Part shown: positions 1-64,000 of the stretch, in pieces | Layout of the letters: each line of letters opens with the position of its first letter | Position numbering within the stretch: position 1 is the stretch's first letter | Assembly: GCA_030538235.1 (NCBI GenBank) | Contig: JAUNUJ010000011.1 | Coordinates: 23,358-87,357, forward strand | Length of the DNA stretch: 64,000 nucleotides | Reading direction: 5' to 3' | DNA from: Alcaligenaceae bacterium | GTDB taxonomy: Bacteria; Pseudomonadota; Gammaproteobacteria; Burkholderiales; Burkholderiaceae_B | The notes under the pieces: generated by a model | The model's database searches: none | What the model was told of the DNA's origin: nothing | Seen by the model: only the letters and a program-made list of their open reading frames with translations | Made by a program: the position numbers and the translations under genes

Positions 1-164
1 ACTAATAAACCGGTGGCAAAGGGATCTAGGGTTCCTGTGTGACCGGCCTTGCGCGCATTAAATGCTCGTCTAGCCCGTTGCAATGCATGATTACTGGATA
101 AATCTACCGGTTTGTCCAATAACAAGACCCCCGTGATGTCCTCACCGCGACGTCTTCTTGACAT
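1..164 (-). CDS. truB: tRNA pseudouridine-55 synthase TruB, N-terminal part (runs off the left edge)
   Basis: TruB converts U55 of the T-loop of tRNAs to pseudouridine. Only the first 54 codons are inside the window, read leftward from an ATG at 164. After a basic start ([12 protein letters not shown]) comes [18 protein letters not shown] and then [16 protein letters not shown], which is the family's catalytic block; the Asp of the TLDP motif is the nucleophile. The gene begins three bases after the rbfA stop codon, so it is the distal gene of the rimP-nusA-infB-rbfA-truB operon, its usual place in proteobacteria. Identification is firm although the C-terminal PUA region lies outside. Confidence 0.93.
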
Positions 165-167
165 GGA

Positions 168-590
168 CTACCCCTTAATTTCAGTATCGTCAAATGCGTC
201 TAAATCATCGTCGCTATTTGGCGTCTCGACACCCATGGCCTTATCAATTAAGCGGCTCATCTCAATACTGCGTAAAAGATGATCATCATGGAAGAAACGC
301 AATGTCGGCACCGTATGAATATGCAGCATTTTAAATAATAAAGAGTGCAGATACCCGGCCTTGTCATTAAGCGCCTGCTCCGCCACCTCGGGCTCCTGCC
401 CAATCACGGTGAAATGCACCTTGGCATGCGCATAGTCGGCGCTTAACTCAACATAGGTTAAGGTAATCAAACCCACCGTGCTTACACTCAGTTCACGTTG
501 GATCAAGGTGGCCAAGTCCTTTTGGATTTGCTCGGCCAGTCGCGTATTACGACTGCCGCTCTGCTTGGCCTTAGACTTATGTCTACTCAT
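168..590 (-). CDS. rbfA: 30S ribosome-binding factor RbfA
   Basis: RbfA binds the immature 30S subunit and helps finish 16S rRNA 5'-end processing, especially in the cold. The 140-residue product has the single KH-like fold of the family: the early [17 protein letters not shown] helix, then [14 protein letters not shown] and the [20 protein letters not shown] block typical of RbfA. An acidic tail ([14 protein letters not shown]) follows. The first 17 residues are Lys/Ser/Arg-rich and slightly longer than in enteric RbfA. It lies 12 bases after infB and 3 bases before truB, consistent with cotranscription. Confidence 0.95.
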
Positions 591-602
591 AAAAATCTCT
601 AA

Positions 603-3365
603 TTAAAGCGTACGTGCGATCTCTTTGATCTCAAAGACTTCAAACTGATCGCCAACCTCAATGTCATTACTACCACGTAAGGTGATACCGCAATCAAAAC
701 CTGAGCGAACTTCACGAGCATCGTCTTTGAAGCGCTTCAAGGAATCAAGTGCACCGGTCCAAATCACCACGTTATTGCGTAATTGACGGACCGAGGAATC
801 ACGACGTACTACACCCTCAGTAACCATACAACCAGCAACCTTACCAATACGGGAAATGCTGTACACCTCTCGCACCTCAACCATACCGATCACGTCTTCA
901 CGCTTCTCAGGCGCTAGCATACCGGACATCGCAGCTCTAACATCATCAATGGCATCATAAATGACGTTGTAGAAGTGCATATCAATGTCATTGTTCTCAG
1001 CCACACGGCGAGCTTGTACATCAGCACGCACGTTAAAGCCGATAATCACGGCATTAGACGCGGTCGCCAAGTTAACATCGCTCTCGGACACACCACCAAC
1101 ACCGGCGTACACCACCTCAACACGAACTTCATCAGTCGATAGTTTTTGTAAAGACTGAACTAAGGCCTCAAGTGACCCCTGAACGTCGGTTTTAACAATC
1201 AAGGATAACGTCTGTAGACCCTCTTGGATATTGTCAAACATCGACTCAAGTTTCGCCGCTTGTTGACGGGCTAATTTCACATCGCGGTACTTACCCTGAC
1301 GGAATAAAGCAATTTCACGGGCCTTACGCTCATCGAGAATAACTTGCACTTCATCACCGGCCTTGGGTACATCAGATAAACCCTGAATTTCCACCGGATA
1401 AGAAGGACCAGCTTCTTCGACTTGTTTGTTGTTTTCATCGACCATCGCACGAACGCGACCATAGCTAGCACCGGCCAACACCACATCAGTACGACGTAAG
1501 GTACCATTTTGCACCAGAATAGTTGCAACCGGACCACGACCGCGGTCTAATTGCGCTTCAATCACAATACCGGTCGCAGGAATTTCGGCTTGAGCGGTTA
1601 ACTCAAGGATTTCTGCTTGGAGTAACACGTTTTCTAACAAATCATCAATGCCCTGACCGGTCTTAGCCGATACCGGTACAAATGGCACATCACCACCGTA
1701 CTCCTCAGGGATCACGCCTTCGGCAACCAACTCTTGCTTCACACGCTCAGGGTTTGCCTCAGGCTTATCAATCTTGTTAATAGCAACCACCATTGGTACT
1801 TCAGCGGCTTTAGCATGGCTAATCGCTTCACGTGTTTGTGGCATCACACCGTCATCAGAAGCAACCACTAAAATAACCACGTCAGTGGCTTCGGCACCAC
1901 GCGCACGCATGGCTGTAAAGGCCTCGTGTCCCGGAGTATCAAGGAAAGTCATTACCCCACCCTCAGTTTCCACACGGTAAGCACCGATATGCTGAGTAAT
2001 ACCGCCGGCCTCACCGATCGCGGTTTTAGAACGTCGGATATAGTCAAGCAAACTGGTCTTACCATGGTCAACGTGACCCATCACGGTAACTACCGGTGCG
2101 CGCGGCACAAATGGTACATCGCTGAAATCGAAGCCCTCTTCTAAGAAAGTCTCCGGGTCATCCAGTTTAGCAACCATAGCCTTGTGACCTAACTCCTCAA
2201 CCACAATCATGGCGGTTTCTTGGTCAAGTACCTGGTTAATGGTTACCATCTGCCCCATCATCATCATGCGCTTAATGACTTCAGTGGCTTTAATCGACAT
2301 TTTGTGTGCCAAATCAGCGACCGTAATGGTCTCCGGCACATGGATTTCGCGTGAAATAAATTCCGGCTCAGGACGAGCTTGCTGCTGCTGTTGACGTTGA
2401 CGCCCACCACGACCACGGCTACGACCACGACCACCGGCGGCACGCCAACCATCCTCTTGCGCCGTTGCAGCAGTACCGCCACCACGACGCTCTTCGGTTG
2501 CCGGCGCACGACGACCACGAGCACCATCAGTAAAGCTACTATCCGCACGATCAGCACCACGACGTGAAGGCGTGGCTACCGCTTTGCTTTCTTTTTTAGC
2601 GGCTTTTTTGGCCTCAGGCTTTTCTTCGGTGGTGTCAGCGGAACGAATGACTTTGCGCGGTCTATTTAACATCGCACTAATCGCTTGAGCCTCTTCGTCC
2701 GCTTTGCGACGAGCATCTTCGCGCGCTGCTTCAGCCTCACGCTCTTCTGCTTCTTGGCGAGCGGCGGCTTCGGCGGCTTGCTTTGCGGCAACCTGTTCGG
2801 CAGCTTGACTGTCGGAGCTGGCGGCAGCCGGCTTAGGCTCGGCGACAGCTTGCTGTTCACTTTGAGCGCTTTGTTGCGCTGCCAGTTCCTTGGCTTTTGC
2901 CTCTTCAGCGGCCTTAGCGGCAGCTTCAGCCTCAGCTTTAGCAGCGGCTTCAACGGCTTGGCGTGCCTGTTCTTCGGCTAACTTAGCCTCTGCAGCGGCT
3001 TTAGCAGCAGCCTGTTCTTCGGCTGCCCTTTTCTGTGCCGCTAATTCTTCAGCTGCTATTTGCTCTGCAGCCTCGGCTTTAGCTGCGGTCGGAATACTAC
3101 GACGCTTACGCACCTCAACCTGCACACGGCTACCATCAGCCTGACGGATTTCAGAGGTCTTGCGACGAGTTAGAGTAATTTTCTTTGCTGCTGAACCGGT
3201 GCCATGACTCGATTGCAGTTTCTCCAACAATTTCTTCTTGGCCGCAGGTGTCACAATGTCATCCACAGAATTCAATTCCACTCCGGCGGAGCGTAACTGC
3301 TCTAATAAAGTATCAGCAGGCATATTTAAATCTTGGGCGAATTGTGAAACAGTATTTTTAGTCAT
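603..3365 (-). CDS. infB: Translation initiation factor IF-2
   Basis: IF-2 is the GTPase that places fMet-tRNA on the 30S subunit and promotes 50S joining. The 920-residue protein has an IF2_N domain at the N-terminus ([19 protein letters not shown]), a long Ala/Glu/Lys/Arg-rich linker around residues 95-340 likely to form coiled coil, with an Arg/Gly/Gln-rich patch near 300-330, then the G domain from about residue 425. The G1 ([10 protein letters not shown]), G3 (DTPGHEAF) and G4 (NKID) motifs are all present, followed by domains II-IV. Length and order match Burkholderiales IF-2. It sits 71 bases after nusA in the same operon. The linker is biased in composition and throws spurious open frames on both strands. 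Confidence 0.97.
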
Positions 3366-3436
3366 TCGGCTCTCTTTTCAACAACAATAAATCTTATATT
3401 AATTAATCAATCCAGTTCGGCATCAGGAAAAAGACC

Positions 3437-4942
3437 CTATTGGGTCTCGCTGTCTTCGCTAGCGTCCTCTTCGAACCAGTGGGCGCGAGCTTTACTAATT
3501 AGCTCGGCGGCAACGTCCGGCGCCAGACCGGTATATTCAACTAACTCATCGGTAGCTAAATCAGCCAAATCGTCGCGGGTCTTAATACCCTTGTCGAACA
3601 GATCGGCAATCTGCACCGCGGTTAATTCCTCAAAGGCACGTAAATCCGGGGCCTCTTCGAGTTTTTCTTCAGTTTCAATGGCTTGCACCAATAATGAATT
3701 ACGAGCACGGCTACGCAGTTCATTAACCAGATCCTCATCAAAGCCGTCGATTGACATCAGCTCTTCGACCGGTACATAAGCGACCTCTTCGATGCTGCTA
3801 AAGCCCTCATCAATCAGCATCTCAGCCACCTCCTCGTCAACATCCAGTTGCTCGGTAAACATCTGCGATAGACGCTGATTTTCGATATTTTGACGCTCTT
3901 TACTCTGTTCAGGGGTCAGAATATTAATCTGCCAACCGGTTAGCTCAGAGGCTAAACGCACGTTTTGACCACGAGTACCGATGGCTTTAGCGAGGTTTTC
4001 CTCATCAACCACCACGTCCATGGAATGCTTGTCCTCATCGACCAAAATCGATTCAACAACAGCCGGTGCTAAGGCGCTAATCACAAACTGCGCCGGCTCA
4101 TCGTTCCAGAGAACGATATCAATCATCTCTTCGCCGATTTCTTTGCGCACTTCCATGACGCGGGAACCACGCATACCAACACAGGTGCCGACCGGATCGA
4201 TTCGCTTATCATAAGCAACGACAGCAATTTTAGAACGCAAACCCGGCTCACGGGAAACGGCTTTAATCTCTAATAAACCCTGCTCAATTTCCGGCACCTC
4301 GTTTTCAAACAAAGCGCGCACAAACTCAGGTGCCGTACGAGAGACCATCACCGGTTGATTACGTGAATCACGATCGACACCGGTAATAAATGCACGTACA
4401 CGGTCACCATTGCGTAAATTTTCGCGCGGTAGCATCTCAGCACGCGGCAAACGCGCTTCGACACGGCCACTTTCTAAAATGATATCGCCACGATCCATAC
4501 GCTTAACTGTGCCGGAGAAAATTTCATCACCAAGCTGTAAAAACTCATCGAGAATTTGCTCACGCTCCGCATCACGAATACGCTGCATAATGGCTTGACG
4601 TGCTACTTGCGCCCCAATGCGACCGACTTCGGCAGCACCTAAGGGCTCAACGATATACTCACCGACCTCGATACCCGGTTGAATATCCTGCGCATCAGAG
4701 TAAATTTCCTGTCGGTCCGGCTCCTGTAGACCCGCCTCATCAGGCACTACCAACCAACGACGAAAACCTGAGAACTCACCGGTAGTACGATCAACCTTGA
4801 CCACTACGTCAGCACCCTCTTCGTCCAACTGTCGTCTCATCGCTGACGCTAATGCCGCTTCCAGTGATTCATACACAATATCGGCATCGAGTGATTTTTC
4901 ACGTGCCAGTGAATCCACGAGGATTAGAATTTCACGACTCAT
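3437..4942 (-). CDS. nusA: Transcription termination/antitermination factor NusA
   Basis: NusA binds RNA polymerase and modulates pausing, intrinsic termination and antitermination. The 501-residue product shows the N-terminal RNAP-binding domain (MSREILILVDSLAREKSLDA), an S1 domain around 135-200 (GDEIFSGTVKRMDRGDIIL), KH1 and KH2 around 200-345 (VGMRGSRV; AIGTRGQNVRLA), and the two acidic C-terminal repeats of the longer proteobacterial form (EELMSIDGFDEDLVNELR; TAVQIADLFDKGIKTRDDL). Its start codon overlaps the rimP stop by four bases, implying translational coupling. Full length for the family. Confidence 0.97.
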   Translation of the reverse strand: MSREILILVDSLAREKSLDADIVYESLEAALASAMRRQLDEEGADVVVKVDRTTGEFSGFRRWLVVPDEAGLQEPDRQEIYSDAQDIQPGIEVGEYIVEPLGAAEVGRIGAQVARQAIMQRIRDAEREQILDEFLQLGDEIFSGTVKRMDRGDIILESGRVEARLPRAEMLPRENLRNGDRVRAFITGVDRDSRNQPVMVSRTAPEFVRALFENEVPEIEQGLLEIKAVSREPGLRSKIAVVAYDKRIDPVGTCVGMRGSRVMEVRKEIGEEMIDIVLWNDEPAQFVISALAPAVVESILVDEDKHSMDVVVDEENLAKAIGTRGQNVRLASELTGWQINILTPEQSKERQNIENQRLSQMFTEQLDVDEEVAEMLIDEGFSSIEEVAYVPVEELMSIDGFDEDLVNELRSRARNSLLVQAIETEEKLEEAPDLRAFEELTAVQIADLFDKGIKTRDDLADLATDELVEYTGLAPDVAAELISKARAHWFEEDASEDSETQ

Positions 4943-5454
4943 TTCTTCTTACCTTTTCTGAAATCTAGTACAGGGTCTAACTTGGCTTTTTCTACATCTG
5001 AGTAGCAAAAAACCATAGTTTGAGTATCTTTTTTTTCTTCAACAATCAAACTGAATACAGGATTCAATTCGGAATCCGCTTTGGTGGCTAACTCTGCAGG
5101 AACTTCTGCAGGCTCGCCCTCTAAGATGCCGGTAAACACCTTGCGATTATCACGGGCTGTGCGAAAACGAATCTCTGCACGCTCACCGATAAAACGCTTA
5201 AAATCTGCTATCGAACGCAATGGACGATCAACCCCTGGAGAACCAACCTCCAGACGCTTGTAATCGATATCCTCAACCTCGAAGATACGCGACAATAGAC
5301 GTGAGACTTGCTCACAGTCGTCGATAGTTACCCCGCCTACTTTATCAATCGTAATGCGTAGTAAACCTAGGGGCGCACGCTCCACATCGACCAGCTCTAA
5401 ATCCAAAGCCAGTCCCTGTACAGCCTGCGCAGTTAACGTAAATAAATCACTCAT
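4939..5454 (-). CDS. rimP: Ribosome maturation factor RimP
   Basis: RimP acts in maturation of the 30S subunit. The 171-residue protein has the two expected parts: an N-terminal alpha/beta domain with ALDLELVDVERAP and VTIDDCEQVSRLLSRIFE, the signature GSPGVDRPL block, and a C-terminal SH3-like domain. The C-terminal half has a small insertion relative to the shortest RimP proteins (the EGEPAEVPAELATKADSELN stretch) and ends in a basic tail (FRKGKKK). It is first in the rimP-nusA-infB-rbfA-truB operon, and the stop overlaps the nusA start. A terminator-like hairpin stands only about ten bases upstream of the ATG. Confidence 0.94.
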   Translation of the reverse strand: MSDLFTLTAQAVQGLALDLELVDVERAPLGLLRITIDKVGGVTIDDCEQVSRLLSRIFEVEDIDYKRLEVGSPGVDRPLRSIADFKRFIGERAEIRFRTARDNRKVFTGILEGEPAEVPAELATKADSELNPVFSLIVEEKKDTQTMVFCYSDVEKAKLDPVLDFRKGKKK

Positions 5455-5463
5455 ACATTAGAA

Positions 5464-5489
5464 ACAAAAAATGGGCCTAAAGCCCATCA
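5464..5489 (-). terminator. Terminator-like hairpin immediately upstream of rimP
   Basis: On the minus strand GATGGGC-TTTAG-GCCCAT is followed directly by a run of six T. Because it lies about ten bases before the rimP ATG, it cannot merely end the upstream scpB-rluB transcript without also blocking any rimP promoter further upstream. It could therefore be an attenuator of the rimP-nusA-infB operon. The hairpin is seen directly; its role is inferred. Confidence 0.6.
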
Positions 5490-5572
5490 TAAATAATAAG
5501 CCACCGCTACCCTCTGTATTGAGAGCACCTAGGTGCCCGGAACAACACAGATGAGCCGATGAGATAAGTAAT

Positions 5573-5614
5573 GTAGCAGTTCATAGGTAGCAGTACATAC
5601 GTAGCAATACATGC
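5573..5614. repeat. Three tandem 14-bp repeats upstream of rimP
   Basis: The units are GTAGCAGTTCATAG, GTAGCAGTACATAC and GTAGCAATACATGC, exactly contiguous. The first six bases are identical in all three and most differences are single substitutions. Such phased short repeats may be protein-binding sites or a replication-slippage product. There is no evidence for either beyond the sequence. Confidence 0.6.
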
Positions 5615-5771
5615 TAAACCGATGTTGCACCAAGACTAAGACTGTTACCTATCTCACTATCAGCCAAGCTAGGCCAACAGATAGTGGTCAACACAAGATT
5701 ATAACAAACTAATCAATCACTTGCTAGCTCATTTGACAAAATCACATAACTCTAGCCGAAACGATCTAAGT

Positions 5772-7586
5772 CTAGCTGTTTTTATCACTACTAAGTGGTG
5801 AACGGCGCTTCTTATGCTCAATTTTGACATCGTGCGAACGTCTGGGCTTATAGGCATAATCTAACGCTGCATCGCTTAGGATAGGATCATGTGTGCGCTC
5901 TGCCACTCGAGGGCCACCACGCCTGCCACTACCACGGACCGCCTTTTGAGGTGCGGTCACAGTACGCCCACGATGACGAGATGAAGCTGCATCCGAGCCA
6001 GTCACGGTCAACCCTCGACGCTGATAACTACCCGGTGCAGCGGCACTACCCCCGGCAGCCACACTACGACCACGCGACCGATCGGCGCCACCCTCAAAAC
6101 CCGGAGGCATGGCATTGGCATTGGACACCGGTTGACGCGGTTGCTGGCGACCTGGACGCCCTGGTTGACCCTGCTGACGACGAGCACCTCTGCCCTGCGG
6201 AGTCTGTTCAACTTGCGGTAGGGCCATGCCCATTTCAGCCATCAAGCCCAAGACCACATCAGCCTCCAACTCCTGCCAACGACCACGACTAAGATTACGT
6301 GGTAAGGTGATATCACCAAAACGCGTGCGGAGGAGACGTGACACAGTCAAGCCAACACTCTCAAACATGCGACGCACCTCACGGTTACGCCCCTCAAATA
6401 GGGTCACACGATACCAACGATTAGTACCTTCACCACCGATAAATTCGACCGTGTTAAATTTGGCCGGACCATCTTCTAGGGTAATACCTTTAAGCATCTG
6501 AGCTCGTTGACTCTCATCCAACTCACCTAAAATACGAACCGCGTATTCACGCTCATAACCGTAGCGTGGGTGCATCATACGATTAGCAAAATCACCGGAG
6601 GTGGTAAAAATCAAAAGACCTTCGGTATTTAAGTCCAACCGACCCACCGATAACCACTTCGCTGTGTTCATATTCGGCAAACGCGAAAATACCGTCGCAC
6701 GACCTTCAGGGTCATCATGAGTCACAATTTCACCGGCCGGTTTGTAATATAAAATCACCCGTGGCGGACGATCAACTCGCGGACGACGAACAGTACGACC
6801 ATTAACTCGCACCACATCCTCCTGACCGACACGCTGCCCCACATGCGCCGGTTCGCCATTCACACTGACACGACCAGCGATGATCAATTGCTCCATATCA
6901 CGACGGGAACCGACACCGGCATCAGCCAACACTTTATGTAATTTAGGACGAATCTGGTCATTATTTAAAAACTTGGCGACCCGCTGCTCACCGTCAGCCG
7001 CTAAGTTATAACGACCTAAGTCGAACTCTTCCTCTTGCAACAAAGCGGTATCTAATGTCTCTTCTATAAAATCAATCGCTTGGGTCGAACTTGGGCGCCG
7101 CCCCTGACGACGCTGAGCGTGCGACTGTTGATGATGATGCGAAGGATGCTCATTGGACTGCGCATGAGGGCGACCACGACGCTGTGCCGATTTAGCGGCC
7201 GGTCGATGGACGGATTTAGCGGCCGGGTGCTTGGTGTTGCGATGCTGTGGGCGCGAATCGGCGTGCTCGCGCTTATTAACGCTAGACGATTGCCCATCAG
7301 CTCGCTGAGTTCGCTGCGACTCAGTGTTCTGTGGCGCACGATGATTTTTGCGAGTGCCGGCAACCTGCTTTGAGGCACGACGACGAGTTGTGCTTTGTGA
7401 TGCTTCAGCTTGGCCGGATTGCTTTGCTGCGCCTGCCGCTAGCGGTCTATCAGTCGAATGAGTTGATTTATTTTCAGCGGCACTCGTGGCATCGGCACGA
7501 CGGCGACGAAACGGCGTTCTTAATTTACGCCCACGACGATTGTCAGCGGTATTGCTATCCGTAGTTTGTGTGACTTGTTTATCCAT
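5772..7586 (-). CDS. rluB: 23S rRNA pseudouridine synthase (RluB type) with long basic extensions
   Basis: RluB-type enzymes modify U2605 of 23S rRNA. The recognisable core runs from about residue 210 to 440: an S4 domain ([19 protein letters not shown], then [12 protein letters not shown]) and the synthase domain with [16 protein letters not shown], where the Asp is catalytic, and [20 protein letters not shown]. The flanking parts are unusual in size: roughly 200 N-terminal and 160 C-terminal residues of low-complexity Arg/Gln/His/Ser/Gly sequence bring the protein to 604 residues, against about 290 in Escherichia coli. Extended forms are common in Burkholderiales. It follows scpB by 18 bases, and a shared scpB-rluB transcript is likely. 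Confidence 0.92.
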
Positions 7587-7604
7587 TATTTTAATTAAAC
7601 CTAC

Positions 7605-8321
7605 TTATTGATCACTATCGGATCGATTTTCTAATTGTTCATTGACTGCGGCAATATCCGCATCGTTATTTGTACTTGCATCAGCGTCTGGCGCCAGTGC
7701 TGTAGAGCCATTTTCCAGCTTAGTCGCGTCTTGCTCACTAAGAGCGAAAGCAATTTCTTGCTGTAAAGCTACATAAGACTCATCATCGGCTACTAAAGCA
7801 TCGTGGAAAGACTCCAATGGTGGCAAATCAGCGCGTGACTGCAATCCAAGATCACTCCAAAACTGCTCTGTGATACCCAGTAATGAGGGTCGTCCAGGGC
7901 CATCCCTATAACCCACCACCTCAATCCAACCACGGTCTTCCAGCGTTTTAATAATCTGGGAAGAGACCGTGACGCCTCGGATGTTTTCAATGTCACCACG
8001 GGTTACCGGGTAACACCAGGCAATAATCGCCAAGGTTTCCATCACAGCACGCGAATAACGCGGCGGTCGCTCCGGATTAATTAGTTCAAAATACTTTTGC
8101 ATCGCCGGCCGACTCTGGAAACGCCACCCCTCAGCCACCTCAACCAAGGCCAATCCTCTATCCTGCCAACGAAGATGCAAATCCTCAATAGCCTGCAACA
8201 CCAAACCACGATCCACATGATCGTAGTCAGCAAATAATTTGGTAATTTGATTAATACTCATCGGCTCGTCGGCGCATAACAATACCGCCTCGACGACTCG
8301 GCCAACTTCAGGTAAATCCAT
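7605..8321 (-). CDS. scpB: Segregation and condensation protein B
   Basis: ScpB is the winged-helix kite subunit of the SMC-ScpA-ScpB condensin. The product (238 residues) has two winged-helix regions: VVEAVLLCADEPMSINQITK near the start, and the highly conserved AIIAWCYPVTRGDIENIRGV region followed by VGYRDGPGRPSLLGIT. The C-terminal 50 residues are acidic and variable. The ATG at 8321 was preferred to an in-frame TTG just before it; neither has a strong ribosome-binding site. In many Burkholderiales scpB is paired with rluB as here; scpA is not in the window. Confidence 0.93.
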   Translation of the reverse strand: MDLPEVGRVVEAVLLCADEPMSINQITKLFADYDHVDRGLVLQAIEDLHLRWQDRGLALVEVAEGWRFQSRPAMQKYFELINPERPPRYSRAVMETLAIIAWCYPVTRGDIENIRGVTVSSQIIKTLEDRGWIEVVGYRDGPGRPSLLGITEQFWSDLGLQSRADLPPLESFHDALVADDESYVALQQEIAFALSEQDATKLENGSTALAPDADASTNNDADIAAVNEQLENRSDSDQ

Positions 8322-8564
8322 CAATTAAAATATAAGGAGGACAAAATTCAGTCTATAAGCAAGAACCGCTTAGTTGCTTAGATTCGTTCTTTTTAAAATG
8401 CCTAAACCAACGGTTGAGTCACATTTTAGCAACATTGGGTGGGAGAAAGCAATGTTTAATGGGGGAATGCTAGGTAAAAACAACGGATAGTTGGATTATC
8501 CATGCTCTATTTTGTTTAATACCAAAGTCATAAACATAACATTTAAACGCTACGAACTCCATGA

Positions 8565-11500
8565 TTACATTAAACGACCTATAAACTGAGCCAACTCTCT
8601 TTTCGAAGGATTATAACAATACCTCCATTCGTCTAGCCTATCTGTACTTATGAGTTTGGTTGCCTCTAAAATCAATTCATCAATTTCAGACTCTTCTCTA
8701 TTATTTGGCTGCAAAAAATATGATATACATTTAGTAATTGCTAATATCCACATAGAAACCTCTAATGCTCCATCCCATTTACTATAACTAGAGGTACTTG
8801 CTAGGGGCTGCTGAATCGTTCTTTTTGACTGAGTCAAACTTTTCCTTAAAGATTTTATTATGCGTAGCTGCTGCTCTTTACTAGCACCAGAAAATAAATA
8901 GGCAGAAATTCTTATGGACTGTCCCTGCACTGACTCTTTAAACGTTCTTGAAATTTCGCCATCTTTCACTTCTATTATTGAGAATAAGTCAAAAAACCAG
9001 ATCCTACAAAGAACATCAATATCTACTCGGTTGTCCTCAATTAAAGAGCCTAAAACGTCATTAAAACACCAAGGAAAACAACTAAATAGATTTGAATGCC
9101 TCCCTCGTGAAAGTTGAATTATTTGTTCCAACTCTTTACTTGATAACTTAGAAGGCAATATCGATAATAAAAGATTGACTAGTTTTTGCCGAACCTGCTC
9201 CACAGGTTCATTTTTATAAAGCAGATGCTCAATTATCCAAACAAGAAATAGAACTTTATTCGCTTGAGGAATCCAATCAAGAGCCTCCAATATAATGGAT
9301 AAGTCGCATGAGATCAATAATCTTTCTAATATTGCATAAAACCCCATCCATCGAAATACTCCGACATTACAACCCAATAGCGCTTTGAGTTGCGTATTAG
9401 TCATACACACCATTACCGATGGAACTATCTCACAAACCATCTGACTCAAGACAGATAACCTATAAACATCCGAAATGCTTAGATTAGAAGCTAGCTTAGC
9501 TACCTCTTCTTCAGCTAACGCAATTAGGGCATTTGGGTCATAATGCCAAAGTAATTTAATTGCGTAATAGTCAGATACTCTGAGCTTTTCATAACTAAAC
9601 TCACGGCTCATGTGATGGGGTGATGGAAACCTATTTAAAAACCTCATTAACGGTTGTTTAAAGTCAATGGTTCCTATTCGTTTATCTTTGTCCTGAATTT
9701 CCTGAGATCTAATATATATAGACGAGTCTAGGAAAATTCTTAAATTATCCAAAAAGTTAGTCATACCAATCAGCTCTGGGTAAGACTTATTAATAGCCCG
9801 TGAGCGTGCCAACAACTCGCTAATAATATGCCAATCTTCGACAAATGCCTCATAATCACGTTGATTAGCTATACTTTTAATAAAATCATGGCGATCACCT
9901 AACTTTAAATCTCCATCCTTCATTAAAGAAAGAGAATGCATTTTATCTTTAAGTTTTTGACCACTTAAGCCACACAAAGATGATTCGCTCGTCCATAAAC
10001 TTAAAATACAACCAGCACGTTTACTATCGAGAAACTTAAGATCATCTTGAGATACCTTCTTCATTTTGACTATAGAGGATGAATCATATAAAGTCTGTGT
10101 TGTAGTCAGTCCTGCGCTTTCTTTTTTATAAGTATTTTGAATTAATCTAGAAGCATACCTCTCAACCTCAAGTAAAACATCAGCTGGAATCGGTGTTATC
10201 AATAAAGGGAAATCTTCTGCTGCATTTTGCAAAGAGTTTGATAAATTATATCCTTTGATAGCCAATCCCTCTTCCCCCATAATTAAAATATATCTATCAT
10301 GAAATTCACCCGCTTTTAAACCAAATAATTTAATTTTAAAATATTTAAAATATCGACTATTTTCCTCTATACTATTTAGTAAACTATTAATCCTTACTGT
10401 ATCTTTGCTATCTCCCTTGGCAAATGCACCACACTTTGTATAACTTTCTGGCACAGAAGTAAAGACTAAATATTTAGCTTTGATTGAGGCATGCAACGAC
10501 AGCAGTTCGACTCCTACTGAGTCAAAATAGGGGTCAAAAATAATAATTTCATTTGTAGAGAAGTCGGAAAACAGTTTTTTAAACCATTCTGTTAACTCTA
10601 ACTTGCCACTATTATTATCTCTGTTTCTGCTGAGAATAAATTTCCCTTCCGATTTAGAAGGGCTCAATAATGTCAACAGTGGTTTAAGCTCCTGATTAAC
10701 TGACACCCATGGCTCAGACTTTCTAATACTAATGAGACTCTTAAACTTAGGATTATCTTGAGTTCTGGTTTGTGCGACTAATGCTCGTGTCTTCTCTATC
10801 TTTTTAAGGTTTCTCTCTAACCAGTTGTAATGTGCAGTCCTATTATCAGAACTTAGCATGCTTGTACTTAGTTCAACCTCACGAATATAATACACACGAT
10901 AGCGACAGCACAGTGAACTAACACCAGGCTTAGTATTCGCATAACCATAAATCTCTACTTCTGTTGAATCTGAGAGCAGGTTTACATCATCACTGACTTC
11001 AAATTTATATTCGAAAACATATTCACTTATTTGATTAGCTAAAGCAATAGAAGAGTAAATTATTTGTTTTTGATTTTGTATACTAAGACGAAATTGAAAT
11101 CCGTCAGGCTCAGGTAACTGCTGTGAATCTAATCTTACACAAACTAAACCGCCAGCTTGTTGAAACTCAACATCAAGCAACTCTTTCTCACTAGCAGTTA
11201 GAGTTGGAAATTCTAATAACTCAAAATCTCCTAGTCGTATTTTATCAGTCCCCCTAAAATCTAGACCTGTATCCAAATTGAGTTTACTGACGATCAACTC
11301 AATTAATTCAGCATCGTAGCAATCATCAACAATAATTAATTCATTTTTATTTAATTGAATAATTGATGCACTTAAGGCTCCTGCAGAGCTATGCGGACTG
11401 CTGATAGAGTCATATTCATTGGCAGTCTGATTCAATAAATATGAAACGGGCTTATATGCTAAGTTGTTTTTATTTAAAGAAAAGCTACCAAATTGCTCAT

Positions 11501-11864
11501 CGAACTCTGTAGGAAAGTTTAAATTAAGCTCAAAGTTTATTATAGATAATGGCTTTCCTTCACATAACTTTTCAAGAAAAGATGCTGTTACATCACTTTT
11601 GATATAGAGATTAAGTTTCGTGATTTGCCATGCATCATTGTTGATTCGTTCACTATATGACCATCGATTATTCGAATAAGTATAAGGAACTAGCCGACCA
11701 TAAACAAGCCTCAACTCCACCCCATCTACAGTCGACAGTCGTAAGAGCCATAACTGAATTGCACATTCTTTCTTTTTATCAGAAAAGAGTCTCAATAATC
11801 TTGAATCTTCAACTAAATCAGTTAGCTTGAACGAAACTCCTTCTAAGTTTAGCTTAGGATTCAA
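8565..11864 (-). CDS. Large protein with PLD-like nuclease signature, candidate defence protein (function unknown)
   Basis: I do not recognise this 1099-residue protein with certainty. It may belong to the VPA1262-type proteins, but that is from memory. Around residues 440-455 is IIIFDPYFDSVGVELLSLHA, around 519-527 FHDRYILIM, and around 540-557 GYNLSNSLQNAAEDFPLL. This DPYF...HDR(Y/F)...G-x-S/N order is what is seen in phospholipase D-like (HKD-type) nuclease modules of many defence proteins, here with a degenerate HxK motif. The first 350 residues look beta-rich; the last 450 look helical (repeated Leu/Ile-rich segments). No membrane segment or signal peptide is apparent. It starts at TTG 11864 after a good AAGGGG site. 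It stands alone between scpB and the polysaccharide cluster and is AT-rich, which suggests transfer. Confidence 0.55.
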   Translation of the reverse strand: MNPKLNLEGVSFKLTDLVEDSRLLRLFSDKKKECAIQLWLLRLSTVDGVELRLVYGRLVPYTYSNNRWSYSERINNDAWQITKLNLYIKSDVTASFLEKLCEGKPLSIINFELNLNFPTEFDEQFGSFSLNKNNLAYKPVSYLLNQTANEYDSISSPHSSAGALSASIIQLNKNELIIVDDCYDAELIELIVSKLNLDTGLDFRGTDKIRLGDFELLEFPTLTASEKELLDVEFQQAGGLVCVRLDSQQLPEPDGFQFRLSIQNQKQIIYSSIALANQISEYVFEYKFEVSDDVNLLSDSTEVEIYGYANTKPGVSSLCCRYRVYYIREVELSTSMLSSDNRTAHYNWLERNLKKIEKTRALVAQTRTQDNPKFKSLISIRKSEPWVSVNQELKPLLTLLSPSKSEGKFILSRNRDNNSGKLELTEWFKKLFSDFSTNEIIIFDPYFDSVGVELLSLHASIKAKYLVFTSVPESYTKCGAFAKGDSKDTVRINSLLNSIEENSRYFKYFKIKLFGLKAGEFHDRYILIMGEEGLAIKGYNLSNSLQNAAEDFPLLITPIPADVLLEVERYASRLIQNTYKKESAGLTTTQTLYDSSSIVKMKKVSQDDLKFLDSKRAGCILSLWTSESSLCGLSGQKLKDKMHSLSLMKDGDLKLGDRHDFIKSIANQRDYEAFVEDWHIISELLARSRAINKSYPELIGMTNFLDNLRIFLDSSIYIRSQEIQDKDKRIGTIDFKQPLMRFLNRFPSPHHMSREFSYEKLRVSDYYAIKLLWHYDPNALIALAEEEVAKLASNLSISDVYRLSVLSQMVCEIVPSVMVCMTNTQLKALLGCNVGVFRWMGFYAILERLLISCDLSIILEALDWIPQANKVLFLVWIIEHLLYKNEPVEQVRQKLVNLLLSILPSKLSSKELEQIIQLSRGRHSNLFSCFPWCFNDVLGSLIEDNRVDIDVLCRIWFFDLFSIIEVKDGEISRTFKESVQGQSIRISAYLFSGASKEQQLRIIKSLRKSLTQSKRTIQQPLASTSSYSKWDGALEVSMWILAITKCISYFLQPNNREESEIDELILEATKLISTDRLDEWRYCYNPSKRELAQFIGRLM

Positions 11865-11978
11865 AGTTACCCCTTAATATTGAGCAAAACTAACATCAAA
11901 CTCCTATTATAAGAGCGCATTAAAAACATAAATTTTACTTTAATACTTACGGCTATAGTGATCTCGTTTTTTAAAAAG

Positions 11979-13814
11979 CTAAGTTTTCATTGGCGTATAC
12001 TCAGGAATCCACTTCTTCAAACCAATCCTAACATCTGAGTCACTTACCGTATCCTCTAGCAACCAGTCATCCAAGTATTCTCCCAAGCCTTCAGGGACAC
12101 TTCTAGAACGAGCGATTCGTAATTTAGGGTGCGGTGTCGAACGGGTTTCTTCGGAGTCGGTTAATAGTTCTTCGTAGAGCTTCTCGCCCGGACGCAGACC
12201 GGTGAATTCGATGCGAATTTGTTCCTCAGTGAATCCTGATAGTCGGATCATATTACGCGCTAAATCGACAATTTTAACGGGCTCACCCATATCAAGGACA
12301 AAGACCTCACCACCCTGCCCCATGGACGCCGCTTGTAAAACCAATTGTGCCGCTTCAGGAATCGACATAAAGTACCGATTAATATCTGGATGGGTCACGG
12401 TGACCGGACCACCACGGGAAATTTGATCCTTGAACTTAGGGATCACACTACCGGTACTGCCCAGAACATTACCAAAGCGAACCATATTAAATTGCGTCTG
12501 ACTACCCTTGGTATGCAAAATCTCACAGACCATCTCAGCCATACGTTTAGTCGCACCCATGACATTGGTTGGATTAACCGCTTTGTCCGTAGAAATTAAG
12601 ATAAAACGCTCTGCTTTATAATTCATGGCACATTGGGCCACATTCAGGGTGCCTAGGACATTATTACGAACGGCTTGCCAAGCATTATTTACTTCCATCA
12701 GAGGGACATGTTTAAATGCGGCTGCATGAAAGACCAAATGCGGCTTCCAGAGCTCAAAGATCTCATTCATGCGAACCTTGTCTTTGACATCACCGGTCAA
12801 AGGCACCACCAAAATTTCCGGTCGATTATCACGGAACCATTGCTCAATCAGATACAGTGCAAACTCACTGGTTTCAACCAAGACAAGACGTTCTGGTTTA
12901 AAGCGCGAAATTTGTCGACAAAGCTCACTGCCGATTGAACCACCGGCACCAGTAACCAAGACGGTTTTGCCCGTGATCATTTTCTCGACATGTTCGGTAT
13001 CAATATAGACAGGCTCACGACCCAACAAGTCCTCAATTTTGACCGGACGCATCATATTAATAGCGACACGACCACTCATTAACTCAGCCAAACCGGGCAC
13101 GGTGAAGACACTGGCTTTTTCTTTGGCGGCCATTTGAGTGATTTTCTGTAGCGTCTCGGCGGGCGCTGTCGGCATGGCCATAATCACGTGCTTAGCGCCA
13201 TGATCACGCAAAGCCTCCGGTAAATCATCTACCGCGCCTTTTACTCGACAGCCCAGAATTTCTAAGCCCCACTTAGTACGGTCATCATCAAGAATAGCGA
13301 CCACATTCCACTCACGAGTACGCTCCAACTCACGAATTAACATCGCCCCGGCTGTGCCAGCCCCTAAGACAATGACCGGTTTAGCAGAACCCTGCTCACG
13401 ACCATAATTTAAATACTCTTTATAGATACGCCATAAAAAACGGCCTCCACCCATAATGAGCACCAATAAGATGGGATAAAGGGCCACGATAGAACGCGGT
13501 AGCTTGGCTTGCACACCAAAAAAAACTTCAATTATCAATAAGACAACAGCAGAAACTAGGACTGCCTTGATGACTCGAACTAAATCCGGAATGCTGGCAA
13601 AAAACCACATCCCACGGTACAGTCGCACCCAACGACAGGCGACGAATTGGGTAAATAAGAGAGTTAAAAGAACCCAATTCAATGGTTTATACAATGAAAC
13701 AATTTGCCAATCGAAGTTGAAGCGTAAAAAATACGCCGCAAACCATGCTAGCAACACAGCCATCAAGTCAAAGATGAAAACCAGTACTGCTCTAAAACGT
13801 CTATTAAATGCCAT
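11979..13814 (-). CDS. Membrane-bound nucleotide-sugar 4,6-dehydratase (PglF/WbpM/CapD family)
   Basis: Enzymes of this family convert UDP-GlcNAc to UDP-2-acetamido-2,6-dideoxy-4-hexulose, the first step to bacillosamine and related sugars. The 611-residue protein has four or so N-terminal membrane segments (VFIFDLMAVLLAWFAAYFL; WVLLTLLFTQFVACRWV), a first Rossmann motif near 148 (VIVLGAGTAGAMLI) and the catalytic SDR domain from about 283 (VLVTGAGGSIGSELCRQI), with STDKAVNPTNVMGATKR and VRFGNVLGSTGSVIPKF, all classic for WbpM. It is the last gene of the leftward polysaccharide operon and lies next to the PglE-like aminotransferase that would use its product. Confidence 0.9.
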   Translation of the reverse strand: MAFNRRFRAVLVFIFDLMAVLLAWFAAYFLRFNFDWQIVSLYKPLNWVLLTLLFTQFVACRWVRLYRGMWFFASIPDLVRVIKAVLVSAVVLLIIEVFFGVQAKLPRSIVALYPILLVLIMGGGRFLWRIYKEYLNYGREQGSAKPVIVLGAGTAGAMLIRELERTREWNVVAILDDDRTKWGLEILGCRVKGAVDDLPEALRDHGAKHVIMAMPTAPAETLQKITQMAAKEKASVFTVPGLAELMSGRVAINMMRPVKIEDLLGREPVYIDTEHVEKMITGKTVLVTGAGGSIGSELCRQISRFKPERLVLVETSEFALYLIEQWFRDNRPEILVVPLTGDVKDKVRMNEIFELWKPHLVFHAAAFKHVPLMEVNNAWQAVRNNVLGTLNVAQCAMNYKAERFILISTDKAVNPTNVMGATKRMAEMVCEILHTKGSQTQFNMVRFGNVLGSTGSVIPKFKDQISRGGPVTVTHPDINRYFMSIPEAAQLVLQAASMGQGGEVFVLDMGEPVKIVDLARNMIRLSGFTEEQIRIEFTGLRPGEKLYEELLTDSEETRSTPHPKLRIARSRSVPEGLGEYLDDWLLEDTVSDSDVRIGLKKWIPEYTPMKT

Positions 13815-13882
13815 TACTATCAGTCTATGAAAATTGGTTCTACTAATGAGTTGTCAATTTATATTGAAAACGCCATAGTGAT

Positions 13883-15058
13883 TTATGCCGTGGCTTCCTG
13901 CATTACTTCATTTAAGACTTCAATTGTCTTATCAATCTCAGTCTCAGTTAAGGTGGGATGTACCAAAAACATTAAACTCGTCTCCCCAAGCTCCTTAGCA
14001 ACTGGTAGCGCTTCTGCAGGTCTATAGGGTGTATTATCAAAAGCTTTTTCCAGGTAAACTTCAGAACAAGAACCGGAATAAGCGGGGACACCACGAGCAG
14101 TGATCTCATTCATAATACGATCGCGGCTCCAGCCCTCTTTTAGTTTCTCCGGTCTAACAAATACGTAGCATTTATACGCTGCATGCAAGATATGACTTGG
14201 AATCTCCGGAACACGTAGAGCTGATAAGGATTTAGCTGCCTGCCAGATTTTTGTTGCATTGAACAAGCGTTGTTTATGCCATTCCGGCATACGATTTAGT
14301 TGTATACGACCAATCGCAGCCTGCATCTCAGTCATACGCCAGTTTGTACCAAAATTTTCATGCAACCAACGAAATCCCGGTGCATGCTCACGCTCATAGA
14401 CCGCTTCGTAGCTTTTACCATGATCTTTAAAAGACCACATTTTGCGCCAAAGTCGTTCGTCATTGGTGGTTACCATGCCACCCTCACCACCGGTAGTCAT
14501 GATCTTATCCTGACAAAATGACCATGCACCCACGTGACCAATACTACCTACCGCTCGCCCTTTATATTCAGCGCCATGGGCCTGAGCACAATCCTCGATT
14601 ACATATAGATTATGCTTTTCAGCTAAAGCCATAATGGTGTCCATATCCGCAGGCATACCGGCCAAATGCACTACCACGATGGCTTTGGTCTTTGGCGTTA
14701 ATACTTTTTCGATTGTATGGGCTTCGATATTTTGTGTGTCAACATCAACATCTGCGAACACAGGTGTCGCACCCGCATTTACAACACTAGAAATAGAGGC
14801 AATGAAGGTACGTGGTGTAACAATCACCTCATCTCCCTCAGCTATACCCAAGGCAATCAATGCGACATCTAAAGCTAAGGTACCATTAGCAAGCGCTATA
14901 GCATATTTAGTGTCAGTAAAATTCGCGAATTCTTTCTCAAATTCACGACACTCTTGACCGGTCCAATAATTAACTTTATTTGATAATAGGACTCGTTGAA
15001 TGGCTTCTGCTTCTTCTTGAGTATAAGAAGGCCAGGGAGAGAATGGAGTGTTTAACAT
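13883..15058 (-). CDS. PLP-dependent DegT/DnrJ/EryC1-type sugar aminotransferase (PglE-like)
   Basis: This would aminate the 4-keto sugar made by the neighbouring dehydratase, giving a 4-amino-4,6-dideoxy sugar. The 391-residue protein starts NTPFSPWPSYTQEEAEAIQR and carries the family motifs ALANGTLALDVALIALGI, VIVTPRTFIASISSV, VIEDCAQAHGAEYKGR and WSFCQDKIMTTGGEGGMV; the Lys in the last is the expected PLP-binding residue. C-terminal VHPTLTETEIDKTIEVL is also typical. It sits between the dehydratase and the PglD-like acetyltransferase. Confidence 0.9.
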   Translation of the reverse strand: MLNTPFSPWPSYTQEEAEAIQRVLLSNKVNYWTGQECREFEKEFANFTDTKYAIALANGTLALDVALIALGIAEGDEVIVTPRTFIASISSVVNAGATPVFADVDVDTQNIEAHTIEKVLTPKTKAIVVVHLAGMPADMDTIMALAEKHNLYVIEDCAQAHGAEYKGRAVGSIGHVGAWSFCQDKIMTTGGEGGMVTTNDERLWRKMWSFKDHGKSYEAVYEREHAPGFRWLHENFGTNWRMTEMQAAIGRIQLNRMPEWHKQRLFNATKIWQAAKSLSALRVPEIPSHILHAAYKCYVFVRPEKLKEGWSRDRIMNEITARGVPAYSGSCSEVYLEKAFDNTPYRPAEALPVAKELGETSLMFLVHPTLTETEIDKTIEVLNEVMQEATA

Positions 15059-15070
15059 ATAATTCCTAAC

Positions 15071-15694
15071 TTAATCTTCTACTAACTTCGCAGGGGTTCC
15101 AAAATACTTTCCGCTGCGTTCAATATTATCAACAACTACGCTACCAGCACCAACAAACACATCATTTGTAATATCAATTTGCTGTATAACACTACTACCA
15201 ATACCAATCCAACTAAAGTCCCCTACGGTAACATTTCCTGCAAGATTTGTTCCAGGACAGATATGTACAGCATTTCCTAAATCACAATCATGATCAATTG
15301 ATGCCGATGTATTGATGATTGATGCCTCGCCAATTCTTGTAAACGCATTAACGACAGCTCCAGCAAATACTACTGAACCGGTACCTATCTTTGCTTTTCT
15401 ACTCACGATCGACTGCGGATGAATCAAACTAACCAGTTGGCCCCCTAGGCTTTTTAGCTGTGAATATTTAGCATAGCGAATCTTATTATTGCCAATGGCT
15501 ACTATGACGCCCTCATAATCATCTAGTTTTTCACATAATTCAAAAAAACCACCCAACACCTCCCATGATTCATGTTGTGAATAATTAGAATGGTTTTCAT
15601 CAAAAAAATGAATTGTTTGCCAACCAAGCAGTTCTGCGGTATCAGCAATGACTTTACCGTGTCCACCCGCTCCATAGATTGCTAATTTATTCAT
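15071..15694 (-). CDS. Sugar N-acetyltransferase, PglD/NeuD type
   Basis: The 207-residue protein has the N-terminal nucleotide-sugar binding fold (LAIYGAGGHGKVIADTAELL) and a C-terminal left-handed beta-helix of hexapeptide repeats (SIDHDCDLGNAVHICPG; GDFSWIGIGSSVIQ), with the catalytic His in IDHDC. It ends in GKYFGTPAKLVED. Together with the adjacent aminotransferase and 4,6-dehydratase it would complete UDP-2,4-diacetamido-2,4,6-trideoxyhexose synthesis. The gene is 12 bases from the aminotransferase gene and 14 bases from the sugar transferase gene. Confidence 0.88.
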   Translation of the reverse strand: MNKLAIYGAGGHGKVIADTAELLGWQTIHFFDENHSNYSQHESWEVLGGFFELCEKLDDYEGVIVAIGNNKIRYAKYSQLKSLGGQLVSLIHPQSIVSRKAKIGTGSVVFAGAVVNAFTRIGEASIINTSASIDHDCDLGNAVHICPGTNLAGNVTVGDFSWIGIGSSVIQQIDITNDVFVGAGSVVVDNIERSGKYFGTPAKLVED

Positions 15695-15708
15695 ATTTTT
15701 GAAACTTT

Positions 15709-16362
15709 TTATCGCTCTTGTTCAGGTGTATTTGGCTCTATTGAATCCGCACATGTTGAACGTTGCTCAGTAGAACTCCCAGTAAACTTAGGCATAGTCG
15801 CTTCCCCAGTGGCACTAATGCCTTCTTTAACAAATACCTTCTTAAGTGTTAGTAAAATTATTTTTATGTCTAACAGAAAGGAGCGATTATCAACATACCA
15901 CACATCTAGCTTAAACTTATCTTCCCAACTAATCGCATTACGACCATTAACCTGCGCCCAACCCGTAATTCCCGGACGAACTTCATGACGTCGATATTGA
16001 TCTTGACTATATAACGGCACATACTCCATCAATAATGGTCGTGGTCCCACCAGACTCATCTCCCCCTTAAATACATTCCATAACTCGGGTAATTCATCCA
16101 AACTACTTGAACGTAGCTTTGCGCCAAAGGGGGTTAAACGCTGATCATCAGGCAAAGGATTGCCAGCCTCGTCGGTGGCATTCTTCATAGAGCGGAATTT
16201 ATACATTCGAAATGGCTTTGCATCTTTACCCGGTCGTACCTGTGAAAACAACACGGGCGAGCCCATTTCTTTTTTAATCTTGAAATAAAGTAACACAAAA
16301 ATTGGACTTAAAAAAATCAATCCAATAAAAGAAGCGACGATATCAAAGAGTCTTTTTATCAT
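15709..16362 (-). CDS. Initiating phosphoglycosyl transferase (PglC/WcaJ C-terminal class)
   Basis: Enzymes of this class move a sugar-1-phosphate onto undecaprenyl phosphate, starting the repeat unit. The 217-residue protein is the small monotopic form: one re-entrant N-terminal hydrophobic segment (LFDIVASFIGLIFLSPIFVL), then PFRMYKFRSM, SSSLDELPELWNVFKGEMSL with the catalytic Asp-Glu pair, VGPRPLL and the RPGITGWAQVNGRN block. A 25-residue polar tail follows the conserved core. Next to PglD/E/F-like genes, the substrate is probably the UDP-diacetamido-trideoxyhexose. The start overlaps the upstream glycosyltransferase stop by 4 bases. Confidence 0.92.
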   Translation of the reverse strand: MIKRLFDIVASFIGLIFLSPIFVLLYFKIKKEMGSPVLFSQVRPGKDAKPFRMYKFRSMKNATDEAGNPLPDDQRLTPFGAKLRSSSLDELPELWNVFKGEMSLVGPRPLLMEYVPLYSQDQYRRHEVRPGITGWAQVNGRNAISWEDKFKLDVWYVDNRSFLLDIKIILLTLKKVFVKEGISATGEATMPKFTGSSTEQRSTCADSIEPNTPEQER

Positions 16363-17576
16363 TTCTTACCGTCCACTACCCAATCAACAAACTTTTGCGA
16401 AAGTTCATATCTGTCAAACTGTTCTCTTGCGAGTCGTTGCGAGTTTTGCCCCATTATCACTAAGTCCTCTCGATGTTTTGCAGCATACTCTAAAGCATCA
16501 GCAAAGGCCACCGGATTCTCAGGGGGTACAGCAAAACCAGATTTTTTCTCATTAATCAAATCTGCTAACCAACCTGGATAGTTGTTGAGAACGGGAAGAC
16601 CTGCAGCTATATAGTCAAAGAACTTATTGGGAGACGTACCATAATAAAATGCCGGTACATTAGCCAAAATCTGTAGTCCGAGATCAGCACTCGCCATTAA
16701 GCCGGCTAACTTAGTCTTATTCACAGGCTCATGAAAAACAATATTTTCAAGCTGTAATTCTGTCGCTTTCTGCATTAACGATTTTTTCTGCATGCCATCG
16801 CCAACCAATACAAGCTTAATCTCCCTAGATTGACGTTGCTTTAATTCAACTGCAACATCAATAAGTGCATCCAAACCATTAGCTAAGCCATGTGTTCCAG
16901 TAAAGATTGCCATCAAATCTGTACTCTCAACCCCCTCAGGGCGCCATAACTCGGTTTCGTGAGCAAAGATATCAAGATCACAACCATTTGGGATTGAAGC
17001 TACTAATTCCGGTTTAACTCCTCGTTTGATTATCCCTTGAACAATGCCTGGCGAGAGCCCCACTAAGCGGTCAGCCGAACGATATGAAGTCCATTCTAAT
17101 ATTGACATCAATCCAAGAACAACAGGATTTTTAATAACGCCCATGGCTTTCGGTAATTCTGGCCATAAATCACGCACTTCAAAAACAAATGGTTTCCGTC
17201 TAAACCACTTAGCTAAGATCCCAGGAATTCCTGCTGTTAAGGGTGTCGTGGTCGCGAACACAATATCATATGGCTCTTTAAAAGCGACTGTTATAGATCG
17301 TAAAGCAAACTTTAAAAACACTTTAACACGACCAATGAACGATAGGCTATTTGAATAACCTAGTTCAAATTCAATAACATCAATACCGTCAACCAAACCA
17401 CGACGCATACCATTTTGAAAAGGTTGCGTCAGTCCAGTCTGCCCAGCATTAAAAGAACCACAAACCAAAGTCACTTGATGACCATTTCGAATTAATGCTT
17501 GGGCCATTGCATAGGAACGTATACCGGCCGAACCTTTAGGAGTTGAAAAATGCTGATGGAAATATAAAATCTTCAT
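16359..17576 (-). CDS. Glycosyltransferase family 4 (WbuB-like)
   Basis: The 405-residue protein has the two-Rossmann GT-B fold. Its N-terminus MKILYFHQHFSTPKGSAGIR, the FEVRDLWPELPKAMGV motif, and IPNGCDLDIF belong to the GT4 subgroup that includes WbuB, which adds an N-acetylated amino sugar early in O-antigen repeat synthesis. The C-terminal half has AIFTGTHGLANGLDAL and FFDYIAAGLPVLNNYPGW, the donor-binding region. It overlaps both neighbours by one to four bases, so it is translationally coupled. It probably adds the second sugar on the lipid carrier; the donor is unknown. Confidence 0.88.
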   Translation of the reverse strand: MKILYFHQHFSTPKGSAGIRSYAMAQALIRNGHQVTLVCGSFNAGQTGLTQPFQNGMRRGLVDGIDVIEFELGYSNSLSFIGRVKVFLKFALRSITVAFKEPYDIVFATTTPLTAGIPGILAKWFRRKPFVFEVRDLWPELPKAMGVIKNPVVLGLMSILEWTSYRSADRLVGLSPGIVQGIIKRGVKPELVASIPNGCDLDIFAHETELWRPEGVESTDLMAIFTGTHGLANGLDALIDVAVELKQRQSREIKLVLVGDGMQKKSLMQKATELQLENIVFHEPVNKTKLAGLMASADLGLQILANVPAFYYGTSPNKFFDYIAAGLPVLNNYPGWLADLINEKKSGFAVPPENPVAFADALEYAAKHREDLVIMGQNSQRLAREQFDRYELSQKFVDWVVDGKK

Positions 17577-19384
17577 TATAATTCTCGAATTAAGGTTACA
17601 ACTTTTGATGTGTTTTTAACAATAACCTCAATTACAGTTAGTGGTGTTTTTTTATAGTAATACCGTGATTCTTCACCGCTTGTAAGCGCCAAGCTAAACT
17701 CCCCATCTGATCCAATAGATAGACTAATTGAGCCATTGCTTATTGTGTTGCCGTCTAAAACCCAACTACCTGGCTCTAGGCGCCAACGAAGTACAGCTTC
17801 ATCTTTAAAACCACTAAGCTGATCTTCAACTTTAATTTCAGTGTCAAAGACTTCAATATTTCTTATATGCTTACAGCCGAGATAATCAACATAACCGCAA
17901 CTGAACTTATTTGGTTCATACCTCAAAGCTATTGGTTTTAACCAAGCGCCAAACAAAAAACGACTTAACCTAGGCATTTGTTGGTGATTATCAAACTGCA
18001 CTGTGTTGTGACTCGACACACCACTAAAGTAATTTAAATCTGCTGATGTTGTGTTATAGCTATAAGTGCCACCATCACGTAATACATTTTGACCGTTCCA
18101 CCACAAATCAAGATGTAAGACGTCCGACTGACTAGGACGGAACTTAAATACCGGAAGCTTAAAAGCTAAGAAAAACTTACCTTTTTGAGAAGTTATCAAA
18201 CCACTTTCATGATAAAAGGAATTTTTATCTGGCAATGAAAATCCATTTCTAGGTTTCTTAGTCAAGGCAAAAAAATCCAAGACCTCATCATATCCACCAA
18301 TTTCTTGATAATAGCTAAAATCACAAAATAACGTGCTCGCCAATTGCACCGACGGTCTAAAATCTCTGTAATCAGTACTAGTAACTGGAATTAACCGAGC
18401 GCCGTCGTTAGCTCCTAAATTAGGGGCATCACCATTTTCTTGGGTTAATACATACAACCAATTGCTTGCTTTTTTTAGTTGGGAATAAAGTTTGGAAGAA
18501 AATCTCGGTTGATTTAATTTCTGTCTTATTATCTCAGCAAGGCTATAAGAATCCAACATCACACGGTGATAATTTACCGAATATTGACTAAAACCGCCAT
18601 CGGACATAATAAGCTTTTGTGCTCTATTCTCAAGCCATTTAAGGCCTAAACTTTGCCAATTTTGATATTTTAGATTAGGTCTAAGCGTGTTTAATAATAC
18701 TCCGCCAATATATAAAGCCGCCGCTTCCGATGTTCCGTGGTTATTATCTTGCGCAATCGCGTAATCAATCGTTGGCTCAATACGACGTAGATGAATTTCA
18801 ATCAAATTTAGAAGATTATTATTAACGGACTGTAGTCTATCTAAGCCAACCAAGCTAGCAACAATATGCATTACACGTATCGACGTCTCTTGCCCACACT
18901 TCCAATTGGGACCAATATAAGCAGGATTATGTATGCACCAATCATTTAACCACGCGTCCAAAGTCTCTAAAGCTTTGTCGCTCCGAGCTCGTTTTTCTTG
19001 ATTAACGAACTCAAAAATCCAATCTAATCGGGAAGCCTCCCATATACCTTTGATGTCGCCAACTTCATCTGCAAAATCAGGTAGTTGATGCCAAGGTTTC
19101 TGAGGGTTAGGAAAGTTTTTACGTGTTAAAGGATTATAAAACCAATCTGGAAAGTTTCCGTGATAGCTATATTGTAAATAGCCAAATGCCTTCAGCTTAC
19201 CATTAGACATGACGGTTGAATCCTGCTCTTTTTTAACAGAGAAGAATGGCCTTCTTGGCATAGTTGCAGATAGTTTCTGAACAGGATTTAATCCCGTCTT
19301 AATACCGAGACGATATTTTGCTACACGCCATAAATTAAACAGCCCTAGAGATAGGGCTGTTTGAGTCTTTATCACTAAACTCAT
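17576..19384 (-). CDS. Heparinase II/III-family protein in polysaccharide cluster
   Basis: The 602-residue protein has an N-terminal alpha/alpha toroid region (WHQLPDFADEVGDIKGIWEA; the IDYAIAQDNNHGTSEAAALY segment with NNHG) and a C-terminal beta-sandwich region (HLDLWWNGQNVLRDGGTYSY; FSGVSSHNTVQFDNHQQMPR) seen in heparinase II/III-like uronate lyases. The SHNT(V) and DGG(T)Y motifs are typical of family members found inside O-antigen and exopolysaccharide operons. No signal peptide is evident. The cluster also makes ManNAcA, a uronic acid, which would be a plausible substrate type. Whether it cleaves, edits or transfers is not known. Confidence 0.82.
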   Translation of the reverse strand: MSLVIKTQTALSLGLFNLWRVAKYRLGIKTGLNPVQKLSATMPRRPFFSVKKEQDSTVMSNGKLKAFGYLQYSYHGNFPDWFYNPLTRKNFPNPQKPWHQLPDFADEVGDIKGIWEASRLDWIFEFVNQEKRARSDKALETLDAWLNDWCIHNPAYIGPNWKCGQETSIRVMHIVASLVGLDRLQSVNNNLLNLIEIHLRRIEPTIDYAIAQDNNHGTSEAAALYIGGVLLNTLRPNLKYQNWQSLGLKWLENRAQKLIMSDGGFSQYSVNYHRVMLDSYSLAEIIRQKLNQPRFSSKLYSQLKKASNWLYVLTQENGDAPNLGANDGARLIPVTSTDYRDFRPSVQLASTLFCDFSYYQEIGGYDEVLDFFALTKKPRNGFSLPDKNSFYHESGLITSQKGKFFLAFKLPVFKFRPSQSDVLHLDLWWNGQNVLRDGGTYSYNTTSADLNYFSGVSSHNTVQFDNHQQMPRLSRFLFGAWLKPIALRYEPNKFSCGYVDYLGCKHIRNIEVFDTEIKVEDQLSGFKDEAVLRWRLEPGSWVLDGNTISNGSISLSIGSDGEFSLALTSGEESRYYYKKTPLTVIEVIVKNTSKVVTLIREL

Positions 19385-20520
19385 TTTCCAAACTCAATGC
19401 ATTGTTCAACCCGAGAAATCATCGTTTTAATATTCCAAAAATCATCGACTCTACGTTTAGCCTCCTTAGACATTCGCTCTAAGTTTTCCGGCTTTAAAAC
19501 ATGGTCAATAGCTTGAGCAAGATCTTCGATATTATTATTATCTAAAAGAAATCCTGTCACATTTGATTCTACCAGGTCTAATTCTGTGCCATCAGCAATT
19601 CTAGAGACAACCGGCTTTCCGAAAATCATTGCATGATTAATTACTAAGCCTCCAAGCCCAGGGACGACAACTAAATCAGAGGCTTCAAAATAACTTCCCA
19701 CACCGTTAAAAATTTTACCAAAAAATACAATCTGATTTTCCAAACCCAACTCTTTTGCATACTGCATTAAGCAGTCTCGCTCTGGACCATCTCCAACAAA
19801 CCAAAGATGAGTATTATTTTTATGAGTTGTGCTTTTTAACATAAAATTAAATGCTTCAATCAAATCTCGTGGTTTTTTATCTTTAGTTAAAGCACCCACA
19901 TATAAAATAATATTTCCTGGATATTTATTTTTTAAACTCTCTACTAGTTTAGTGTCAACTTCGGAACGAGCTTTATCCTCATCCATACTATTGGGCGCAA
20001 CAATGACTCTAACCTCGCTGATGCCTTTCTCCTTAATGTAATATTCTTTTGCCCAAGATGTTCTTGTCATCACACAATTTGCTCTTTTTAAAAGGAAATT
20101 AATGACAGGATCAAACAACTTGTTAACAATATTTTTTTTTCTAGTTCGTACCTTACCTAAACTCCACCAAACGTACTTTTTTTTAAATAATAAGCAATAT
20201 ATATATATTGAAATATTGTTTAAAAAATTGATTTCGCCTTCCGTAATAATCACATCTGGTCTATCTTTAATAAGTGAAAGAAGTAGAAATGGCGAAAAAT
20301 ATAAAGGATACCTCTGACCCTTAAATGAAAATATTGGTGACAACGACTTTAATCGATGGGTATCAAAACTAGTTTTATTGTTTGTTACAAACTTATCATC
20401 TTTTTTATTCTTAAAGCCACCATCATAAACAATGATTTTATGAGTAGTTTTACTTATGAACTTACGTAGAAACTCAATTCGCCAATTTGCCAAATAGGGT
20501 TGAAAAAATGCTACTTTCAT
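19381..20520 (-). CDS. Glycosyltransferase family 4
   Basis: The 379-residue GT-B protein has PGNIILYVGALTKDKKPRDL and HLWFVGDGPERDCL in its C-terminal donor domain and the loop GLGGLVINHAMIFGKPVV, the GT4 donor site in which one acidic residue is replaced. The N-terminal half (MKVAFFQPYLANWRIEFL) looks like acceptor-binding sequence. It is very Lys/Asn/Ile-rich, matching its AT-rich DNA. It overlaps both neighbours by one to four bases. It probably adds one sugar of the repeat unit in the cytoplasm; donor and linkage are unknown. Confidence 0.85.
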   Translation of the reverse strand: MKVAFFQPYLANWRIEFLRKFISKTTHKIIVYDGGFKNKKDDKFVTNNKTSFDTHRLKSLSPIFSFKGQRYPLYFSPFLLLSLIKDRPDVIITEGEINFLNNISIYIYCLLFKKKYVWWSLGKVRTRKKNIVNKLFDPVINFLLKRANCVMTRTSWAKEYYIKEKGISEVRVIVAPNSMDEDKARSEVDTKLVESLKNKYPGNIILYVGALTKDKKPRDLIEAFNFMLKSTTHKNNTHLWFVGDGPERDCLMQYAKELGLENQIVFFGKIFNGVGSYFEASDLVVVPGLGGLVINHAMIFGKPVVSRIADGTELDLVESNVTGFLLDNNNIEDLAQAIDHVLKPENLERMSKEAKRRVDDFWNIKTMISRVEQCIEFGK

Positions 20521-20975
20521 TAATAAATATTCCTTAACAACTCATAGATATCTTGATCAATCTCACGAATCACTTTTGCTGGAACACCAGCAACAATTGA
20601 ATTATCAGGGACATCTTTGATTACAACAGCATTAGCACCAATAATTACGTTATTTCCAATTGAAATATCACCTAAAATTCGTGCGCCTGCAGATATATAA
20701 ACATTATTGCCAATGACAGGTATTCCAACAGGATCTAATTGGCGCCCAATAGTAACCCCTTGGCCTATTATCACTTTGTCTCCAATAATAGCTTTAGAAT
20801 GCATAACTACACCTATGCCACCATAAGCAAATTTAGAATCCCTTCCTATTTTTGCTGAGTAAGGCACAACACTGTTAAAAATCAAAAATATAAAGTATTT
20901 AATTAACAAAGGTAAAACTGGTATTTTCTTTTCATACAACCAATTTGATATTCGATAAAAAAGAATAGCGTTCAT
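20520..20975 (-). CDS. Hexapeptide-repeat (left-handed beta-helix) O-acetyltransferase, CysE/WbbJ class
   Basis: This 151-residue protein is made of an N-terminal amphipathic stretch (LPLLIKYFIFLIFNSVVPYS) and hexapeptide repeats (IGDKVIIGQGVTIGRQLDPV; GNNVYISAGARILGD; IGNNVIIGANAVVIKDVPDN), ending SIVAGVPAKVIREID. The fold and length fit serine acetyltransferase-like enzymes that O-acetylate a sugar of the repeat unit. In this operon a polysaccharide substrate is far more likely than serine. It overlaps the neighbouring glycosyltransferase by one base. Confidence 0.85.
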   Translation of the reverse strand: MNAILFYRISNWLYEKKIPVLPLLIKYFIFLIFNSVVPYSAKIGRDSKFAYGGIGVVMHSKAIIGDKVIIGQGVTIGRQLDPVGIPVIGNNVYISAGARILGDISIGNNVIIGANAVVIKDVPDNSIVAGVPAKVIREIDQDIYELLRNIY

Positions 20976-20994
20976 AATTTATCCTAAAACTTTT

Positions 20995-22155
20995 TTATTT
21001 ATAAGATTCGTTTTTCTTTAATACTTGAGCACACATAACCATAACAAATATCACCAACATGAAATTAGCCATCAATGTCGCCCAAACTGCCCCTTGTAGC
21101 CCATACTGAGGGATTAAATAAAGATTAAAAGCAACATTAACAGCAAAAGAAACGAATGAAGTCAATAATAACAACTTTGCTTTATCTTGTTGAATCAAAA
21201 TATAGTTTGATACTAGGTAAAATGGCAAGATAGCATGCGCTAAAAGCAACAAAACTAACTCATTGATATAAAATCCGTAACCTTTAATTAAGTTAAACTT
21301 AAATATCAAAGTGAAGAGGACAATACTCACAAAACTGCCTATTAATCCAATACCTAGCATCAACCCTAGTGTCTGTTTAACATTATTTAATAAGCTTTTT
21401 CTATCATCAGATTTATATATTTTCTTCTCGTATATAATAGACACAATAGAAAATAAAAATATCAAACCTGAGGCAAAGACATATATAAAACTATAATTTC
21501 CAACAGCATCAAAATCAACATAAGTCTTTAAAATAAACCTATCTGCAACGCCGATACCTAATAATGAGACTCCATGTAGCATTAAAGGGAAACCATGCAA
21601 AAACCTTTTTGTAAAATCAAACTTCTGAAAAAAGCCAGACTTAACAATAAAAACAAACATTGCAACAGTTGCTAATCCGGCAGCAAATAACTCAGAAAAA
21701 ATATAAGCGGTAGGACTATAAAAAAAATAAACTACGGCCACAACAAATATCAAGCGAAATACAGAGTAGATTACTCTATTCAAAGCATAGCAATTATATT
21801 TTTCTTCGGCTCTATAATAAGTTAAATAAAGTTTATTTAGAGTCAAAAATAAAGCGGCGAATGCAATAAAAAATAAATCAAAAAGAAGTAAAATGACGCT
21901 CGTTAATAACCAAACAACTATAGTAAATTTAAAAGAAACAATTAACTCTTTCCCAGGCTCCCCTTTCAAAATCAGTCTGTCCTGCCCAAAAAGAAATAAT
22001 GGCAAGAATAGTAAGATCATTGAGTAATTAAGACTGACTTCACCATACACTACAGGAGAAGCAAAGAAAGGGATTATAGCTAATGAAGCCCACGAAAGTA
22101 CCTTTGCAAAAACCTCTGCAAAACCTATTCTTATTAAGGGATTTTTAAAATTCAT
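20995..22155 (-). CDS. Oligosaccharide flippase, Wzx-like
   Basis: The 386-residue protein is almost entirely membrane segments, about ten to twelve (WASLAIIPFFASPVVYG; VVWLLTSVILLLFDLFFIAF; ANFMLVIFVMVMCAQVL), with an early Glu/Lys (RIGFAEVFAKVLSW) as in the MOP/MATE-like polysaccharide exporters. It would flip the lipid-linked repeat unit across the inner membrane. It is a little shorter than typical Wzx. It lies beside the polymerase gene, as usual in Wzy-dependent clusters. Assignment rests on topology and context since Wzx sequences are poorly conserved. Confidence 0.8.
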   Translation of the reverse strand: MNFKNPLIRIGFAEVFAKVLSWASLAIIPFFASPVVYGEVSLNYSMILLFLPLFLFGQDRLILKGEPGKELIVSFKFTIVVWLLTSVILLLFDLFFIAFAALFLTLNKLYLTYYRAEEKYNCYALNRVIYSVFRLIFVVAVVYFFYSPTAYIFSELFAAGLATVAMFVFIVKSGFFQKFDFTKRFLHGFPLMLHGVSLLGIGVADRFILKTYVDFDAVGNYSFIYVFASGLIFLFSIVSIIYEKKIYKSDDRKSLLNNVKQTLGLMLGIGLIGSFVSIVLFTLIFKFNLIKGYGFYINELVLLLLAHAILPFYLVSNYILIQQDKAKLLLLTSFVSFAVNVAFNLYLIPQYGLQGAVWATLMANFMLVIFVMVMCAQVLKKNESYK

Positions 22156-22164
22156 AGCTAAAAA

Positions 22165-23538
22165 CTATCGATTTGTATAGAGATATCTAGGTTTAATTAT
22201 TTTCGTTGCTACATAAACACCCAAATAAACGATGGTCAATGAAATAATTACATTAACAAACGAACCACGAACAAAGTGATAAATAAAAGTAAATGAAATA
22301 GCAAAAAACAAGTATGATGATAAAACTTTTTTTGAACGATCAAATAAAGAAAATATTACACCATAACAAATGAAAACAATTAGTCCCAAAAATCCATAAT
22401 TCAAATATGCATCACCAAAAACTCCTGGCGGTATCGTCATAACATCCAATCCTGTGAGCATCTGACCGATTAAAGAATCGGTTGTAGGTATTTTTTTATC
22501 ATAAATAAAACTTGGTACAAAAGCCATTAACAACCGATAATAAGATTGTCCATTAAGGAAAAAGTCATGAATATATGCGTAATCGAAAATTCTAATAACC
22601 ATATTTGCATAACCCATATCGCCAGATTTAACTGAGACAATAAGCATATCTTTCAATGACATACCTAAAGCCCCAGAACCTTCTACATAAACACCCCTTG
22701 CAAATCTGACAAAAACGCCTAATATAGAAAGAAGACCTAGCGCCAAAAGAAGCGGAGTAACTTTTACTTTTGAAGGTGTTTTGTTCCGATACTCGATTGC
22801 GCCCCGTGTGAATTGCATCCTCTTGAAAATATAAAAACCAACTGGAATAGCCAACAAATGAGTCATTATCATGGTTCTATTTCTTAAAGAAATAAAATAT
22901 ATGTACTCTAATAAAAGGAAAAGTACTAAAACCATCAACACATAAATAGGATTGAATTTCTTCCTTGCTAAAAAAACCCCTAATAATACATAAAAAACCG
23001 AAGAAAAATAAGACAGTAAGAGAGCCAATCCTTTACCACCTTGAACGTATTTCAATTCAACACGAGTCATATTTATTGCTGAAAACCCACCAACGGATTT
23101 CAACATCCAAAGTGCACTTAAAATAGTTAAAGCTCCCATAATATAAAGAGCTAAATCAAATCTACTACTATTAACAAGTATCAGTACACTCTCATCTTTT
23201 TTTCTGTAAAACAGAAAATAGACAGCGCAAAAAATATGAATAGATGCAATATTTAAGATATGATAAATTTCAATCGATCTAGGGGTTCCTGATAACACTT
23301 CTCCAGGAAAAAGAAATTCACTAATGGGTGACAAATAAAATAGTGTTAAATAACACAGGACGAACCAAAAAAATATTGACCTTAAATTTAATTGGTGAAT
23401 GGCTTGAGTCAGTAACAAAACAAATGAAAAACAATAAATGAAGAAAGTGTAACCCTCTCCAAACCATGAGAGAGTACCACTTAATGTAGCAAAACAACTA
23501 TTTAAAAAAATATAAATAAGATGTTTTTGAGATATCAT
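22165..23538 (-). CDS. O-antigen/capsule repeat-unit polymerase, Wzy-like
   Basis: The 457-residue protein has roughly eleven hydrophobic segments (FLNSCFATLSGTLSWFGEGY; YVLMVLVLFLLLEYIYFISL; LLALGLLSILGVFVRFARGV) and a long external loop around 300-375, the layout of Wzy polymerases (O-antigen polymerase family). The loop ends with IPPGVFGDAYLNYGFLGLIV, a motif recurrent in this family (P-G-x-F-G-x-x-Y). It sits between wecC and the flippase gene. Wzy proteins diverge strongly, so the call depends on topology and position. Confidence 0.78.
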   Translation of the reverse strand: MISQKHLIYIFLNSCFATLSGTLSWFGEGYTFFIYCFSFVLLLTQAIHQLNLRSIFFWFVLCYLTLFYLSPISEFLFPGEVLSGTPRSIEIYHILNIASIHIFCAVYFLFYRKKDESVLILVNSSRFDLALYIMGALTILSALWMLKSVGGFSAINMTRVELKYVQGGKGLALLLSYFSSVFYVLLGVFLARKKFNPIYVLMVLVLFLLLEYIYFISLRNRTMIMTHLLAIPVGFYIFKRMQFTRGAIEYRNKTPSKVKVTPLLLALGLLSILGVFVRFARGVYVEGSGALGMSLKDMLIVSVKSGDMGYANMVIRIFDYAYIHDFFLNGQSYYRLLMAFVPSFIYDKKIPTTDSLIGQMLTGLDVMTIPPGVFGDAYLNYGFLGLIVFICYGVIFSLFDRSKKVLSSYLFFAISFTFIYHFVRGSFVNVIISLTIVYLGVYVATKIIKPRYLYTNR

Positions 23539-24788
23539 TTAACAATACCTTTTGTATCAACAGTCTGCTGTTCATTTGTAAAAACTACTTTTTTAAATTC
23601 TTTATGATCAACCAAAATCAAATGAATATCAGCAGAATCTTTATCATCAATTGAAATCAACTTAACATTCTCTGGCATGCCTTTTGGCAACTCTTCAATA
23701 TTTGGTTCTATCGCTAAAATATTTAAACCTTGTTCTGCTAACTTTTTTGTAATAGACAAAGCAGGACTTTCACGCAAATCGTCAATATCTGGTTTAAATG
23801 CTAAACCGTAACAAGCAATCGTAATGTCCTTAATTGTTTTATCTGGATTAGCTTGTAAGAAATCAGCAATCTTAATTTTAACTTGATTAATTACCCACTC
23901 TGGCTTATCATCATTTACTTCACGGGCAGTACGAATTAAACGCGCCTCATCAGGTGTTCTTGAAACAATAAACCAAGGGTCAACTGCAATGCAATGACCA
24001 CCAACACCTGGGCCTGGTTGTAAAATATTAACCCGGGGGTGACGGTTAGCCAATTGGATCAACTCCCAAACATTGATGTCTAATTTTTCACAAATTATCG
24101 ACAATTCATTAGCAAAAGCAATGTTCACGTCTCGGAAACTATTTTCTGTCAGTTTGCACATTTCCGCTGTGCGTGCATTTGTAGTAATGCAATCGCCTTT
24201 GACAAAAGTTTTATAAAGCTCTACCGATGCATGTGCTGATTTTTCGGACATCCCACCCACAATACGATCGTTACTAATTAATTCTTGAAGTACTTTACCC
24301 GGTAAAACACGCTCAGGACAGTGAGCAATTAATATGTCCGCTTCTTCACCATGGGTTTGTGGGAACGTAAGATCAGGTCGTTGCTCACTTAACCACGCAG
24401 ACATTAGCTCTGTCGCACCAACAGGTGAAGTTGATTCAAGAATAACCAAATTACCAGGCTTTAAAAACGGCGCTAAAGCTTTGGAAGCGGTTTCAATATA
24501 AGCAAGGTCCGGTTCATGTGCATTTTTAAAAGGCGTAGGCACAGCAACCACATAAGCATCCGCGAAATCTGGCGTAGTCTGAGCACGTAATTTTCCGCCT
24601 GACACCACATCACGTACGATAGCATCAAGATCGGGCTCAATAATATGAACTTTACCTTGATTAATCAGATTAACAGCTCGTTCATTGACATCAACGCCGA
24701 TTACCTTAACACCATGTGCTGCAAATGTTGCCGCTGTAGGCAACCCAATATATCCTAAACCAATTACACATACTTGCTCAAACTTCAT
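23535..24788 (-). CDS. wecC: UDP-N-acetyl-D-mannosamine dehydrogenase WecC
   Basis: WecC oxidises UDP-ManNAc to UDP-ManNAcA with two NAD. The 417-residue protein shows the N-terminal NAD fold (VCVIGLGYIGLPTAATFA), the central block with CKLTENSFRDVNIAFANEL, the catalytic-site region PGPGVGGHCIAVDPWF with the active Cys, and the C-terminal UDP-binding part (CYGLAFKPDIDDLRESPAL). Its start overlaps nothing upstream, but its end overlaps the Wzy start by 4 bases. With wecB next door it commits UDP-GlcNAc to ManNAcA for the polysaccharide. Confidence 0.95.
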   Translation of the reverse strand: MKFEQVCVIGLGYIGLPTAATFAAHGVKVIGVDVNERAVNLINQGKVHIIEPDLDAIVRDVVSGGKLRAQTTPDFADAYVVAVPTPFKNAHEPDLAYIETASKALAPFLKPGNLVILESTSPVGATELMSAWLSEQRPDLTFPQTHGEEADILIAHCPERVLPGKVLQELISNDRIVGGMSEKSAHASVELYKTFVKGDCITTNARTAEMCKLTENSFRDVNIAFANELSIICEKLDINVWELIQLANRHPRVNILQPGPGVGGHCIAVDPWFIVSRTPDEARLIRTAREVNDDKPEWVINQVKIKIADFLQANPDKTIKDITIACYGLAFKPDIDDLRESPALSITKKLAEQGLNILAIEPNIEELPKGMPENVKLISIDDKDSADIHLILVDHKEFKKVVFTNEQQTVDTKGIVK

Positions 24789-24821
24789 CTTTATTAAGCC
24801 TTATTTTATCTAAGTGATCGA

Positions 24822-25946
24822 TTATAATTTTTCGATTAAATAATCAACAATTCTTTGTGATGCCTTACCATCACCGTATGGATTATGAGCTAAACTCATT
24901 TTTTCATATTCATGAGTATCGCTTAATAACTTATCTACACTTTGAGTAATTAAGTCAACATCCGTACCCACTAATTTTACGGTCCCAGCTGCCACTGCTT
25001 CGGGTCTTTCTGTCGTATCTCTCATTACAAGAACTGGTTTTCGCAATGACGGAGCCTCTTCTTGAATGCCACCAGAATCAGTTAAAATCAAGTAACTACG
25101 ATTCATTAAATAAACAAATGGCAAATAATCTAATGGTTCAATTAAATAGACATTACTGATATCAGACAGTAAACGTTTCACAGGCTCTTGTACGTTTGGA
25201 TTTAAGTGGACAGGATATACAATATCCACTTCAGGATGATCCAATGCAATCTGACGGATTGCTTGACAAATCCTTTCAAAACCGCCCCCAAAGTTCTCGC
25301 GTCGGTGACCTGTCACAAGTACTAATTTGCGCTCTGAATCAAGGAAAGAAAACTGCTCAGCAAACTTTTGCTGCAACTCATCAGAACCTTCTAACTTTTC
25401 CACCACAGAAAGCAAAGCATCAATCACAGTATTTCCTGTTACTACAATACTATCGACAGATTTATTTTCTCTTAGTAAATTTTCTTTGGCTGTTGTAGTA
25501 GGTGCAAAGTGAAAATTAGTAAGTGTCCCGGTCAAACAGCGATTAGCTTCTTCTGGCCATGGAGAATAAATATTACCCGTACGTAAACCGGCTTCTACGT
25601 GCCCTACTTTAATTTGTTGATAATAGGCCGCTAAGCTAGCAGCAAAAGTCGTTGCTGTATCACCATGTACTAAAATCACATCAGGTTGATAATCTTTAAA
25701 TACTTCCCGAAGCTTCGTAAGAATTGAGACGGTAACATCAGTTAAGTCTTGACCAGATTTCATAATATTCAGATCAAAGTCTGGTGTAATCTTAAAAAGG
25801 TGAAGAACTTGGTCTAGCATTTCTCTGTGTTGACCCGTTACACAAACTTTTGATTCGAAACCAGAGCAATCAGCCAACGCTTGTACCAAAGGAGCCATTT
25901 TGATAGCCTCTGGTCTGGTGCCAAAAATTGTAAGAATTTTTTTCAT
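24822..25946 (-). CDS. wecB: UDP-N-acetylglucosamine 2-epimerase (non-hydrolysing) WecB
   Basis: WecB interconverts UDP-GlcNAc and UDP-ManNAc. The 374-residue product has the GT-B like fold with [73 protein letters not shown] and [20 protein letters not shown], all diagnostic. It is the first gene of the leftward polysaccharide operon and stands 33 bases before wecC. Length matches the family. Confidence 0.96.
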
Positions 25947-26326
25947 ATTAAACCAATCTAATTATTATAGATATAAATCATCTATTAACAGTCAAGTAAA
26001 GCAATCCGTCCCTAGAACTCGGTCCACTCACAGGGACAGCCTTGTTTGAAAGATCAAACATCGCGAGAAAACCTGAGAGAACAATAATCTAGTATTGTAA
26101 GTCTTTTTGTCAGCTTTGTGCGGTGGTCACAGTGAATTTGGGGGATTGTTTACCATCTATTTAAGAAAAATTTAATTAATTATTAAGAATTTTTATTAAA
26201 TAACAGATGCTTAAATGACTCTCTTACTTTCTCAGCGTATTGAATTGCACCAATTTGTAATGACCCAGCACTTTCTGCTCACATTATGCCTCTAAAGCCT
26301 TCAGAGGTTTCTTAAAGTTCTCCAGA
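25947..26326. other. Upstream region of the polysaccharide operon
   Basis: No gene is seen in these 380 bases, which should hold the promoter of the wecB-led operon on the minus strand. No JUMPstart element was found. A GGGGGATTGTTTACC string near 26140 resembles the tip of the nearby insertion sequence (GGGGGGATTACC), but too weakly to call. A small hairpin CCTCT...AGAGG near 26290-26308 follows the truncated gene to the right. Confidence 0.4.
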
Positions 26327-26710
26327 TCATGTCGCAACCAAAGTTTTTATTTCTTTGTAAAGTGCAATTAAATGCTCTAGCGTTAAATCTAATATTGGCT
26401 CATACATAAATGAATTGAGGTGGATATTAGAGCTTACAGTAATGCTTACTTTTTCTAGAGTATTTAGCGCTGAACTAACGGGCTGAAGCTGCTTGTACGC
26501 TTTAAGTAATCCAGAATACTGATTTCTAGTACCATTAAACCAGTAGCTGGTCTTATTGGTCTTACGTCTTATTTCCTGAGTTATGTATTTCTCAGCTTGA
26601 AGACGGATTGCCATAGATAAAAGCACTTTGTTTTCTAAGTTTAAACTATCATGTCCGGTTTGTTTTGCTAAAAGATCAGCTTGATTAAAAATCAGATGTA
26701 ACATAGGTTT
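26327..26710 (-). pseudogene. Truncated gene of unknown function cut by an IS3-family element
   Basis: Reading leftward, about 127 codons of a normal-looking protein remain (LHLIFNQADLLAKQTGHDSL ... YWFNGTRNQYSGLLKAYKQL ... LEHLIALYKEIKTLVAT). In frame upstream, the sequence passes straight into the insertion-sequence terminus, so the open frame can be read further only through IS-derived codons. The original N-terminus is missing and no continuation is visible on the far side of the element. An internal ATG at 26704 would allow a shorter product. The sequence looks soluble and helical; I do not recognise the family. Confidence 0.6.
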
Positions 26711-26743
26711 GGTAATCCCCCCATTTTTAACAGCAGTTGGCAG
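26711..26743. repeat. Extra 33-bp copy of the insertion-sequence right end
   Basis: These 33 bases are the exact reverse complement of the right tip of the element at 27764-27796. They directly abut the true left tip at 26744. Thus two termini stand in tandem on the left side: the relic of a second copy or of insertion next to an existing end, which IS3-family circles are known to favour. Confidence 0.75.
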
Positions 26744-26802
26744 GGTAATCCCCCCACAAAACCATAGCAATTAGAAGTAGAATTTCTTATAAAGGAAATT
26801 CA

Positions 26803-27069
26803 ATGAAAAGATCACGATATACCGACAGCCAAATCATGGCGATTCTTAAACAAGCCGAAGCTGGTACACCAGTGCCAGAGCTATGCCGAGAGCATGGTAT
26901 GAGTAGCGCCACTTTCTACAAGTGGCGTGCAAAATACGGTGGCATGGATGCCTCCATGATGTCTCGGCTTAAAGAGCTTGAAGCGGAGAATCAGCGCCTT
27001 AAAAAGATGTATGCCGAAGAGCGTCTGAAGGCTGAGATTGCTCGCGAGGCCATCGAAAAAAAGTGGTAA
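26803..27069 (+). CDS. IS3-family transposase OrfA (InsE-like)
   Basis: The 88-residue protein is the DNA-binding half of an IS3-family transposase: helix-turn-helix ([20 protein letters not shown], then [20 protein letters not shown]) followed by a leucine-zipper helix ([20 protein letters not shown]). It looks intact. An A7G slippery run near its end would normally fuse it to OrfB by -1 frameshifting. Start is the ATG at 26803 after AAAGGAAATTCA. Confidence 0.92.
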
Positions 27070-27780
27070 CGCCATCTCGACGAAAAGAGATGGCGCAACG
27101 CGCAGTCATGCAGTTTAGAGCGAGTATACGAGTGGCATGTGAGGTATTTAGCATCAGCCAAAGTTGCTATTACTATCAGCCTAAGCAAACCGATGAGAAT
27201 GAGGTTATTGCTGACTGGTTGATTCGATTGACCACCGCTCAACGTGACTGGGGATTTGGCTTATGTTTTCTGTACTTACGCAACATTAAGGAGTTTAAAT
27301 GGAACCACAAACGAGTTTATCAAATCTATTGTGAGTTAGAGTTGAACTTGCGTATCAAACCTAAGAAACGCATTGTCCGTGAACGCCCTGAGGCACTCGG
27401 TGCAACCACTGCGATTAACCAAGTGTGGTCGATGGATTTTATGCATGACCAACTGGCTGACGGCCGCAGCTTACGTCTATTTAACGTGATAGATGACTTT
27501 AATCGTGAGGGTTTAGGCATTGAAGTAGACTTCTCTTTGCCCGCTGAGCGAGTCACGAGGGTGTTAGATCAAATCATCGAATAGCGAGGCAAACCTGCGT
27601 GCCTACGGTGTGACAATGGACCAGAATCTCTTCGACAGTCTAGAAGAAGTTCAGCACGGAGCGACTGCTTGGCTCTGGACTTATAATAACGAACGCCCTA
27701 ATATGGCTTTAGGTGGCTTCACACCGAGGCAGAAATTACATCAATACAAATTAAATAATTCTACTGCCAACTGCTGTTAA
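27063..27780 (+). pseudogene. IS3-family transposase OrfB, disrupted
   Basis: The DDE integrase half begins at GTG 27063 and is readable through [20 protein letters not shown], with the first catalytic Asp, to VLDQIIE, where a TAG replaces the Trp usually found there. Readable sequence continues (RGKPACLRCDNGPE, the second Asp). It then jumps with a frame change to NLFDSLEEVQ...TYNNERPNMALGGFTPRQKL. Some forty codons, including the third catalytic residue Glu, are deleted. The protein cannot be active. Confidence 0.88.
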
Positions 27781-27830
27781 AAATGGGGGGATTACCCTAT
27801 TACAACCTTGTTAACAAAATACAAATCAAA

Positions 27831-27865
27831 AACTCGTTACCGATAAATAATTTCGATAACGAGTT
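27831..27865 (-). terminator. Intrinsic terminator after the amidase gene
   Basis: AACTCGTTA at 27831-27839 pairs with TAACGAGTT at 27857-27865, with additional CGA/TCG pairing inside. On the minus strand the stem is followed by TTTTTGATTTG. It lies about 45 bases beyond the stop of the leftward amidase gene and would end the importer-amidase operon. Confidence 0.7.
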
Positions 27866-27909
27866 AGTAAGCCATTCTTTCTTAAAGCTTGAAGCTTGAA
27901 GTTTGAATC

Positions 27910-29319
27910 TTAAATTAATAAAGGACGCTGTTTATGATGTTCTGTATTGTCTTGATAAACAGTTCCCATATTAAAGAGTAAGGCTTCATCAAACGGTCTA
28001 CCAATAATTTGCATACCGATAGGCATACCATCTTCATCAAAGCCACACGGTACGTTCAAGGAAGGTAAGCCAGTTAAGCTTGGAACTCCTGTAAACTGCA
28101 TAATGGCAGCTAGCATATCCTCTTCTACACCATTTTCTATAACAACTTTCATTGCTCCGGCTTTAGTCGCCGTAAAAGGTAATGTAGGGCAGATAAATAC
28201 ATCCACCTTATCAAAAGCCTCCATGAACTCATTCCTTAATAAAGTTCTGTATCTTTGGGCCTGAACATAATGAGTAGCTAAAAGCATTTCACCCATTTCC
28301 AAAAGAATTCTCACGTCCTCACCATAACTTTCTGGATGCTCTCTAAGCCATTTTTGATGATAAGCCGAGGGCTCTACTGATTCAATTGTTAGTTGAGCCG
28401 AGATATTGCCATGAATGTTTTTTATATCAACATCAATAATCTCAGCACCCAATTCTTCATATACCTCTAACGCCTTTTTTACTGCATCATGAACTGGTTG
28501 TTGCAAATGGTGGAAGAAATAACCTGGAACCACACCAATACGCAAACCTTTTAAGGGCTTACGCAAATTAGTCAGATAGTCACTGACAAGAACACGTGCA
28601 CTATTCTGATCTTTAGGATCATGTCCTGCAATACTTTGGAAAACAATTGCACAATCTTCTGAAGTTCTAGCCATTGGTCCCGCAGTATCCATACTCCAAG
28701 CTAACGGAATAATACCAGAGTTACTCACTCTACCGTAAGTTGGTCTAATGCCAGTCAGACCATTTATAGCTGAAGGTAGTCTAATCGAACCACCTGTGTC
28801 TGTACCAATAGATGCTAAACACATACCAGCTGCAACTGATGCACCCGAACCACCGCTAGAGCCTGCTGCAAATCTTTCTGTATTCCAGGGATTACGAACT
28901 GTCCCATAATGCGGGTTATCAGATGTACCACCCCATGCAAATTCATGCATATTTAATTTACCCAAAAAAATAGCGCCAGAGGAACGCAGGCACTTCGTTA
29001 TCGTTGCGTCTTCTGATGGGACTTCATTTTCTAAAATTTTGCTGCCAGCGGTAGTCACTTTATTAGCGATAGCAACATTATCTTTTAGTGCCATAGGTAT
29101 ACCATGGAGTGGACCTAAATAATTACCACTTCTTATTAAAGTCTCATTAGCTTTGGCTATTTCTAGCGCCTCATCAGAATAAACAGTAATGAATGCTTTA
29201 ATCGTTTCATCGTATTTTTCAATTCTAGCTAAACACGCTTTTGTTAGTTCTACCGGAGATAATTCTCTACGCTTTATTTTTTCAGCTGCTTCCGCTAGCG
29301 TTAGATCTGTTAACGACAT
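27910..29319 (-). CDS. Amidase-signature hydrolase (AtzE/GatA type)
   Basis: Amidase-signature enzymes hydrolyse C-N bonds with a Ser-cisSer-Lys triad. Here the Lys is in GIPMALKDNVAIANKVTTAG, and the Ser pair in FAAGSSGGSGASVAAGMCLA and GTDTGGSIRLPSAINGLTG. The C-terminal ending (GMPIGMQIIGRPFDEALLF) is also normal. The ATG at 29319 is chosen since AGGAG lies seven bases before it; an in-frame ATG 33 bases upstream would overlap the preceding gene and has no site. The product is 469 residues. It is the last gene of an operon with a GatC/AtzG-like small protein and a five-gene ABC importer, so its substrate is probably an imported amide or ureide. Confidence 0.9.
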   Translation of the reverse strand: MSLTDLTLAEAAEKIKRRELSPVELTKACLARIEKYDETIKAFITVYSDEALEIAKANETLIRSGNYLGPLHGIPMALKDNVAIANKVTTAGSKILENEVPSEDATITKCLRSSGAIFLGKLNMHEFAWGGTSDNPHYGTVRNPWNTERFAAGSSGGSGASVAAGMCLASIGTDTGGSIRLPSAINGLTGIRPTYGRVSNSGIIPLAWSMDTAGPMARTSEDCAIVFQSIAGHDPKDQNSARVLVSDYLTNLRKPLKGLRIGVVPGYFFHHLQQPVHDAVKKALEVYEELGAEIIDVDIKNIHGNISAQLTIESVEPSAYHQKWLREHPESYGEDVRILLEMGEMLLATHYVQAQRYRTLLRNEFMEAFDKVDVFICPTLPFTATKAGAMKVVIENGVEEDMLAAIMQFTGVPSLTGLPSLNVPCGFDEDGMPIGMQIIGRPFDEALLFNMGTVYQDNTEHHKQRPLLI

Positions 29320-29329
29320 ATCATATCTC

Positions 29330-29542
29330 CTATTCATATACTTTTTCGTCATGCTTAAAGACCGTAATAGGAGTTAATGTTCTATACTCCTCTTGACTCA
29401 TCTTCCGATTCAACTCGTTAGCTGCTTCTATCCAGTGTGAATAAGTTTCATTAAATAGCAGCACTCTTTCTTTCGTAAGATTCAAGTCAGCGATTTTAAT
29501 AACAACCAATAAATCAGCTTCATCTAGTTTGTAACTTTTCAT
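29330..29542 (-). CDS. Small GatC/AtzG-like partner of the amidase
   Basis: This 70-residue protein lies just upstream of the amidase gene. Its middle (VVIKIADLNLTKERVLLFNE) and end (YRTLTPITVFKHDEKVYE) follow the pattern of GatC and AtzG, small helical subunits that wrap around an amidase-signature enzyme and stabilise it: a leucine-rich helix, an LT-x-E turn, a second helix and a Thr-Pro-containing arm. The ATG at 29542 is preferred because GGAG lies six to seven bases before it; an earlier ATG overlaps the ATPase stop codon. The similarity is weak and partly based on context. Confidence 0.6.
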   Translation of the reverse strand: MKSYKLDEADLLVVIKIADLNLTKERVLLFNETYSHWIEAANELNRKMSQEEYRTLTPITVFKHDEKVYE

Positions 29543-29553
29543 AATTGTCTCCA

Positions 29554-30246
29554 TTAAGAAAAATCCCCTAATGCCATTTCATCAGAGAGGTCGTTAGGAA
29601 GCACTTCTTTTTCAATACTTCCTTTATTTAAAATTAAAATACGATCGGACAAACTTTTAATAAAGTCCAAGTTCTGTTCTACAAGTAAAATCGATAGCTC
29701 TGAGCTGACTCTTAATGCTTTAATCGTGTCAATAATCTCATCTAGAATAGAAGGCTGAATCCCTTCGGTTGGCTCATCTAAAAGCAACACTTTTGGATTG
29801 ATAATCAGCGCTCTGGCAAGAGCAAGTAGCTGTTGCTCTCCACCACTTAAAGCGCCCCCTCTTCTTTCTAACAACGGTTTCAATCTTGGAAAAATATCAA
29901 TTATTTCATCAACATCCCTAACACCAGGATGTTTGTTGGCAACTTTAGCGAAGAGTAGATTTTCATGGACGCTTAATCCTGTAAATATTCCTCTCCCCTG
30001 AGCGACATAGGCTAAACCCAAACGCGCTCTCTTTTCTGGCAACAGTTGCTTCAAATTTCGCTCATCCAAAAATATCTCACCACTTGTTGGTCTTAAATAA
30101 CCCGCTAACGTCCTGAGTAATGTGGTTTTCCCCATTCCGTTGTGACCTAAAACACCTAATATCTCATTCTGTTCAATATCAAAAGACACATTAAATAAGA
30201 CAGGAACCTTGCCATAGGAAGTATTAATTTTCTCAACTCTCAACAT
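29554..30246 (-). CDS. ABC transporter ATP-binding protein, LivF/UrtE class
   Basis: The 230-residue ATPase has Walker A (GHNGMGKTTL), the signature LSGGEQQLLALARAL and Walker B (VLLLDEPTEGIQPSI), and the LivF/UrtE-type beginning MLRVEKINTSYGKVPVLFNV. It would pair with the adjacent LivG-class ATPase to drive import through the two permeases. It overlaps the upstream ATPase gene by seven bases. The EGIQPS sequence after Walker B is common to UrtE-like proteins. Confidence 0.92.
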   Translation of the reverse strand: MLRVEKINTSYGKVPVLFNVSFDIEQNEILGVLGHNGMGKTTLLRTLAGYLRPTSGEIFLDERNLKQLLPEKRARLGLAYVAQGRGIFTGLSVHENLLFAKVANKHPGVRDVDEIIDIFPRLKPLLERRGGALSGGEQQLLALARALIINPKVLLLDEPTEGIQPSILDEIIDTIKALRVSSELSILLVEQNLDFIKSLSDRILILNKGSIEKEVLPNDLSDEMALGDFS

Positions 30247-30959
30247 TTGTCTGTTCCTCTGCCTAAGTAAACTCTTCTCACCTCTTCATTTTGAACAACC
30301 TCATCAAATGTCCCTTCAAATAAAATTTCTCCTTGATTGAAAACAGTCACTTTTTCTGCGATCAGTCGCAAAAACCTAATATCATGTTCAACAACGATGA
30401 CGCTAGCTTTCTCTGTTAATTTCAGAATAATCTTTGCCATCTCTCGAGTTTCTTCATCGCTCATTCCCGCAGCCGGTTCGTCGAACAGAATTAACTCAGG
30501 TTCATTAACTAACATCATCCCAATCTCAACCCACTGACGCTGTCCATGTGCTAACTCACCTACTTGTTTATCAAATAAATGTGAAAGTTCTAAAAGAGAA
30601 CATATAGCTGCAATCTTCTTTGCAGGAGAATCACTACCTATCTGCCTTTGAGAAGCCAACATCAAATTCTCATAAACTGACAGTCCATCCATAACACTAG
30701 GAATTTGATTTTTAATACCTATTCCCAATCTTGCACGCTCGAAAGCTTCTAAATGTGTGATGTCTTGTTCGTTGAAATAAACTTTCCCCGAAGTCGGACT
30801 TTGTTGTCCGCTTATAATTTTAAAAAACGTACTTTTACCTGCACCATTTGGTCCGATTAAACATCTAAGCTCATTTTTCTTCATTTTGAAGTCAATGGCT
30901 TTTAATGCTTTTACCCCACCAAAATTCATGGTTAATTCTTGAGTTTCGAGTGCAATCAT
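30240..30959 (-). CDS. ABC transporter ATP-binding protein, LivG/UrtD class
   Basis: The 239-residue ATPase has Walker A (GPNGAGKSTFFKIISG), a signature region degenerate from the consensus (GELAHGQRQWVEIGMMLVNE), Walker B (LILFDEPAAGMSDEET) and VIVVEHDIRFLRLIAEKVTV. The LAHGQ(R/Q)QW form in place of LSGGQ is what UrtD-like ATPases of urea/amide importers carry. It overlaps the permease gene upstream by four bases and the second ATPase gene by seven. Confidence 0.92.
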   Translation of the reverse strand: MIALETQELTMNFGGVKALKAIDFKMKKNELRCLIGPNGAGKSTFFKIISGQQSPTSGKVYFNEQDITHLEAFERARLGIGIKNQIPSVMDGLSVYENLMLASQRQIGSDSPAKKIAAICSLLELSHLFDKQVGELAHGQRQWVEIGMMLVNEPELILFDEPAAGMSDEETREMAKIILKLTEKASVIVVEHDIRFLRLIAEKVTVFNQGEILFEGTFDEVVQNEEVRRVYLGRGTDKC

Positions 30960-31966
30960 TGCTTAATCTCCTTCTTTGGGCGCACAGTAAATGAAACAAA
31001 TTTGCCGATACCAAGAGGAAAATAAATAACAAATAACAACAGAATAAAACCCAAAAGAAGGTTGACCTGCCCAACTCCGGCCGTTCCCAGCCACGAGGTA
31101 ATGTAATGAATGAGAATTGCGCCTATTATCGGACCTAGCAACGTATTTCTTCCACCAACAATCACCCAAATTACGATCATAGAGGCTTGTGTGAGACTAA
31201 ACATCTCCGGTCCGACAAAGCTTCCCCAAGCGGCAAATAGAATTCCTGCCAGAGAGGCTAAGACACTTGATATTGCAAAAGCTGATAACTTTAAACGACG
31301 ACTGTCATAGCCCAACAAATTCATACGTTGCTCATTTTCTCTGACTCCAAGCAGCTTCAAACCATATCTAGTTTTAATCAAGTAAGATAGACCAAGATAA
31401 GCCGCTAAGAGCATAACTAAGGCTAAATAATAAATGCCTTCAATACTATTAGTTGAAAACCCAAATATATGCCAATCAATACTCGGCACTCCTGGAATGC
31501 CGTTGGAACCATTGAGCCTCACACCCCCTACAGTGAAGTGAGCTGCAGAAGTTGCCAAGACAATCTTTTCTAATATCAAAGTAACCACAAGCGTCATAAT
31601 ACTTAAATAGATATCACTCAAACGACCATAAATAATGAAATAAGCAAGCAATAATGAGAACGCAAACGGAAACAATAGTGCGATTGCTATAGTCAAATAA
31701 CTAGTTAATCCACTAAGGGTTGAAACAGCATAGACATATCCTGCTAAACCAAAAAATATAGTTTGTCCGAAACTTAGTATGCCCACATAGCCCCATAAAA
31801 AACCCATACTAAGCGCTAATAGCGCAAAAATTATTCCTGCCGAGATATCTAGAGTAATTGCTATATCGAATAAAAAAGGTACTAGTGCTAAAAGAACGAA
31901 CACCACAAAGCTTGTAACATTAAGCTCGAAAACGCCTTTCTTGTATAAAACGAGATTGCTTATCAT
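30956..31966 (-). CDS. ABC transporter permease, LivM/UrtC class
   Basis: The 336-residue integral membrane protein has eight to ten hydrophobic segments (VTSFVVFVLLALVPFLFDIA; GIIFALLALSMGFLWGYVGI; ISSVLASLAGILFAAWGSFV) and the LSFGQ(T)IFFGLAGY and GGRNTLLGPIIGAILI motifs typical of LivM/UrtC. It would form the translocation pore with the LivH-class permease immediately upstream, from which it is separated by no bases. Confidence 0.9.
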   Translation of the reverse strand: MISNLVLYKKGVFELNVTSFVVFVLLALVPFLFDIAITLDISAGIIFALLALSMGFLWGYVGILSFGQTIFFGLAGYVYAVSTLSGLTSYLTIAIALLFPFAFSLLLAYFIIYGRLSDIYLSIMTLVVTLILEKIVLATSAAHFTVGGVRLNGSNGIPGVPSIDWHIFGFSTNSIEGIYYLALVMLLAAYLGLSYLIKTRYGLKLLGVRENEQRMNLLGYDSRRLKLSAFAISSVLASLAGILFAAWGSFVGPEMFSLTQASMIVIWVIVGGRNTLLGPIIGAILIHYITSWLGTAGVGQVNLLLGFILLLFVIYFPLGIGKFVSFTVRPKKEIKQ

Positions 31967-32824
31967 TTAAACCCCTTTCCTAAAGCTATTAGTAATACCT
32001 TTAGGCATAATTCTCAATACGATGACAGCCACAAAAAGCATGGCTATTTCGCCCAATATTGAAGACCAATGGTATGACACGAGACCATCAACTAAACCAT
32101 ATAATGTTGATGCTAAAGTCGCCCCTAATAATGGTAGTTGACCGCCTGAAATCACGGTAATAAATGACTTTGCAACAAAAAATGACCCCATGGTAGGACT
32201 AACACCAGTTAATGGGGCAAGAATACCACCAGCCACCCCTGCCATAAAAGAACCATAACCAAAGGTAACCATATAAATATTTGATCTATTTGCTCCTAAG
32301 GAACTTGCCGCTTCAGGGTTTTGCATTGTTCCTCTTACAAGCACCCCATATCGTGTTTTAGTTACTAACAAAAAAGAGACGAAGACTAGTACTAAGGTAG
32401 CGGCAATGATGAAAAGGTTATAACCTCCGATCGACACTCCAAGAATATTTATATTCCCGTAGTCTAGTGAAATCCCTTTTCCTGATGCTCCAAAAATATA
32501 GGTCACAGCACCCACCAATAATAAAGAGAGCCCCCAAGTTGCCAATAATGTATCCATTAGCCGACCATAGAGTCTTCGTATAATTAACCTCTCAATAATG
32601 ATTCCTATAATGCCAACCCCTACTCCTGCAAGGAAGATACTTAGTAAAAATGGAATCCCTGCCTCATAACAAATAACGCAAAAAAATCCTCCGAGCATCA
32701 TAAACTCACAATGAGCTAGATTAATAACTTTCATCATGCCGAAAATTATTGCTAACCCTAAACTAATCAAAATAAGAAAGCTTATTGAAAAAATGATTAA
32801 ATAAATGGTATTCATTTCAATCAC
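31967..32824 (-). CDS. ABC transporter permease, LivH/UrtB class
   Basis: The 285-residue membrane protein carries the family's early MMKVINLAHCEFMMLGGF motif and RGTMQNPEAASSLGANRSNI, the cytoplasmic EAA-like loop that contacts the ATPase. About eight membrane segments are visible. It is contiguous with the LivM-class gene and overlaps the binding-protein gene by four bases. Confidence 0.9.
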   Translation of the reverse strand: MIEMNTIYLIIFSISFLILISLGLAIIFGMMKVINLAHCEFMMLGGFFCVICYEAGIPFLLSIFLAGVGVGIIGIIIERLIIRRLYGRLMDTLLATWGLSLLLVGAVTYIFGASGKGISLDYGNINILGVSIGGYNLFIIAATLVLVFVSFLLVTKTRYGVLVRGTMQNPEAASSLGANRSNIYMVTFGYGSFMAGVAGGILAPLTGVSPTMGSFFVAKSFITVISGGQLPLLGATLASTLYGLVDGLVSYHWSSILGEIAMLFVAVIVLRIMPKGITNSFRKGV

Positions 32825-34056
32825 TTAATTTCTGGTTCGTACTGTCGTGTGTCGTCTGGATTTGTATTTAAATCACAAACCATTTGCACATCAGTAGGTT
32901 CGCGCTGTTCAAAGGATTTCAGAATATCAAACCCGCCGTCTAAATTTCCTTCGGCTATATGAATATTCATTTTGGTGTGATTCGTTTGACCATCCAGTGT
33001 GTATAAGCCACCAGCTCCATTAAAGCTAGTATTATTCAAATGTGCTATGACATCATCTGGGTTTTCGCTTCCTGCTTTTTTGACTGCTTCAGCCCAAAGC
33101 ATCACCCCACGATAACCATATTCACCATATTCGCCAATGTAATCAGTTTCACCCGTGAACTCATGAAATCGCTTAACAAAATCTTGAGCAGAATCTAAGC
33201 TATCAATGAAAGAAGCCCCCGTAATTATGCCCTGATTTTCCTGCGCACTTAACATCACATTTTCTCGCCCTGCACCGTATACCGTTCCTATCAACGACAT
33301 GTTTTTCTTGCCAATAGAAGATTCAAATTGTCGATAAAAACTCATGTGCGCATCCCCGACTAAAGCCGACCATACCGCATCCGGCTTTTTTTCTTGTAAA
33401 CGACTAATTGCTGGTGCGAAGTTTGTTGTGTCTAAAGGAAAAAACTCAACTGCTAAATCTTGACCTCCATAATCTCGCAGATATTTTTGAATCCATTTAC
33501 TTGTAATATGACCAAAGTTATAATCAGCTGCTAATATATAGTGTGTTTTTGCATTACGCTCATTCAACATATATTGGACTAAGGGTTCAATTTGCTGAGC
33601 TGGGACCATACCAGTACTTACATGACGGCTATCGCATACACCACCCTCGTAAATCGCATTATAAAAATATAGTCCTTTGTATCTTTGGACAATCGGTCTA
33701 ACTACTTCACGAGCCGAACTTGTCACGCCACCTTGAATAACGGACACCTTTTCTCTAACAAATGCTTGAGTTGCATATTGGGAATATAGGCGATTAGTAG
33801 ATTGCGCATCATAGAATAAAATCTCGACTGGTCTCCCCAATAAACCACCAGCCTCATTAATCTCATGCACAGCCATAGCAGCTGCCTGTGCTTGTTTAAG
33901 ACTATAAATATTTAAACCACCGGTTTTATCCAATATCTGTGCAATCCGTATAGGTTTAGCCCCACTCAAATTAGCTTGTGCCAAAATTGGGTAACTACTT
34001 GCGTACAACAAACCACCGCCCAATAATCTAAAGAAACCGCGTCTAGAAGTATTCAT
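32821..34056 (-). CDS. Periplasmic amide/urea-type substrate-binding protein (UrtA/AmiC/FmdD-like)
   Basis: The 411-residue protein begins with a twin-arginine type signal (NTSRRGFFRLLGGGLLYASS ... ILAQA), so it is probably exported folded. The mature part shows the type I binding-protein pattern of UrtA and AmiC: IRIAQILDKTGGLNIYSLKQ, VHEINEAGGLLGRPVEILFY, QGGVTSSAREVVRPI, LAADYNFGHITSKWIQKY and YGYRGVMLWAEAVKKAG. The cysteine in YEGGVCDSRHV also recurs in UrtA-like proteins. Being first in an importer-amidase operon, it likely binds urea, a short amide or a related ureide; the ligand is not determined. Confidence 0.88.
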   Translation of the reverse strand: MNTSRRGFFRLLGGGLLYASSYPILAQANLSGAKPIRIAQILDKTGGLNIYSLKQAQAAAMAVHEINEAGGLLGRPVEILFYDAQSTNRLYSQYATQAFVREKVSVIQGGVTSSAREVVRPIVQRYKGLYFYNAIYEGGVCDSRHVSTGMVPAQQIEPLVQYMLNERNAKTHYILAADYNFGHITSKWIQKYLRDYGGQDLAVEFFPLDTTNFAPAISRLQEKKPDAVWSALVGDAHMSFYRQFESSIGKKNMSLIGTVYGAGRENVMLSAQENQGIITGASFIDSLDSAQDFVKRFHEFTGETDYIGEYGEYGYRGVMLWAEAVKKAGSENPDDVIAHLNNTSFNGAGGLYTLDGQTNHTKMNIHIAEGNLDGGFDILKSFEQREPTDVQMVCDLNTNPDDTRQYEPEIK

Positions 34057-34111
34057 CTCTGTCTCCTGTTGATATTTACCACTTTAAAAAAATCTTATCA
34101 GTGATAAAAAT

Positions 34112-34142
34112 CAAGCGCATGTACACAAAAGACATGCGCTTG
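34112..34142. promoter_or_regulatory. Perfect 11-bp inverted repeat in the leader of the importer operon
   Basis: CAAGCGCATGT at 34112-34122 pairs perfectly with ACATGCGCTTG at 34132-34142 across nine bases. On the minus strand the stem is followed by ATTTTTATC, about 50 bases before the ATG of the binding protein. It could be an operator for the divergent AraC-type regulator or a leader attenuator. Confidence 0.55.
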
Positions 34143-34304
34143 TATAAAAAAGACATTTAAGGGTTTACGATAGAAAAACAGGACAACTATTGATAAAAAA
34201 ATCTTCAATAGACAAAATATAAGATTGAATCTATTGTGGTTAAGATGGTTAAAAAATGATCAAAAAAGAAATCAAAAACCACATTACATCTTGGAGGTCT
34301 TTAT

Positions 34305-35228
34305 ATGGAGACATTTTCACTCACTGAAGTCGCACCAACTTTCAGATACCAATATTGGAATGACGTAGTGACTAAGCGTTGCGCAGTCGCCTCACACAAG
34401 CCCCTTGGGTCAGAACAAGATTTTCACGCTTTCTTTAAAGCAAGTACAATCGATGACATTCAGCTTTGCGAAATGTCTGCTTCATCTCATACTTGGAAAC
34501 GAGAAAAACATCACATAAAAAACCATAACTCAGGTGAGTTCCTACTAGCCGCAGTTAACTCCGGAAAAGCAATCCTCCAGCAAGATGATAAAGAAGTGTT
34601 TGTCAAAGAAGGCGGACTGGTTTTATATGATACTGCCAAACCGTTTCGCATCCTGCTTGAACCTGAATCTATATTGTTATTACGTATTCCCAGAGATAAA
34701 ATCATCAATACATCACATCATGCCGAAAACTGCATCCTAGAGACAATAGCACCCAACAATCCAGTAACTGCTTTATTTATTAACACGATCAAAGAACTTT
34801 CTACAATTAAACTTTCGGAACTGAGCACCGTCACACAGGCTCAATTAGTTGACTCACTCCTCGGCCTCCTAGGAGCAACACTAGATATACATTGTTCAGC
34901 TAAAGACAACTCTTTACAGGATGATATTTTTATTAACGCAAAAAAAACCTTAATAAAACTATCACAAGAACCACAGGTAAGTCTGGATGAAGTAGCAAAT
35001 GCACTAGGTGTCAGCTCTAGACATTTAACCCGAATCTTTGCTCGTCATGGTTTATCTCCAATAAAGTGGCTATGGGACTATAGGTTAGATCAAGCATACA
35101 ATCTGATTAAGAAAAACCCAAAATTATCAATGACAGAAATTGCTTTAAACACAGGTTTTAATGACTCTGCGCATTTTAGTAAAGCTTTTTCAAAAAAGTT
35201 TGGGATATCACCTTCAAGGATAAAATGA
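34305..35228 (+). CDS. AraC-family transcriptional regulator (FeaR/NphR-like architecture)
   Basis: The 307-residue protein has an N-terminal cupin-like AraC_binding_2 region (FRYQYWNDVVTKRCAVASHK; SGKAILQQDDKEVFVKEGGL) and two C-terminal helix-turn-helix motifs (VSLDEVANALGVSSRHLTRI; MTEIALNTGFNDSAHFSKAF) ending KKFGISPSRIK. It is divergent from the importer-amidase operon with a 248-base shared upstream region, so it is the likely activator of that operon. A clear Shine-Dalgarno (TTGGAGG) precedes the ATG. It ends 28 bases before the CRISPR array. Confidence 0.9.
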   Translation: METFSLTEVAPTFRYQYWNDVVTKRCAVASHKPLGSEQDFHAFFKASTIDDIQLCEMSASSHTWKREKHHIKNHNSGEFLLAAVNSGKAILQQDDKEVFVKEGGLVLYDTAKPFRILLEPESILLLRIPRDKIINTSHHAENCILETIAPNNPVTALFINTIKELSTIKLSELSTVTQAQLVDSLLGLLGATLDIHCSAKDNSLQDDIFINAKKTLIKLSQEPQVSLDEVANALGVSSRHLTRIFARHGLSPIKWLWDYRLDQAYNLIKKNPKLSMTEIALNTGFNDSAHFSKAFSKKFGISPSRIK

Positions 35229-35256
35229 AAGTGTTAACCCCCGAAACCATAACTTA

Positions 35257-36414
35257 GTTCCGGCTAGAACTCATATCTCAATCAGTTATACTCTCGCATC
35301 GTTGAACCACTTCTCGGACTGCGTTCCGGCTAGAGCTCATATCTCAATCAGTTATACTGCATATCGCCCCGTTCTGTTCTGATTCCTTGTTCCGGCTAGA
35401 GCTCATATCTCAATCAGTTATACTAGGCCGTGGGCGACCGGCAGTTGCTGACAAGTTCCGGCTAGAGCTCATATCTCAATCAGTTATACTGATGAAGCCT
35501 CGCAATTGGATACATTTGTAGTTCCGGCTAGAGCTCATATCTCAATCAGTTATACTTTGAATTGCATATCACGGTGCAAACGCAAAGTTCCGGCTAGAGC
35601 TCATATCTCAATCAGTTATACTTGCTCCACTGCTTTGGATATTTGGTTTCATGTTCCGGCTAGAGCTCATATCTCAATCAGTTATACTTTTACTCATAAA
35701 GATAACATTCCGGGTTCTGTTCCGGCTAGAGCTCATATCTCAATCAGTTATACTTTGATCTTCCGTAATAACCGGTAGTTCTGAGTTCCGGCTAGAGCTC
35801 ATATCTCAATCAGTTATACTCCCATACTGTACAGATGAACTCGGGCAGTTGTTCCGGCTAGAGCTCATATCTCAATCAGTTATACTAGATCATCAAACAT
35901 ATAAACCATGCTGCTAGTTCCGGCTAGAGCTCATATCTCAATCAGTTATACTTCAGTTACGGTTTTTGCGAGCCTTTATTCAGTTCCGGCTAGAGCTCAT
36001 ATCTCAATCAGTTATACTACAGCGGCTTTAGCTGCTCTGCGGTCTCTAGTTCCGGCTAGAGCTCATATCTCAATCAGTTATACTCGAAGGAGCTTCCAAA
36101 CCTGCCTCAACTAAGTTCCGGCTAGAGCTCATATCTCAATCAGTTATACTTCAATCAGTGGTTGTACATGAGCTAGCTCAGTTCCGGCTAGAGCTCATAT
36201 CTCAATCAGTTATACTAAGGTGATTGCACGCCGGTAGAATTAGCCAGTTCCGGCTAGAGCTCATATCTCAATCAGTTATACTCACGATGGCTAAGATTGC
36301 CGCACGCGACAAGTTCCGGCTAGAGCTCATATCTCAATCAGTTATACTCTATCCCGATTTCGCATCAGCGCCTAATGTGTTCCGGCTAGAGCTCATATCT
36401 CAATCAGTTATACT
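35257..36414 (+). CRISPR. Type II-C CRISPR array, 18 repeats and 17 spacers
   Basis: Eighteen 36-base repeats (beginning GTTCCGGCTAGAGCTC and ending CAATCAGTTATACT) alternate with seventeen spacers, each exactly 30 bases, giving a strict 66-base period; repeat n starts at 35257 + 66(n-1). All repeats appear identical except the first, which has A for G at its 13th base (35269). The repeat's first 29 bases are largely complementary to the tracrRNA candidate at 40.88 kb, which fixes the crRNA strand as plus. The last six bases, TATACT, are a good -10 hexamer pointing into each spacer, as in Neisseria II-C arrays. Spacers show no match I could see elsewhere in the window. Confidence 0.98.
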
Positions 36415-36416
36415 AC

Positions 36417-36460
36417 AAACCCCACAAGTCTTTGTTTTCAAATAAACTTGAGGGGTTTTT
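36417..36460 (+). terminator. Terminator between the array and cas2
   Basis: Just after the last repeat, AAACCCC and CAAGT (36417-36429) pair with ACTTG and GGGGTTT (36446-36458), followed by a T run. It would stop crRNA transcripts before they run antisense into cas2. The A-rich left flank makes it potentially functional for the leftward cas transcript as well. Confidence 0.75.
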
Positions 36461-36482
36461 AGTAAAAAAATCCACTGCTTTT

Positions 36483-36809
36483 TCAGAACAATTCAAATTG
36501 ATCCGGTGATTTTTTATCGGGCTGTTGTACTTGCCCATGAAAAGATATAATTCTTTCATACTGTTTATCCGTTAATTGCATAATATTAACTTTGCCACCC
36601 TTAGGTAAGGCTCTCTGAATTTTTTGACAACACGTATCAATTTGTTTGGCACTCGAAAAGAATCGCATATACACACTAAACTGCGCCATTTCGAATCCTT
36701 GATCTAATAAGAAGTTGCGGAATTCAGTAGCTTCTTGTCTTTCTGCCTTCTGACTAACAGGTAAATCAAACATGACAACAATCCACATAAGCCTATACCC
36801 CGATAACAT
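36483..36809 (-). CDS. cas2: CRISPR-associated endonuclease Cas2
   Basis: Cas2 is the dimeric core of the Cas1-Cas2 spacer integrase. The 108-residue protein has the ferredoxin-like beginning RLMWIVVMFDLPVSQKAERQ with the conserved Asp, then FRNFLLDQGFEMAQFSVYMR and VNIMQLTDKQYERIISFHG, as in type II Cas2. It starts nine bases after cas1 ends and is the cas gene nearest the array. It appears full length. Confidence 0.95.
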   Translation of the reverse strand: MLSGYRLMWIVVMFDLPVSQKAERQEATEFRNFLLDQGFEMAQFSVYMRFFSSAKQIDTCCQKIQRALPKGGKVNIMQLTDKQYERIISFHGQVQQPDKKSPDQFELF

Positions 36810-36818
36810 GCCAGCCTC

Positions 36819-37739
36819 CTAAATGATATCCCCTAATGCAAAGGGTTCACTAACAAGTGGTAAATCCAACCTATCTTTTTCACCTAGAAAAACTTTCGCT
36901 AAAGAGACCGCCAGTTTTTGAGCGCACACTGTTACTGGGGTCGCTCCAGCTTGAGTTAACATATCGGAATACATGATACGAACTAATACTCTTTTTGTAT
37001 CTGGCGTGATTTCACATAAGTCTTTCTGCGCTAATCTAAACACGCCTAAATCTACTAAAGGACGAAAAGGCTCAATTAAATCATCTACCAATCGCATAGC
37101 ATTTAACGCATTACTATGGTGCAAGCCGATTGCCGGGTGAAGTCCTGCCGCAACAACGGCTCTAGCTACAGTAGCACGTAATACTGTATAACCATAATTC
37201 AACAAAGCATTAATATCATCGGCTTCTCTGTTTCTTCGAAATGAGTTGCCAAATAATAAAGTCCAGTATCTACGCGCTGCTTGAGCTTCAATATTATCAG
37301 GATCACCACTTCTAACTTTTTTAATCAATGAAGAAACTGGGACACTTGGCTCTCCAATAGCATTTAAAACACTGACTTGTTGCTCTAATTTACTCCGAAC
37401 TATACTTGCCCAAAGTTGTTTTTTTAAAGGGCGTTTGGCCTCAATTTGTGCGTCAATTCGTTTTGAGGTCTCATAATTACCATCAATTGGCCAAAGCATA
37501 CCAACAGCATTATGGTTTGATGCACATAAAACAAAAGGAGATCCTTGTTCCGCTAGAGCTACTAACAAATTATTTGAATATGAAAGGCCATGACTATTCG
37601 CAATCACAGCACAGATATCATCAATAGGTACACGGCCTATTTCTTGCCCCTCGCCTTCTGTGCTTTTGACTAACAAAAAACCTCTGAATAAAGACAAATG
37701 GCGATAATTCTCAGCAATTTCAACTATTCGTCCTACCAT
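36819..37739 (-). CDS. cas1: CRISPR-associated endonuclease Cas1 (type II)
   Basis: Cas1 catalyses integration of new spacers. The 306-residue protein has the N-terminal beta region (GRIVEIAENYRHLSLFRGFL) and the helical catalytic domain with NIEAQAARRYWTLLFG (the metal-binding Glu), AAGLHPAIGLHHSNALNAM (the His) and VDDLIEPFRPLVDLGVFRL (the Asp), so all metal ligands are present. It lies six bases after cas9 and nine before cas2. The gene is open throughout, so acquisition genes are intact although cas9 is interrupted. Confidence 0.96.
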   Translation of the reverse strand: MVGRIVEIAENYRHLSLFRGFLLVKSTEGEGQEIGRVPIDDICAVIANSHGLSYSNNLLVALAEQGSPFVLCASNHNAVGMLWPIDGNYETSKRIDAQIEAKRPLKKQLWASIVRSKLEQQVSVLNAIGEPSVPVSSLIKKVRSGDPDNIEAQAARRYWTLLFGNSFRRNREADDINALLNYGYTVLRATVARAVVAAGLHPAIGLHHSNALNAMRLVDDLIEPFRPLVDLGVFRLAQKDLCEITPDTKRVLVRIMYSDMLTQAGATPVTVCAQKLAVSLAKVFLGEKDRLDLPLVSEPFALGDII

Positions 37740-37745
37740 AGCCTA

Positions 37746-40700
37746 TTACTCCTTAAATCCTGGATCTCTAAGTTTTCCAGTGATTGAAATAGTAACTTGA
37801 CGCGCACGAGCTTTTTGAAGCGAACTTGCTTTTTTACTCACATAATTAAATGGATCTTTTTTATCTCTATTACGAGCATCCACATTTGCCTCATTATGAG
37901 GAGCCAAGAATATTTGTCCATTACTGCTTATTGTACACACTCGAAAAACTTGTTCAAGCCCATTATGTTCTAAACGTAGCATATCCCCTCTCATTAAGCG
38001 CATAACTAAAGGGCTACCATTTTGTGCTTTAAATTTATTACGCAATTGAGAAACATCACCCGACTTACGAACGATCTGATAAGCCTGGTAAGTTGAAACA
38101 ATCATAGATTGCCATTTCCCATCTTCTTTTCTATAGATTTCAATACAGTAATTGCTATCACCTTTGTATGCTTTATAAGGCTTAGGGGATCCATCAAAAA
38201 GCACGCCATGACGTTCTATAGCCTTATTACTTGAAATTGGAATGACGGCCTTTAAGTTTTCTACTACCTCAACACGTTTACCATCTTCCAGTTTATGATG
38301 TCTAACTCGTCCCCCTCCTAATAGACCATAGGCCGTTTCATTGTGCATCGCTCCTTGATGACCATGCTCTGGTTTATGACTGACCCAAATATTTTCAATA
38401 GCACGGCTTACATGATTCTGATATGTGGGCCAAGGTAAAGCCAAACCCTCTAATAAACGACTTTTTTCTTGTTTTCGTGCATTTTGATTTGCCTTAACAA
38501 CTCGCTGCAACAATGAAGGATCCGTAACACCAATTACACAAGCATCAATTGCATGGTGGCGGTGATCATAACGATTCTTTTCACCGTTAACATCCAATAT
38601 ATGATTTAAACCAAAGTGCCTTCTCAACATGGCGGTCAATTGTCCCGGAATGACCCATGTGTTTGCGGGACAAATCGCAGTTACATACTCTCTTACGACT
38701 TTACTCAAATACCTCGTATCATTAAGGGCCTTCGCTAAAAACTCCTCTTGGTTTAACCATTGTTGAAGGCCATCTGGGGCAAAACGATACATTTTTTCTT
38801 TTTTCATACTCTTAGCACGCAAAAGAATTTTTTCATACTCATAGCCTTGGATAGGATTAATACCAAACGCCTCGTAAGGTGTTCTATTAGCTTTAAACTT
38901 ATTGACTTTGCGCAATGCTAAAGTCTTGTTATTCATACTGTCATCCAAGGTTTTTGAGAATGGTAATATATGCTCTATTTCAACCTCTCCATTAGGAGAA
39001 AACAATTTCTCAATGCTAATGTGCTCTCCAGAATATGGGCAAACCCTATCCATGGGATTAAAAGCCAGTTCTTCCCATAAAATCATTTTCTGTAAATCAG
39101 CTAGACTAACTAAATAATCTGGTTTACCAGTGCATTTTGAAATTTCTTTTCTTCTTAATTCGTTTTTCTGGGCATTGATTTGTTGCTCTTTTCTAATCCT
39201 CTCTCGTTCTTTCTTACCGCGTTTAAGATCTCGTGCTAACTCAATAACAACTTGTGTCGGGTGACCATATTCCTTGATTAGCTGATTAACTAAACCTCAT
39301 ACTTGATTTAACCCTATATGAACTGTTGGGTTATTAATTTTGCCATAGCGTACTTCAGGAATGTCTTCAGGATTGCTCGTACCAAATCCTACCTGTCTTT
39401 GCAAAATTTCACCGTAGTATGGTAATTCATCTAATATTTCACCATCAGCACTTTTATCTAAAACACTGTGACTCTCAAACCCAGCTGCCACTACGGCTTT
39501 ATCATAAGTAATGACACTCTCTTTAAGCTTAGGCAAAATAAGATTTAATGCTCTCTCAGACAGTGCTCCGTAACCACTCTGTAAAGAGGTGTTGGCAATA
39601 AGCTTTGCAGTCTCTTGGGTTACCTCAGTATTAATTGTTAACCAAGTGATTAACTCACTTTCATTTTCAAGCTCTAATAGCTGTTTAACAATTTCTGTTT
39701 GTTTAACAAGACCGAATTTAAACCATTTAGTCCCAAATAAATTTTTGCCACTTAAAATAGCTGAGGTAGTATTACCCAACACCTCTACGTTATTCTCATC
39801 CTCGCCACTAAACCTAACCGTACTAGGAAAATTAAGTACTTTACGTAATTGAGTGAATGTACGTTTTTTATATTTTTCCAATTCTTGTACAATTAAATCT
39901 CGTTGTTCAAGTGTTAACTCTATCGGCAACAATTGCTCATTCAAATAACGTAAATGATTCGCTGTTTGATAGATTCTAGACTGCTGCACAAAAGGCAATG
40001 CTAGCGCTGCACGCTTCTCGTCAGTTAAAAAGGTACAGCGACCCGGATCAACCGGCCTTAAAGGGCGTTGAAATAATAATGTGTACTTAAGTCTCTGCTT
40101 TGCTTCGTAGTTATAAAGCTTGGGATTATATCGCTGTTGAACAGTCCACAATTGCTCAAACTCATCCTCAACCATGCTACGATCTATATAAAAATCGTAG
40201 TTTTTATCTTTTTTATTCCTACCACTTTCTTGTGGGATTAATGTTGTTCGTAATCGAGCTCTTACAGTTTTACCTTTAAGCATGCGCTGATAAAGGACTT
40301 CACCTACTGTACGTGCACCAACAGATTTTAAATACGTTTTAAAATCTGCTATCGCTGCTTTCATAACACTATTTTCATTATCTACTTTATCTGTTTTACG
40401 ATTACTTTTAAAACCACGACGCTGATTGATATGGAATAAAGCTCGTCCAAACTCTTCTGGAGTCAGAGCATGGTCAAGCCCCCTAGCTCTTAATTCATAT
40501 GGATTCAATTTAACTAAGGCCTTGCGTTGTTGCTCATCTTCAGGAAAAAAACCATATCTTACTAACTGACGTAGCATAGTGTTTTTCCGTTGTAAAAGAC
40601 GATCTCTACGACGACGGGCTGAACGCGCATCTCGTCTAGATACTGCAAGTGATGTACCATCTTTTGGATTTCGCCCATCAGAGAAAATTCTCACACCAGA

Positions 40701-40811
40701 GCGGATAATGGCCTTTGGAATCCAAGGCCCTGTTTCTAATTCTTTTTGAAGAAGAAATATTGCCCAACCGATTGAGTTACTTCCCACATCTAACGCTAAA
40801 CGATAATGCAT
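37746..40811 (-). pseudogene. cas9: Cas9 (type II-C) interrupted by one in-frame TGA
   Basis: Read leftward from ATG 40811 (GAGG nine bases upstream; an in-frame TTG at 40844 is less likely), the frame encodes 1021 codons before the final stop, the size of II-C Cas9. It contains RuvC-I (ALDVGSNSIGWAIF, Asp8), an Arg-rich bridge helix (SRRDARSARRRRDRLLQRK), REC lobe, RuvC-II (TQVVIELARDLKRG, about 519-530), HNH (VEIEHILPFSKTL, His about 614) and RuvC-III (YDHRHHAIDACVIG, about 750). Codon 505, at 39297-39299, is TGA. Both sides are in the same frame, and LNQV-stop-GLVNQL reads like a Cas9 with CGA (Arg) changed to TGA. Without readthrough only a 504-residue REC/RuvC-I fragment is made; an internal ATG at 39086 could start an HNH-containing C-terminal piece. 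Confidence 0.9.
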
Positions 40812-40833
40812 ATTAAGATCCTCTAAGTAGTTC

Positions 40834-40862
40834 TTTACAAACAAATAAAAAAACGATAAAAT
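40834..40862 (+). promoter_or_regulatory. Predicted sigma-70 promoter of the tracrRNA
   Basis: TTTACA at 40834-40839 and TAAAAT at 40857-40862 are separated by 17 bases, one or two mismatches from consensus each. Transcription would start near 40869, just before the anti-repeat. The element overlaps the cas9 5' region on the other strand. Confidence 0.6.
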
Positions 40863-40868
40863 ATAACT

Positions 40869-40964
40869 TCATCAATAATTGATTGAGATATGAGCTTTAG
40901 ACGCTAACAAGCTTATTAAAGCACAAAATGAAGAGGCCGCTATATGCGGTCTCTTGCTTTTCTT
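40869..40964 (+). ncRNA. tracrRNA of the type II-C system
   Basis: TGATTGAGATATGAGCT at 40880-40896 is the exact complement of 17 bases within the CRISPR repeat, and complementarity continues imperfectly (TTAGACGCTAAC) to about 40908, giving the usual bulged anti-repeat. A short GCTT/AAGC hairpin follows. The RNA ends in a terminator whose stem is AAGAGGCCGC (40931-40940) with GCGGTCTCTT (40946-40955), then GCTTTTCTT. It is divergent from cas9, and it is intact although cas9 is interrupted. Confidence 0.88.
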
Positions 40965-41020
40965 CGGTCTCATTTTCAGTCAATGATCTCATACAATTTC
41001 AATCCTAAAAAAAACTCTAA

Positions 41021-41614
41021 TTAAATATTAGTCGGACGTGAGGGATGATAGCGGTCTAATATTTGCTGTTCTATTCGAGTATCATCTTTAAATACCAAAG
41101 AAACTGCCTCTGTAATTGCTAACCATATCCCGGGCTCTTTTAGTATAGGCATCTCTTTCGCAAGCACATTGCTTAATTTCCCTCGATTTTGTTCAAGCGA
41201 ACGTAACACCCTGTCCGCTTGCAAATCAGGCATTTCAACAATTTCATTGAGAGCAAGACGTGCGCGCCCATGATTATATAAATACCTTAACTGTTCACGC
41301 ATCTTTTCTGTTAACGTCCGATTAATGATACGCGAAATAAATACCACATGGCTGCTTAGATTAGAATAACGCCACAAGGGACGCGCCTTGTCATCCTCAT
41401 TAAATTTCATATTCGAAACAACGCCATCAGGGTAAGTTGTATGAATTTCCTCAAAAACAATACTCTCTCGCACAAGCTCCATCAAAAGCATAAAAACATC
41501 ATTCAACACTAAATCATAGTTTCGACGCTCACCAAAACCGTCTGTAATCACCGAAGATACGGGCAATATTATTGGCTCAGGCACAACACCATCACGTCGC
41601 AAAGTATCATTTAA
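41021..41614 (-). pseudogene. C-terminal remnant of a Fic-family (AMP-transferase type) protein
   Basis: Reading leftward from the break near 41614 the fragment begins NDTLRRDGVVPEPIILPVSS and continues with YLYNHGRARLALNEIVEMPD and LRSLEQNRGKLSNVLAKEM. These are the C-terminal winged-helix parts of large bacterial Fic proteins (the Fic signature is followed by DG-x-VP-x-x-I-x-PVS, then IV-x-MPD-x-x and QN-x-GxLS). The Fic core HPFxxGNGR is absent, and a TAG codon lies just upstream in frame. A TTG at 41602 could start a 193-residue product, but it would have no catalytic part. The truncated end faces another broken gene on the opposite strand. Confidence 0.65.
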
Positions 41615-41619
41615 AGGCT

Positions 41620-42342
41620 ATGTACTTTCCGCAAGATCTGGACTGGGAATTTGACGCTATTAGTAAGTTGTAAAAGAAACATCAGGATTACGTTGATGAA
41701 TTCGACACAGATCAAACTGCCACTCAAACCCAAGGCGAACAAGATGATATCGGTGATGGTCATTCATTTTTTGATGAGTTTTTTAATGAATTCTTCAAAC
41801 GTCAACAAGAAGAAATTAACGAACAACGTTATGAAGAAAAGCAAGCCTTAAAGAAACTAATTAAATCCTCATCCATCAACCGCCTATTTCGAAAGATTGC
41901 CGCTGTTTTACACCCAGACAAAGAAACTAACGAATCACTACGAGAACAGAAAAACAGTTTGATGAGTGAACTAGTACAGGCACGGAAAAACAATGACATT
42001 CTGCGCATCTTTGAATTTTACGCTAATTATGTGGGTGGTTCCCCACTTGAGGAGCTGGGCGAAAGCCTTGACGGCGTCAGCGAATTACTTGAGCGCCAAT
42101 ATAAAGATTTGCTTAAGATGAAAAATGAAATCCTAAACGAGAATCCAAGGGCTGGTATCTTATACCAGCAATTCCACCGCAAATCTACAACTGCTACTTC
42201 TCGCGCGATTAATAAACACTTAAAATTAATCGAAGTGCAAACAAAAATGGTTCAAAGAATCTGCCAAGAGACGACTAGTATAAAAAAACTTAAGCCCTAC
42301 CTTGAGTTACATTATGACTTGTTTTCTCATGGAAAAATGTAG
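41620..42342 (+). pseudogene. J-domain-like protein gene with an in-frame stop
   Basis: From ATG 41620 the frame reads MYFPQDLDWEFDAISKL, TAA at 41671, then continues in the same frame without interruption to 42342: KKHQDYVDEFDTDQTATQTQ, HSFFDEFFNEFFKRQQEEIN, and NRLFRKIAAVLHPDKETNES, which carries the HPD tripeptide of a J-domain, followed by a helical C-terminal half (ILRIFEFYANYVGG). The TAA is most simply a mutated Gln codon. An ATG at 41959 gives an intact 127-residue C-terminal product, but the J-like part lies before it. It may have been longer on the left, where it abuts the Fic remnant. Confidence 0.6.
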
Positions 42343-42699
42343 CTAGTTCATGATGCGGTAGATATGCTATGCTTTGACCTTCTAATCAAATTGATTGAGG
42401 CTATACGCCCTTTCCCGAACAGTGGGACAATTGATTTTTTTTAAAATCAAGCTGTATTTATGCCCTCATGCAAACTGCTATTACTTGGCGTGTAAAAGCT
42501 TATTTTGTGGCATGAACAATTATTGCTCAACGTCACTCAAAACTAGGACTAGTTCACTTAGATTTTCGCGTCGTTATTTTTCAGAAAATGCAACTTGCAA
42601 CTAACAGCACCCCCTATTTTTCCTCGCACCTTCAAGAAATAGCAAGTTCATCTATCTATTTTTATAAACCCTTGATTTGATTACGCGAACTTTCTCGTC
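42343..42699. other. Intergenic region without recognisable gene
   Basis: These 357 bases contain short open frames without ribosome-binding sites and no resemblance to a protein I know. TTTTTTTTAAAATCAAGC near 42436 is a homopolymer-rich stretch. No tRNA or convincing terminator was found. A promoter for the glycosylase gene is presumed near the right end but cannot be pinned down. Confidence 0.4.
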
Positions 42700-43284
42700 A
42701 TGCAGCCTATTGAAACCCATCCACTACCACCCTTCGTCCCACCCCATGCCACCCTATTGATGCTGGGTTCTTTTCCGCCCCCGCATCATCGTTGGAACAT
42801 GGATTTTTACTATCCTAATTTGCAAAATGATATGTGGCGGATTTTTGGTTTAGTGTTTTTTGAAGATAAAGACTACTTCCTCAAGGCGGACGGTAACTCA
42901 TTTAAAGAAGAACAGATTCGTGACTTTTTATACCATAAAGGCATCGCTATCAGCGATACGGCTCATCGGGTGGTTCGTCTTGCCAACAACGCCGCGGACA
43001 AATCCCTGAAAATCATTGAACCACTGGATTTGAATCAATTACTCGATAAGTTACCGCATTGTCGAGACATCATGACCACCGGTGAGTTGGCAACATCTAC
43101 TTTACTATCCTTGCTGCCAGCCGCGACTAAAGCACCACGAATCGCTGCCTCAAGTTCGGCCATAGTTAATGATAGAAACTTAGTTTTATATCGTTTACCT
43201 TCATCTTCCAGAGCTTATCCTCTTGCCTTAGAGAAAAAAGCCGCTACCTATCGTGAGTTCTTTGAACGGTTGGAAATGCGCTAG
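42700..43284 (+). CDS. Uracil-DNA glycosylase-superfamily protein
   Basis: The 194-residue protein has the superfamily's first motif (ATLLMLGSFPPPHHRWNMDF) followed by YYPNLQNDMWRIFGLVFFED, where an Asn/Asp near the front is normally catalytic and the aromatics pack on the base. The second motif lies near the end (LYRLPSSSRAYPLALEKKAA). It resembles the Mug/TDG-like glycosylases annotated as DNA-deoxyinosine or uracil glycosylases, which excise deaminated bases. The exact substrate cannot be told from sequence. The gene is monocistronic and its base composition is like the core genome. Confidence 0.8.
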   Translation: MQPIETHPLPPFVPPHATLLMLGSFPPPHHRWNMDFYYPNLQNDMWRIFGLVFFEDKDYFLKADGNSFKEEQIRDFLYHKGIAISDTAHRVVRLANNAADKSLKIIEPLDLNQLLDKLPHCRDIMTTGELATSTLLSLLPAATKAPRIAASSSAIVNDRNLVLYRLPSSSRAYPLALEKKAATYREFFERLEMR

Positions 43285-43337
43285 GACGTGAGAGAATTTT
43301 TTGCTTGTCGTACATGGAGAGGTAACCTACCCCTTTA

Positions 43338-43362
43338 TAAAAGAAGCCGCTAAAAGCGGCCC
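43338..43362 (-). terminator. Terminator of the dodecin gene
   Basis: GCCGC (43346-43350) pairs with GCGGC (43356-43360) around a five-base loop. On the minus strand the stem is followed by TTCTTTTAT. It is about 35 bases beyond the dodecin stop. Confidence 0.6.
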
Positions 43363-43396
43363 CACGATCTGCAAAAATATCGTAATAAATGAACAA

Positions 43397-43600
43397 TCAC
43401 TCCAAGGTAAAACCAAGCTTTAGCGATACTTGCCAATAAGCGACTTTGCCATCAACCACCTGGCCACGCGTCTCAACCACTTCGAACCACTGAATATTAC
43501 GCACCGTCTCACTTGCCTTAGCAATGGCTGAACTAATGGCATCCTCCATGCTGGTAGTGGATGAACCGACAATCTCAATTTGTTTATAAGTATGACTCAT
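43397..43600 (-). CDS. Dodecin (flavin-storage protein)
   Basis: Dodecins assemble as hollow dodecamers that bind flavins and sometimes CoA. The 67-residue protein fits the family exactly: YKQIEIVGSSTTSMEDAISS, a helix, RNIQWFEVVETRGQVVDGKV with the Trp that stacks on the flavin, and AYWQVSLKLGFTLE. The ATG is preceded by AAGGAGG at ideal distance. It is a stand-alone gene. Confidence 0.93.
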   Translation of the reverse strand: MSHTYKQIEIVGSSTTSMEDAISSAIAKASETVRNIQWFEVVETRGQVVDGKVAYWQVSLKLGFTLE

Positions 43601-43972
43601 AACAAATTCCTCCTTGTTAAAAGATGAACTTTTATCTTAAGCTTTTTGTTTCATCGAAACAAGGGTTAACTAAATAGTCAGGCGCAAGAATTATATTTCT
43701 TCATTAAGCAACGAGATTAGATAATTCTGTGGCTTACAAAGAGCTTAGATTGCTCTCTCCAATTAATGCTAGAAAGATTAAAAAACACCCTATAACAGCT
43801 ACAGTCTAGCTCTTCAATGGCCCACAATGCTTACAAAAAACTTAACACAACAAAACCCCTCTCTGGGGCTTAGAAACACAGGGTATGCAAGCAAGTATTT
43901 ATCATCTTAAGCTACTTATTTTTCATATAAATTTATGGTATAAATACGAAATCCAACGCCTGCTTTAACCTT
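43601..43972. other. Intergenic region between dodecin and a methyltransferase-like gene
   Basis: No gene is visible in these 372 bases. A small stem CCCC-TCTCT-GGGG at 43856-43868 with a T-containing tail on the minus strand may be a weak terminator. TATAAAT near 43937 could serve as the -10 element for the gene starting at 43973. Confidence 0.4.
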
Positions 43973-44605
43973 ATGTTGATTGGATGTTTTAAAGGATATA
44001 AAGTGCCAAGTCTTCTCACTATTGACAGTCAAAACACCGCCCCTCATCTCGACAAAAAAGGCTTAGCCATTTTCGAAGATTATGTCTCTAATGCCTCCTG
44101 TTATTTAGAATATGGCTCAGGCGCGAGCACTTGGCACGCTCATCAATTAGGTGCTAGGCATATTATTTCCGTGGACTCCTCAGAGGATTGGCATAAAAAT
44201 GTTAAAAACCAACTAAAAGGTGTCAATAATATCGATTTACTCTATTGCGACATCGGCACCGTCGGCAACTGGGGCAAACCTGTAAATGATGAGGGTATAA
44301 AAGACTATCACTCCTATATGGTCACTCCGTGGAAAATCGCTTATGAGAAAAATCTCGACGTTGATTTAATTATGGTTGACGGTCGTTTCCGAGTTGCCTG
44401 CTTTTTATACAGTCTGCTCTGCGCTAAGCCCGGCACCGTGATTTTATTTGATGATTATGGTCTCAGATTTCGCTATCACGTAGTCGAGAAGTTTTGTACA
44501 AAAGTCGACAGCTATGGTCGATTAGCAGAATTTCGCGTAGAAAAAGACTACGATCTGCCTGAATTAGTGGCTTGTATTGCTAAATATTCGATTATTAAAG
44601 ATTGA
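43973..44605 (+). CDS. Class I SAM-dependent methyltransferase-like protein
   Basis: The 210-residue protein has the Rossmann motif of class I methyltransferases (YLEYGSGASTWHAHQLGARH, where GSGAST is the SAM loop), an acidic residue at the next strand end (ISVDSSEDWHKNVKNQL), and LDVDLIMVDGRFRVACFLYS followed by VILFDDYGLRFRYHVVEKF. This late pattern recurs in small proteins often found near glycan genes. Substrate unknown. No membrane segment. An alternative start at the second in-frame codon region (after YK) cannot be excluded because no strong ribosome-binding site precedes the ATG. Confidence 0.65.
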   Translation: MLIGCFKGYKVPSLLTIDSQNTAPHLDKKGLAIFEDYVSNASCYLEYGSGASTWHAHQLGARHIISVDSSEDWHKNVKNQLKGVNNIDLLYCDIGTVGNWGKPVNDEGIKDYHSYMVTPWKIAYEKNLDVDLIMVDGRFRVACFLYSLLCAKPGTVILFDDYGLRFRYHVVEKFCTKVDSYGRLAEFRVEKDYDLPELVACIAKYSIIKD

Positions 44606-44957
44606 AAACTCCGTTAACTTGCTATAACTGCAGTCGTTTGCTGCGGCACCTCTGCCTGATAGCCATTTCTGCGCGTCTCAGCTTAGTATGTTATAATATG
44701 TCTTTGTCACATAGACAATAAGACTTTCACGGGTACATGGTACTTAGCTCCTACCACAAACTTTGAACATTATTTGTTTAAAGCGCAACACGCTTGATAG
44801 CTTTTCAAGCACTTCATACATCATCCCCCAGCGGGATCATTACGATTTAGTATCCGTCCAACGCTCGCACTAGCGTCTTTTAGCTCTAACCGCTTTCTCA
44901 AGCGGAGCGCTTGCTTGCGTGTGTCTATTATTTGTCATTTTTTAGGAGAAGAACAAT
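44606..44957 (+). promoter_or_regulatory. Long leader of infA with extended -10 promoter
   Basis: TGTTATAAT at 44689-44697 is an extended -10 element (TGnTATAAT). Transcription from there would give a leader of about 250 bases before infA. It holds a hairpin CCGCTT-TCTC-AAGCGG at 44890-44905. No reading frame with good support exists in it. Confidence 0.5.
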
Positions 44958-45215
44958 ATGCCAAAAGAAGCATTAATTGAAATGAAGGGTATGGTTACCG
45001 AAGTTCTACCTGATGCGCGTTTTCGTGTCACCCTGGATAATGGTCACCCATTAATTGCCTACACCGCCGGTAAAATGCGCAGACACCGCATCCGTATATT
45101 GGCCGGCGACGAAGTGTCTTTAGAACTGTCACCATACGATTTAGACAAAGGCCGTATCATCTACCGTCACCTACCTAAGCGCACATCAAGCCACAGCTTT
45201 ACTAAGACGTCATAA
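44958..45215 (+). CDS. infA: Translation initiation factor IF-1
   Basis: IF-1 binds the 30S A-site during initiation. The 85-residue protein has the S1-type OB fold ([68 protein letters not shown]) and a Ser/Thr/Lys tail of about 13 residues beyond the usual end. It is not in a ribosomal protein operon, so it may be the second infA copy that Burkholderiales often carry. AGGAG lies eight bases before the ATG. Confidence 0.93.
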
Positions 45216-45252
45216 TGCCTGTCGCGATGAATTAACATATCTCTCTAGTCCG

Positions 45253-45286
45253 AGCTTAACGTGGTTTTGAAAAATCACGTTAAGCT
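45253..45286. repeat. Perfect 11-bp inverted repeat after infA
   Basis: AGCTTAACGTG at 45253-45263 pairs with CACGTTAAGCT at 45276-45286 across twelve bases. It could end the infA transcript, but no T run follows on either strand. Confidence 0.5.
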
Positions 45287-45431
45287 AGATGATAAAAATC
45301 GCCTGTCTGATTTAGCTAGACTTTTAAAAGAAGAAGTTCTCGAAGTAAAGGAAGCAAATTTGAGATGTGCATTACGTGAAGCTCCCTCATTTTTCATTAC
45401 CAACGAGTGTGCGCCATCTAAACGCGCTTAA
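45261..45431 (+). pseudogene. Possible HtpG (Hsp90) C-terminal-region fragment
   Basis: From GTG 45261 a 56-codon frame reads VKLDDKNRLSDLARLLKEEV, then EVKEANLRCALREAPSFFIT and NECAPSKRA before TAA. The second half follows the HtpG pattern in which a helix (LKEALGDRVKEVRL) is followed by T-x-RL-x-(D/E)-(S/A)-P and a hydrophobic strand. The rest of HtpG is not present. It would be debris rather than a working gene; the similarity is modest and might be chance. Confidence 0.35.
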
Positions 45432-45560
45432 ATATGAATAATCTATCCCCTAGATAGACCGCATCAATATTAAAGATTACAGCTTGTTATATAATAAGAC
45501 TGTTTTTCGAAATCAAACCGCAATTCTTGTCAAATATTTTACTCAGGAACAGCTAATATT

Positions 45561-46694
45561 ATGGTTAGACCAAGTAGTGCCTCTCAACCCACAGTGGATC
45601 ATGTCGTCATGAATTCAAGTGATGAAATCGATCTTCTGGAATTGTTTAATACGCTCTGGAGACGCAAGTTTCTGATTATTCTTATCGCTGCACTAGGTTT
45701 TTGGGGTGCTTATGGTCTATCTCTATTAAAACAAGAAGAATGGCGTTCAACAGCTCAGGTGGTCGCTCCAAAACTTAGCAATACGACTGAATTAATTGAA
45801 AAAAATCGTCAAATCCAACGCATTGTTGATCCAAATGATGACATCAGTATTAGTGATCTTATGAATCGCGTCTTTAGCACCTTTCTCTATACCGCTGCAG
45901 ATAGCGACGAAAAGTATAGTTATTTAGCACAGACGGATGTGTTCAAACGACTCAGTATGGAAGAAGGCGCTAATGCCGGTCTGATCCTTGACAACCTAAG
46001 CAGACAATTATCGGTTCAATTACCTAGTGATAAACAAGAATCACTAGCCTCTTCTTATCTTCTATCCTTTGTCAGCGATTCTGCCGAAACGTCACAAAGC
46101 ATACTGACTGGGTACATTGCTTATGTCAACCGCATAGCAATTGAGACCTCAAAAAATGAATTTGTTAATAATTTAGAAGCAATGATTGCAACGCGCAAGC
46201 AAAAAATCAATGATATTGAGCTCAACCTTCAAAACACGCGTAAAGTAAACATCGAAAATTATAGTGATGCACTTTTAACGGCACAAAAAGCCGGTATCAA
46301 AAGCAGTCCGGGTAGTCTACTGGGACGTAGCGATTCCAGCAATAATGTTGTTTTGGAAATTAATGCCAATCCTCAGCAACTCTACCTACAGGGCGAAGAG
46401 GTTTTAACAGCGCTACTTGATGTGGCTCAAAACACTCCAATCACCTACCCAACATCTTACTATCGCCTTCAATACGAAATTGAATCCTTGGAATCTCTGT
46501 TGGATGATCACCCTGAGTTTGAGTCTTTCAGCTACCTGATGCGTCCGACCTTACCACCCCAGCGTCAGGCGCCTAAACGTGCTCAGATGGCTGTCATAGG
46601 CGGTTTGATTGGTGGCGTCTTGGCTAGTTTATATGTACTAATGGCTGCTGCATTTGCTAACCGCCGTCGAACCCTTGAAAATACACCAGTTTAG
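45561..46694 (+). CDS. Wzz-like polysaccharide chain-length regulator
   Basis: Wzz proteins set the modal length of O-antigen or capsule chains made by Wzy. The 377-residue protein has the usual frame: a cytoplasmic start (SSDEIDLLELFNTLWRRKFL), membrane segment one around 35-55 (LIILIAALGFWGAYGLSLL), a long periplasmic coiled-coil region (MIATRKQKINDIELNLQNTR), a proline-rich approach (MRPTLPPQRQAPKRAQ) and membrane segment two near 345-365 (GGLIGGVLASLYVLMAAAF). It is alone here, 20 kb from the polysaccharide cluster it presumably serves. A strong terminator follows. Confidence 0.9.
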   Translation: MVRPSSASQPTVDHVVMNSSDEIDLLELFNTLWRRKFLIILIAALGFWGAYGLSLLKQEEWRSTAQVVAPKLSNTTELIEKNRQIQRIVDPNDDISISDLMNRVFSTFLYTAADSDEKYSYLAQTDVFKRLSMEEGANAGLILDNLSRQLSVQLPSDKQESLASSYLLSFVSDSAETSQSILTGYIAYVNRIAIETSKNEFVNNLEAMIATRKQKINDIELNLQNTRKVNIENYSDALLTAQKAGIKSSPGSLLGRSDSSNNVVLEINANPQQLYLQGEEVLTALLDVAQNTPITYPTSYYRLQYEIESLESLLDDHPEFESFSYLMRPTLPPQRQAPKRAQMAVIGGLIGGVLASLYVLMAAAFANRRRTLENTPV

Positions 46695-47055
46695 GGTAAT
46701 CCATCCAATTACTAGCGATAGCTTCATAAAACATATTAAAAACTCCCGCGCTTGTTGTAGAATCAGGCCGGGAGTTTTTCTTTATGGGTTCTAGCAATGC
46801 AGCAGGAATATTACATACATGACAGTTCAGAAACTCATCGCTAGTTTTAAATGCTGTCTTATATGTCTTATATATGAGGTAGGTTCGAACTATGCAACTT
46901 CTAACGTTGACATATAGACAAGAAAAACTCGCATCTGATTAACTAGCTGCTCAACATCTGTTAATAATGATTAAAAACAAATCTTAACCAGACATAAAAA
47001 CGGAATCCCGATCCGGAAACCTCGCTTGTAATAACTCATCTAGACCCTCTTGCGT
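46695..47055. other. Convergent intergenic region after wzz
   Basis: The 361 bases contain the terminator above. Next to the leftward amidase stop, the same frame continues beyond TAG for about 23 open codons (TQEGLDELLQARFPDRDSVF...), which may be a former C-terminus or chance. No other gene is seen. Confidence 0.4.
46738..46780 (+). terminator. Intrinsic terminator after wzz-like gene
   Basis: AAAAACTCCCG at 46738-46748 pairs with CGGGAGTTTTT at 46769-46779; a run of five T completes a bidirectional-looking intrinsic terminator. Confidence 0.85.
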
Positions 47056-48339
47056 CTAACTAATACGCATCACTTTCTCAGCAATCGCGAGTAATTTATC
47101 ATCGCTATGCCGTCTACCCACGATTTGCAGACCTAAAGGGTGTTTTTCTAAATAAAACAAGGGCAGATTAATACTCGTATAGCCAAGGATTTGCCAAGCT
47201 CTACTAAAAAAGGGATTACCTGTCCCTTCGGTTTTCAAAGGAGCAATTCCGGGACTCGCCGGCGCTAAAATAAAATCAATCTGATTAGCATCTAATAATT
47301 CCTCGAGTTGCTCTCCAAGTGCCGCAACTTTGGACTTATTATCCAACCACTGCTGATAGCTCATCGCAAAACCGGATTCGATTAGATCTGCTAACTGTTG
47401 ACTGATTTCACCAGTACTGTATTCGTAAAAAAGATTACGCGCGACTTCGTAGGCCATGATTTTTTTCTGGCACTCGGTTAGTTCACCAAGCAGCTGATCT
47501 AGAGAGACATCCACAAAATCAAAACCATTATCCACCAAGTGCTGTTGAGTGGTAGTCAATTTCTCATAGACTACCGCTTCAGCATCAAATAATTCTTTTG
47601 CAGCAAAGACAGCAAATCTCAAGTCCTCAATAGAATATTTAGTCTGTGGGTGGGGGGATTTGGCATGTTGCAAAACGCGTCGCACCAACTTGATATCGTT
47701 CAGGTGATTTGCAAAAATACCCAACGAATCACATGCTGATGATAAAGGCTGTATATTGCGCAAAGAAAACTCATCACGACTACCCACATAAGCAAAGGTG
47801 CCACAGTAGGATGCCGGTCTAATCACGGAAGCAGCCGTTTGCGTGCCCAAAGCTATCGGCACCATATAATCCGCCACCGCTGCCGCTGAACCACTGGAAG
47901 AACCACCAGGCGTGCGATCCGGGTGATGCGGGTTATTTGTTTTGCCAGGAGAAAAATAAGCAAACTCAGTTGTCACCGTTTTGCCCATCAAAATACCGCC
48001 TGCATTTTTTAAAGCAGTCACACAAGCGGCATCATTTTGAGGGACTCTTTCAGCATAAAGGCTTGACCCCATGGTGGTCGTAATATCTTTAGTATCAATC
48101 ACATCCTTGACTGCAAAAGGTAACCCTTTGAGAATCGATTTATCATAGAATTCCTTCTGGTTTTCGTATTCTTCAATGTAGCTATTAAGGTCAATTAAAT
48201 ACTGCCATGCCTGTACTCTGTCATCGCGAGCATCAATTCGACGATAAAAGTCCTCGACTATCTCAATCACCGTCGCCTGTTTCGTATCAATCAAGCGAAT
48301 GAGTTCTGTTAGGGATTTGTTAAAGAATTGTGTATGCAT
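47056..48339 (-). CDS. Amidase-signature hydrolase in the Rieske/DUF1116 cluster
   Basis: The 427-residue enzyme has the Lys of the triad in LPFAVKDVIDTKDITTTMGS, and the Ser motif in RTPGGSSSGSAAAVADYMVP; the cis-Ser region is ALGTQTAASVIRPASYCGTF, in which the usual GG is replaced by AA (TQTAAS instead of TDTGGS). Such TQTAGS/TQTAAS variants occur in amidases close to AtzF and allophanate-hydrolase-like enzymes. The fold otherwise looks complete, ending in KHPLGLQIVGRRHSDDKLLA. It is the last gene of a leftward cluster with DUF1116, an unknown protein, an SDR, a reductase and a Rieske oxygenase, and likely cleaves an amide in that pathway. Confidence 0.85.
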   Translation of the reverse strand: MHTQFFNKSLTELIRLIDTKQATVIEIVEDFYRRIDARDDRVQAWQYLIDLNSYIEEYENQKEFYDKSILKGLPFAVKDVIDTKDITTTMGSSLYAERVPQNDAACVTALKNAGGILMGKTVTTEFAYFSPGKTNNPHHPDRTPGGSSSGSAAAVADYMVPIALGTQTAASVIRPASYCGTFAYVGSRDEFSLRNIQPLSSACDSLGIFANHLNDIKLVRRVLQHAKSPHPQTKYSIEDLRFAVFAAKELFDAEAVVYEKLTTTQQHLVDNGFDFVDVSLDQLLGELTECQKKIMAYEVARNLFYEYSTGEISQQLADLIESGFAMSYQQWLDNKSKVAALGEQLEELLDANQIDFILAPASPGIAPLKTEGTGNPFFSRAWQILGYTSINLPLFYLEKHPLGLQIVGRRHSDDKLLAIAEKVMRIS

Positions 48340-48359
48340 AATCTCTTCACCCGTAAAAA

Positions 48360-49523
48360 TTACTTCAACTGATTGAGTAAATTCGCATCAACGGCAGCAA
48401 CGCCCCCACCAATACGGCCACTTTCACCACTTTTACTGATCATGCCTAAAACGACTAGAGGACCTTTATCTGTTTGCAAAATTTTGTCGTAATCAGCAAT
48501 CGCCGCTCTACCACCCAACAAAGCCAAGGGTCCCATGGTGAATTCATGGACACGGGTCATATAATCTTCGGGAATAAATTTGATCAAGTTTTTAGCAGTA
48601 AACTGAGCAATATCAAGCACTTGACCTCCTAAGCCCAAGAAGTCCACTAGTGCACTATCACCAATGGCACCGAGGGCTTCCGCTTCTTCTAAACCACTCT
48701 CTTTATTCCCTTTCACTGCAGGGGCTGCAGTGGTTAACCAGACTCCCGGCTGATTAGAAAGCTGTAAACCGAATTCATAGCCATTACCACCCACTTTCGT
48801 AATAAACCTACCCTCTTGAAAATCCTCAAATGAACCAAGAATCAAAGCACTCATAGCCATCCAATAATTTAAAGACCAAGCCATGGCACCTCGTAAGAAA
48901 TCAATGGCGCGCTGATCACTTAAACCCCAAGACTCAATCACTTCCGCTAATATGGCGGAGGCGGCCATGGTACGACCGTGTCCGTCGTCATTTCTTAAGA
49001 GAGATTGCTGCAGGATCGGCGCTAATAACACCGGCTCTTTGAAGTTTGCCGCCAACCAAGCTCCTAACGCCTGATTTAACCACGTTAAATGGTCAATAAC
49101 TGCTTCTTGATAAACACCGACACGAGTGCATAAAGTCATCCCCTCATTAAGCACTGCGTATTTTTTATTATTTGTATTGTGCTTATCAGCAATCTCTAAG
49201 AGGTACATTGAGGGTGTAATCACACCGGCCAAAGGCACAACGGCATCATAGTCTTGAGCCGCAGCCAGCTTGATTTCACCGGCATTGAATAGCGCTTCTG
49301 CACCCTGTTTATCCGCTGCCCAGCCCTCATATTGAATCGCTAAAAGCATTGAATTTTTTACTGCTGCAGGAATCACTTCCCGACAAGTAAATGGTGGGCC
49401 TGCATGTAAAATTAATTTTTCCTCAGCATCGTCAATAATGTCTTTAAGTTGAACTAAGCCAGTCCAGATGGGCTCTATTTTTTGAGCGTTTAATAAAGCC
49501 TCAGATTTTTTTAATGTGGTCAT
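48360..49523 (-). CDS. DUF1116 protein (YlbE/AllG-like)
   Basis: The 387-residue protein matches the pattern of Escherichia coli YlbE (AllG), a subunit of oxamate carbamoyltransferase: KLILHAGPPFTCREVIPAAV, LLAIQYEGWAADKQGAEAL, VVPLAGVITPSMYLLEI, YAVLNEGMTLCTRVGVYQ, and FITKVGGNGYEFGLQLSNQP. The partner FdrA and carbamate kinase genes are not beside it; instead a Rieske oxygenase, reductase, SDR and amidase are. ATG 49523 is chosen with GGAG eight bases upstream, over a GTG three bases earlier. Its reaction here is unknown; carbamoyl transfer or C-N chemistry is a guess from the family. Confidence 0.8.
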   Translation of the reverse strand: MTTLKKSEALLNAQKIEPIWTGLVQLKDIIDDAEEKLILHAGPPFTCREVIPAAVKNSMLLAIQYEGWAADKQGAEALFNAGEIKLAAAQDYDAVVPLAGVITPSMYLLEIADKHNTNNKKYAVLNEGMTLCTRVGVYQEAVIDHLTWLNQALGAWLAANFKEPVLLAPILQQSLLRNDDGHGRTMAASAILAEVIESWGLSDQRAIDFLRGAMAWSLNYWMAMSALILGSFEDFQEGRFITKVGGNGYEFGLQLSNQPGVWLTTAAPAVKGNKESGLEEAEALGAIGDSALVDFLGLGGQVLDIAQFTAKNLIKFIPEDYMTRVHEFTMGPLALLGGRAAIADYDKILQTDKGPLVVLGMISKSGESGRIGGGVAAVDANLLNQLK

Positions 49524-49639
49524 CACTGACTCTCCAAAATTTTTATACTATTTCTATCGCTACAAACAGAAATGGCTATGCATCAATCTCCCGATAAATG
49601 TATAGCCATATCTGCACCTAGGGAATTAGTTAGTCCCGC

Positions 49640-50263
49640 TTAGTCAATCACTCGGACCCACGTTTCACTATTCGCCAAGGCGGCGGATTGGGCACGTGAA
49701 CCGTTAAAATCACGCTCAATAGTCTCACCCTCTAGCGGTGTGCCATTAACTAACACTTGGGCATTTTGAGCTGGATGGAATACGGCCATCATTTCGTGTT
49801 TTTTAGTCTGCGTTTCATGGACCGCTAAATCCACAGGAATCGCCGGCTGACTTAAATCATTCCAATGCAATTCAATACTTAAATCCTCAGACTCTGAACG
49901 CACTGCTTCAACCACGCGTTTAGGGAACTCATTGGTCGTTGTAAATACACCATCAGTAATCACTTTCATCTGATCAAGCGCCACCGCTTTGCGGAATAAA
50001 CCGAAGAAGCGGACAAAATTTTTCACCAAAAAATCGGCTAATTCTTTGTTGTCAGTGACTAAAAGACGTTGAGTATTCTCTGAATCTGTTTCATAGGGAT
50101 TATCTAAAACCAAGATGGCTTTACCCGGTCCGTAATCAGAGCTGGCGATTCTGAAATAAACTGATAAGGAGCTAAAGTCACCATTTGGATCCTTTTTTAA
50201 GTAAATAAATGGGTTATCGCCCGTCCATTCCATCTTGCCTGTCTTAACACCTTGAATCATCAT
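49640..50263 (-). CDS. Conserved-looking protein of unknown function in the oxygenase cluster
   Basis: I do not recognise this 207-residue protein. It seems soluble and beta-rich (GDFSSLSVYFRIASSDYGPG; KAILVLDNPYETDSENTQRL) with a helical middle (NKELADFLVKNFVRFFGLFR) and a C-terminal part (LAVHETQTKKHEMMAVFHPA) with several His residues. No signal peptide or membrane segment. TAGGAG lies six bases before the ATG at 50263. It is between the SDR and DUF1116 genes in a tight leftward set and is probably required for the same pathway. Confidence 0.7.
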   Translation of the reverse strand: MMIQGVKTGKMEWTGDNPFIYLKKDPNGDFSSLSVYFRIASSDYGPGKAILVLDNPYETDSENTQRLLVTDNKELADFLVKNFVRFFGLFRKAVALDQMKVITDGVFTTTNEFPKRVVEAVRSESEDLSIELHWNDLSQPAIPVDLAVHETQTKKHEMMAVFHPAQNAQVLVNGTPLEGETIERDFNGSRAQSAALANSETWVRVID

Positions 50264-50291
50264 CTTCTTCTCCTAAAAAATAGTTATTAAT

Positions 50292-51152
50292 TTATTTATC
50301 CGCATACTCGATGCGCAATTGTTCAAAATCACTACTTGGCTGCCATCCCAGGATGGTTTTTGCCTGTTGATTACTAAAAATCGATGCGCGAGGATTAATT
50401 TGGTAGAGGCGTGGATTTTGAATACTCGGTAGCTCACCGATAATGTCCTGATACCAATCTAAGGTAGCGTTAGGGTGAGAACTATCATCAGCGCTAATAA
50501 AGAACACCCCAAATTTCAAGCCTTCAATTTCAACTGCTGCTTCAAACGCTCTAGCCAAATCCTCAGCCCAGATGTAGTAAAACAACCAATGTCGCTCAGG
50601 ATCATCAACAAATTCGATATACTCTTTGATCGTTTCAGGTAAGACAACAGCAAGAGGTCGTAAACAAATCACTTCCATATCTGTCGCATCGGCAAAAGAC
50701 TTAGCCATTTGTTCCATGATAATCTTGCTAACGCTATAGGCCTGATACGGTTTATTTTCGTGCTGCTCATCCACCGGTAAGTATTGCGGCGTCCAATCTT
50801 TGCGCATCTCAGACAAACCACACGCAGAAATACTGGAGCAGAGAATGACTTTTTTCACCCCAGCATCGCGGCATGCTTGCAATACATGCCAAGTCCCTCT
50901 GACATTAACGTTGATATATTCCTCTTCGGGCGCTTTCCAATCAAAATCAATCGCCGCCAAATGAATGACCGCATCAGCATTTGCCACTGCTTTGCGTACC
51001 GCATCTAAATCCATCACATTAGCTTCAATAAAGGTCACATCATGTTCACTTGCTTTTAAATCAGCCACCACCACTTCGTGGTTTTTCATTAACTGAGCGA
51101 CAACATATTTGCCGACGCGACCGGAACCACCGGTTACTACAACTCTTTTCAT
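50292..51152 (-). CDS. NAD-dependent epimerase/dehydratase (extended SDR)
   Basis: The 286-residue protein has the NAD motif VVVTGGSGRVGKYVVAQL, the strand VIHLAAIDF, and the active-site region with YSVSKIIMEQMAKSF (Tyr-x3-Lys) preceded by a Ser in LCSSISACG. This is an extended-SDR fold as in nucleotide-sugar epimerases and dihydroflavonol-type reductases. In this oxygenase cluster a small-molecule substrate is more likely than a sugar nucleotide. It lies 20 bases after the reductase gene and 28 before the unknown gene. Confidence 0.85.
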   Translation of the reverse strand: MKRVVVTGGSGRVGKYVVAQLMKNHEVVVADLKASEHDVTFIEANVMDLDAVRKAVANADAVIHLAAIDFDWKAPEEEYINVNVRGTWHVLQACRDAGVKKVILCSSISACGLSEMRKDWTPQYLPVDEQHENKPYQAYSVSKIIMEQMAKSFADATDMEVICLRPLAVVLPETIKEYIEFVDDPERHWLFYYIWAEDLARAFEAAVEIEGLKFGVFFISADDSSHPNATLDWYQDIIGELPSIQNPRLYQINPRASIFSNQQAKTILGWQPSSDFEQLRIEYADK

Positions 51153-51172
51153 TCTTTACCTTTGAATATTAT

Positions 51173-52156
51173 TTAGATATCTAAAACCAACTCGTCAGAT
51201 ATTGCTCTGGACACGCACAACATCATGGTTTCATTGGATGCCCTTTCATCTTCTGATAACACGTGATCACGATGATCCGGCAGACCACTAATTACCACGG
51301 TTTCACAGGTACCGCAGGTACCGTTACGGCAAGAACATTTGATGCGTACACCCTCTTTTTTAAGCGCTTCTAAAATGCTCTCATTAGCCGGCACTTCGAT
51401 TGTTCTACCGCTACGACTTAAGGTCACGATAATCGGTTTCTCGCTATCCTCATCAACAACTGGTGCTTCAACCTTAAAGCGTTCCAACACCAACTGCCAT
51501 TTCACTTCGTTTTGGGATTGATGAATTGTTTCAAGTGCATCTAATAAACTCTGCGGACCGCATGAATAAACCACGGAGTTATCCGGCAACGTATCCAATT
51601 TGTCTTTGAGCAGATAAGTACCTTTTTCACTAGAAGCATGAACTGTCACCCGTTGTGGATCAATGGCTTTAATTTGTTCTAAAAAGATAAAATCTTCATT
51701 GCTTCGTGCTAAATACAGCAAATGCCAATCCAAGCCCGCCTCTTTTGCTTGTGCAATCATCGCGTAAATGGGTGTGATACCAATACCACCGGCAATAAAT
51801 TGACAAAAATCACCACCCTTAAATGCAAAGTGATTTTTTGGCTCACTGACGGTAATCACATCACCCTCTTGCAATATTTCATGGATAAAACGAGAACCAC
51901 CACGACTGTCATCGTCTTTTAGAACAGCAATCTCCCAAGTCTGCAAATTTTTTGTATCACCGCATAAGGAGTATTGTCGATAGCATTTCTCATCATCCTC
52001 AGGAAAACCGGGAATATCTAAAGTCAACTCAATATGCGCCCCCGGTTCCCAACTCGGCAAATCAACGCCATCGGTTGCTGCCAAAGTTAGGCCCACGACT
52101 CTTTGGGATAATTGTGTTTTCTTTAAAATACAAGCCTGAATTGTATTGCTCTGCAT
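51173..52156 (-). CDS. Rieske-oxygenase reductase, VanB/PDR type (FMN and 2Fe-2S)
   Basis: The 327-residue protein carries electrons from NAD(P)H to the neighbouring oxygenase. Order: flavin domain (GAHIELTLDIPG; YRQYSLCGD), NAD(P)-binding domain (FIAGGIGITPIYAMI; VYSCGPQSLLDAL) and a C-terminal plant-type 2Fe-2S domain with IKCSCRNGTCGTCETVV and MMLCVSRA, all four cysteines present. This is the PDR/VanB arrangement. ATG 52156 is preferred since AAGGAG lies seven bases before it; an earlier in-frame ATG lacks a site. Confidence 0.92.
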   Translation of the reverse strand: MQSNTIQACILKKTQLSQRVVGLTLAATDGVDLPSWEPGAHIELTLDIPGFPEDDEKCYRQYSLCGDTKNLQTWEIAVLKDDDSRGGSRFIHEILQEGDVITVSEPKNHFAFKGGDFCQFIAGGIGITPIYAMIAQAKEAGLDWHLLYLARSNEDFIFLEQIKAIDPQRVTVHASSEKGTYLLKDKLDTLPDNSVVYSCGPQSLLDALETIHQSQNEVKWQLVLERFKVEAPVVDEDSEKPIIVTLSRSGRTIEVPANESILEALKKEGVRIKCSCRNGTCGTCETVVISGLPDHRDHVLSEDERASNETMMLCVSRAISDELVLDI

Positions 52157-52186
52157 CGCTATACTCCTTTCGCTACTCAACTTAAA

Positions 52187-53410
52187 TTAAGCAACCACTT
52201 TTAAGTTAATTTTTGGTTGACCATTTTTCACGCGGTCATCTTCAGTTCGGTATTGTTCAATTAACCACTTTTGTAAGCGCTTAATCACGATTTCATCATC
52301 CGTCAAACGGCCACGACTGGCAAAACTGGACTGCATGCCCATTTGTGAACGACGCCATGCAAATAAGTCTTCAATCATTACTTGATATAAATCGTCATGC
52401 TCTTGAATAAATTTCTCCTGATGGTCTTCACGTTGCAGAGTAGACTCAGGGTATAACCATGAAACGCCATAATTTGACTGAGTCGCGCTCTTTGGTAACC
52501 ATAAAAAGTACTTAACTTTGTCCGGCATTGCCACAATTAATAAGTTCGGAGCAACTGTAATATAAGAAAGCTGCGTACGCTCTTCATCGGTCAAGCCCTC
52601 TAATGGCGGCTGTAAAATGGATTTAGTATGAGTGGGTGCCGCGTCTTTATGCGATGAAATTAGGCGATAAGATACGATGCCTTTTTCAACCTCATTAAAG
52701 TCTACGCTTTCATCAACGGTTTCCGGACTAATGTCATACATATCGCCCCAGCTGGATGCATGCAGATAAACGCAGTGATAACACTCATCGTTAAAAATCT
52801 TCCAGTTCCAATCAAATGGCTCCATCTTTAACGGTTCAGCCGAACGCAATTCAGACATTTTATAATTTGCTAATTTCTCACCCAAGGCACCCAAACGCTC
52901 ATTTAAATCTGGCGCTGTGGTGTCGTAGTTAATAAAGATAAAACCTTCCCACACATCGGTACGGATTTTAGGTAAACAAACACTCTTAGGATCGAAATCG
53001 GTATCGCGGTCAGTCAAACCCGGGGCTGAGACAAGCTCACCTTCCATGTTATAAATCCACGCATGTAATGGACATGAAATACGACGTACATTGCCCTGAC
53101 CTTCTAACAACAACATGTTTCTGTGACGGCATACATTTGAAAGCACATTAATTTTGCCTTCACGATTGCGAATGGCAAATAATTGATCGCCACCTACTTC
53201 AAAGGTAAAGAAGTCACCGGAATTAGGAATATCGGTTTCACGACCAATACAAAACCACTGACTCTTCCAAACCGCATTTAATTCAAAATCAAAGAAATCT
53301 TGATCGGTAAAACACTCAGCCGGTAAGGCATAAACAGTATCGCTCTCTTGTTGGATATAGCTCTTATCGAATTCCTCAATCGCGATAGGGGAACGTAAAT
53401 CTTGTTTCAT
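52187..53410 (-). CDS. Rieske-type ring-hydroxylating/demethylating oxygenase, alpha subunit
   Basis: The protein (407 residues from ATG 53410, with GGAG six bases upstream; a further ATG twelve bases earlier lacks a site) holds a Rieske cluster motif C-x-H-x16-C-x2-H (NVCRHRNMLLLEGQGNVRRI then SCPLHAW) and mononuclear iron ligands in NDECYHCVYLHAS with an acid near the C-terminal DDLYQVMIEDL. This alpha-only design resembles oxygenases of small polar or quaternary amine substrates and of VanA/GbcA-like demethylases as well as aromatic dioxygenases. No beta subunit is nearby. The substrate is unknown. Confidence 0.9.
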   Translation of the reverse strand: MKQDLRSPIAIEEFDKSYIQQESDTVYALPAECFTDQDFFDFELNAVWKSQWFCIGRETDIPNSGDFFTFEVGGDQLFAIRNREGKINVLSNVCRHRNMLLLEGQGNVRRISCPLHAWIYNMEGELVSAPGLTDRDTDFDPKSVCLPKIRTDVWEGFIFINYDTTAPDLNERLGALGEKLANYKMSELRSAEPLKMEPFDWNWKIFNDECYHCVYLHASSWGDMYDISPETVDESVDFNEVEKGIVSYRLISSHKDAAPTHTKSILQPPLEGLTDEERTQLSYITVAPNLLIVAMPDKVKYFLWLPKSATQSNYGVSWLYPESTLQREDHQEKFIQEHDDLYQVMIEDLFAWRRSQMGMQSSFASRGRLTDDEIVIKRLQKWLIEQYRTEDDRVKNGQPKINLKVVA

Positions 53411-53686
53411 CATTGTCTCCATTTAAAAAGAAAATTCGTTGATTTCTCTTTCAACATGGCTTCCATGATGCAACAAGACAAAGTAATTGAAAACTGAATA
53501 GAATTAACTTAGCGTTGAGATTTTCTAAATGATAGGGTTTTTGCTAATAATCGTATTTAGACCTAAGAAAACACCAAAATCCGCATATAACATAGAGACT
53601 TACAGGCACAAGGTAATTTTTAAACAATAAAAGAGCAAACTGAATATCAGATCACTCTTTATTTAAAAATCCTTAATTGAAAATAA

Positions 53687-54574
53687 CTAACCGATGGATT
53701 TTAACCATTCAACAAAAAACTTAGCTTGTTCGTTGAGCTCTTTATCCTTTGGATAAGCTAAAAAATAGGCATACTCTTCTAAGCAGATCTGAGGAAACAA
53801 CAACAGCAACTCGCCCTTTTCTATGAACTCCTTAAGCAAGGTCGGACAACTTAGCATAACCCCCTGTCCTGCAAGCACCGCCTTTAGGCGAACATTGGTG
53901 TCGTCAATATTAAAAGACTGTCTAACTGAAGCCGGTTTACCATCAGCTTTTAGAAACCACTCATCCCAAGCCAATAAACCTTCATCGTGAATTAACGTCA
54001 ACGCTCTTAAGTCATCAGGCGTTTGAATAGGACCGTGCTTTTCAACAAAAGCAGGGGTACATACCGGCGTCAGATCGCCTGGCACCACTTGATGTGTGAT
54101 TAATTGTGGCCAAGATTTAACCTTACCCCAAATAATTGCGAAGTCAATATTGTCTCTGGAGAAATCGGGCGCCTGCAGGTTATGAATCAAACTGACCTGT
54201 ATATTCGGGTGTTCAAACCACAAATCACCCAACACCTTGGTAAACCACATCGTTGAGACAAAAGGACGCAAGGAAATCGTTACTCTTGAACGACCATAGG
54301 GCATCCGCACATCAGCTAAGGCCTGAGCAATTTCTGCAAATGGACGTTCTAGCTTTGAAAATAAAAAGCGGCCCTCTTCTGTCAACTCGACATTTCGATT
54401 CTTTCTGAGGAAAAGCTTGCAGCCAAGATACTCCTCTAACCACTTAATTTGGTGGCTAATAGCCGAAGGTGAAACTAATAAATCCTCAGAAGCTTGTCGA
54501 AAATTCAGCCTTTGTGCAGCCACGGTAAAAGTTCTTAACGCATTCAGCGCCGGCAGCTGTAGAAAATTACTCAT
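53687..54574 (-). CDS. LysR-family regulator (GcvA-like)
   Basis: The 295-residue protein has an N-terminal winged helix (LNALRTFTVAAQRLNFRQAS; LLVSPSAISHQIKWLEEYLG) followed by the GcvA-like LFLRKNRNVELTEEGRFLF and an effector-binding domain (VRLKAVLAGQGVMLSCPTLL). Its first eight bases overlap the glyoxalase gene. It lies 265 bases from the oxygenase gene in the same orientation, downstream of the likely promoter, and might control the oxygenase operon. Confidence 0.9.
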   Translation of the reverse strand: MSNFLQLPALNALRTFTVAAQRLNFRQASEDLLVSPSAISHQIKWLEEYLGCKLFLRKNRNVELTEEGRFLFSKLERPFAEIAQALADVRMPYGRSRVTISLRPFVSTMWFTKVLGDLWFEHPNIQVSLIHNLQAPDFSRDNIDFAIIWGKVKSWPQLITHQVVPGDLTPVCTPAFVEKHGPIQTPDDLRALTLIHDEGLLAWDEWFLKADGKPASVRQSFNIDDTNVRLKAVLAGQGVMLSCPTLLKEFIEKGELLLLFPQICLEEYAYFLAYPKDKELNEQAKFFVEWLKSIG

Positions 54575-54980
54575 GATCTTTTAGCGGTTCTACTAGCTCA
54601 ATGAGATTTTCCTCAAAATCATAAATAAAAGCTAACATACGCGTACCGTGGTTCATTACTTTAGGTGGGGTTTTGATAACGACACCTTTGGACTCCAGAT
54701 AAGCACAAGCCTCTCGGACATTATCCACCATCAGGGCCAGATGACCGAAGCTTTCTCCCTTGGGATAGGGCTCTTCTCGATCCCAGTTATAGGTCAACTC
54801 AATGGCCGTCGTCTCACCGGGAAAAGCTAAAAAAGTATTGGTAAAACGACCGGACTCATACTCTCGTTGTCGCGTAATCTGCATACCAAGGATGTCTCTA
54901 TAAAATGCCAAAGCTCGGTTTTGATCTAGCACTCTAAGCATAATATGGTTAAAACTAAAACCGGGATTATTTAAAGACAT
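54567..54980 (-). CDS. gloA: Glyoxalase I (lactoylglutathione lyase)
   Basis: GloA converts the methylglyoxal-glutathione hemithioacetal to S-lactoylglutathione. The 137-residue protein has the VOC repeats with metal ligands FNHIMLRVLDQNRALAFYRD (His), TTAIELTYNWD (Glu), FGHLALMVDNVREACAYLES (His) and FIYDFEENLIELVE (Glu), which is the Ni-type short form. It overlaps the LysR gene by eight bases; a leftward cluster with two LysR genes surrounds it. Confidence 0.92.
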   Translation of the reverse strand: MSLNNPGFSFNHIMLRVLDQNRALAFYRDILGMQITRQREYESGRFTNTFLAFPGETTAIELTYNWDREEPYPKGESFGHLALMVDNVREACAYLESKGVVIKTPPKVMNHGTRMLAFIYDFEENLIELVEPLKDHE

Positions 54981-54994
54981 TTTCTTCTCCTAAA

Positions 54995-55918
54995 TTAAAG
55001 ATTTGATTTGTTTTGTATTTGCTTTGCGAATTCTAAAAAATATGGCAGAGATGGATTGTTGTTTTCCTGATTCCACATCAAACTGATATAAGCAATTGGC
55101 ATATGTTCCGAAAGCTCGACTGCCACCGGCACTAAATCACTATGCATAAACTTACTAAGCGAGCGTGACAAAAGTGCAGCACAGTTTTTAACCGCAGCCA
55201 TGCTCATAATGCCACTCACAGAACTTGCTTCCGCCTCGATGATTGGTTTTGTACCGGCATGTTCAAACAATTCAAAAAAATACTTTCGCCAAATACGCCA
55301 CTCATTGCTCGTACCAATCACAAAATGCTCATCTCTAAGCTCTTCCAGTCTTAGTCGCTCTCGATTTGCAAAAGGATGATTTTTGGGTAATAACAAGATA
55401 GGTTCATCAACAATCAAGGGAATACTATTAAGCAACTCATGTTCTTCAACCCCTGTATAAGAAAAACCAAAACCAATATCAATCTGGTCTTTTTGCAGTG
55501 CAGTGATCTGATCCTGAGTCGTCATAAAAATCATCTCGGTTTTAATGCTCGGATACTCACGCTTCAACTCTTCTATAAAGGTGGGCAAATGATCTTGAAC
55601 AGCAAAATCGTTATAAGCGATTTTCAAATAACCCATCATCCCTGAACTGCTTTCTTGGGCAAACATAATCGCCCTATCCAGATGAACAAAGACTTTTTCA
55701 ACTTCTAATAAAAAAAACTCGCCCGCTTTGCTTAAACGAACGTGACGCGTACTTCGATCAAATAACTCCACCTCAAGAGCATCCTCAAGGGCTTTAATCG
55801 TACGTGATAAACCCGGTTGAGTAATATGCAAGATTGCTGCCGCTTTTCTAAAATGCAAATGCTCGGCAACAACCATAAAGGCCCGTAAATGATGTAAGTC
55901 AAAATGATATGGGCTCAT
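54995..55918 (-). CDS. LysR-family regulator
   Basis: The 307-residue protein has the N-terminal DNA-binding domain (LHHLRAFMVVAEHLHFRKAA; LHITQPGLSRTIKALEDAL; LFDRSTRHVRLSKAGEFF) and a typical effector domain (FVIGTSNEWRIWRKYFFELF). It is divergently oriented to the MFS transporter gene at 56222 with 303 bases between, the classical arrangement for a LysR regulator of an importer. It could also act on the glyoxalase gene, which lies 14 bases downstream on the same strand. Confidence 0.9.
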   Translation of the reverse strand: MSPYHFDLHHLRAFMVVAEHLHFRKAAAILHITQPGLSRTIKALEDALEVELFDRSTRHVRLSKAGEFFLLEVEKVFVHLDRAIMFAQESSSGMMGYLKIAYNDFAVQDHLPTFIEELKREYPSIKTEMIFMTTQDQITALQKDQIDIGFGFSYTGVEEHELLNSIPLIVDEPILLLPKNHPFANRERLRLEELRDEHFVIGTSNEWRIWRKYFFELFEHAGTKPIIEAEASSVSGIMSMAAVKNCAALLSRSLSKFMHSDLVPVAVELSEHMPIAYISLMWNQENNNPSLPYFLEFAKQIQNKSNL

Positions 55919-56221
55919 AATATAAATACTGAAAAAGAAAAAACAATATCACATTAATACCAAAATTGATATCAATAAGAGCGAAGTTGTTAATAGACAA
56001 GATGATGTGTGCGTATTAACTTTATAGTTACACGCAAATGAAACACTTTCGTAGAAATCAGTGCTTTGTTGGCGTAGTATTTACTCTCGCTGCGAACGAA
56101 GCAAATACTAAAAAGAAAAGAAAATATAATGATTTAAAGGTGATTCTAACAAATAAATTGCTGATGTCAAATAGCAATCATCAATTTAATTTGATCTAGA
56201 TCATAAAAAATAGGAGACAAA
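55919..56221. other. Divergent control region of lysR and the MFS gene
   Basis: No gene. It is AT-rich. TAGGAGACAAA before ATG 56222 is the ribosome-binding site of the transporter gene. Short inverted repeats such as ATTTGATC/GATCATAAA near 56195 may be the regulator's site (LysR sites are T-N11-A), but no single match stands out. Confidence 0.4.
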
Positions 56222-57634
56222 ATGAGCAGCCAACAGACTGATCATTCGGGTGATTTTACAATAATCAATCCAAAATTAGACAAAAAACATTTACACAAAG
56301 TCGTCACCGGCTCTGCTGCAGGCACCTTAGTAGAGTGGTTTGATTTTGCCTTATTTGGCTACATGGCCTTTTATATTGCCGGTAACTTCTTCCCTTCTGA
56401 TGATAAAGTTGCCGGTTTATTAGCCACTTTTGCCGTATTTCTTGTATCGTTTATTTTACGACCGATCGGTGGGGTCTACTTCGGGAAGCTAGGCGATAAA
56501 TTAGGGCGCAAAAAAATCTTGGCTTTAACAGTCTTACTTATGTCCGGCTCAACCGCAGCTATCGGCTTTATTCCATCCTACGACGCCATTGGTATCTGGG
56601 CCCCTGTGCTCTTAGTACTGGCACGTGTGGTACAAGGCTTATCTGCCGGAGGTGAATACACCGGTGCAACCATTTACACCGTTGAGCATAGTCCACAAAA
56701 TAAGCGTAATAGCTACTCTTGGACCATGGTCGCCACCACCTTTGTAGCCTTTGCATTAGCGGCCGGTTTAAGTGCCTTACTAGTGAATGTCCTTGGTGAA
56801 GAGAGCATGATGGCCTGGGGCTGGCGCATCGTTTTCTTGATTGCTATTCCAATGGGGGCTGTGGCATTTTATATTCGTGGTCATCTTGAAGAGTCACCCG
56901 AATTCGAAATGATGCGTAAAAGCAAAAAAGAACACGGCAGTTATTCAACCATACAGGTATTAAAAACCGAGGGACCTAATGTAGTCAAGCTCTCAGGTGT
57001 GGTTGCACTCTATGCCTTGTCCTTTTACATCTTTTCAACCTATATGAATAGTTTTCTAAAAGGTGTTATCGGACTTTCTTCCGGCACAGCACTAACAGCA
57101 AGCTTAATTTCATTGCTTTTTGCTGCCTGTATCACTCCTTTTGCCGGCATCATTTCAGATAAAATCGGTCGTCGAAAAACACTTTTATTTGCCTGTCTCT
57201 GGCATGTGGTACTTGTCATTCCAGCTTATATGCTAGTAGCAAACGGTGCTAATTTTATTTCAGCTTTAATTGGCATGATGATACTCGGGGTTGGCGTGGC
57301 TATTATCGGTAGCGTTGTCGCCGTGCAGCTATCAGAGATGTTCTCGACTGATATGCGCTACACCGCTTCCGGTATGTGTTATAACTTTTCCTTTGCTTTA
57401 TTTGGTGGTACCGCGCCCTATGTTGCAACCTGGATGACGGCCAATACTGCTAACTACCTATCCCCTGCCATTTATGTGACCATTGTTGCTGTTTTAGTAA
57501 CATTGTGGGTATTTTTCTTTATCCCGGAAACCGCTAATAAACCGCTTCGCCGTTTCCACACTGATCCTCAATACGATAAAGAGAATTTTGAATCTTTGAC
57601 TATTCCCTCTAGAAAGCTAGACGCTGCCGCCTAG
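56222..57634 (+). CDS. MFS transporter, metabolite:H+ symporter family
   Basis: The 470-residue protein has about twelve membrane segments and the MHS-family motifs of ProP, KgtP and ShiA: GTLVEWFDFALFGYMA at the first segment, RPIGGVYFGKLGDKLGRKK, ARVVQGLSAGGEYTGATIY and SDKIGRRKTLLFACLWH. Family members import organic acids, shikimate, proline/betaine or similar compounds with protons. Next to the divergent LysR gene and close to the oxygenase cluster, it may bring in that pathway's substrate. The start ATG 56222 is followed by a polar leader of about 25 residues. Confidence 0.9.
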   Translation: MSSQQTDHSGDFTIINPKLDKKHLHKVVTGSAAGTLVEWFDFALFGYMAFYIAGNFFPSDDKVAGLLATFAVFLVSFILRPIGGVYFGKLGDKLGRKKILALTVLLMSGSTAAIGFIPSYDAIGIWAPVLLVLARVVQGLSAGGEYTGATIYTVEHSPQNKRNSYSWTMVATTFVAFALAAGLSALLVNVLGEESMMAWGWRIVFLIAIPMGAVAFYIRGHLEESPEFEMMRKSKKEHGSYSTIQVLKTEGPNVVKLSGVVALYALSFYIFSTYMNSFLKGVIGLSSGTALTASLISLLFAACITPFAGIISDKIGRRKTLLFACLWHVVLVIPAYMLVANGANFISALIGMMILGVGVAIIGSVVAVQLSEMFSTDMRYTASGMCYNFSFALFGGTAPYVATWMTANTANYLSPAIYVTIVAVLVTLWVFFFIPETANKPLRRFHTDPQYDKENFESLTIPSRKLDAAA

Positions 57635-58122
57635 TGAATCAAAGCCAGTGAGTGATGTTTGTATGATAAGTGCTGTTAGTATTCTGCAAGCCTTACTCAC
57701 TGGTGTCTTTAGGGAAAGGCATAGAAAATATCATTTTCGGTAAATAAATTATCTTCTTTAGTACAGGAAGTATTTCATTACGCAATGAAAGTGCTTTTTG
57801 AGCTTGATAATTTGCTTAAAAATTCCGCTAAGTACCAAATACTATCAACCTCCATACTTCAATCCGCTTAAGCCTGTAACCATACCCTTAATTCAGTTAA
57901 CGCCGGTAACTTAAGCTATTCTTAATTTCTGAATAATAATTTTCTACGCCATAAAGCTAAGTACCCTGCACCACTAACTCCCTTTAAGGTCGAATTTTCT
58001 GCTACATTTACAAGCATCATCGGCGCATTTCCTTAGCGCTAAAGATGTAAACTTAACGTTTTATTAGCTTTAAACAACTGCGCCAAAAATATAGATAGAC
58101 TAAGCAGCTGTTAGGTAAATTT
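57635..58122. other. Intergenic region after the MFS gene
   Basis: These 488 bases hold no gene I can support. GCCAGTGAGT near 57645 and ACTCACTGGT near 57690 form a long-loop inverted pair with only a poor T tract, possibly a terminator. A 28-codon frame at 57785-57871 lacks a ribosome-binding site. The end should contain the mscS promoter. Confidence 0.4.
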
Positions 58123-60666
58123 TTGCAGATAGACATGATGCGTATCCCTTTCTTGGTTTTTTTATTTGCTATTTTATTAAGCATAGTTTCACCGTTGACC
58201 TTTGCGGCACAAAGTCCTGCTGTCACTCCTGAACCTATTACCATTGAGCAATTACAAGCGCAACTGGAAGCGATTCCAAGCACCAGTAAAGACAATACCG
58301 ATTTACAGTTACTGACCTCTAAACTAACTAAAATTCAACAAAACGCCCAGCTCTTACTAACTGAGGTAACACAGCAAGTCGTAGATTTGGACCAAAAACT
58401 TAGCAGCATCACTAAACCGGCGGTTGTAGCCGAAGGCGAATCTACGGCATCCACGCCAACAGAGAATACCGCTGAAGAAACCATCAAAGCAGATGCGGCA
58501 CCGGAAACTGTCTTTATTGCCGAGCAACGAAGTGTTTTACAAAAAGAGCACGAAAAACTGGATGCTCAACGTAAGCATTTAATTTTGATTATTAGCGAAG
58601 CAGAGCAAAAAAGTAAGCTTTTAGTCGCAGAACGACGTCAACGCTTTAAGGCTGAACTATCCTTACAAGTGCGAAGTATGTTGAGTCCCACCTTTTGGAG
58701 CAATTGGAGTTTAGCCTTGTCCGGGGATATGACACGGATCCAAGAATTCAAAACCGAGGTCAGCCAGCTGGCTAAACGCGCGCTCAGTCCAGAGAATCGT
58801 TGGCCATTTGGTATCGGTGTATTTTTAAGTCTGTTGGTCTTCGTTTTTGCAAACCGATTTTTGAACCGAATCCTCAACTTGGTATTGATTAAAGTCATCC
58901 CGACAGGACGAGCTCGACGATCGTTTTATGCCATTTCCAAAGTGCTCTTTAGAGTACTTGCCATGGGCCTTGTCTCATTAATATTTTATCTAGGACTGAA
59001 TTGGCACGAGATTCTAACAGCAGAATTTAAAGTTTACTTACAGCAAATTTTCTTTGCTATTTTACTCTCAGCCTTTATCTATGGGCTAGGTGAAGCGATT
59101 CTCTGTATTAAGCGTGATACCTGGCGTCTGGTTAATTTAAATGAACAAGAGGCGTATAGTTTGCGTCACTACCCGAGGCTTCTGACCCTGTTTTCACTTG
59201 TTTATCAATTCGTCACCAGTACCGCAAACTACATTGAAACCAGTTTCATCAGTGAAGTAAGCATTAATTCCATCTTCACTCTACTACTCTGCTTGTTGTC
59301 TTTAAGTTTTTTCTCACGTTTATCACGTGGTCGTATCCGCTTGAGCCCAGACAATGCACAAGATGCGGTAAATAAAGAGGCGACTAATAATACGGTTAAC
59401 TCTTCGCAGGATAACTCACAAAATCGACCCGCCTATCCGATTTGGTTTGTCTCCTTGATTACTATAGGCTGGTTAGTGGCCTTACTAGCGACAATCATCA
59501 CCCTGACCGGCTATGTCAGTCTCGGTTCCTTTATGGTCAATCAATTAGTCTGGACGGTCTTAGTTGTCTCAGGATTTTATATCGCTTGGAAGCTCGCGGA
59601 TGACCTTTACCAAGCCTTGTTTGGTGCTCACGCTTTATTGGGTAGATATCTTATCGGCGCTTACAATGTCAGTGAAAATCTCCTTAATCAGTTTATTGTT
59701 ATCGTCTCGGCCATCACTAAGGTTGCCTTAATTTATGCTTTAGTTAAGGTATTGCTACTCCCCTTTGGTACTAATATCACGGAATTTTCTAAATTCTCCA
59801 ATATGCTAAGTACCTTCCTAGCAGAAAATACCTTTGCCCTGACCACCGGCGGCATCATCAGCGCTATTGTTGTTTTCATATTAGGCTTTTGGGTCATTAG
59901 AATCTTTAAATCATGGCTTGAAACTAAGTATTTTCCTAATACCGATCTGGAAAAAGGTGTGCAATCCAGTATCTCCACCATGTCTGGTTACTTGGGTGGG
60001 GTTGCGGTGATTGCTCTGACTCTCGGTTCCCTAGGATTGAGTTTTGATAAGATTACTTGGGTCGCCAGTGCCTTATCAGTGGGTATCGGTTTCGGTTTAC
60101 AGTCTATCGTACAAAACTTTATTTCAGGTCTGATTTTACTCACTGAACGACCGGTAAAAGTGGGTGATTGGGTGGTAGTAGGCAATGACGATGGTGATAT
60201 TAAACGGATTAATATTCGCGCCACTGAAATTCAACTGCTGGATCGCTCCACATTGATTGTGCCTAACTCCGAATTTATTACTAAGGCTGTGCGCAATATG
60301 ACGCTAGACAAGAGCGAAGGTCGCGTCCAAATCAAGCTCCCTATACCCATCAGCACCAATCCGCGACTTGTGGCTGATATGATTCTTGAGGTGTTTGAAG
60401 AGCACGAATTAGTACTCAGCGACATGGCCCCGTTTATTCGACTGGACAGTATTGATGGCAGCAGTCTGATTCTATCTGCCACCTGTTACGTGCCTAGCCC
60501 TCGATTAGTAGCTCAAGTTCGTACAGAGCTTTTATTTGAGATATTGGACAGACTGCATCAAGCAGAGATCAACTTAATCAAACCTGTGCATATCAGTCAG
60601 CTTGGTGTCGGTGAAACCCAGCAAGCTCCACCGACTAAGGACAATACAGATATATTTAAGGTTTAA
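58123..60666 (+). CDS. Large MscS-family mechanosensitive channel
   Basis: The 847-residue protein has an N-terminal hydrophobic signal-like stretch (IPFLVFLFAILLSIVSPLTF), a periplasmic coiled-coil region around 30-190 (VFIAEQRSVLQKEHEKLDAQ), several membrane segments, and the MscS core near 650-720 (VASALSVGIGFGLQSIVQNF, ISGLILLTERPVKVGDWVVV, then TLIVPNSEFITKAVRN). The architecture is that of the large MscS proteins (MscK/YjeP/YbdG-like), which release solutes under membrane tension. Start choice is uncertain: TTG 58123 (AGG eight bases before) or ATG at 58135/58138. No partner genes. Confidence 0.88.
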   Translation: MQIDMMRIPFLVFLFAILLSIVSPLTFAAQSPAVTPEPITIEQLQAQLEAIPSTSKDNTDLQLLTSKLTKIQQNAQLLLTEVTQQVVDLDQKLSSITKPAVVAEGESTASTPTENTAEETIKADAAPETVFIAEQRSVLQKEHEKLDAQRKHLILIISEAEQKSKLLVAERRQRFKAELSLQVRSMLSPTFWSNWSLALSGDMTRIQEFKTEVSQLAKRALSPENRWPFGIGVFLSLLVFVFANRFLNRILNLVLIKVIPTGRARRSFYAISKVLFRVLAMGLVSLIFYLGLNWHEILTAEFKVYLQQIFFAILLSAFIYGLGEAILCIKRDTWRLVNLNEQEAYSLRHYPRLLTLFSLVYQFVTSTANYIETSFISEVSINSIFTLLLCLLSLSFFSRLSRGRIRLSPDNAQDAVNKEATNNTVNSSQDNSQNRPAYPIWFVSLITIGWLVALLATIITLTGYVSLGSFMVNQLVWTVLVVSGFYIAWKLADDLYQALFGAHALLGRYLIGAYNVSENLLNQFIVIVSAITKVALIYALVKVLLLPFGTNITEFSKFSNMLSTFLAENTFALTTGGIISAIVVFILGFWVIRIFKSWLETKYFPNTDLEKGVQSSISTMSGYLGGVAVIALTLGSLGLSFDKITWVASALSVGIGFGLQSIVQNFISGLILLTERPVKVGDWVVVGNDDGDIKRINIRATEIQLLDRSTLIVPNSEFITKAVRNMTLDKSEGRVQIKLPIPISTNPRLVADMILEVFEEHELVLSDMAPFIRLDSIDGSSLILSATCYVPSPRLVAQVRTELLFEILDRLHQAEINLIKPVHISQLGVGETQQAPPTKDNTDIFKV

Positions 60667-60794
60667 AATGATATTGCTTTTGAATTTGAATTGGAATAAA
60701 ACAAAGACTCGAGATTAGAGGCAAGGTTTCGGCTTAAAAGCAAATTTTAGTGAAATTTTCTAATCGTTTTCGATTATCGATATTCGAATTAGCG

Positions 60795-60837
60795 TCAAAG
60801 GAAAAGTGCAGCGAGGATCTGATCCTAAACGCTGCAC
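60795..60837 (-). terminator. Terminator of the P450 gene
   Basis: GTGCAGCG (near 60805) pairs with CGCTGCAC (near 60830), with AGGATC/GATCCT pairing inside the loop. On the minus strand the stem is followed by TTTTCCTTT. It is about 100 bases beyond the stop of the leftward P450 gene and would also shield it from the convergent mscS gene. Confidence 0.65.
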
Positions 60838-60937
60838 CAATTATCTTTAATAAATTAGACAGTACTGACAGCTAAATGTATCGATCTTCGGAATTGTTGA
60901 TTAAAAATAGCTGATCTCATTTAATAAAAAGGCGTAA

Positions 60938-62122
60938 CTAGCCACCACATCCTCCACAACAACTGCCGACCACCAACTTAAGCTCCAATGAGTCAAATCC
61001 ACCGGCCGGATATTTTGCATGCACAGGCGGTTGATTAGGATTTAATAGGAAGTTTTGAGTAGCACTCAATAAAGACTCCATCACTAATCGAAGGACTAAA
61101 CGAGCCAGTGGTGCTCCGGGACAGACATGAATACCGGCACCATATAATAAATTATGTTCGGCATTACGCTCAGGACAGAAATTATCCGGATCACCAAATA
61201 CGTCTTCGTCACGATTAGCAGAAGCCCACAACAGCGTCAGTCGCTCACCTGCGTCCAAGCTGTGTCCACCAACGGTGACCTCTTTAGTCGTGATGCGACG
61301 ATTTGAAATCAATGGCGGATGAATACGCAAAATCTCATCAATCGCCGCCGGCAACAACACCGGTTTCTCACGCAATTGCTGCTGCAATTCTTCATGCTCA
61401 GCTAAATAATGCACCAAGATACCGACACATGCTGCGATGGTACCCAGCTCCCCTACGGTCCAATTGCGGAGAATACTAACAATCACATCATCAGCTAAAA
61501 CTTGCCCATCAACTGTCTCACGCATAAGAGCGTTAGTTAAATCATCCGGCGCATTATCACCAGCGGCACGGCGACTATCCAATAAAGAACGAATAAAACC
61601 ATCAAACTCTAAGGCAATGGCAGCCATGGCGGGACGGTCTTGTGCTAAAGTAGCTTGATGATTTTTACGCACCCATTGCGTTAGTGGCTCTTGTAATGAA
61701 ACTGGCCAACCTAGAAAAGCGCATTGTACTTGTACCGCATAGATACGCGCAAAGTTCTCGATAAAATCAAAGTCGGTATTTTTGGGACTGATTTGAACTA
61801 AATTATCAGCAATACGACGACAAACGGATTCGAAGTTTGCCATTCGTTGCTGATTAAAATAAGGATCTATTAATTTGCGGTAAACCGTATGTTCAGGTGG
61901 ATCCATACCATTTGGTACGGACACATGTTTGGAAACCTGACTACTGAACGTATCATGATCCTCGATGACTGACAAAACATCGCCATGTCTAAACAAGCTC
62001 CAATGCAATTGTCGATCGTGCATGATCGGACAAACTTGTCTTAGCTTGTCATAGGCCCTTATAGGTTCAGCGGCTATAGACGCCTGATAGACGTCATCAG
62101 CCGAAACTTCATCTTTACTCAT
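60938..62122 (-). CDS. Cytochrome P450 with Cys/Gly tail
   Basis: The 394-residue protein is a soluble bacterial P450. The K-helix ExxR is in AIDEILRIHPPLISNRRI, and the heme-binding region is LLYGAGIHVCPGAPLARLVL with Cys as thiolate ligand. Oddly, the I-helix oxygen-activating motif A-G-x-D/E-T-T reads NWTVGELGTIAACVG, with Glu in a shifted place. The protein ends in VVGSCCGGCGG, a Cys/Gly tail rare in P450s. No ferredoxin or reductase gene is adjacent. Monocistronic, leftward. Confidence 0.88.
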   Translation of the reverse strand: MSKDEVSADDVYQASIAAEPIRAYDKLRQVCPIMHDRQLHWSLFRHGDVLSVIEDHDTFSSQVSKHVSVPNGMDPPEHTVYRKLIDPYFNQQRMANFESVCRRIADNLVQISPKNTDFDFIENFARIYAVQVQCAFLGWPVSLQEPLTQWVRKNHQATLAQDRPAMAAIALEFDGFIRSLLDSRRAAGDNAPDDLTNALMRETVDGQVLADDVIVSILRNWTVGELGTIAACVGILVHYLAEHEELQQQLREKPVLLPAAIDEILRIHPPLISNRRITTKEVTVGGHSLDAGERLTLLWASANRDEDVFGDPDNFCPERNAEHNLLYGAGIHVCPGAPLARLVLRLVMESLLSATQNFLLNPNQPPVHAKYPAGGFDSLELKLVVGSCCGGCGG

Positions 62123-62321
62123 TAGATTATCCTCAGTGAATTACTGTCATTTTTTCATAGTACGATATAAAGAACATTGACAGCCATCAATGACAAAGCA
62201 GATTACTAATATATTAAATATAGCTTTTATGACGGGTTAGCTACGGTCCAGCGAAGATGAGCGCTCTGATAGTAACAATGCAAAGATTACGCGCTTCCGC
62301 ATTTAAAAAATGCACAACACC

Positions 62322-63263
62322 TTAAACATCGATGGTCAGGCGAGAGGTTTCAACGCGCTGTAAACTCATAAAGAAAGAAACAACAAAATACACTGCCAGA
62401 CCCACCAACATACCTACCACTAAATCAACTAGCGTCGCTAGGATAAAAGAGTCACCGACCATAGCAACGACTAAACCATGCAACCATGGCCAATTATGAC
62501 TAAAAATACCGCCTGCAACTAGGAACATGGCAACAGTACCGATAATGGCCAAAGCATGCATTAATTTGGGCATAAAAGCAATCATACCGCGACCCAGTTT
62601 CTGTAGGAAAGTAGCGTCTTTTTGCATTAACCACAAGCCCATATCATCAAGCTTAACAATCAATGCAACAACACCATACACAAAGACGGTAATGCCCACA
62701 CCGATAGCAATCATCACCAAAGTTTTTGACAAAATCCCCATCGTAGCAACCACTCCCATGGCGATGATAATGATTTCAGCAGACAAGATAAAATCCGTAC
62801 GAATCGCGCCACGAATTTTTGTACGCTCTTCTTGGGCTAATTGCTCTTGACTTTTATTGCTATCAAGCACTGTTGTAGCGGCAGTAGCTTCGACTGCTGG
62901 TGAGTTAGCAGATGCATGAGTACGTTTAGCTTTAAAATGGTGGATCACCTTTTCCATGCCTTCAAAAGCTAAATAAGCGCCACCAATTAATAACAATACG
63001 GTTATCATGATTGGTGAAAAATAGGAAATCAATAACACAGCCGGAATAATAATTACTTTGTTAATAAAAGAGCCTTTAGTTACCTGCCAAATTACTGGTA
63101 ACTCACGTTGCGCTGCGATACCTGTTAATTGATTAGCATTTACCGCCAAATCATCACCAACGATACCTGCGGTTTTTTTGGCAGCGACCTTGGTCATGGC
63201 AGCCACGTCATCAAGAACAGATGCCACATCATCAAGCAAAGTAAATAGACTCGCGAAGGCCAT
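62322..63263 (-). CDS. DUF808 (YedI-like) inner-membrane protein
   Basis: The 313-residue protein starts MAFASLFTLLDDVASVLDDV and continues AAKKTAGIVGDDLAVNANQL and ELPVIWQVTKGSFINKVIII, the DUF808/YedI signature. Six to seven membrane segments are seen (IMITVLLLIGGAYLAFEGME; TLVMIAIGVGITVFVYGVVA; VDLVVGMLVGLAVYFVVSFF). Function is unknown. It stands alone; no clear terminator was noted after it. Confidence 0.9.
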   Translation of the reverse strand: MAFASLFTLLDDVASVLDDVAAMTKVAAKKTAGIVGDDLAVNANQLTGIAAQRELPVIWQVTKGSFINKVIIIPAVLLISYFSPIMITVLLLIGGAYLAFEGMEKVIHHFKAKRTHASANSPAVEATAATTVLDSNKSQEQLAQEERTKIRGAIRTDFILSAEIIIIAMGVVATMGILSKTLVMIAIGVGITVFVYGVVALIVKLDDMGLWLMQKDATFLQKLGRGMIAFMPKLMHALAIIGTVAMFLVAGGIFSHNWPWLHGLVVAMVGDSFILATLVDLVVGMLVGLAVYFVVSFFMSLQRVETSRLTIDV

Positions 63264-63872
63264 AATTTCCTCTTTAACTATTGTTGGTTTTTTTAGATAG
63301 ATTTTAAGATACTTAGAATAACGACTGACACAGTAACGTAACGACTTTAATTGATTAGGGAAGTGTTAATGATATGTGGATTTGAAATGTTATTTCTAAG
63401 TGAATACGAAAATTATATCAATAGTTAAATAATTTTAAAATTAATATATTTATTGGAAATGGATTTTTATAATTAATAACAGAATTGTTAAGACTGTGCA
63501 AAATGAAGCGCGTCCCGAACCTAATTCAATTAAAAATAAATAAGTACGGGCAAAAACAGATACGGCCCAATCGCTATTAAAAGCAATTGGGCCGTATCTG
63601 AATATGGTTGCGGAGGCACGCAACAACCTTTATCTACAAGAAACGATTGATAGCTTTAAATATATATATATAACAAGTTTAAAAACCTTGGAGTAGCCAA
63701 AAGGAGTTGATTATTGAACCTACCCCATTCTTAACACAGCCCGAAAGTAGAATGTGCATCAATAGTTCAGCAAATGGCTTATGCTATACTTTAGTCGAAA
63801 GCCTGAACATTAATTCATTTAAGAGTGGCTTTATCTTATGCCTTCTAAGCGGCTTTATATTAGGAGTTTATT
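63264..63872. other. Intergenic region before the last gene
   Basis: About 609 AT-rich bases with no gene I can support. They contain a large palindrome at 63559-63599, an (AT)n tract near 63659-63672 and possible -10 elements (TATACT near 63785; TATATTAG near 63856). A short open frame at 63707-63934 lacks a ribosome-binding site and is judged spurious. Confidence 0.4.
63559..63599. repeat. Large near-perfect palindrome
   Basis: AGATACGGCCCAAT at 63559-63572 pairs perfectly with ATTGGGCCGTATCT at 63586-63599, extended by GC/GC pairing inside. No T run follows. It could end transcription in both directions or be a repetitive extragenic element. Confidence 0.6.
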
Positions 63873-64000
63873 TTGAAGAACTTAAAAAGATTAGTAACAC
63901 CTTTCTTGGCAAGTGTTTTATCAGTTTCTGTTAGTTATGCAGCAGCAGAGCAAGTACCCGCCCAAGGAAAAAACCAAGCGCAACAGCAACAGCAACAGCA
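63873..64000 (+). CDS. N-terminus of a secreted protein (runs off the right edge)
   Basis: From TTG 63873, with TAGGAG seven bases upstream, the frame reads MKNLKRLVTPFLASVLSVSV, SYAAAEQVPAQGKNQAQ and then at least seven Gln. This is a typical Sec signal peptide with a cleavage site after SYA or YAAA, followed by a poly-Gln stretch. Only 42 codons are within the window, so no function can be named. The CAG/CAA run could be unstable in length. Confidence 0.7.
   Translation, partial: MKNLKRLVTPFLASVLSVSVSYAAAEQVPAQGKNQAQQQQQQ

Follow-up and report, generated by a model that had tools for sequence, protein, structure and literature searches.

Natural nonsense alleles of cas9 have already been published, as in the sections of PMC11893278 drawn on here. 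In Mycoplasma gallisepticum, these sections describe four truncated forms of cas9; in three of them a single change produced a stop codon, and the fourth stems from a frameshift (PMC11893278). Among the Mollicutes, at least 8 of 21 systems were reported as inactivated or degraded, and the cas9 of Mycoplasma arthritidis as disrupted and stop-bearing, in the excerpts used of PMC6882279. Further, the cas genes of S. epidermidis acquire both nonsense and frameshift mutations spontaneously, with nonsense changes in cas10 and cas6 (PMC3784566, in the part cited). Damage to cas9 was also looked for in PMC4607530, and none was found in the portion of that paper that was covered.

The locus described here lies in a window of 64,000 nucleotides (G000:C14:23358-87357), taken from a 2.43 Mb genome in 14 contigs with a completeness of 99.45% and a contamination of 0.08%. 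On the minus strand of the window, the cas9 gene of a type II-C CRISPR-Cas system occupies a frame of 1,021 codons that is open but for a TGA at 39299-39297 and that ends at its terminal stop codon at 37748-37746. The TGA divides the gene into a 5′ piece of 504 codons plus the TGA (39297..40811, minus strand, start ATG 40811) and a 3′ piece of 516 codons plus TAA (37746..39296, minus strand). Successive parts of NCBIfam TIGR01865 (cas_Csn1) are matched by the two pieces, positions 1-496 of the profile by the 5′ piece (E 6e-86) and, as its best stretch, 499-830 by the 3′ piece (E 1e-94), which also matches PF13395 (HNH_4) and PF18541 (RuvC_III). These matches confirm what an earlier note on this DNA had read from the letters, a single in-frame TGA splitting an otherwise intact II-C Cas9. 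The motif residues that the note considered present are likewise there, namely D8 of RuvC-I, E524 of RuvC-II, H614 and N628 of HNH, and H752, H753 and D756 of RuvC-III; of the 31 relatives, 29 have a letter at the D8 column and all of these keep the aspartate, and the other six residues are found in all 31. We take the 5′ piece to comprise RuvC-I, the bridge helix and REC, names that we assigned by position, and the 3′ piece comprises RuvC-II, HNH, RuvC-III and the C-terminal region. On this assignment, the TGA falls after the REC region and before RuvC-II.

The frames between 40811 and 36483 are those of cas9, cas1 and cas2 only, followed by the array, with neither csn2 nor cas4. Together with a cas9 that carries RuvC-I, RuvC-II, RuvC-III and HNH, though with the stop splitting the motifs, and a tracrRNA with an anti-repeat, which is a prediction, this gives the locus the features of type II-C. 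Both cas1 (36819..37739, minus strand, TIGR03639) and cas2 (36483..36809, minus strand, TIGR01573) are intact by sequence and keep 98 of 99 and 46 of 46, respectively, of the columns without variation across 29 loci. Repeat analysis places the array on the plus strand at 35257..36414, where 17 spacers, each 30 nt long, separate 18 repeats of 36 nt; 17 of the 18 repeats are identical and one has a single mismatch, and another search saw 17 units in register. The last six bases of each repeat, TATACT, look like a -10 element. The repeats of Neisseria II-C systems carry their own promoters. The predicted tracrRNA (40868..40965, ends approximate, plus strand) lies upstream of cas9 and was recognized by an anti-repeat (BLAST), stem-loops and a terminator-like site at 40931-40955, with a predicted anti-repeat:repeat duplex of -41.8 kcal/mol. 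Terminator-like sites numbered 3 against a chance expectation of 0.2, while the promoter-like site at 40834-40862 is weak, one being found against 1.5 expected by chance. The view that array, tracrRNA, cas1 and cas2 are undamaged is thus borne out by sequence, the tracrRNA as a prediction. Adjoining the tracrRNA are two opposed frames (41024-42339). One is coding-like and open (41024..41617, minus strand), with no NCBIfam match and, over 41021-41602, no Pfam match; it is possibly a gene remnant. The other (41674..42339, plus strand) is clearly a gene remnant, because about 150 N-terminal residues of its 375-residue same-genus relatives are missing and an in-frame TAA (41671-41673) stands before the frame.

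A scan of genome contigs yielded 31 relative loci, 27 of which hold cas9 at full length in one frame, while a contig edge cuts three (L020, L024 and L035) and one (L025) is broken. The Cas9 alignment had 32 rows besides the window, the 31 loci and L003, and excluded the distant L004 and L005. Where the window has the TGA, arginine occurs in 30 of the 31 alignable rows and histidine in one (L011); the remaining row, L025, is misaligned by its own deletion. The codon there is CGC in 16 of the 31 relatives and CGA in 3. A one-step nonsense change from an arginine codon would be the simplest origin of the TGA, with CGA as a possible source. The arginine position that the earlier note had assumed therefore stands, and its more specific CGA-to-TGA change is possible, though CGC is the commoner codon. 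In L025, from a Comamonadaceae MAG, a deletion of about 110 bases and a frameshift (L025:4900-5100) remove RuvC-II near the place of the TGA in the window, which could be real or an assembly fault.

The Cas9 of Pelistega suis (L036), encoded in a single open frame, aligns with the window over residues 1-1018 of 1018 at 62% identity, with one TGA inside the aligned stretch. With this protein as query (E up to 1e-20 in family genomes and up to 1e-30 in order genomes), matches were found in 11 of 268 family and 37 of 399 order genomes, 3 of them common to both, for a total of 45 distinct genomes. Within the stretch that matched, a stop occurred in one of the 45, the window's own, and in none of the 44 others, a count that is blind to frameshifts and to stops beyond the matched stretch and in which many matches are partial. 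One genome of the host's family but of a different genus (G240) encodes a Cas9 identical to that of P. suis, and one of the host's own genus (G005) has a frame of 1,168 codons for a distant Cas9. As NCBI assigns P. suis to the Alcaligenaceae, the host is probably a betaproteobacterium from around that family. The mean Cas9 identity to 29 relatives is 0.563 for the window and 0.565 for P. suis; the two are equally far from these relatives, so long decay of cas9 is ruled out. Of the 416 columns that do not vary among 24 other rows, 71 differ in the window and 62 in P. suis, a small excess for the window.

These observations suggest that the window very probably holds a type II-C locus in which a single recent nonsense mutation in cas9 removes Cas9 interference. 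Translation would end at codon 505 and leave a 504-residue fragment with RuvC-I, the bridge helix and REC, lacking RuvC-II, HNH, RuvC-III and the PAM-interacting part. DNA interference by the II-C locus would be lost, and expression of the downstream cas1 and cas2 may be lowered by polarity. Low-level natural readthrough of UGA would leave some full-length Cas9, which is a point against loss. As to age, 4.8% of random point changes in cas9 would make a stop (kappa 2; 4.2-5.5% with other kappa values), and by arithmetic the absence of a second stop sets an upper limit, at the 95% level, of about 62 neutral changes, or some 2% of the gene. Because of this limit, and because neither a second stop nor a frameshift is present, the lesion appears young. 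The rest of the locus being undamaged by sequence supports the expectation, voiced when the TGA was first noticed, that the loss is recent if real. What was found is a premature stop with no compensating expression signal detected and the remainder intact, as expected of a recently inactivated cas9.

Whether the UGA is decoded as an amino acid bears directly on the loss of Cas9. An alternative genetic code is ruled out, as TGA closes 7 of the 39 other long coding-like frames in the window (cas9 excluded) and RF2 is present in the genome. Selenocysteine needs closer attention, because a selenoprotein Cas9 would be encoded if the TGA specified this residue, and the genome does decode UGA as selenocysteine, having tRNA-Sec, selA, selB, selD and a formate dehydrogenase gene with an in-frame TGA. 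The tRNA-Sec was found by both ARAGORN and Rfam (72.9 bits, gathering 47), and SelB scores 405 bits against a cut-off of 242, which was exceeded in 2 of 14 control genomes. In a stretch of another contig (G000:C1:140000-159900), selD, tRNA-Sec, selB and selA, together with an fdhE-like frame recognized by eye, adjoin the formate dehydrogenase alpha gene. This machinery makes a fair test of the cas9 TGA possible, with fdoG (formate dehydrogenase-N alpha) of the same genome as positive control for a SECIS element; fdoG is split by an in-frame TGA and has a hairpin of -18.9 kcal/mol within the 50 nt after it. No SECIS-like hairpin follows the cas9 TGA, where the fold reaches -5.1 kcal/mol, a value equalled or bettered by 142 of 201 sampled 50-mers of cas9, and shuffle z-scores for four stretches around the TGA are 0.68, 0.19, -0.60 and -0.22. 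Since, in addition, the column is arginine or histidine, with cysteine or selenocysteine in none of the 31 alignable relatives, a selenoprotein Cas9 is so unlikely that selenocysteine at this codon can be set aside. Nor was a suppressor tRNA reading UGA found: all 32 tRNA places were scanned and the anticodon TCA occurred only in tRNA-Sec, in a set that is incomplete, with 150 of 159 candidates scored and the Ala, Ile and Trp genes missing. The same genome thus offers a clean control in which a selenocysteine UGA can be set against a plain stop.

The TGA might instead be a consensus or assembly error, with Cas9 intact in the organism. That there is only one lesion and that everything else is intact by sequence would fit such an error, which we nevertheless consider unlikely, in view of the contig number, completeness and contamination of the assembly given above. 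Natural loss of cas9 would also be a priori commoner than a nonsense error within a single gene of 3 kb. Moreover, a scan of the coding-like frames of the window for interrupting stops revealed eight pairs of same-frame neighbours with one stop between them; in the other seven, the family matches indicate two different genes each (in one pair, two different permeases), and cas9 is the only one of the eight that is a single gene cut by a stop. A quite different possibility is partial function, in which leaky readthrough of the UGA, or a two-piece Cas9 made by restart, would leave activity that is weak or altered (nicking or binding-only). Among stop codons, UGA is often the leakiest in bacteria; both halves of the gene are open and the catalytic residues are conserved, although a young lesion would leave the 3′ part conserved in any case. 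The first possible in-frame restart, ATG 39086, lies 70 codons past the TGA and opens a frame (37746..39086, minus strand) whose product would lack RuvC-II with E524. Its anti-Shine-Dalgarno duplex is +0.6 kcal/mol, that is, no match, compared with -5.8 for cas9, -8.7 for cas1 and -10.2 for cas2, so that the two-piece expression from 39086 once offered as an alternative is not supported. Absence of a Shine-Dalgarno match is not decisive, as the GTG start at 32824 scores just 0.1, and better ribosome-binding matches precede later in-frame starts at ATG 38936 (-3.1) and ATG 37982 (-6.3), both past the codon of the HNH histidine. Given also that none of the 44 other Cas9-matching genomes has a stop in the matched stretch, partial function seems highly improbable. 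It would be more doubtful still that the stop is kept on purpose, with low-level readthrough or assembling fragments providing a II-C Cas9 that is weak or non-cleaving, while interference is carried by a type III-D locus. If that were so, the RuvC-II deletion of L025 would be a second case in which RuvC cleavage is lost at the same place.

The recent nonsense mutation, which remains the preferred reading, raises the question of why cas9 was lost. Self-targeting does not explain it, as no match of spacers 4-17 or of spacers 1-3 to the own genome was detected at E up to 1; outside the array, the matches were the anti-repeat and one of 22 nt (E 0.6), 6 nt of which fall in spacer 10 and the rest in a repeat end. 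Self-targeting spacers are therefore ruled out as a cause for all 17 spacers. For spacers 4-17 (14 of the 17), no phage match was found, and the only plasmid hit, a Limnohabitans record, aligns along the entire array in 33 places at 66%, so that the match is due to the repeats. Exact scans of viral contigs, which covered 3 of the 17 spacers (spacer 11 as its variant in the family genome G201, and parts of spacers 17 and 15), gave 0 hits, and no Cas9 relative was confirmed among 19 candidate stretches in viral contigs. The G201 stretch (L063, G201:C147:3-32) matches spacer 11 at 29 of 30 positions at the very edge of its contig, where no PAM is readable. A 24 of 30 match to spacer 16 in an acyl-CoA dehydrogenase-like frame (by eye) of G013 may be due to chance. 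Single stretches resembling the repeat of the window were seen in two further family genomes that had no match in the Cas9 search, 31 of 36 positions identical in one (L062, G088:C11:2688-2728) and 29 of 36 in the other (L065, G253:C2:249300-249338), and are candidates for an orphan repeat or anti-repeat.

A second CRISPR-Cas system, of type III-D, is present on another contig of the same genome (L057 and L059, G000:C6:1-33900). Among the frames scanned there, Cas10, a Csm3-like and a IIId-type Cas7, Cas5_IIId (Csx10), Cas6 and a CARF-PDDEXK nuclease were recognized, and the locus includes a Cas1 and a Cas2 of its own as well as an array of 19 repeat copies in register, the last degenerate. 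Transposase-like frames (by eye) lie between this array and the nuclease gene. The type III-D locus could leave some immunity, with interference persisting without Cas9. Losing CRISPR immunity often costs little, and this, together with the presence of the second locus, is probably why the loss of cas9 is tolerated. Type II-A adaptation requires Cas9. For this reason, and because the III-D locus has its own cas1 and cas2, the idea of an adaptation-only or RNA-guided non-cleaving state, which had been raised for the II-C locus, is weakened. Spacer acquisition is described as requiring other Cas proteins in the part of PMC6008519 cited here, which refers to Heler 2015 and Wei 2015b.

The cas9 TGA reveals no new mechanism. 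If real, it represents one more natural cas9 null caught early, with the array, the predicted tracrRNA and the adaptation genes still held, and it would be a usable example of how CRISPR loci get lost where another system is present. In architecture, the locus resembles that of P. suis, where cas1 and cas2 also lie beside a cas9 whose product is 62% identical, but which is one open frame in contrast to the window's cas9 with its internal TGA. It also resembles the II-C locus of Bordetella pseudohinzii, where the cited text describes cas1 and cas2 beside cas9, a putative tracrRNA upstream and spacers of mostly 30 nt (PMC4624362). In its lesion, the window is comparable to M. arthritidis, where, as far as the excerpts go, a single stop-creating lesion affects cas9 and the array is retained (PMC6882279); there, however, the lesion is a frameshift and a self-targeting spacer is present, whereas the stop in the window is of the substitution type and no self-match was found for its 17 spacers. 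The M. gallisepticum alleles are alike in kind, three of the four truncated forms being point changes to stops in cas9 in isolates that retain other parts of the locus, and the sections cited indicate that they arose repeatedly and recently, from a comparison of many dated isolates (PMC11893278). In contrast, the window represents one genome, probably of a betaproteobacterium, in which the affected system is of type II-C and a type III-D locus accompanies it.
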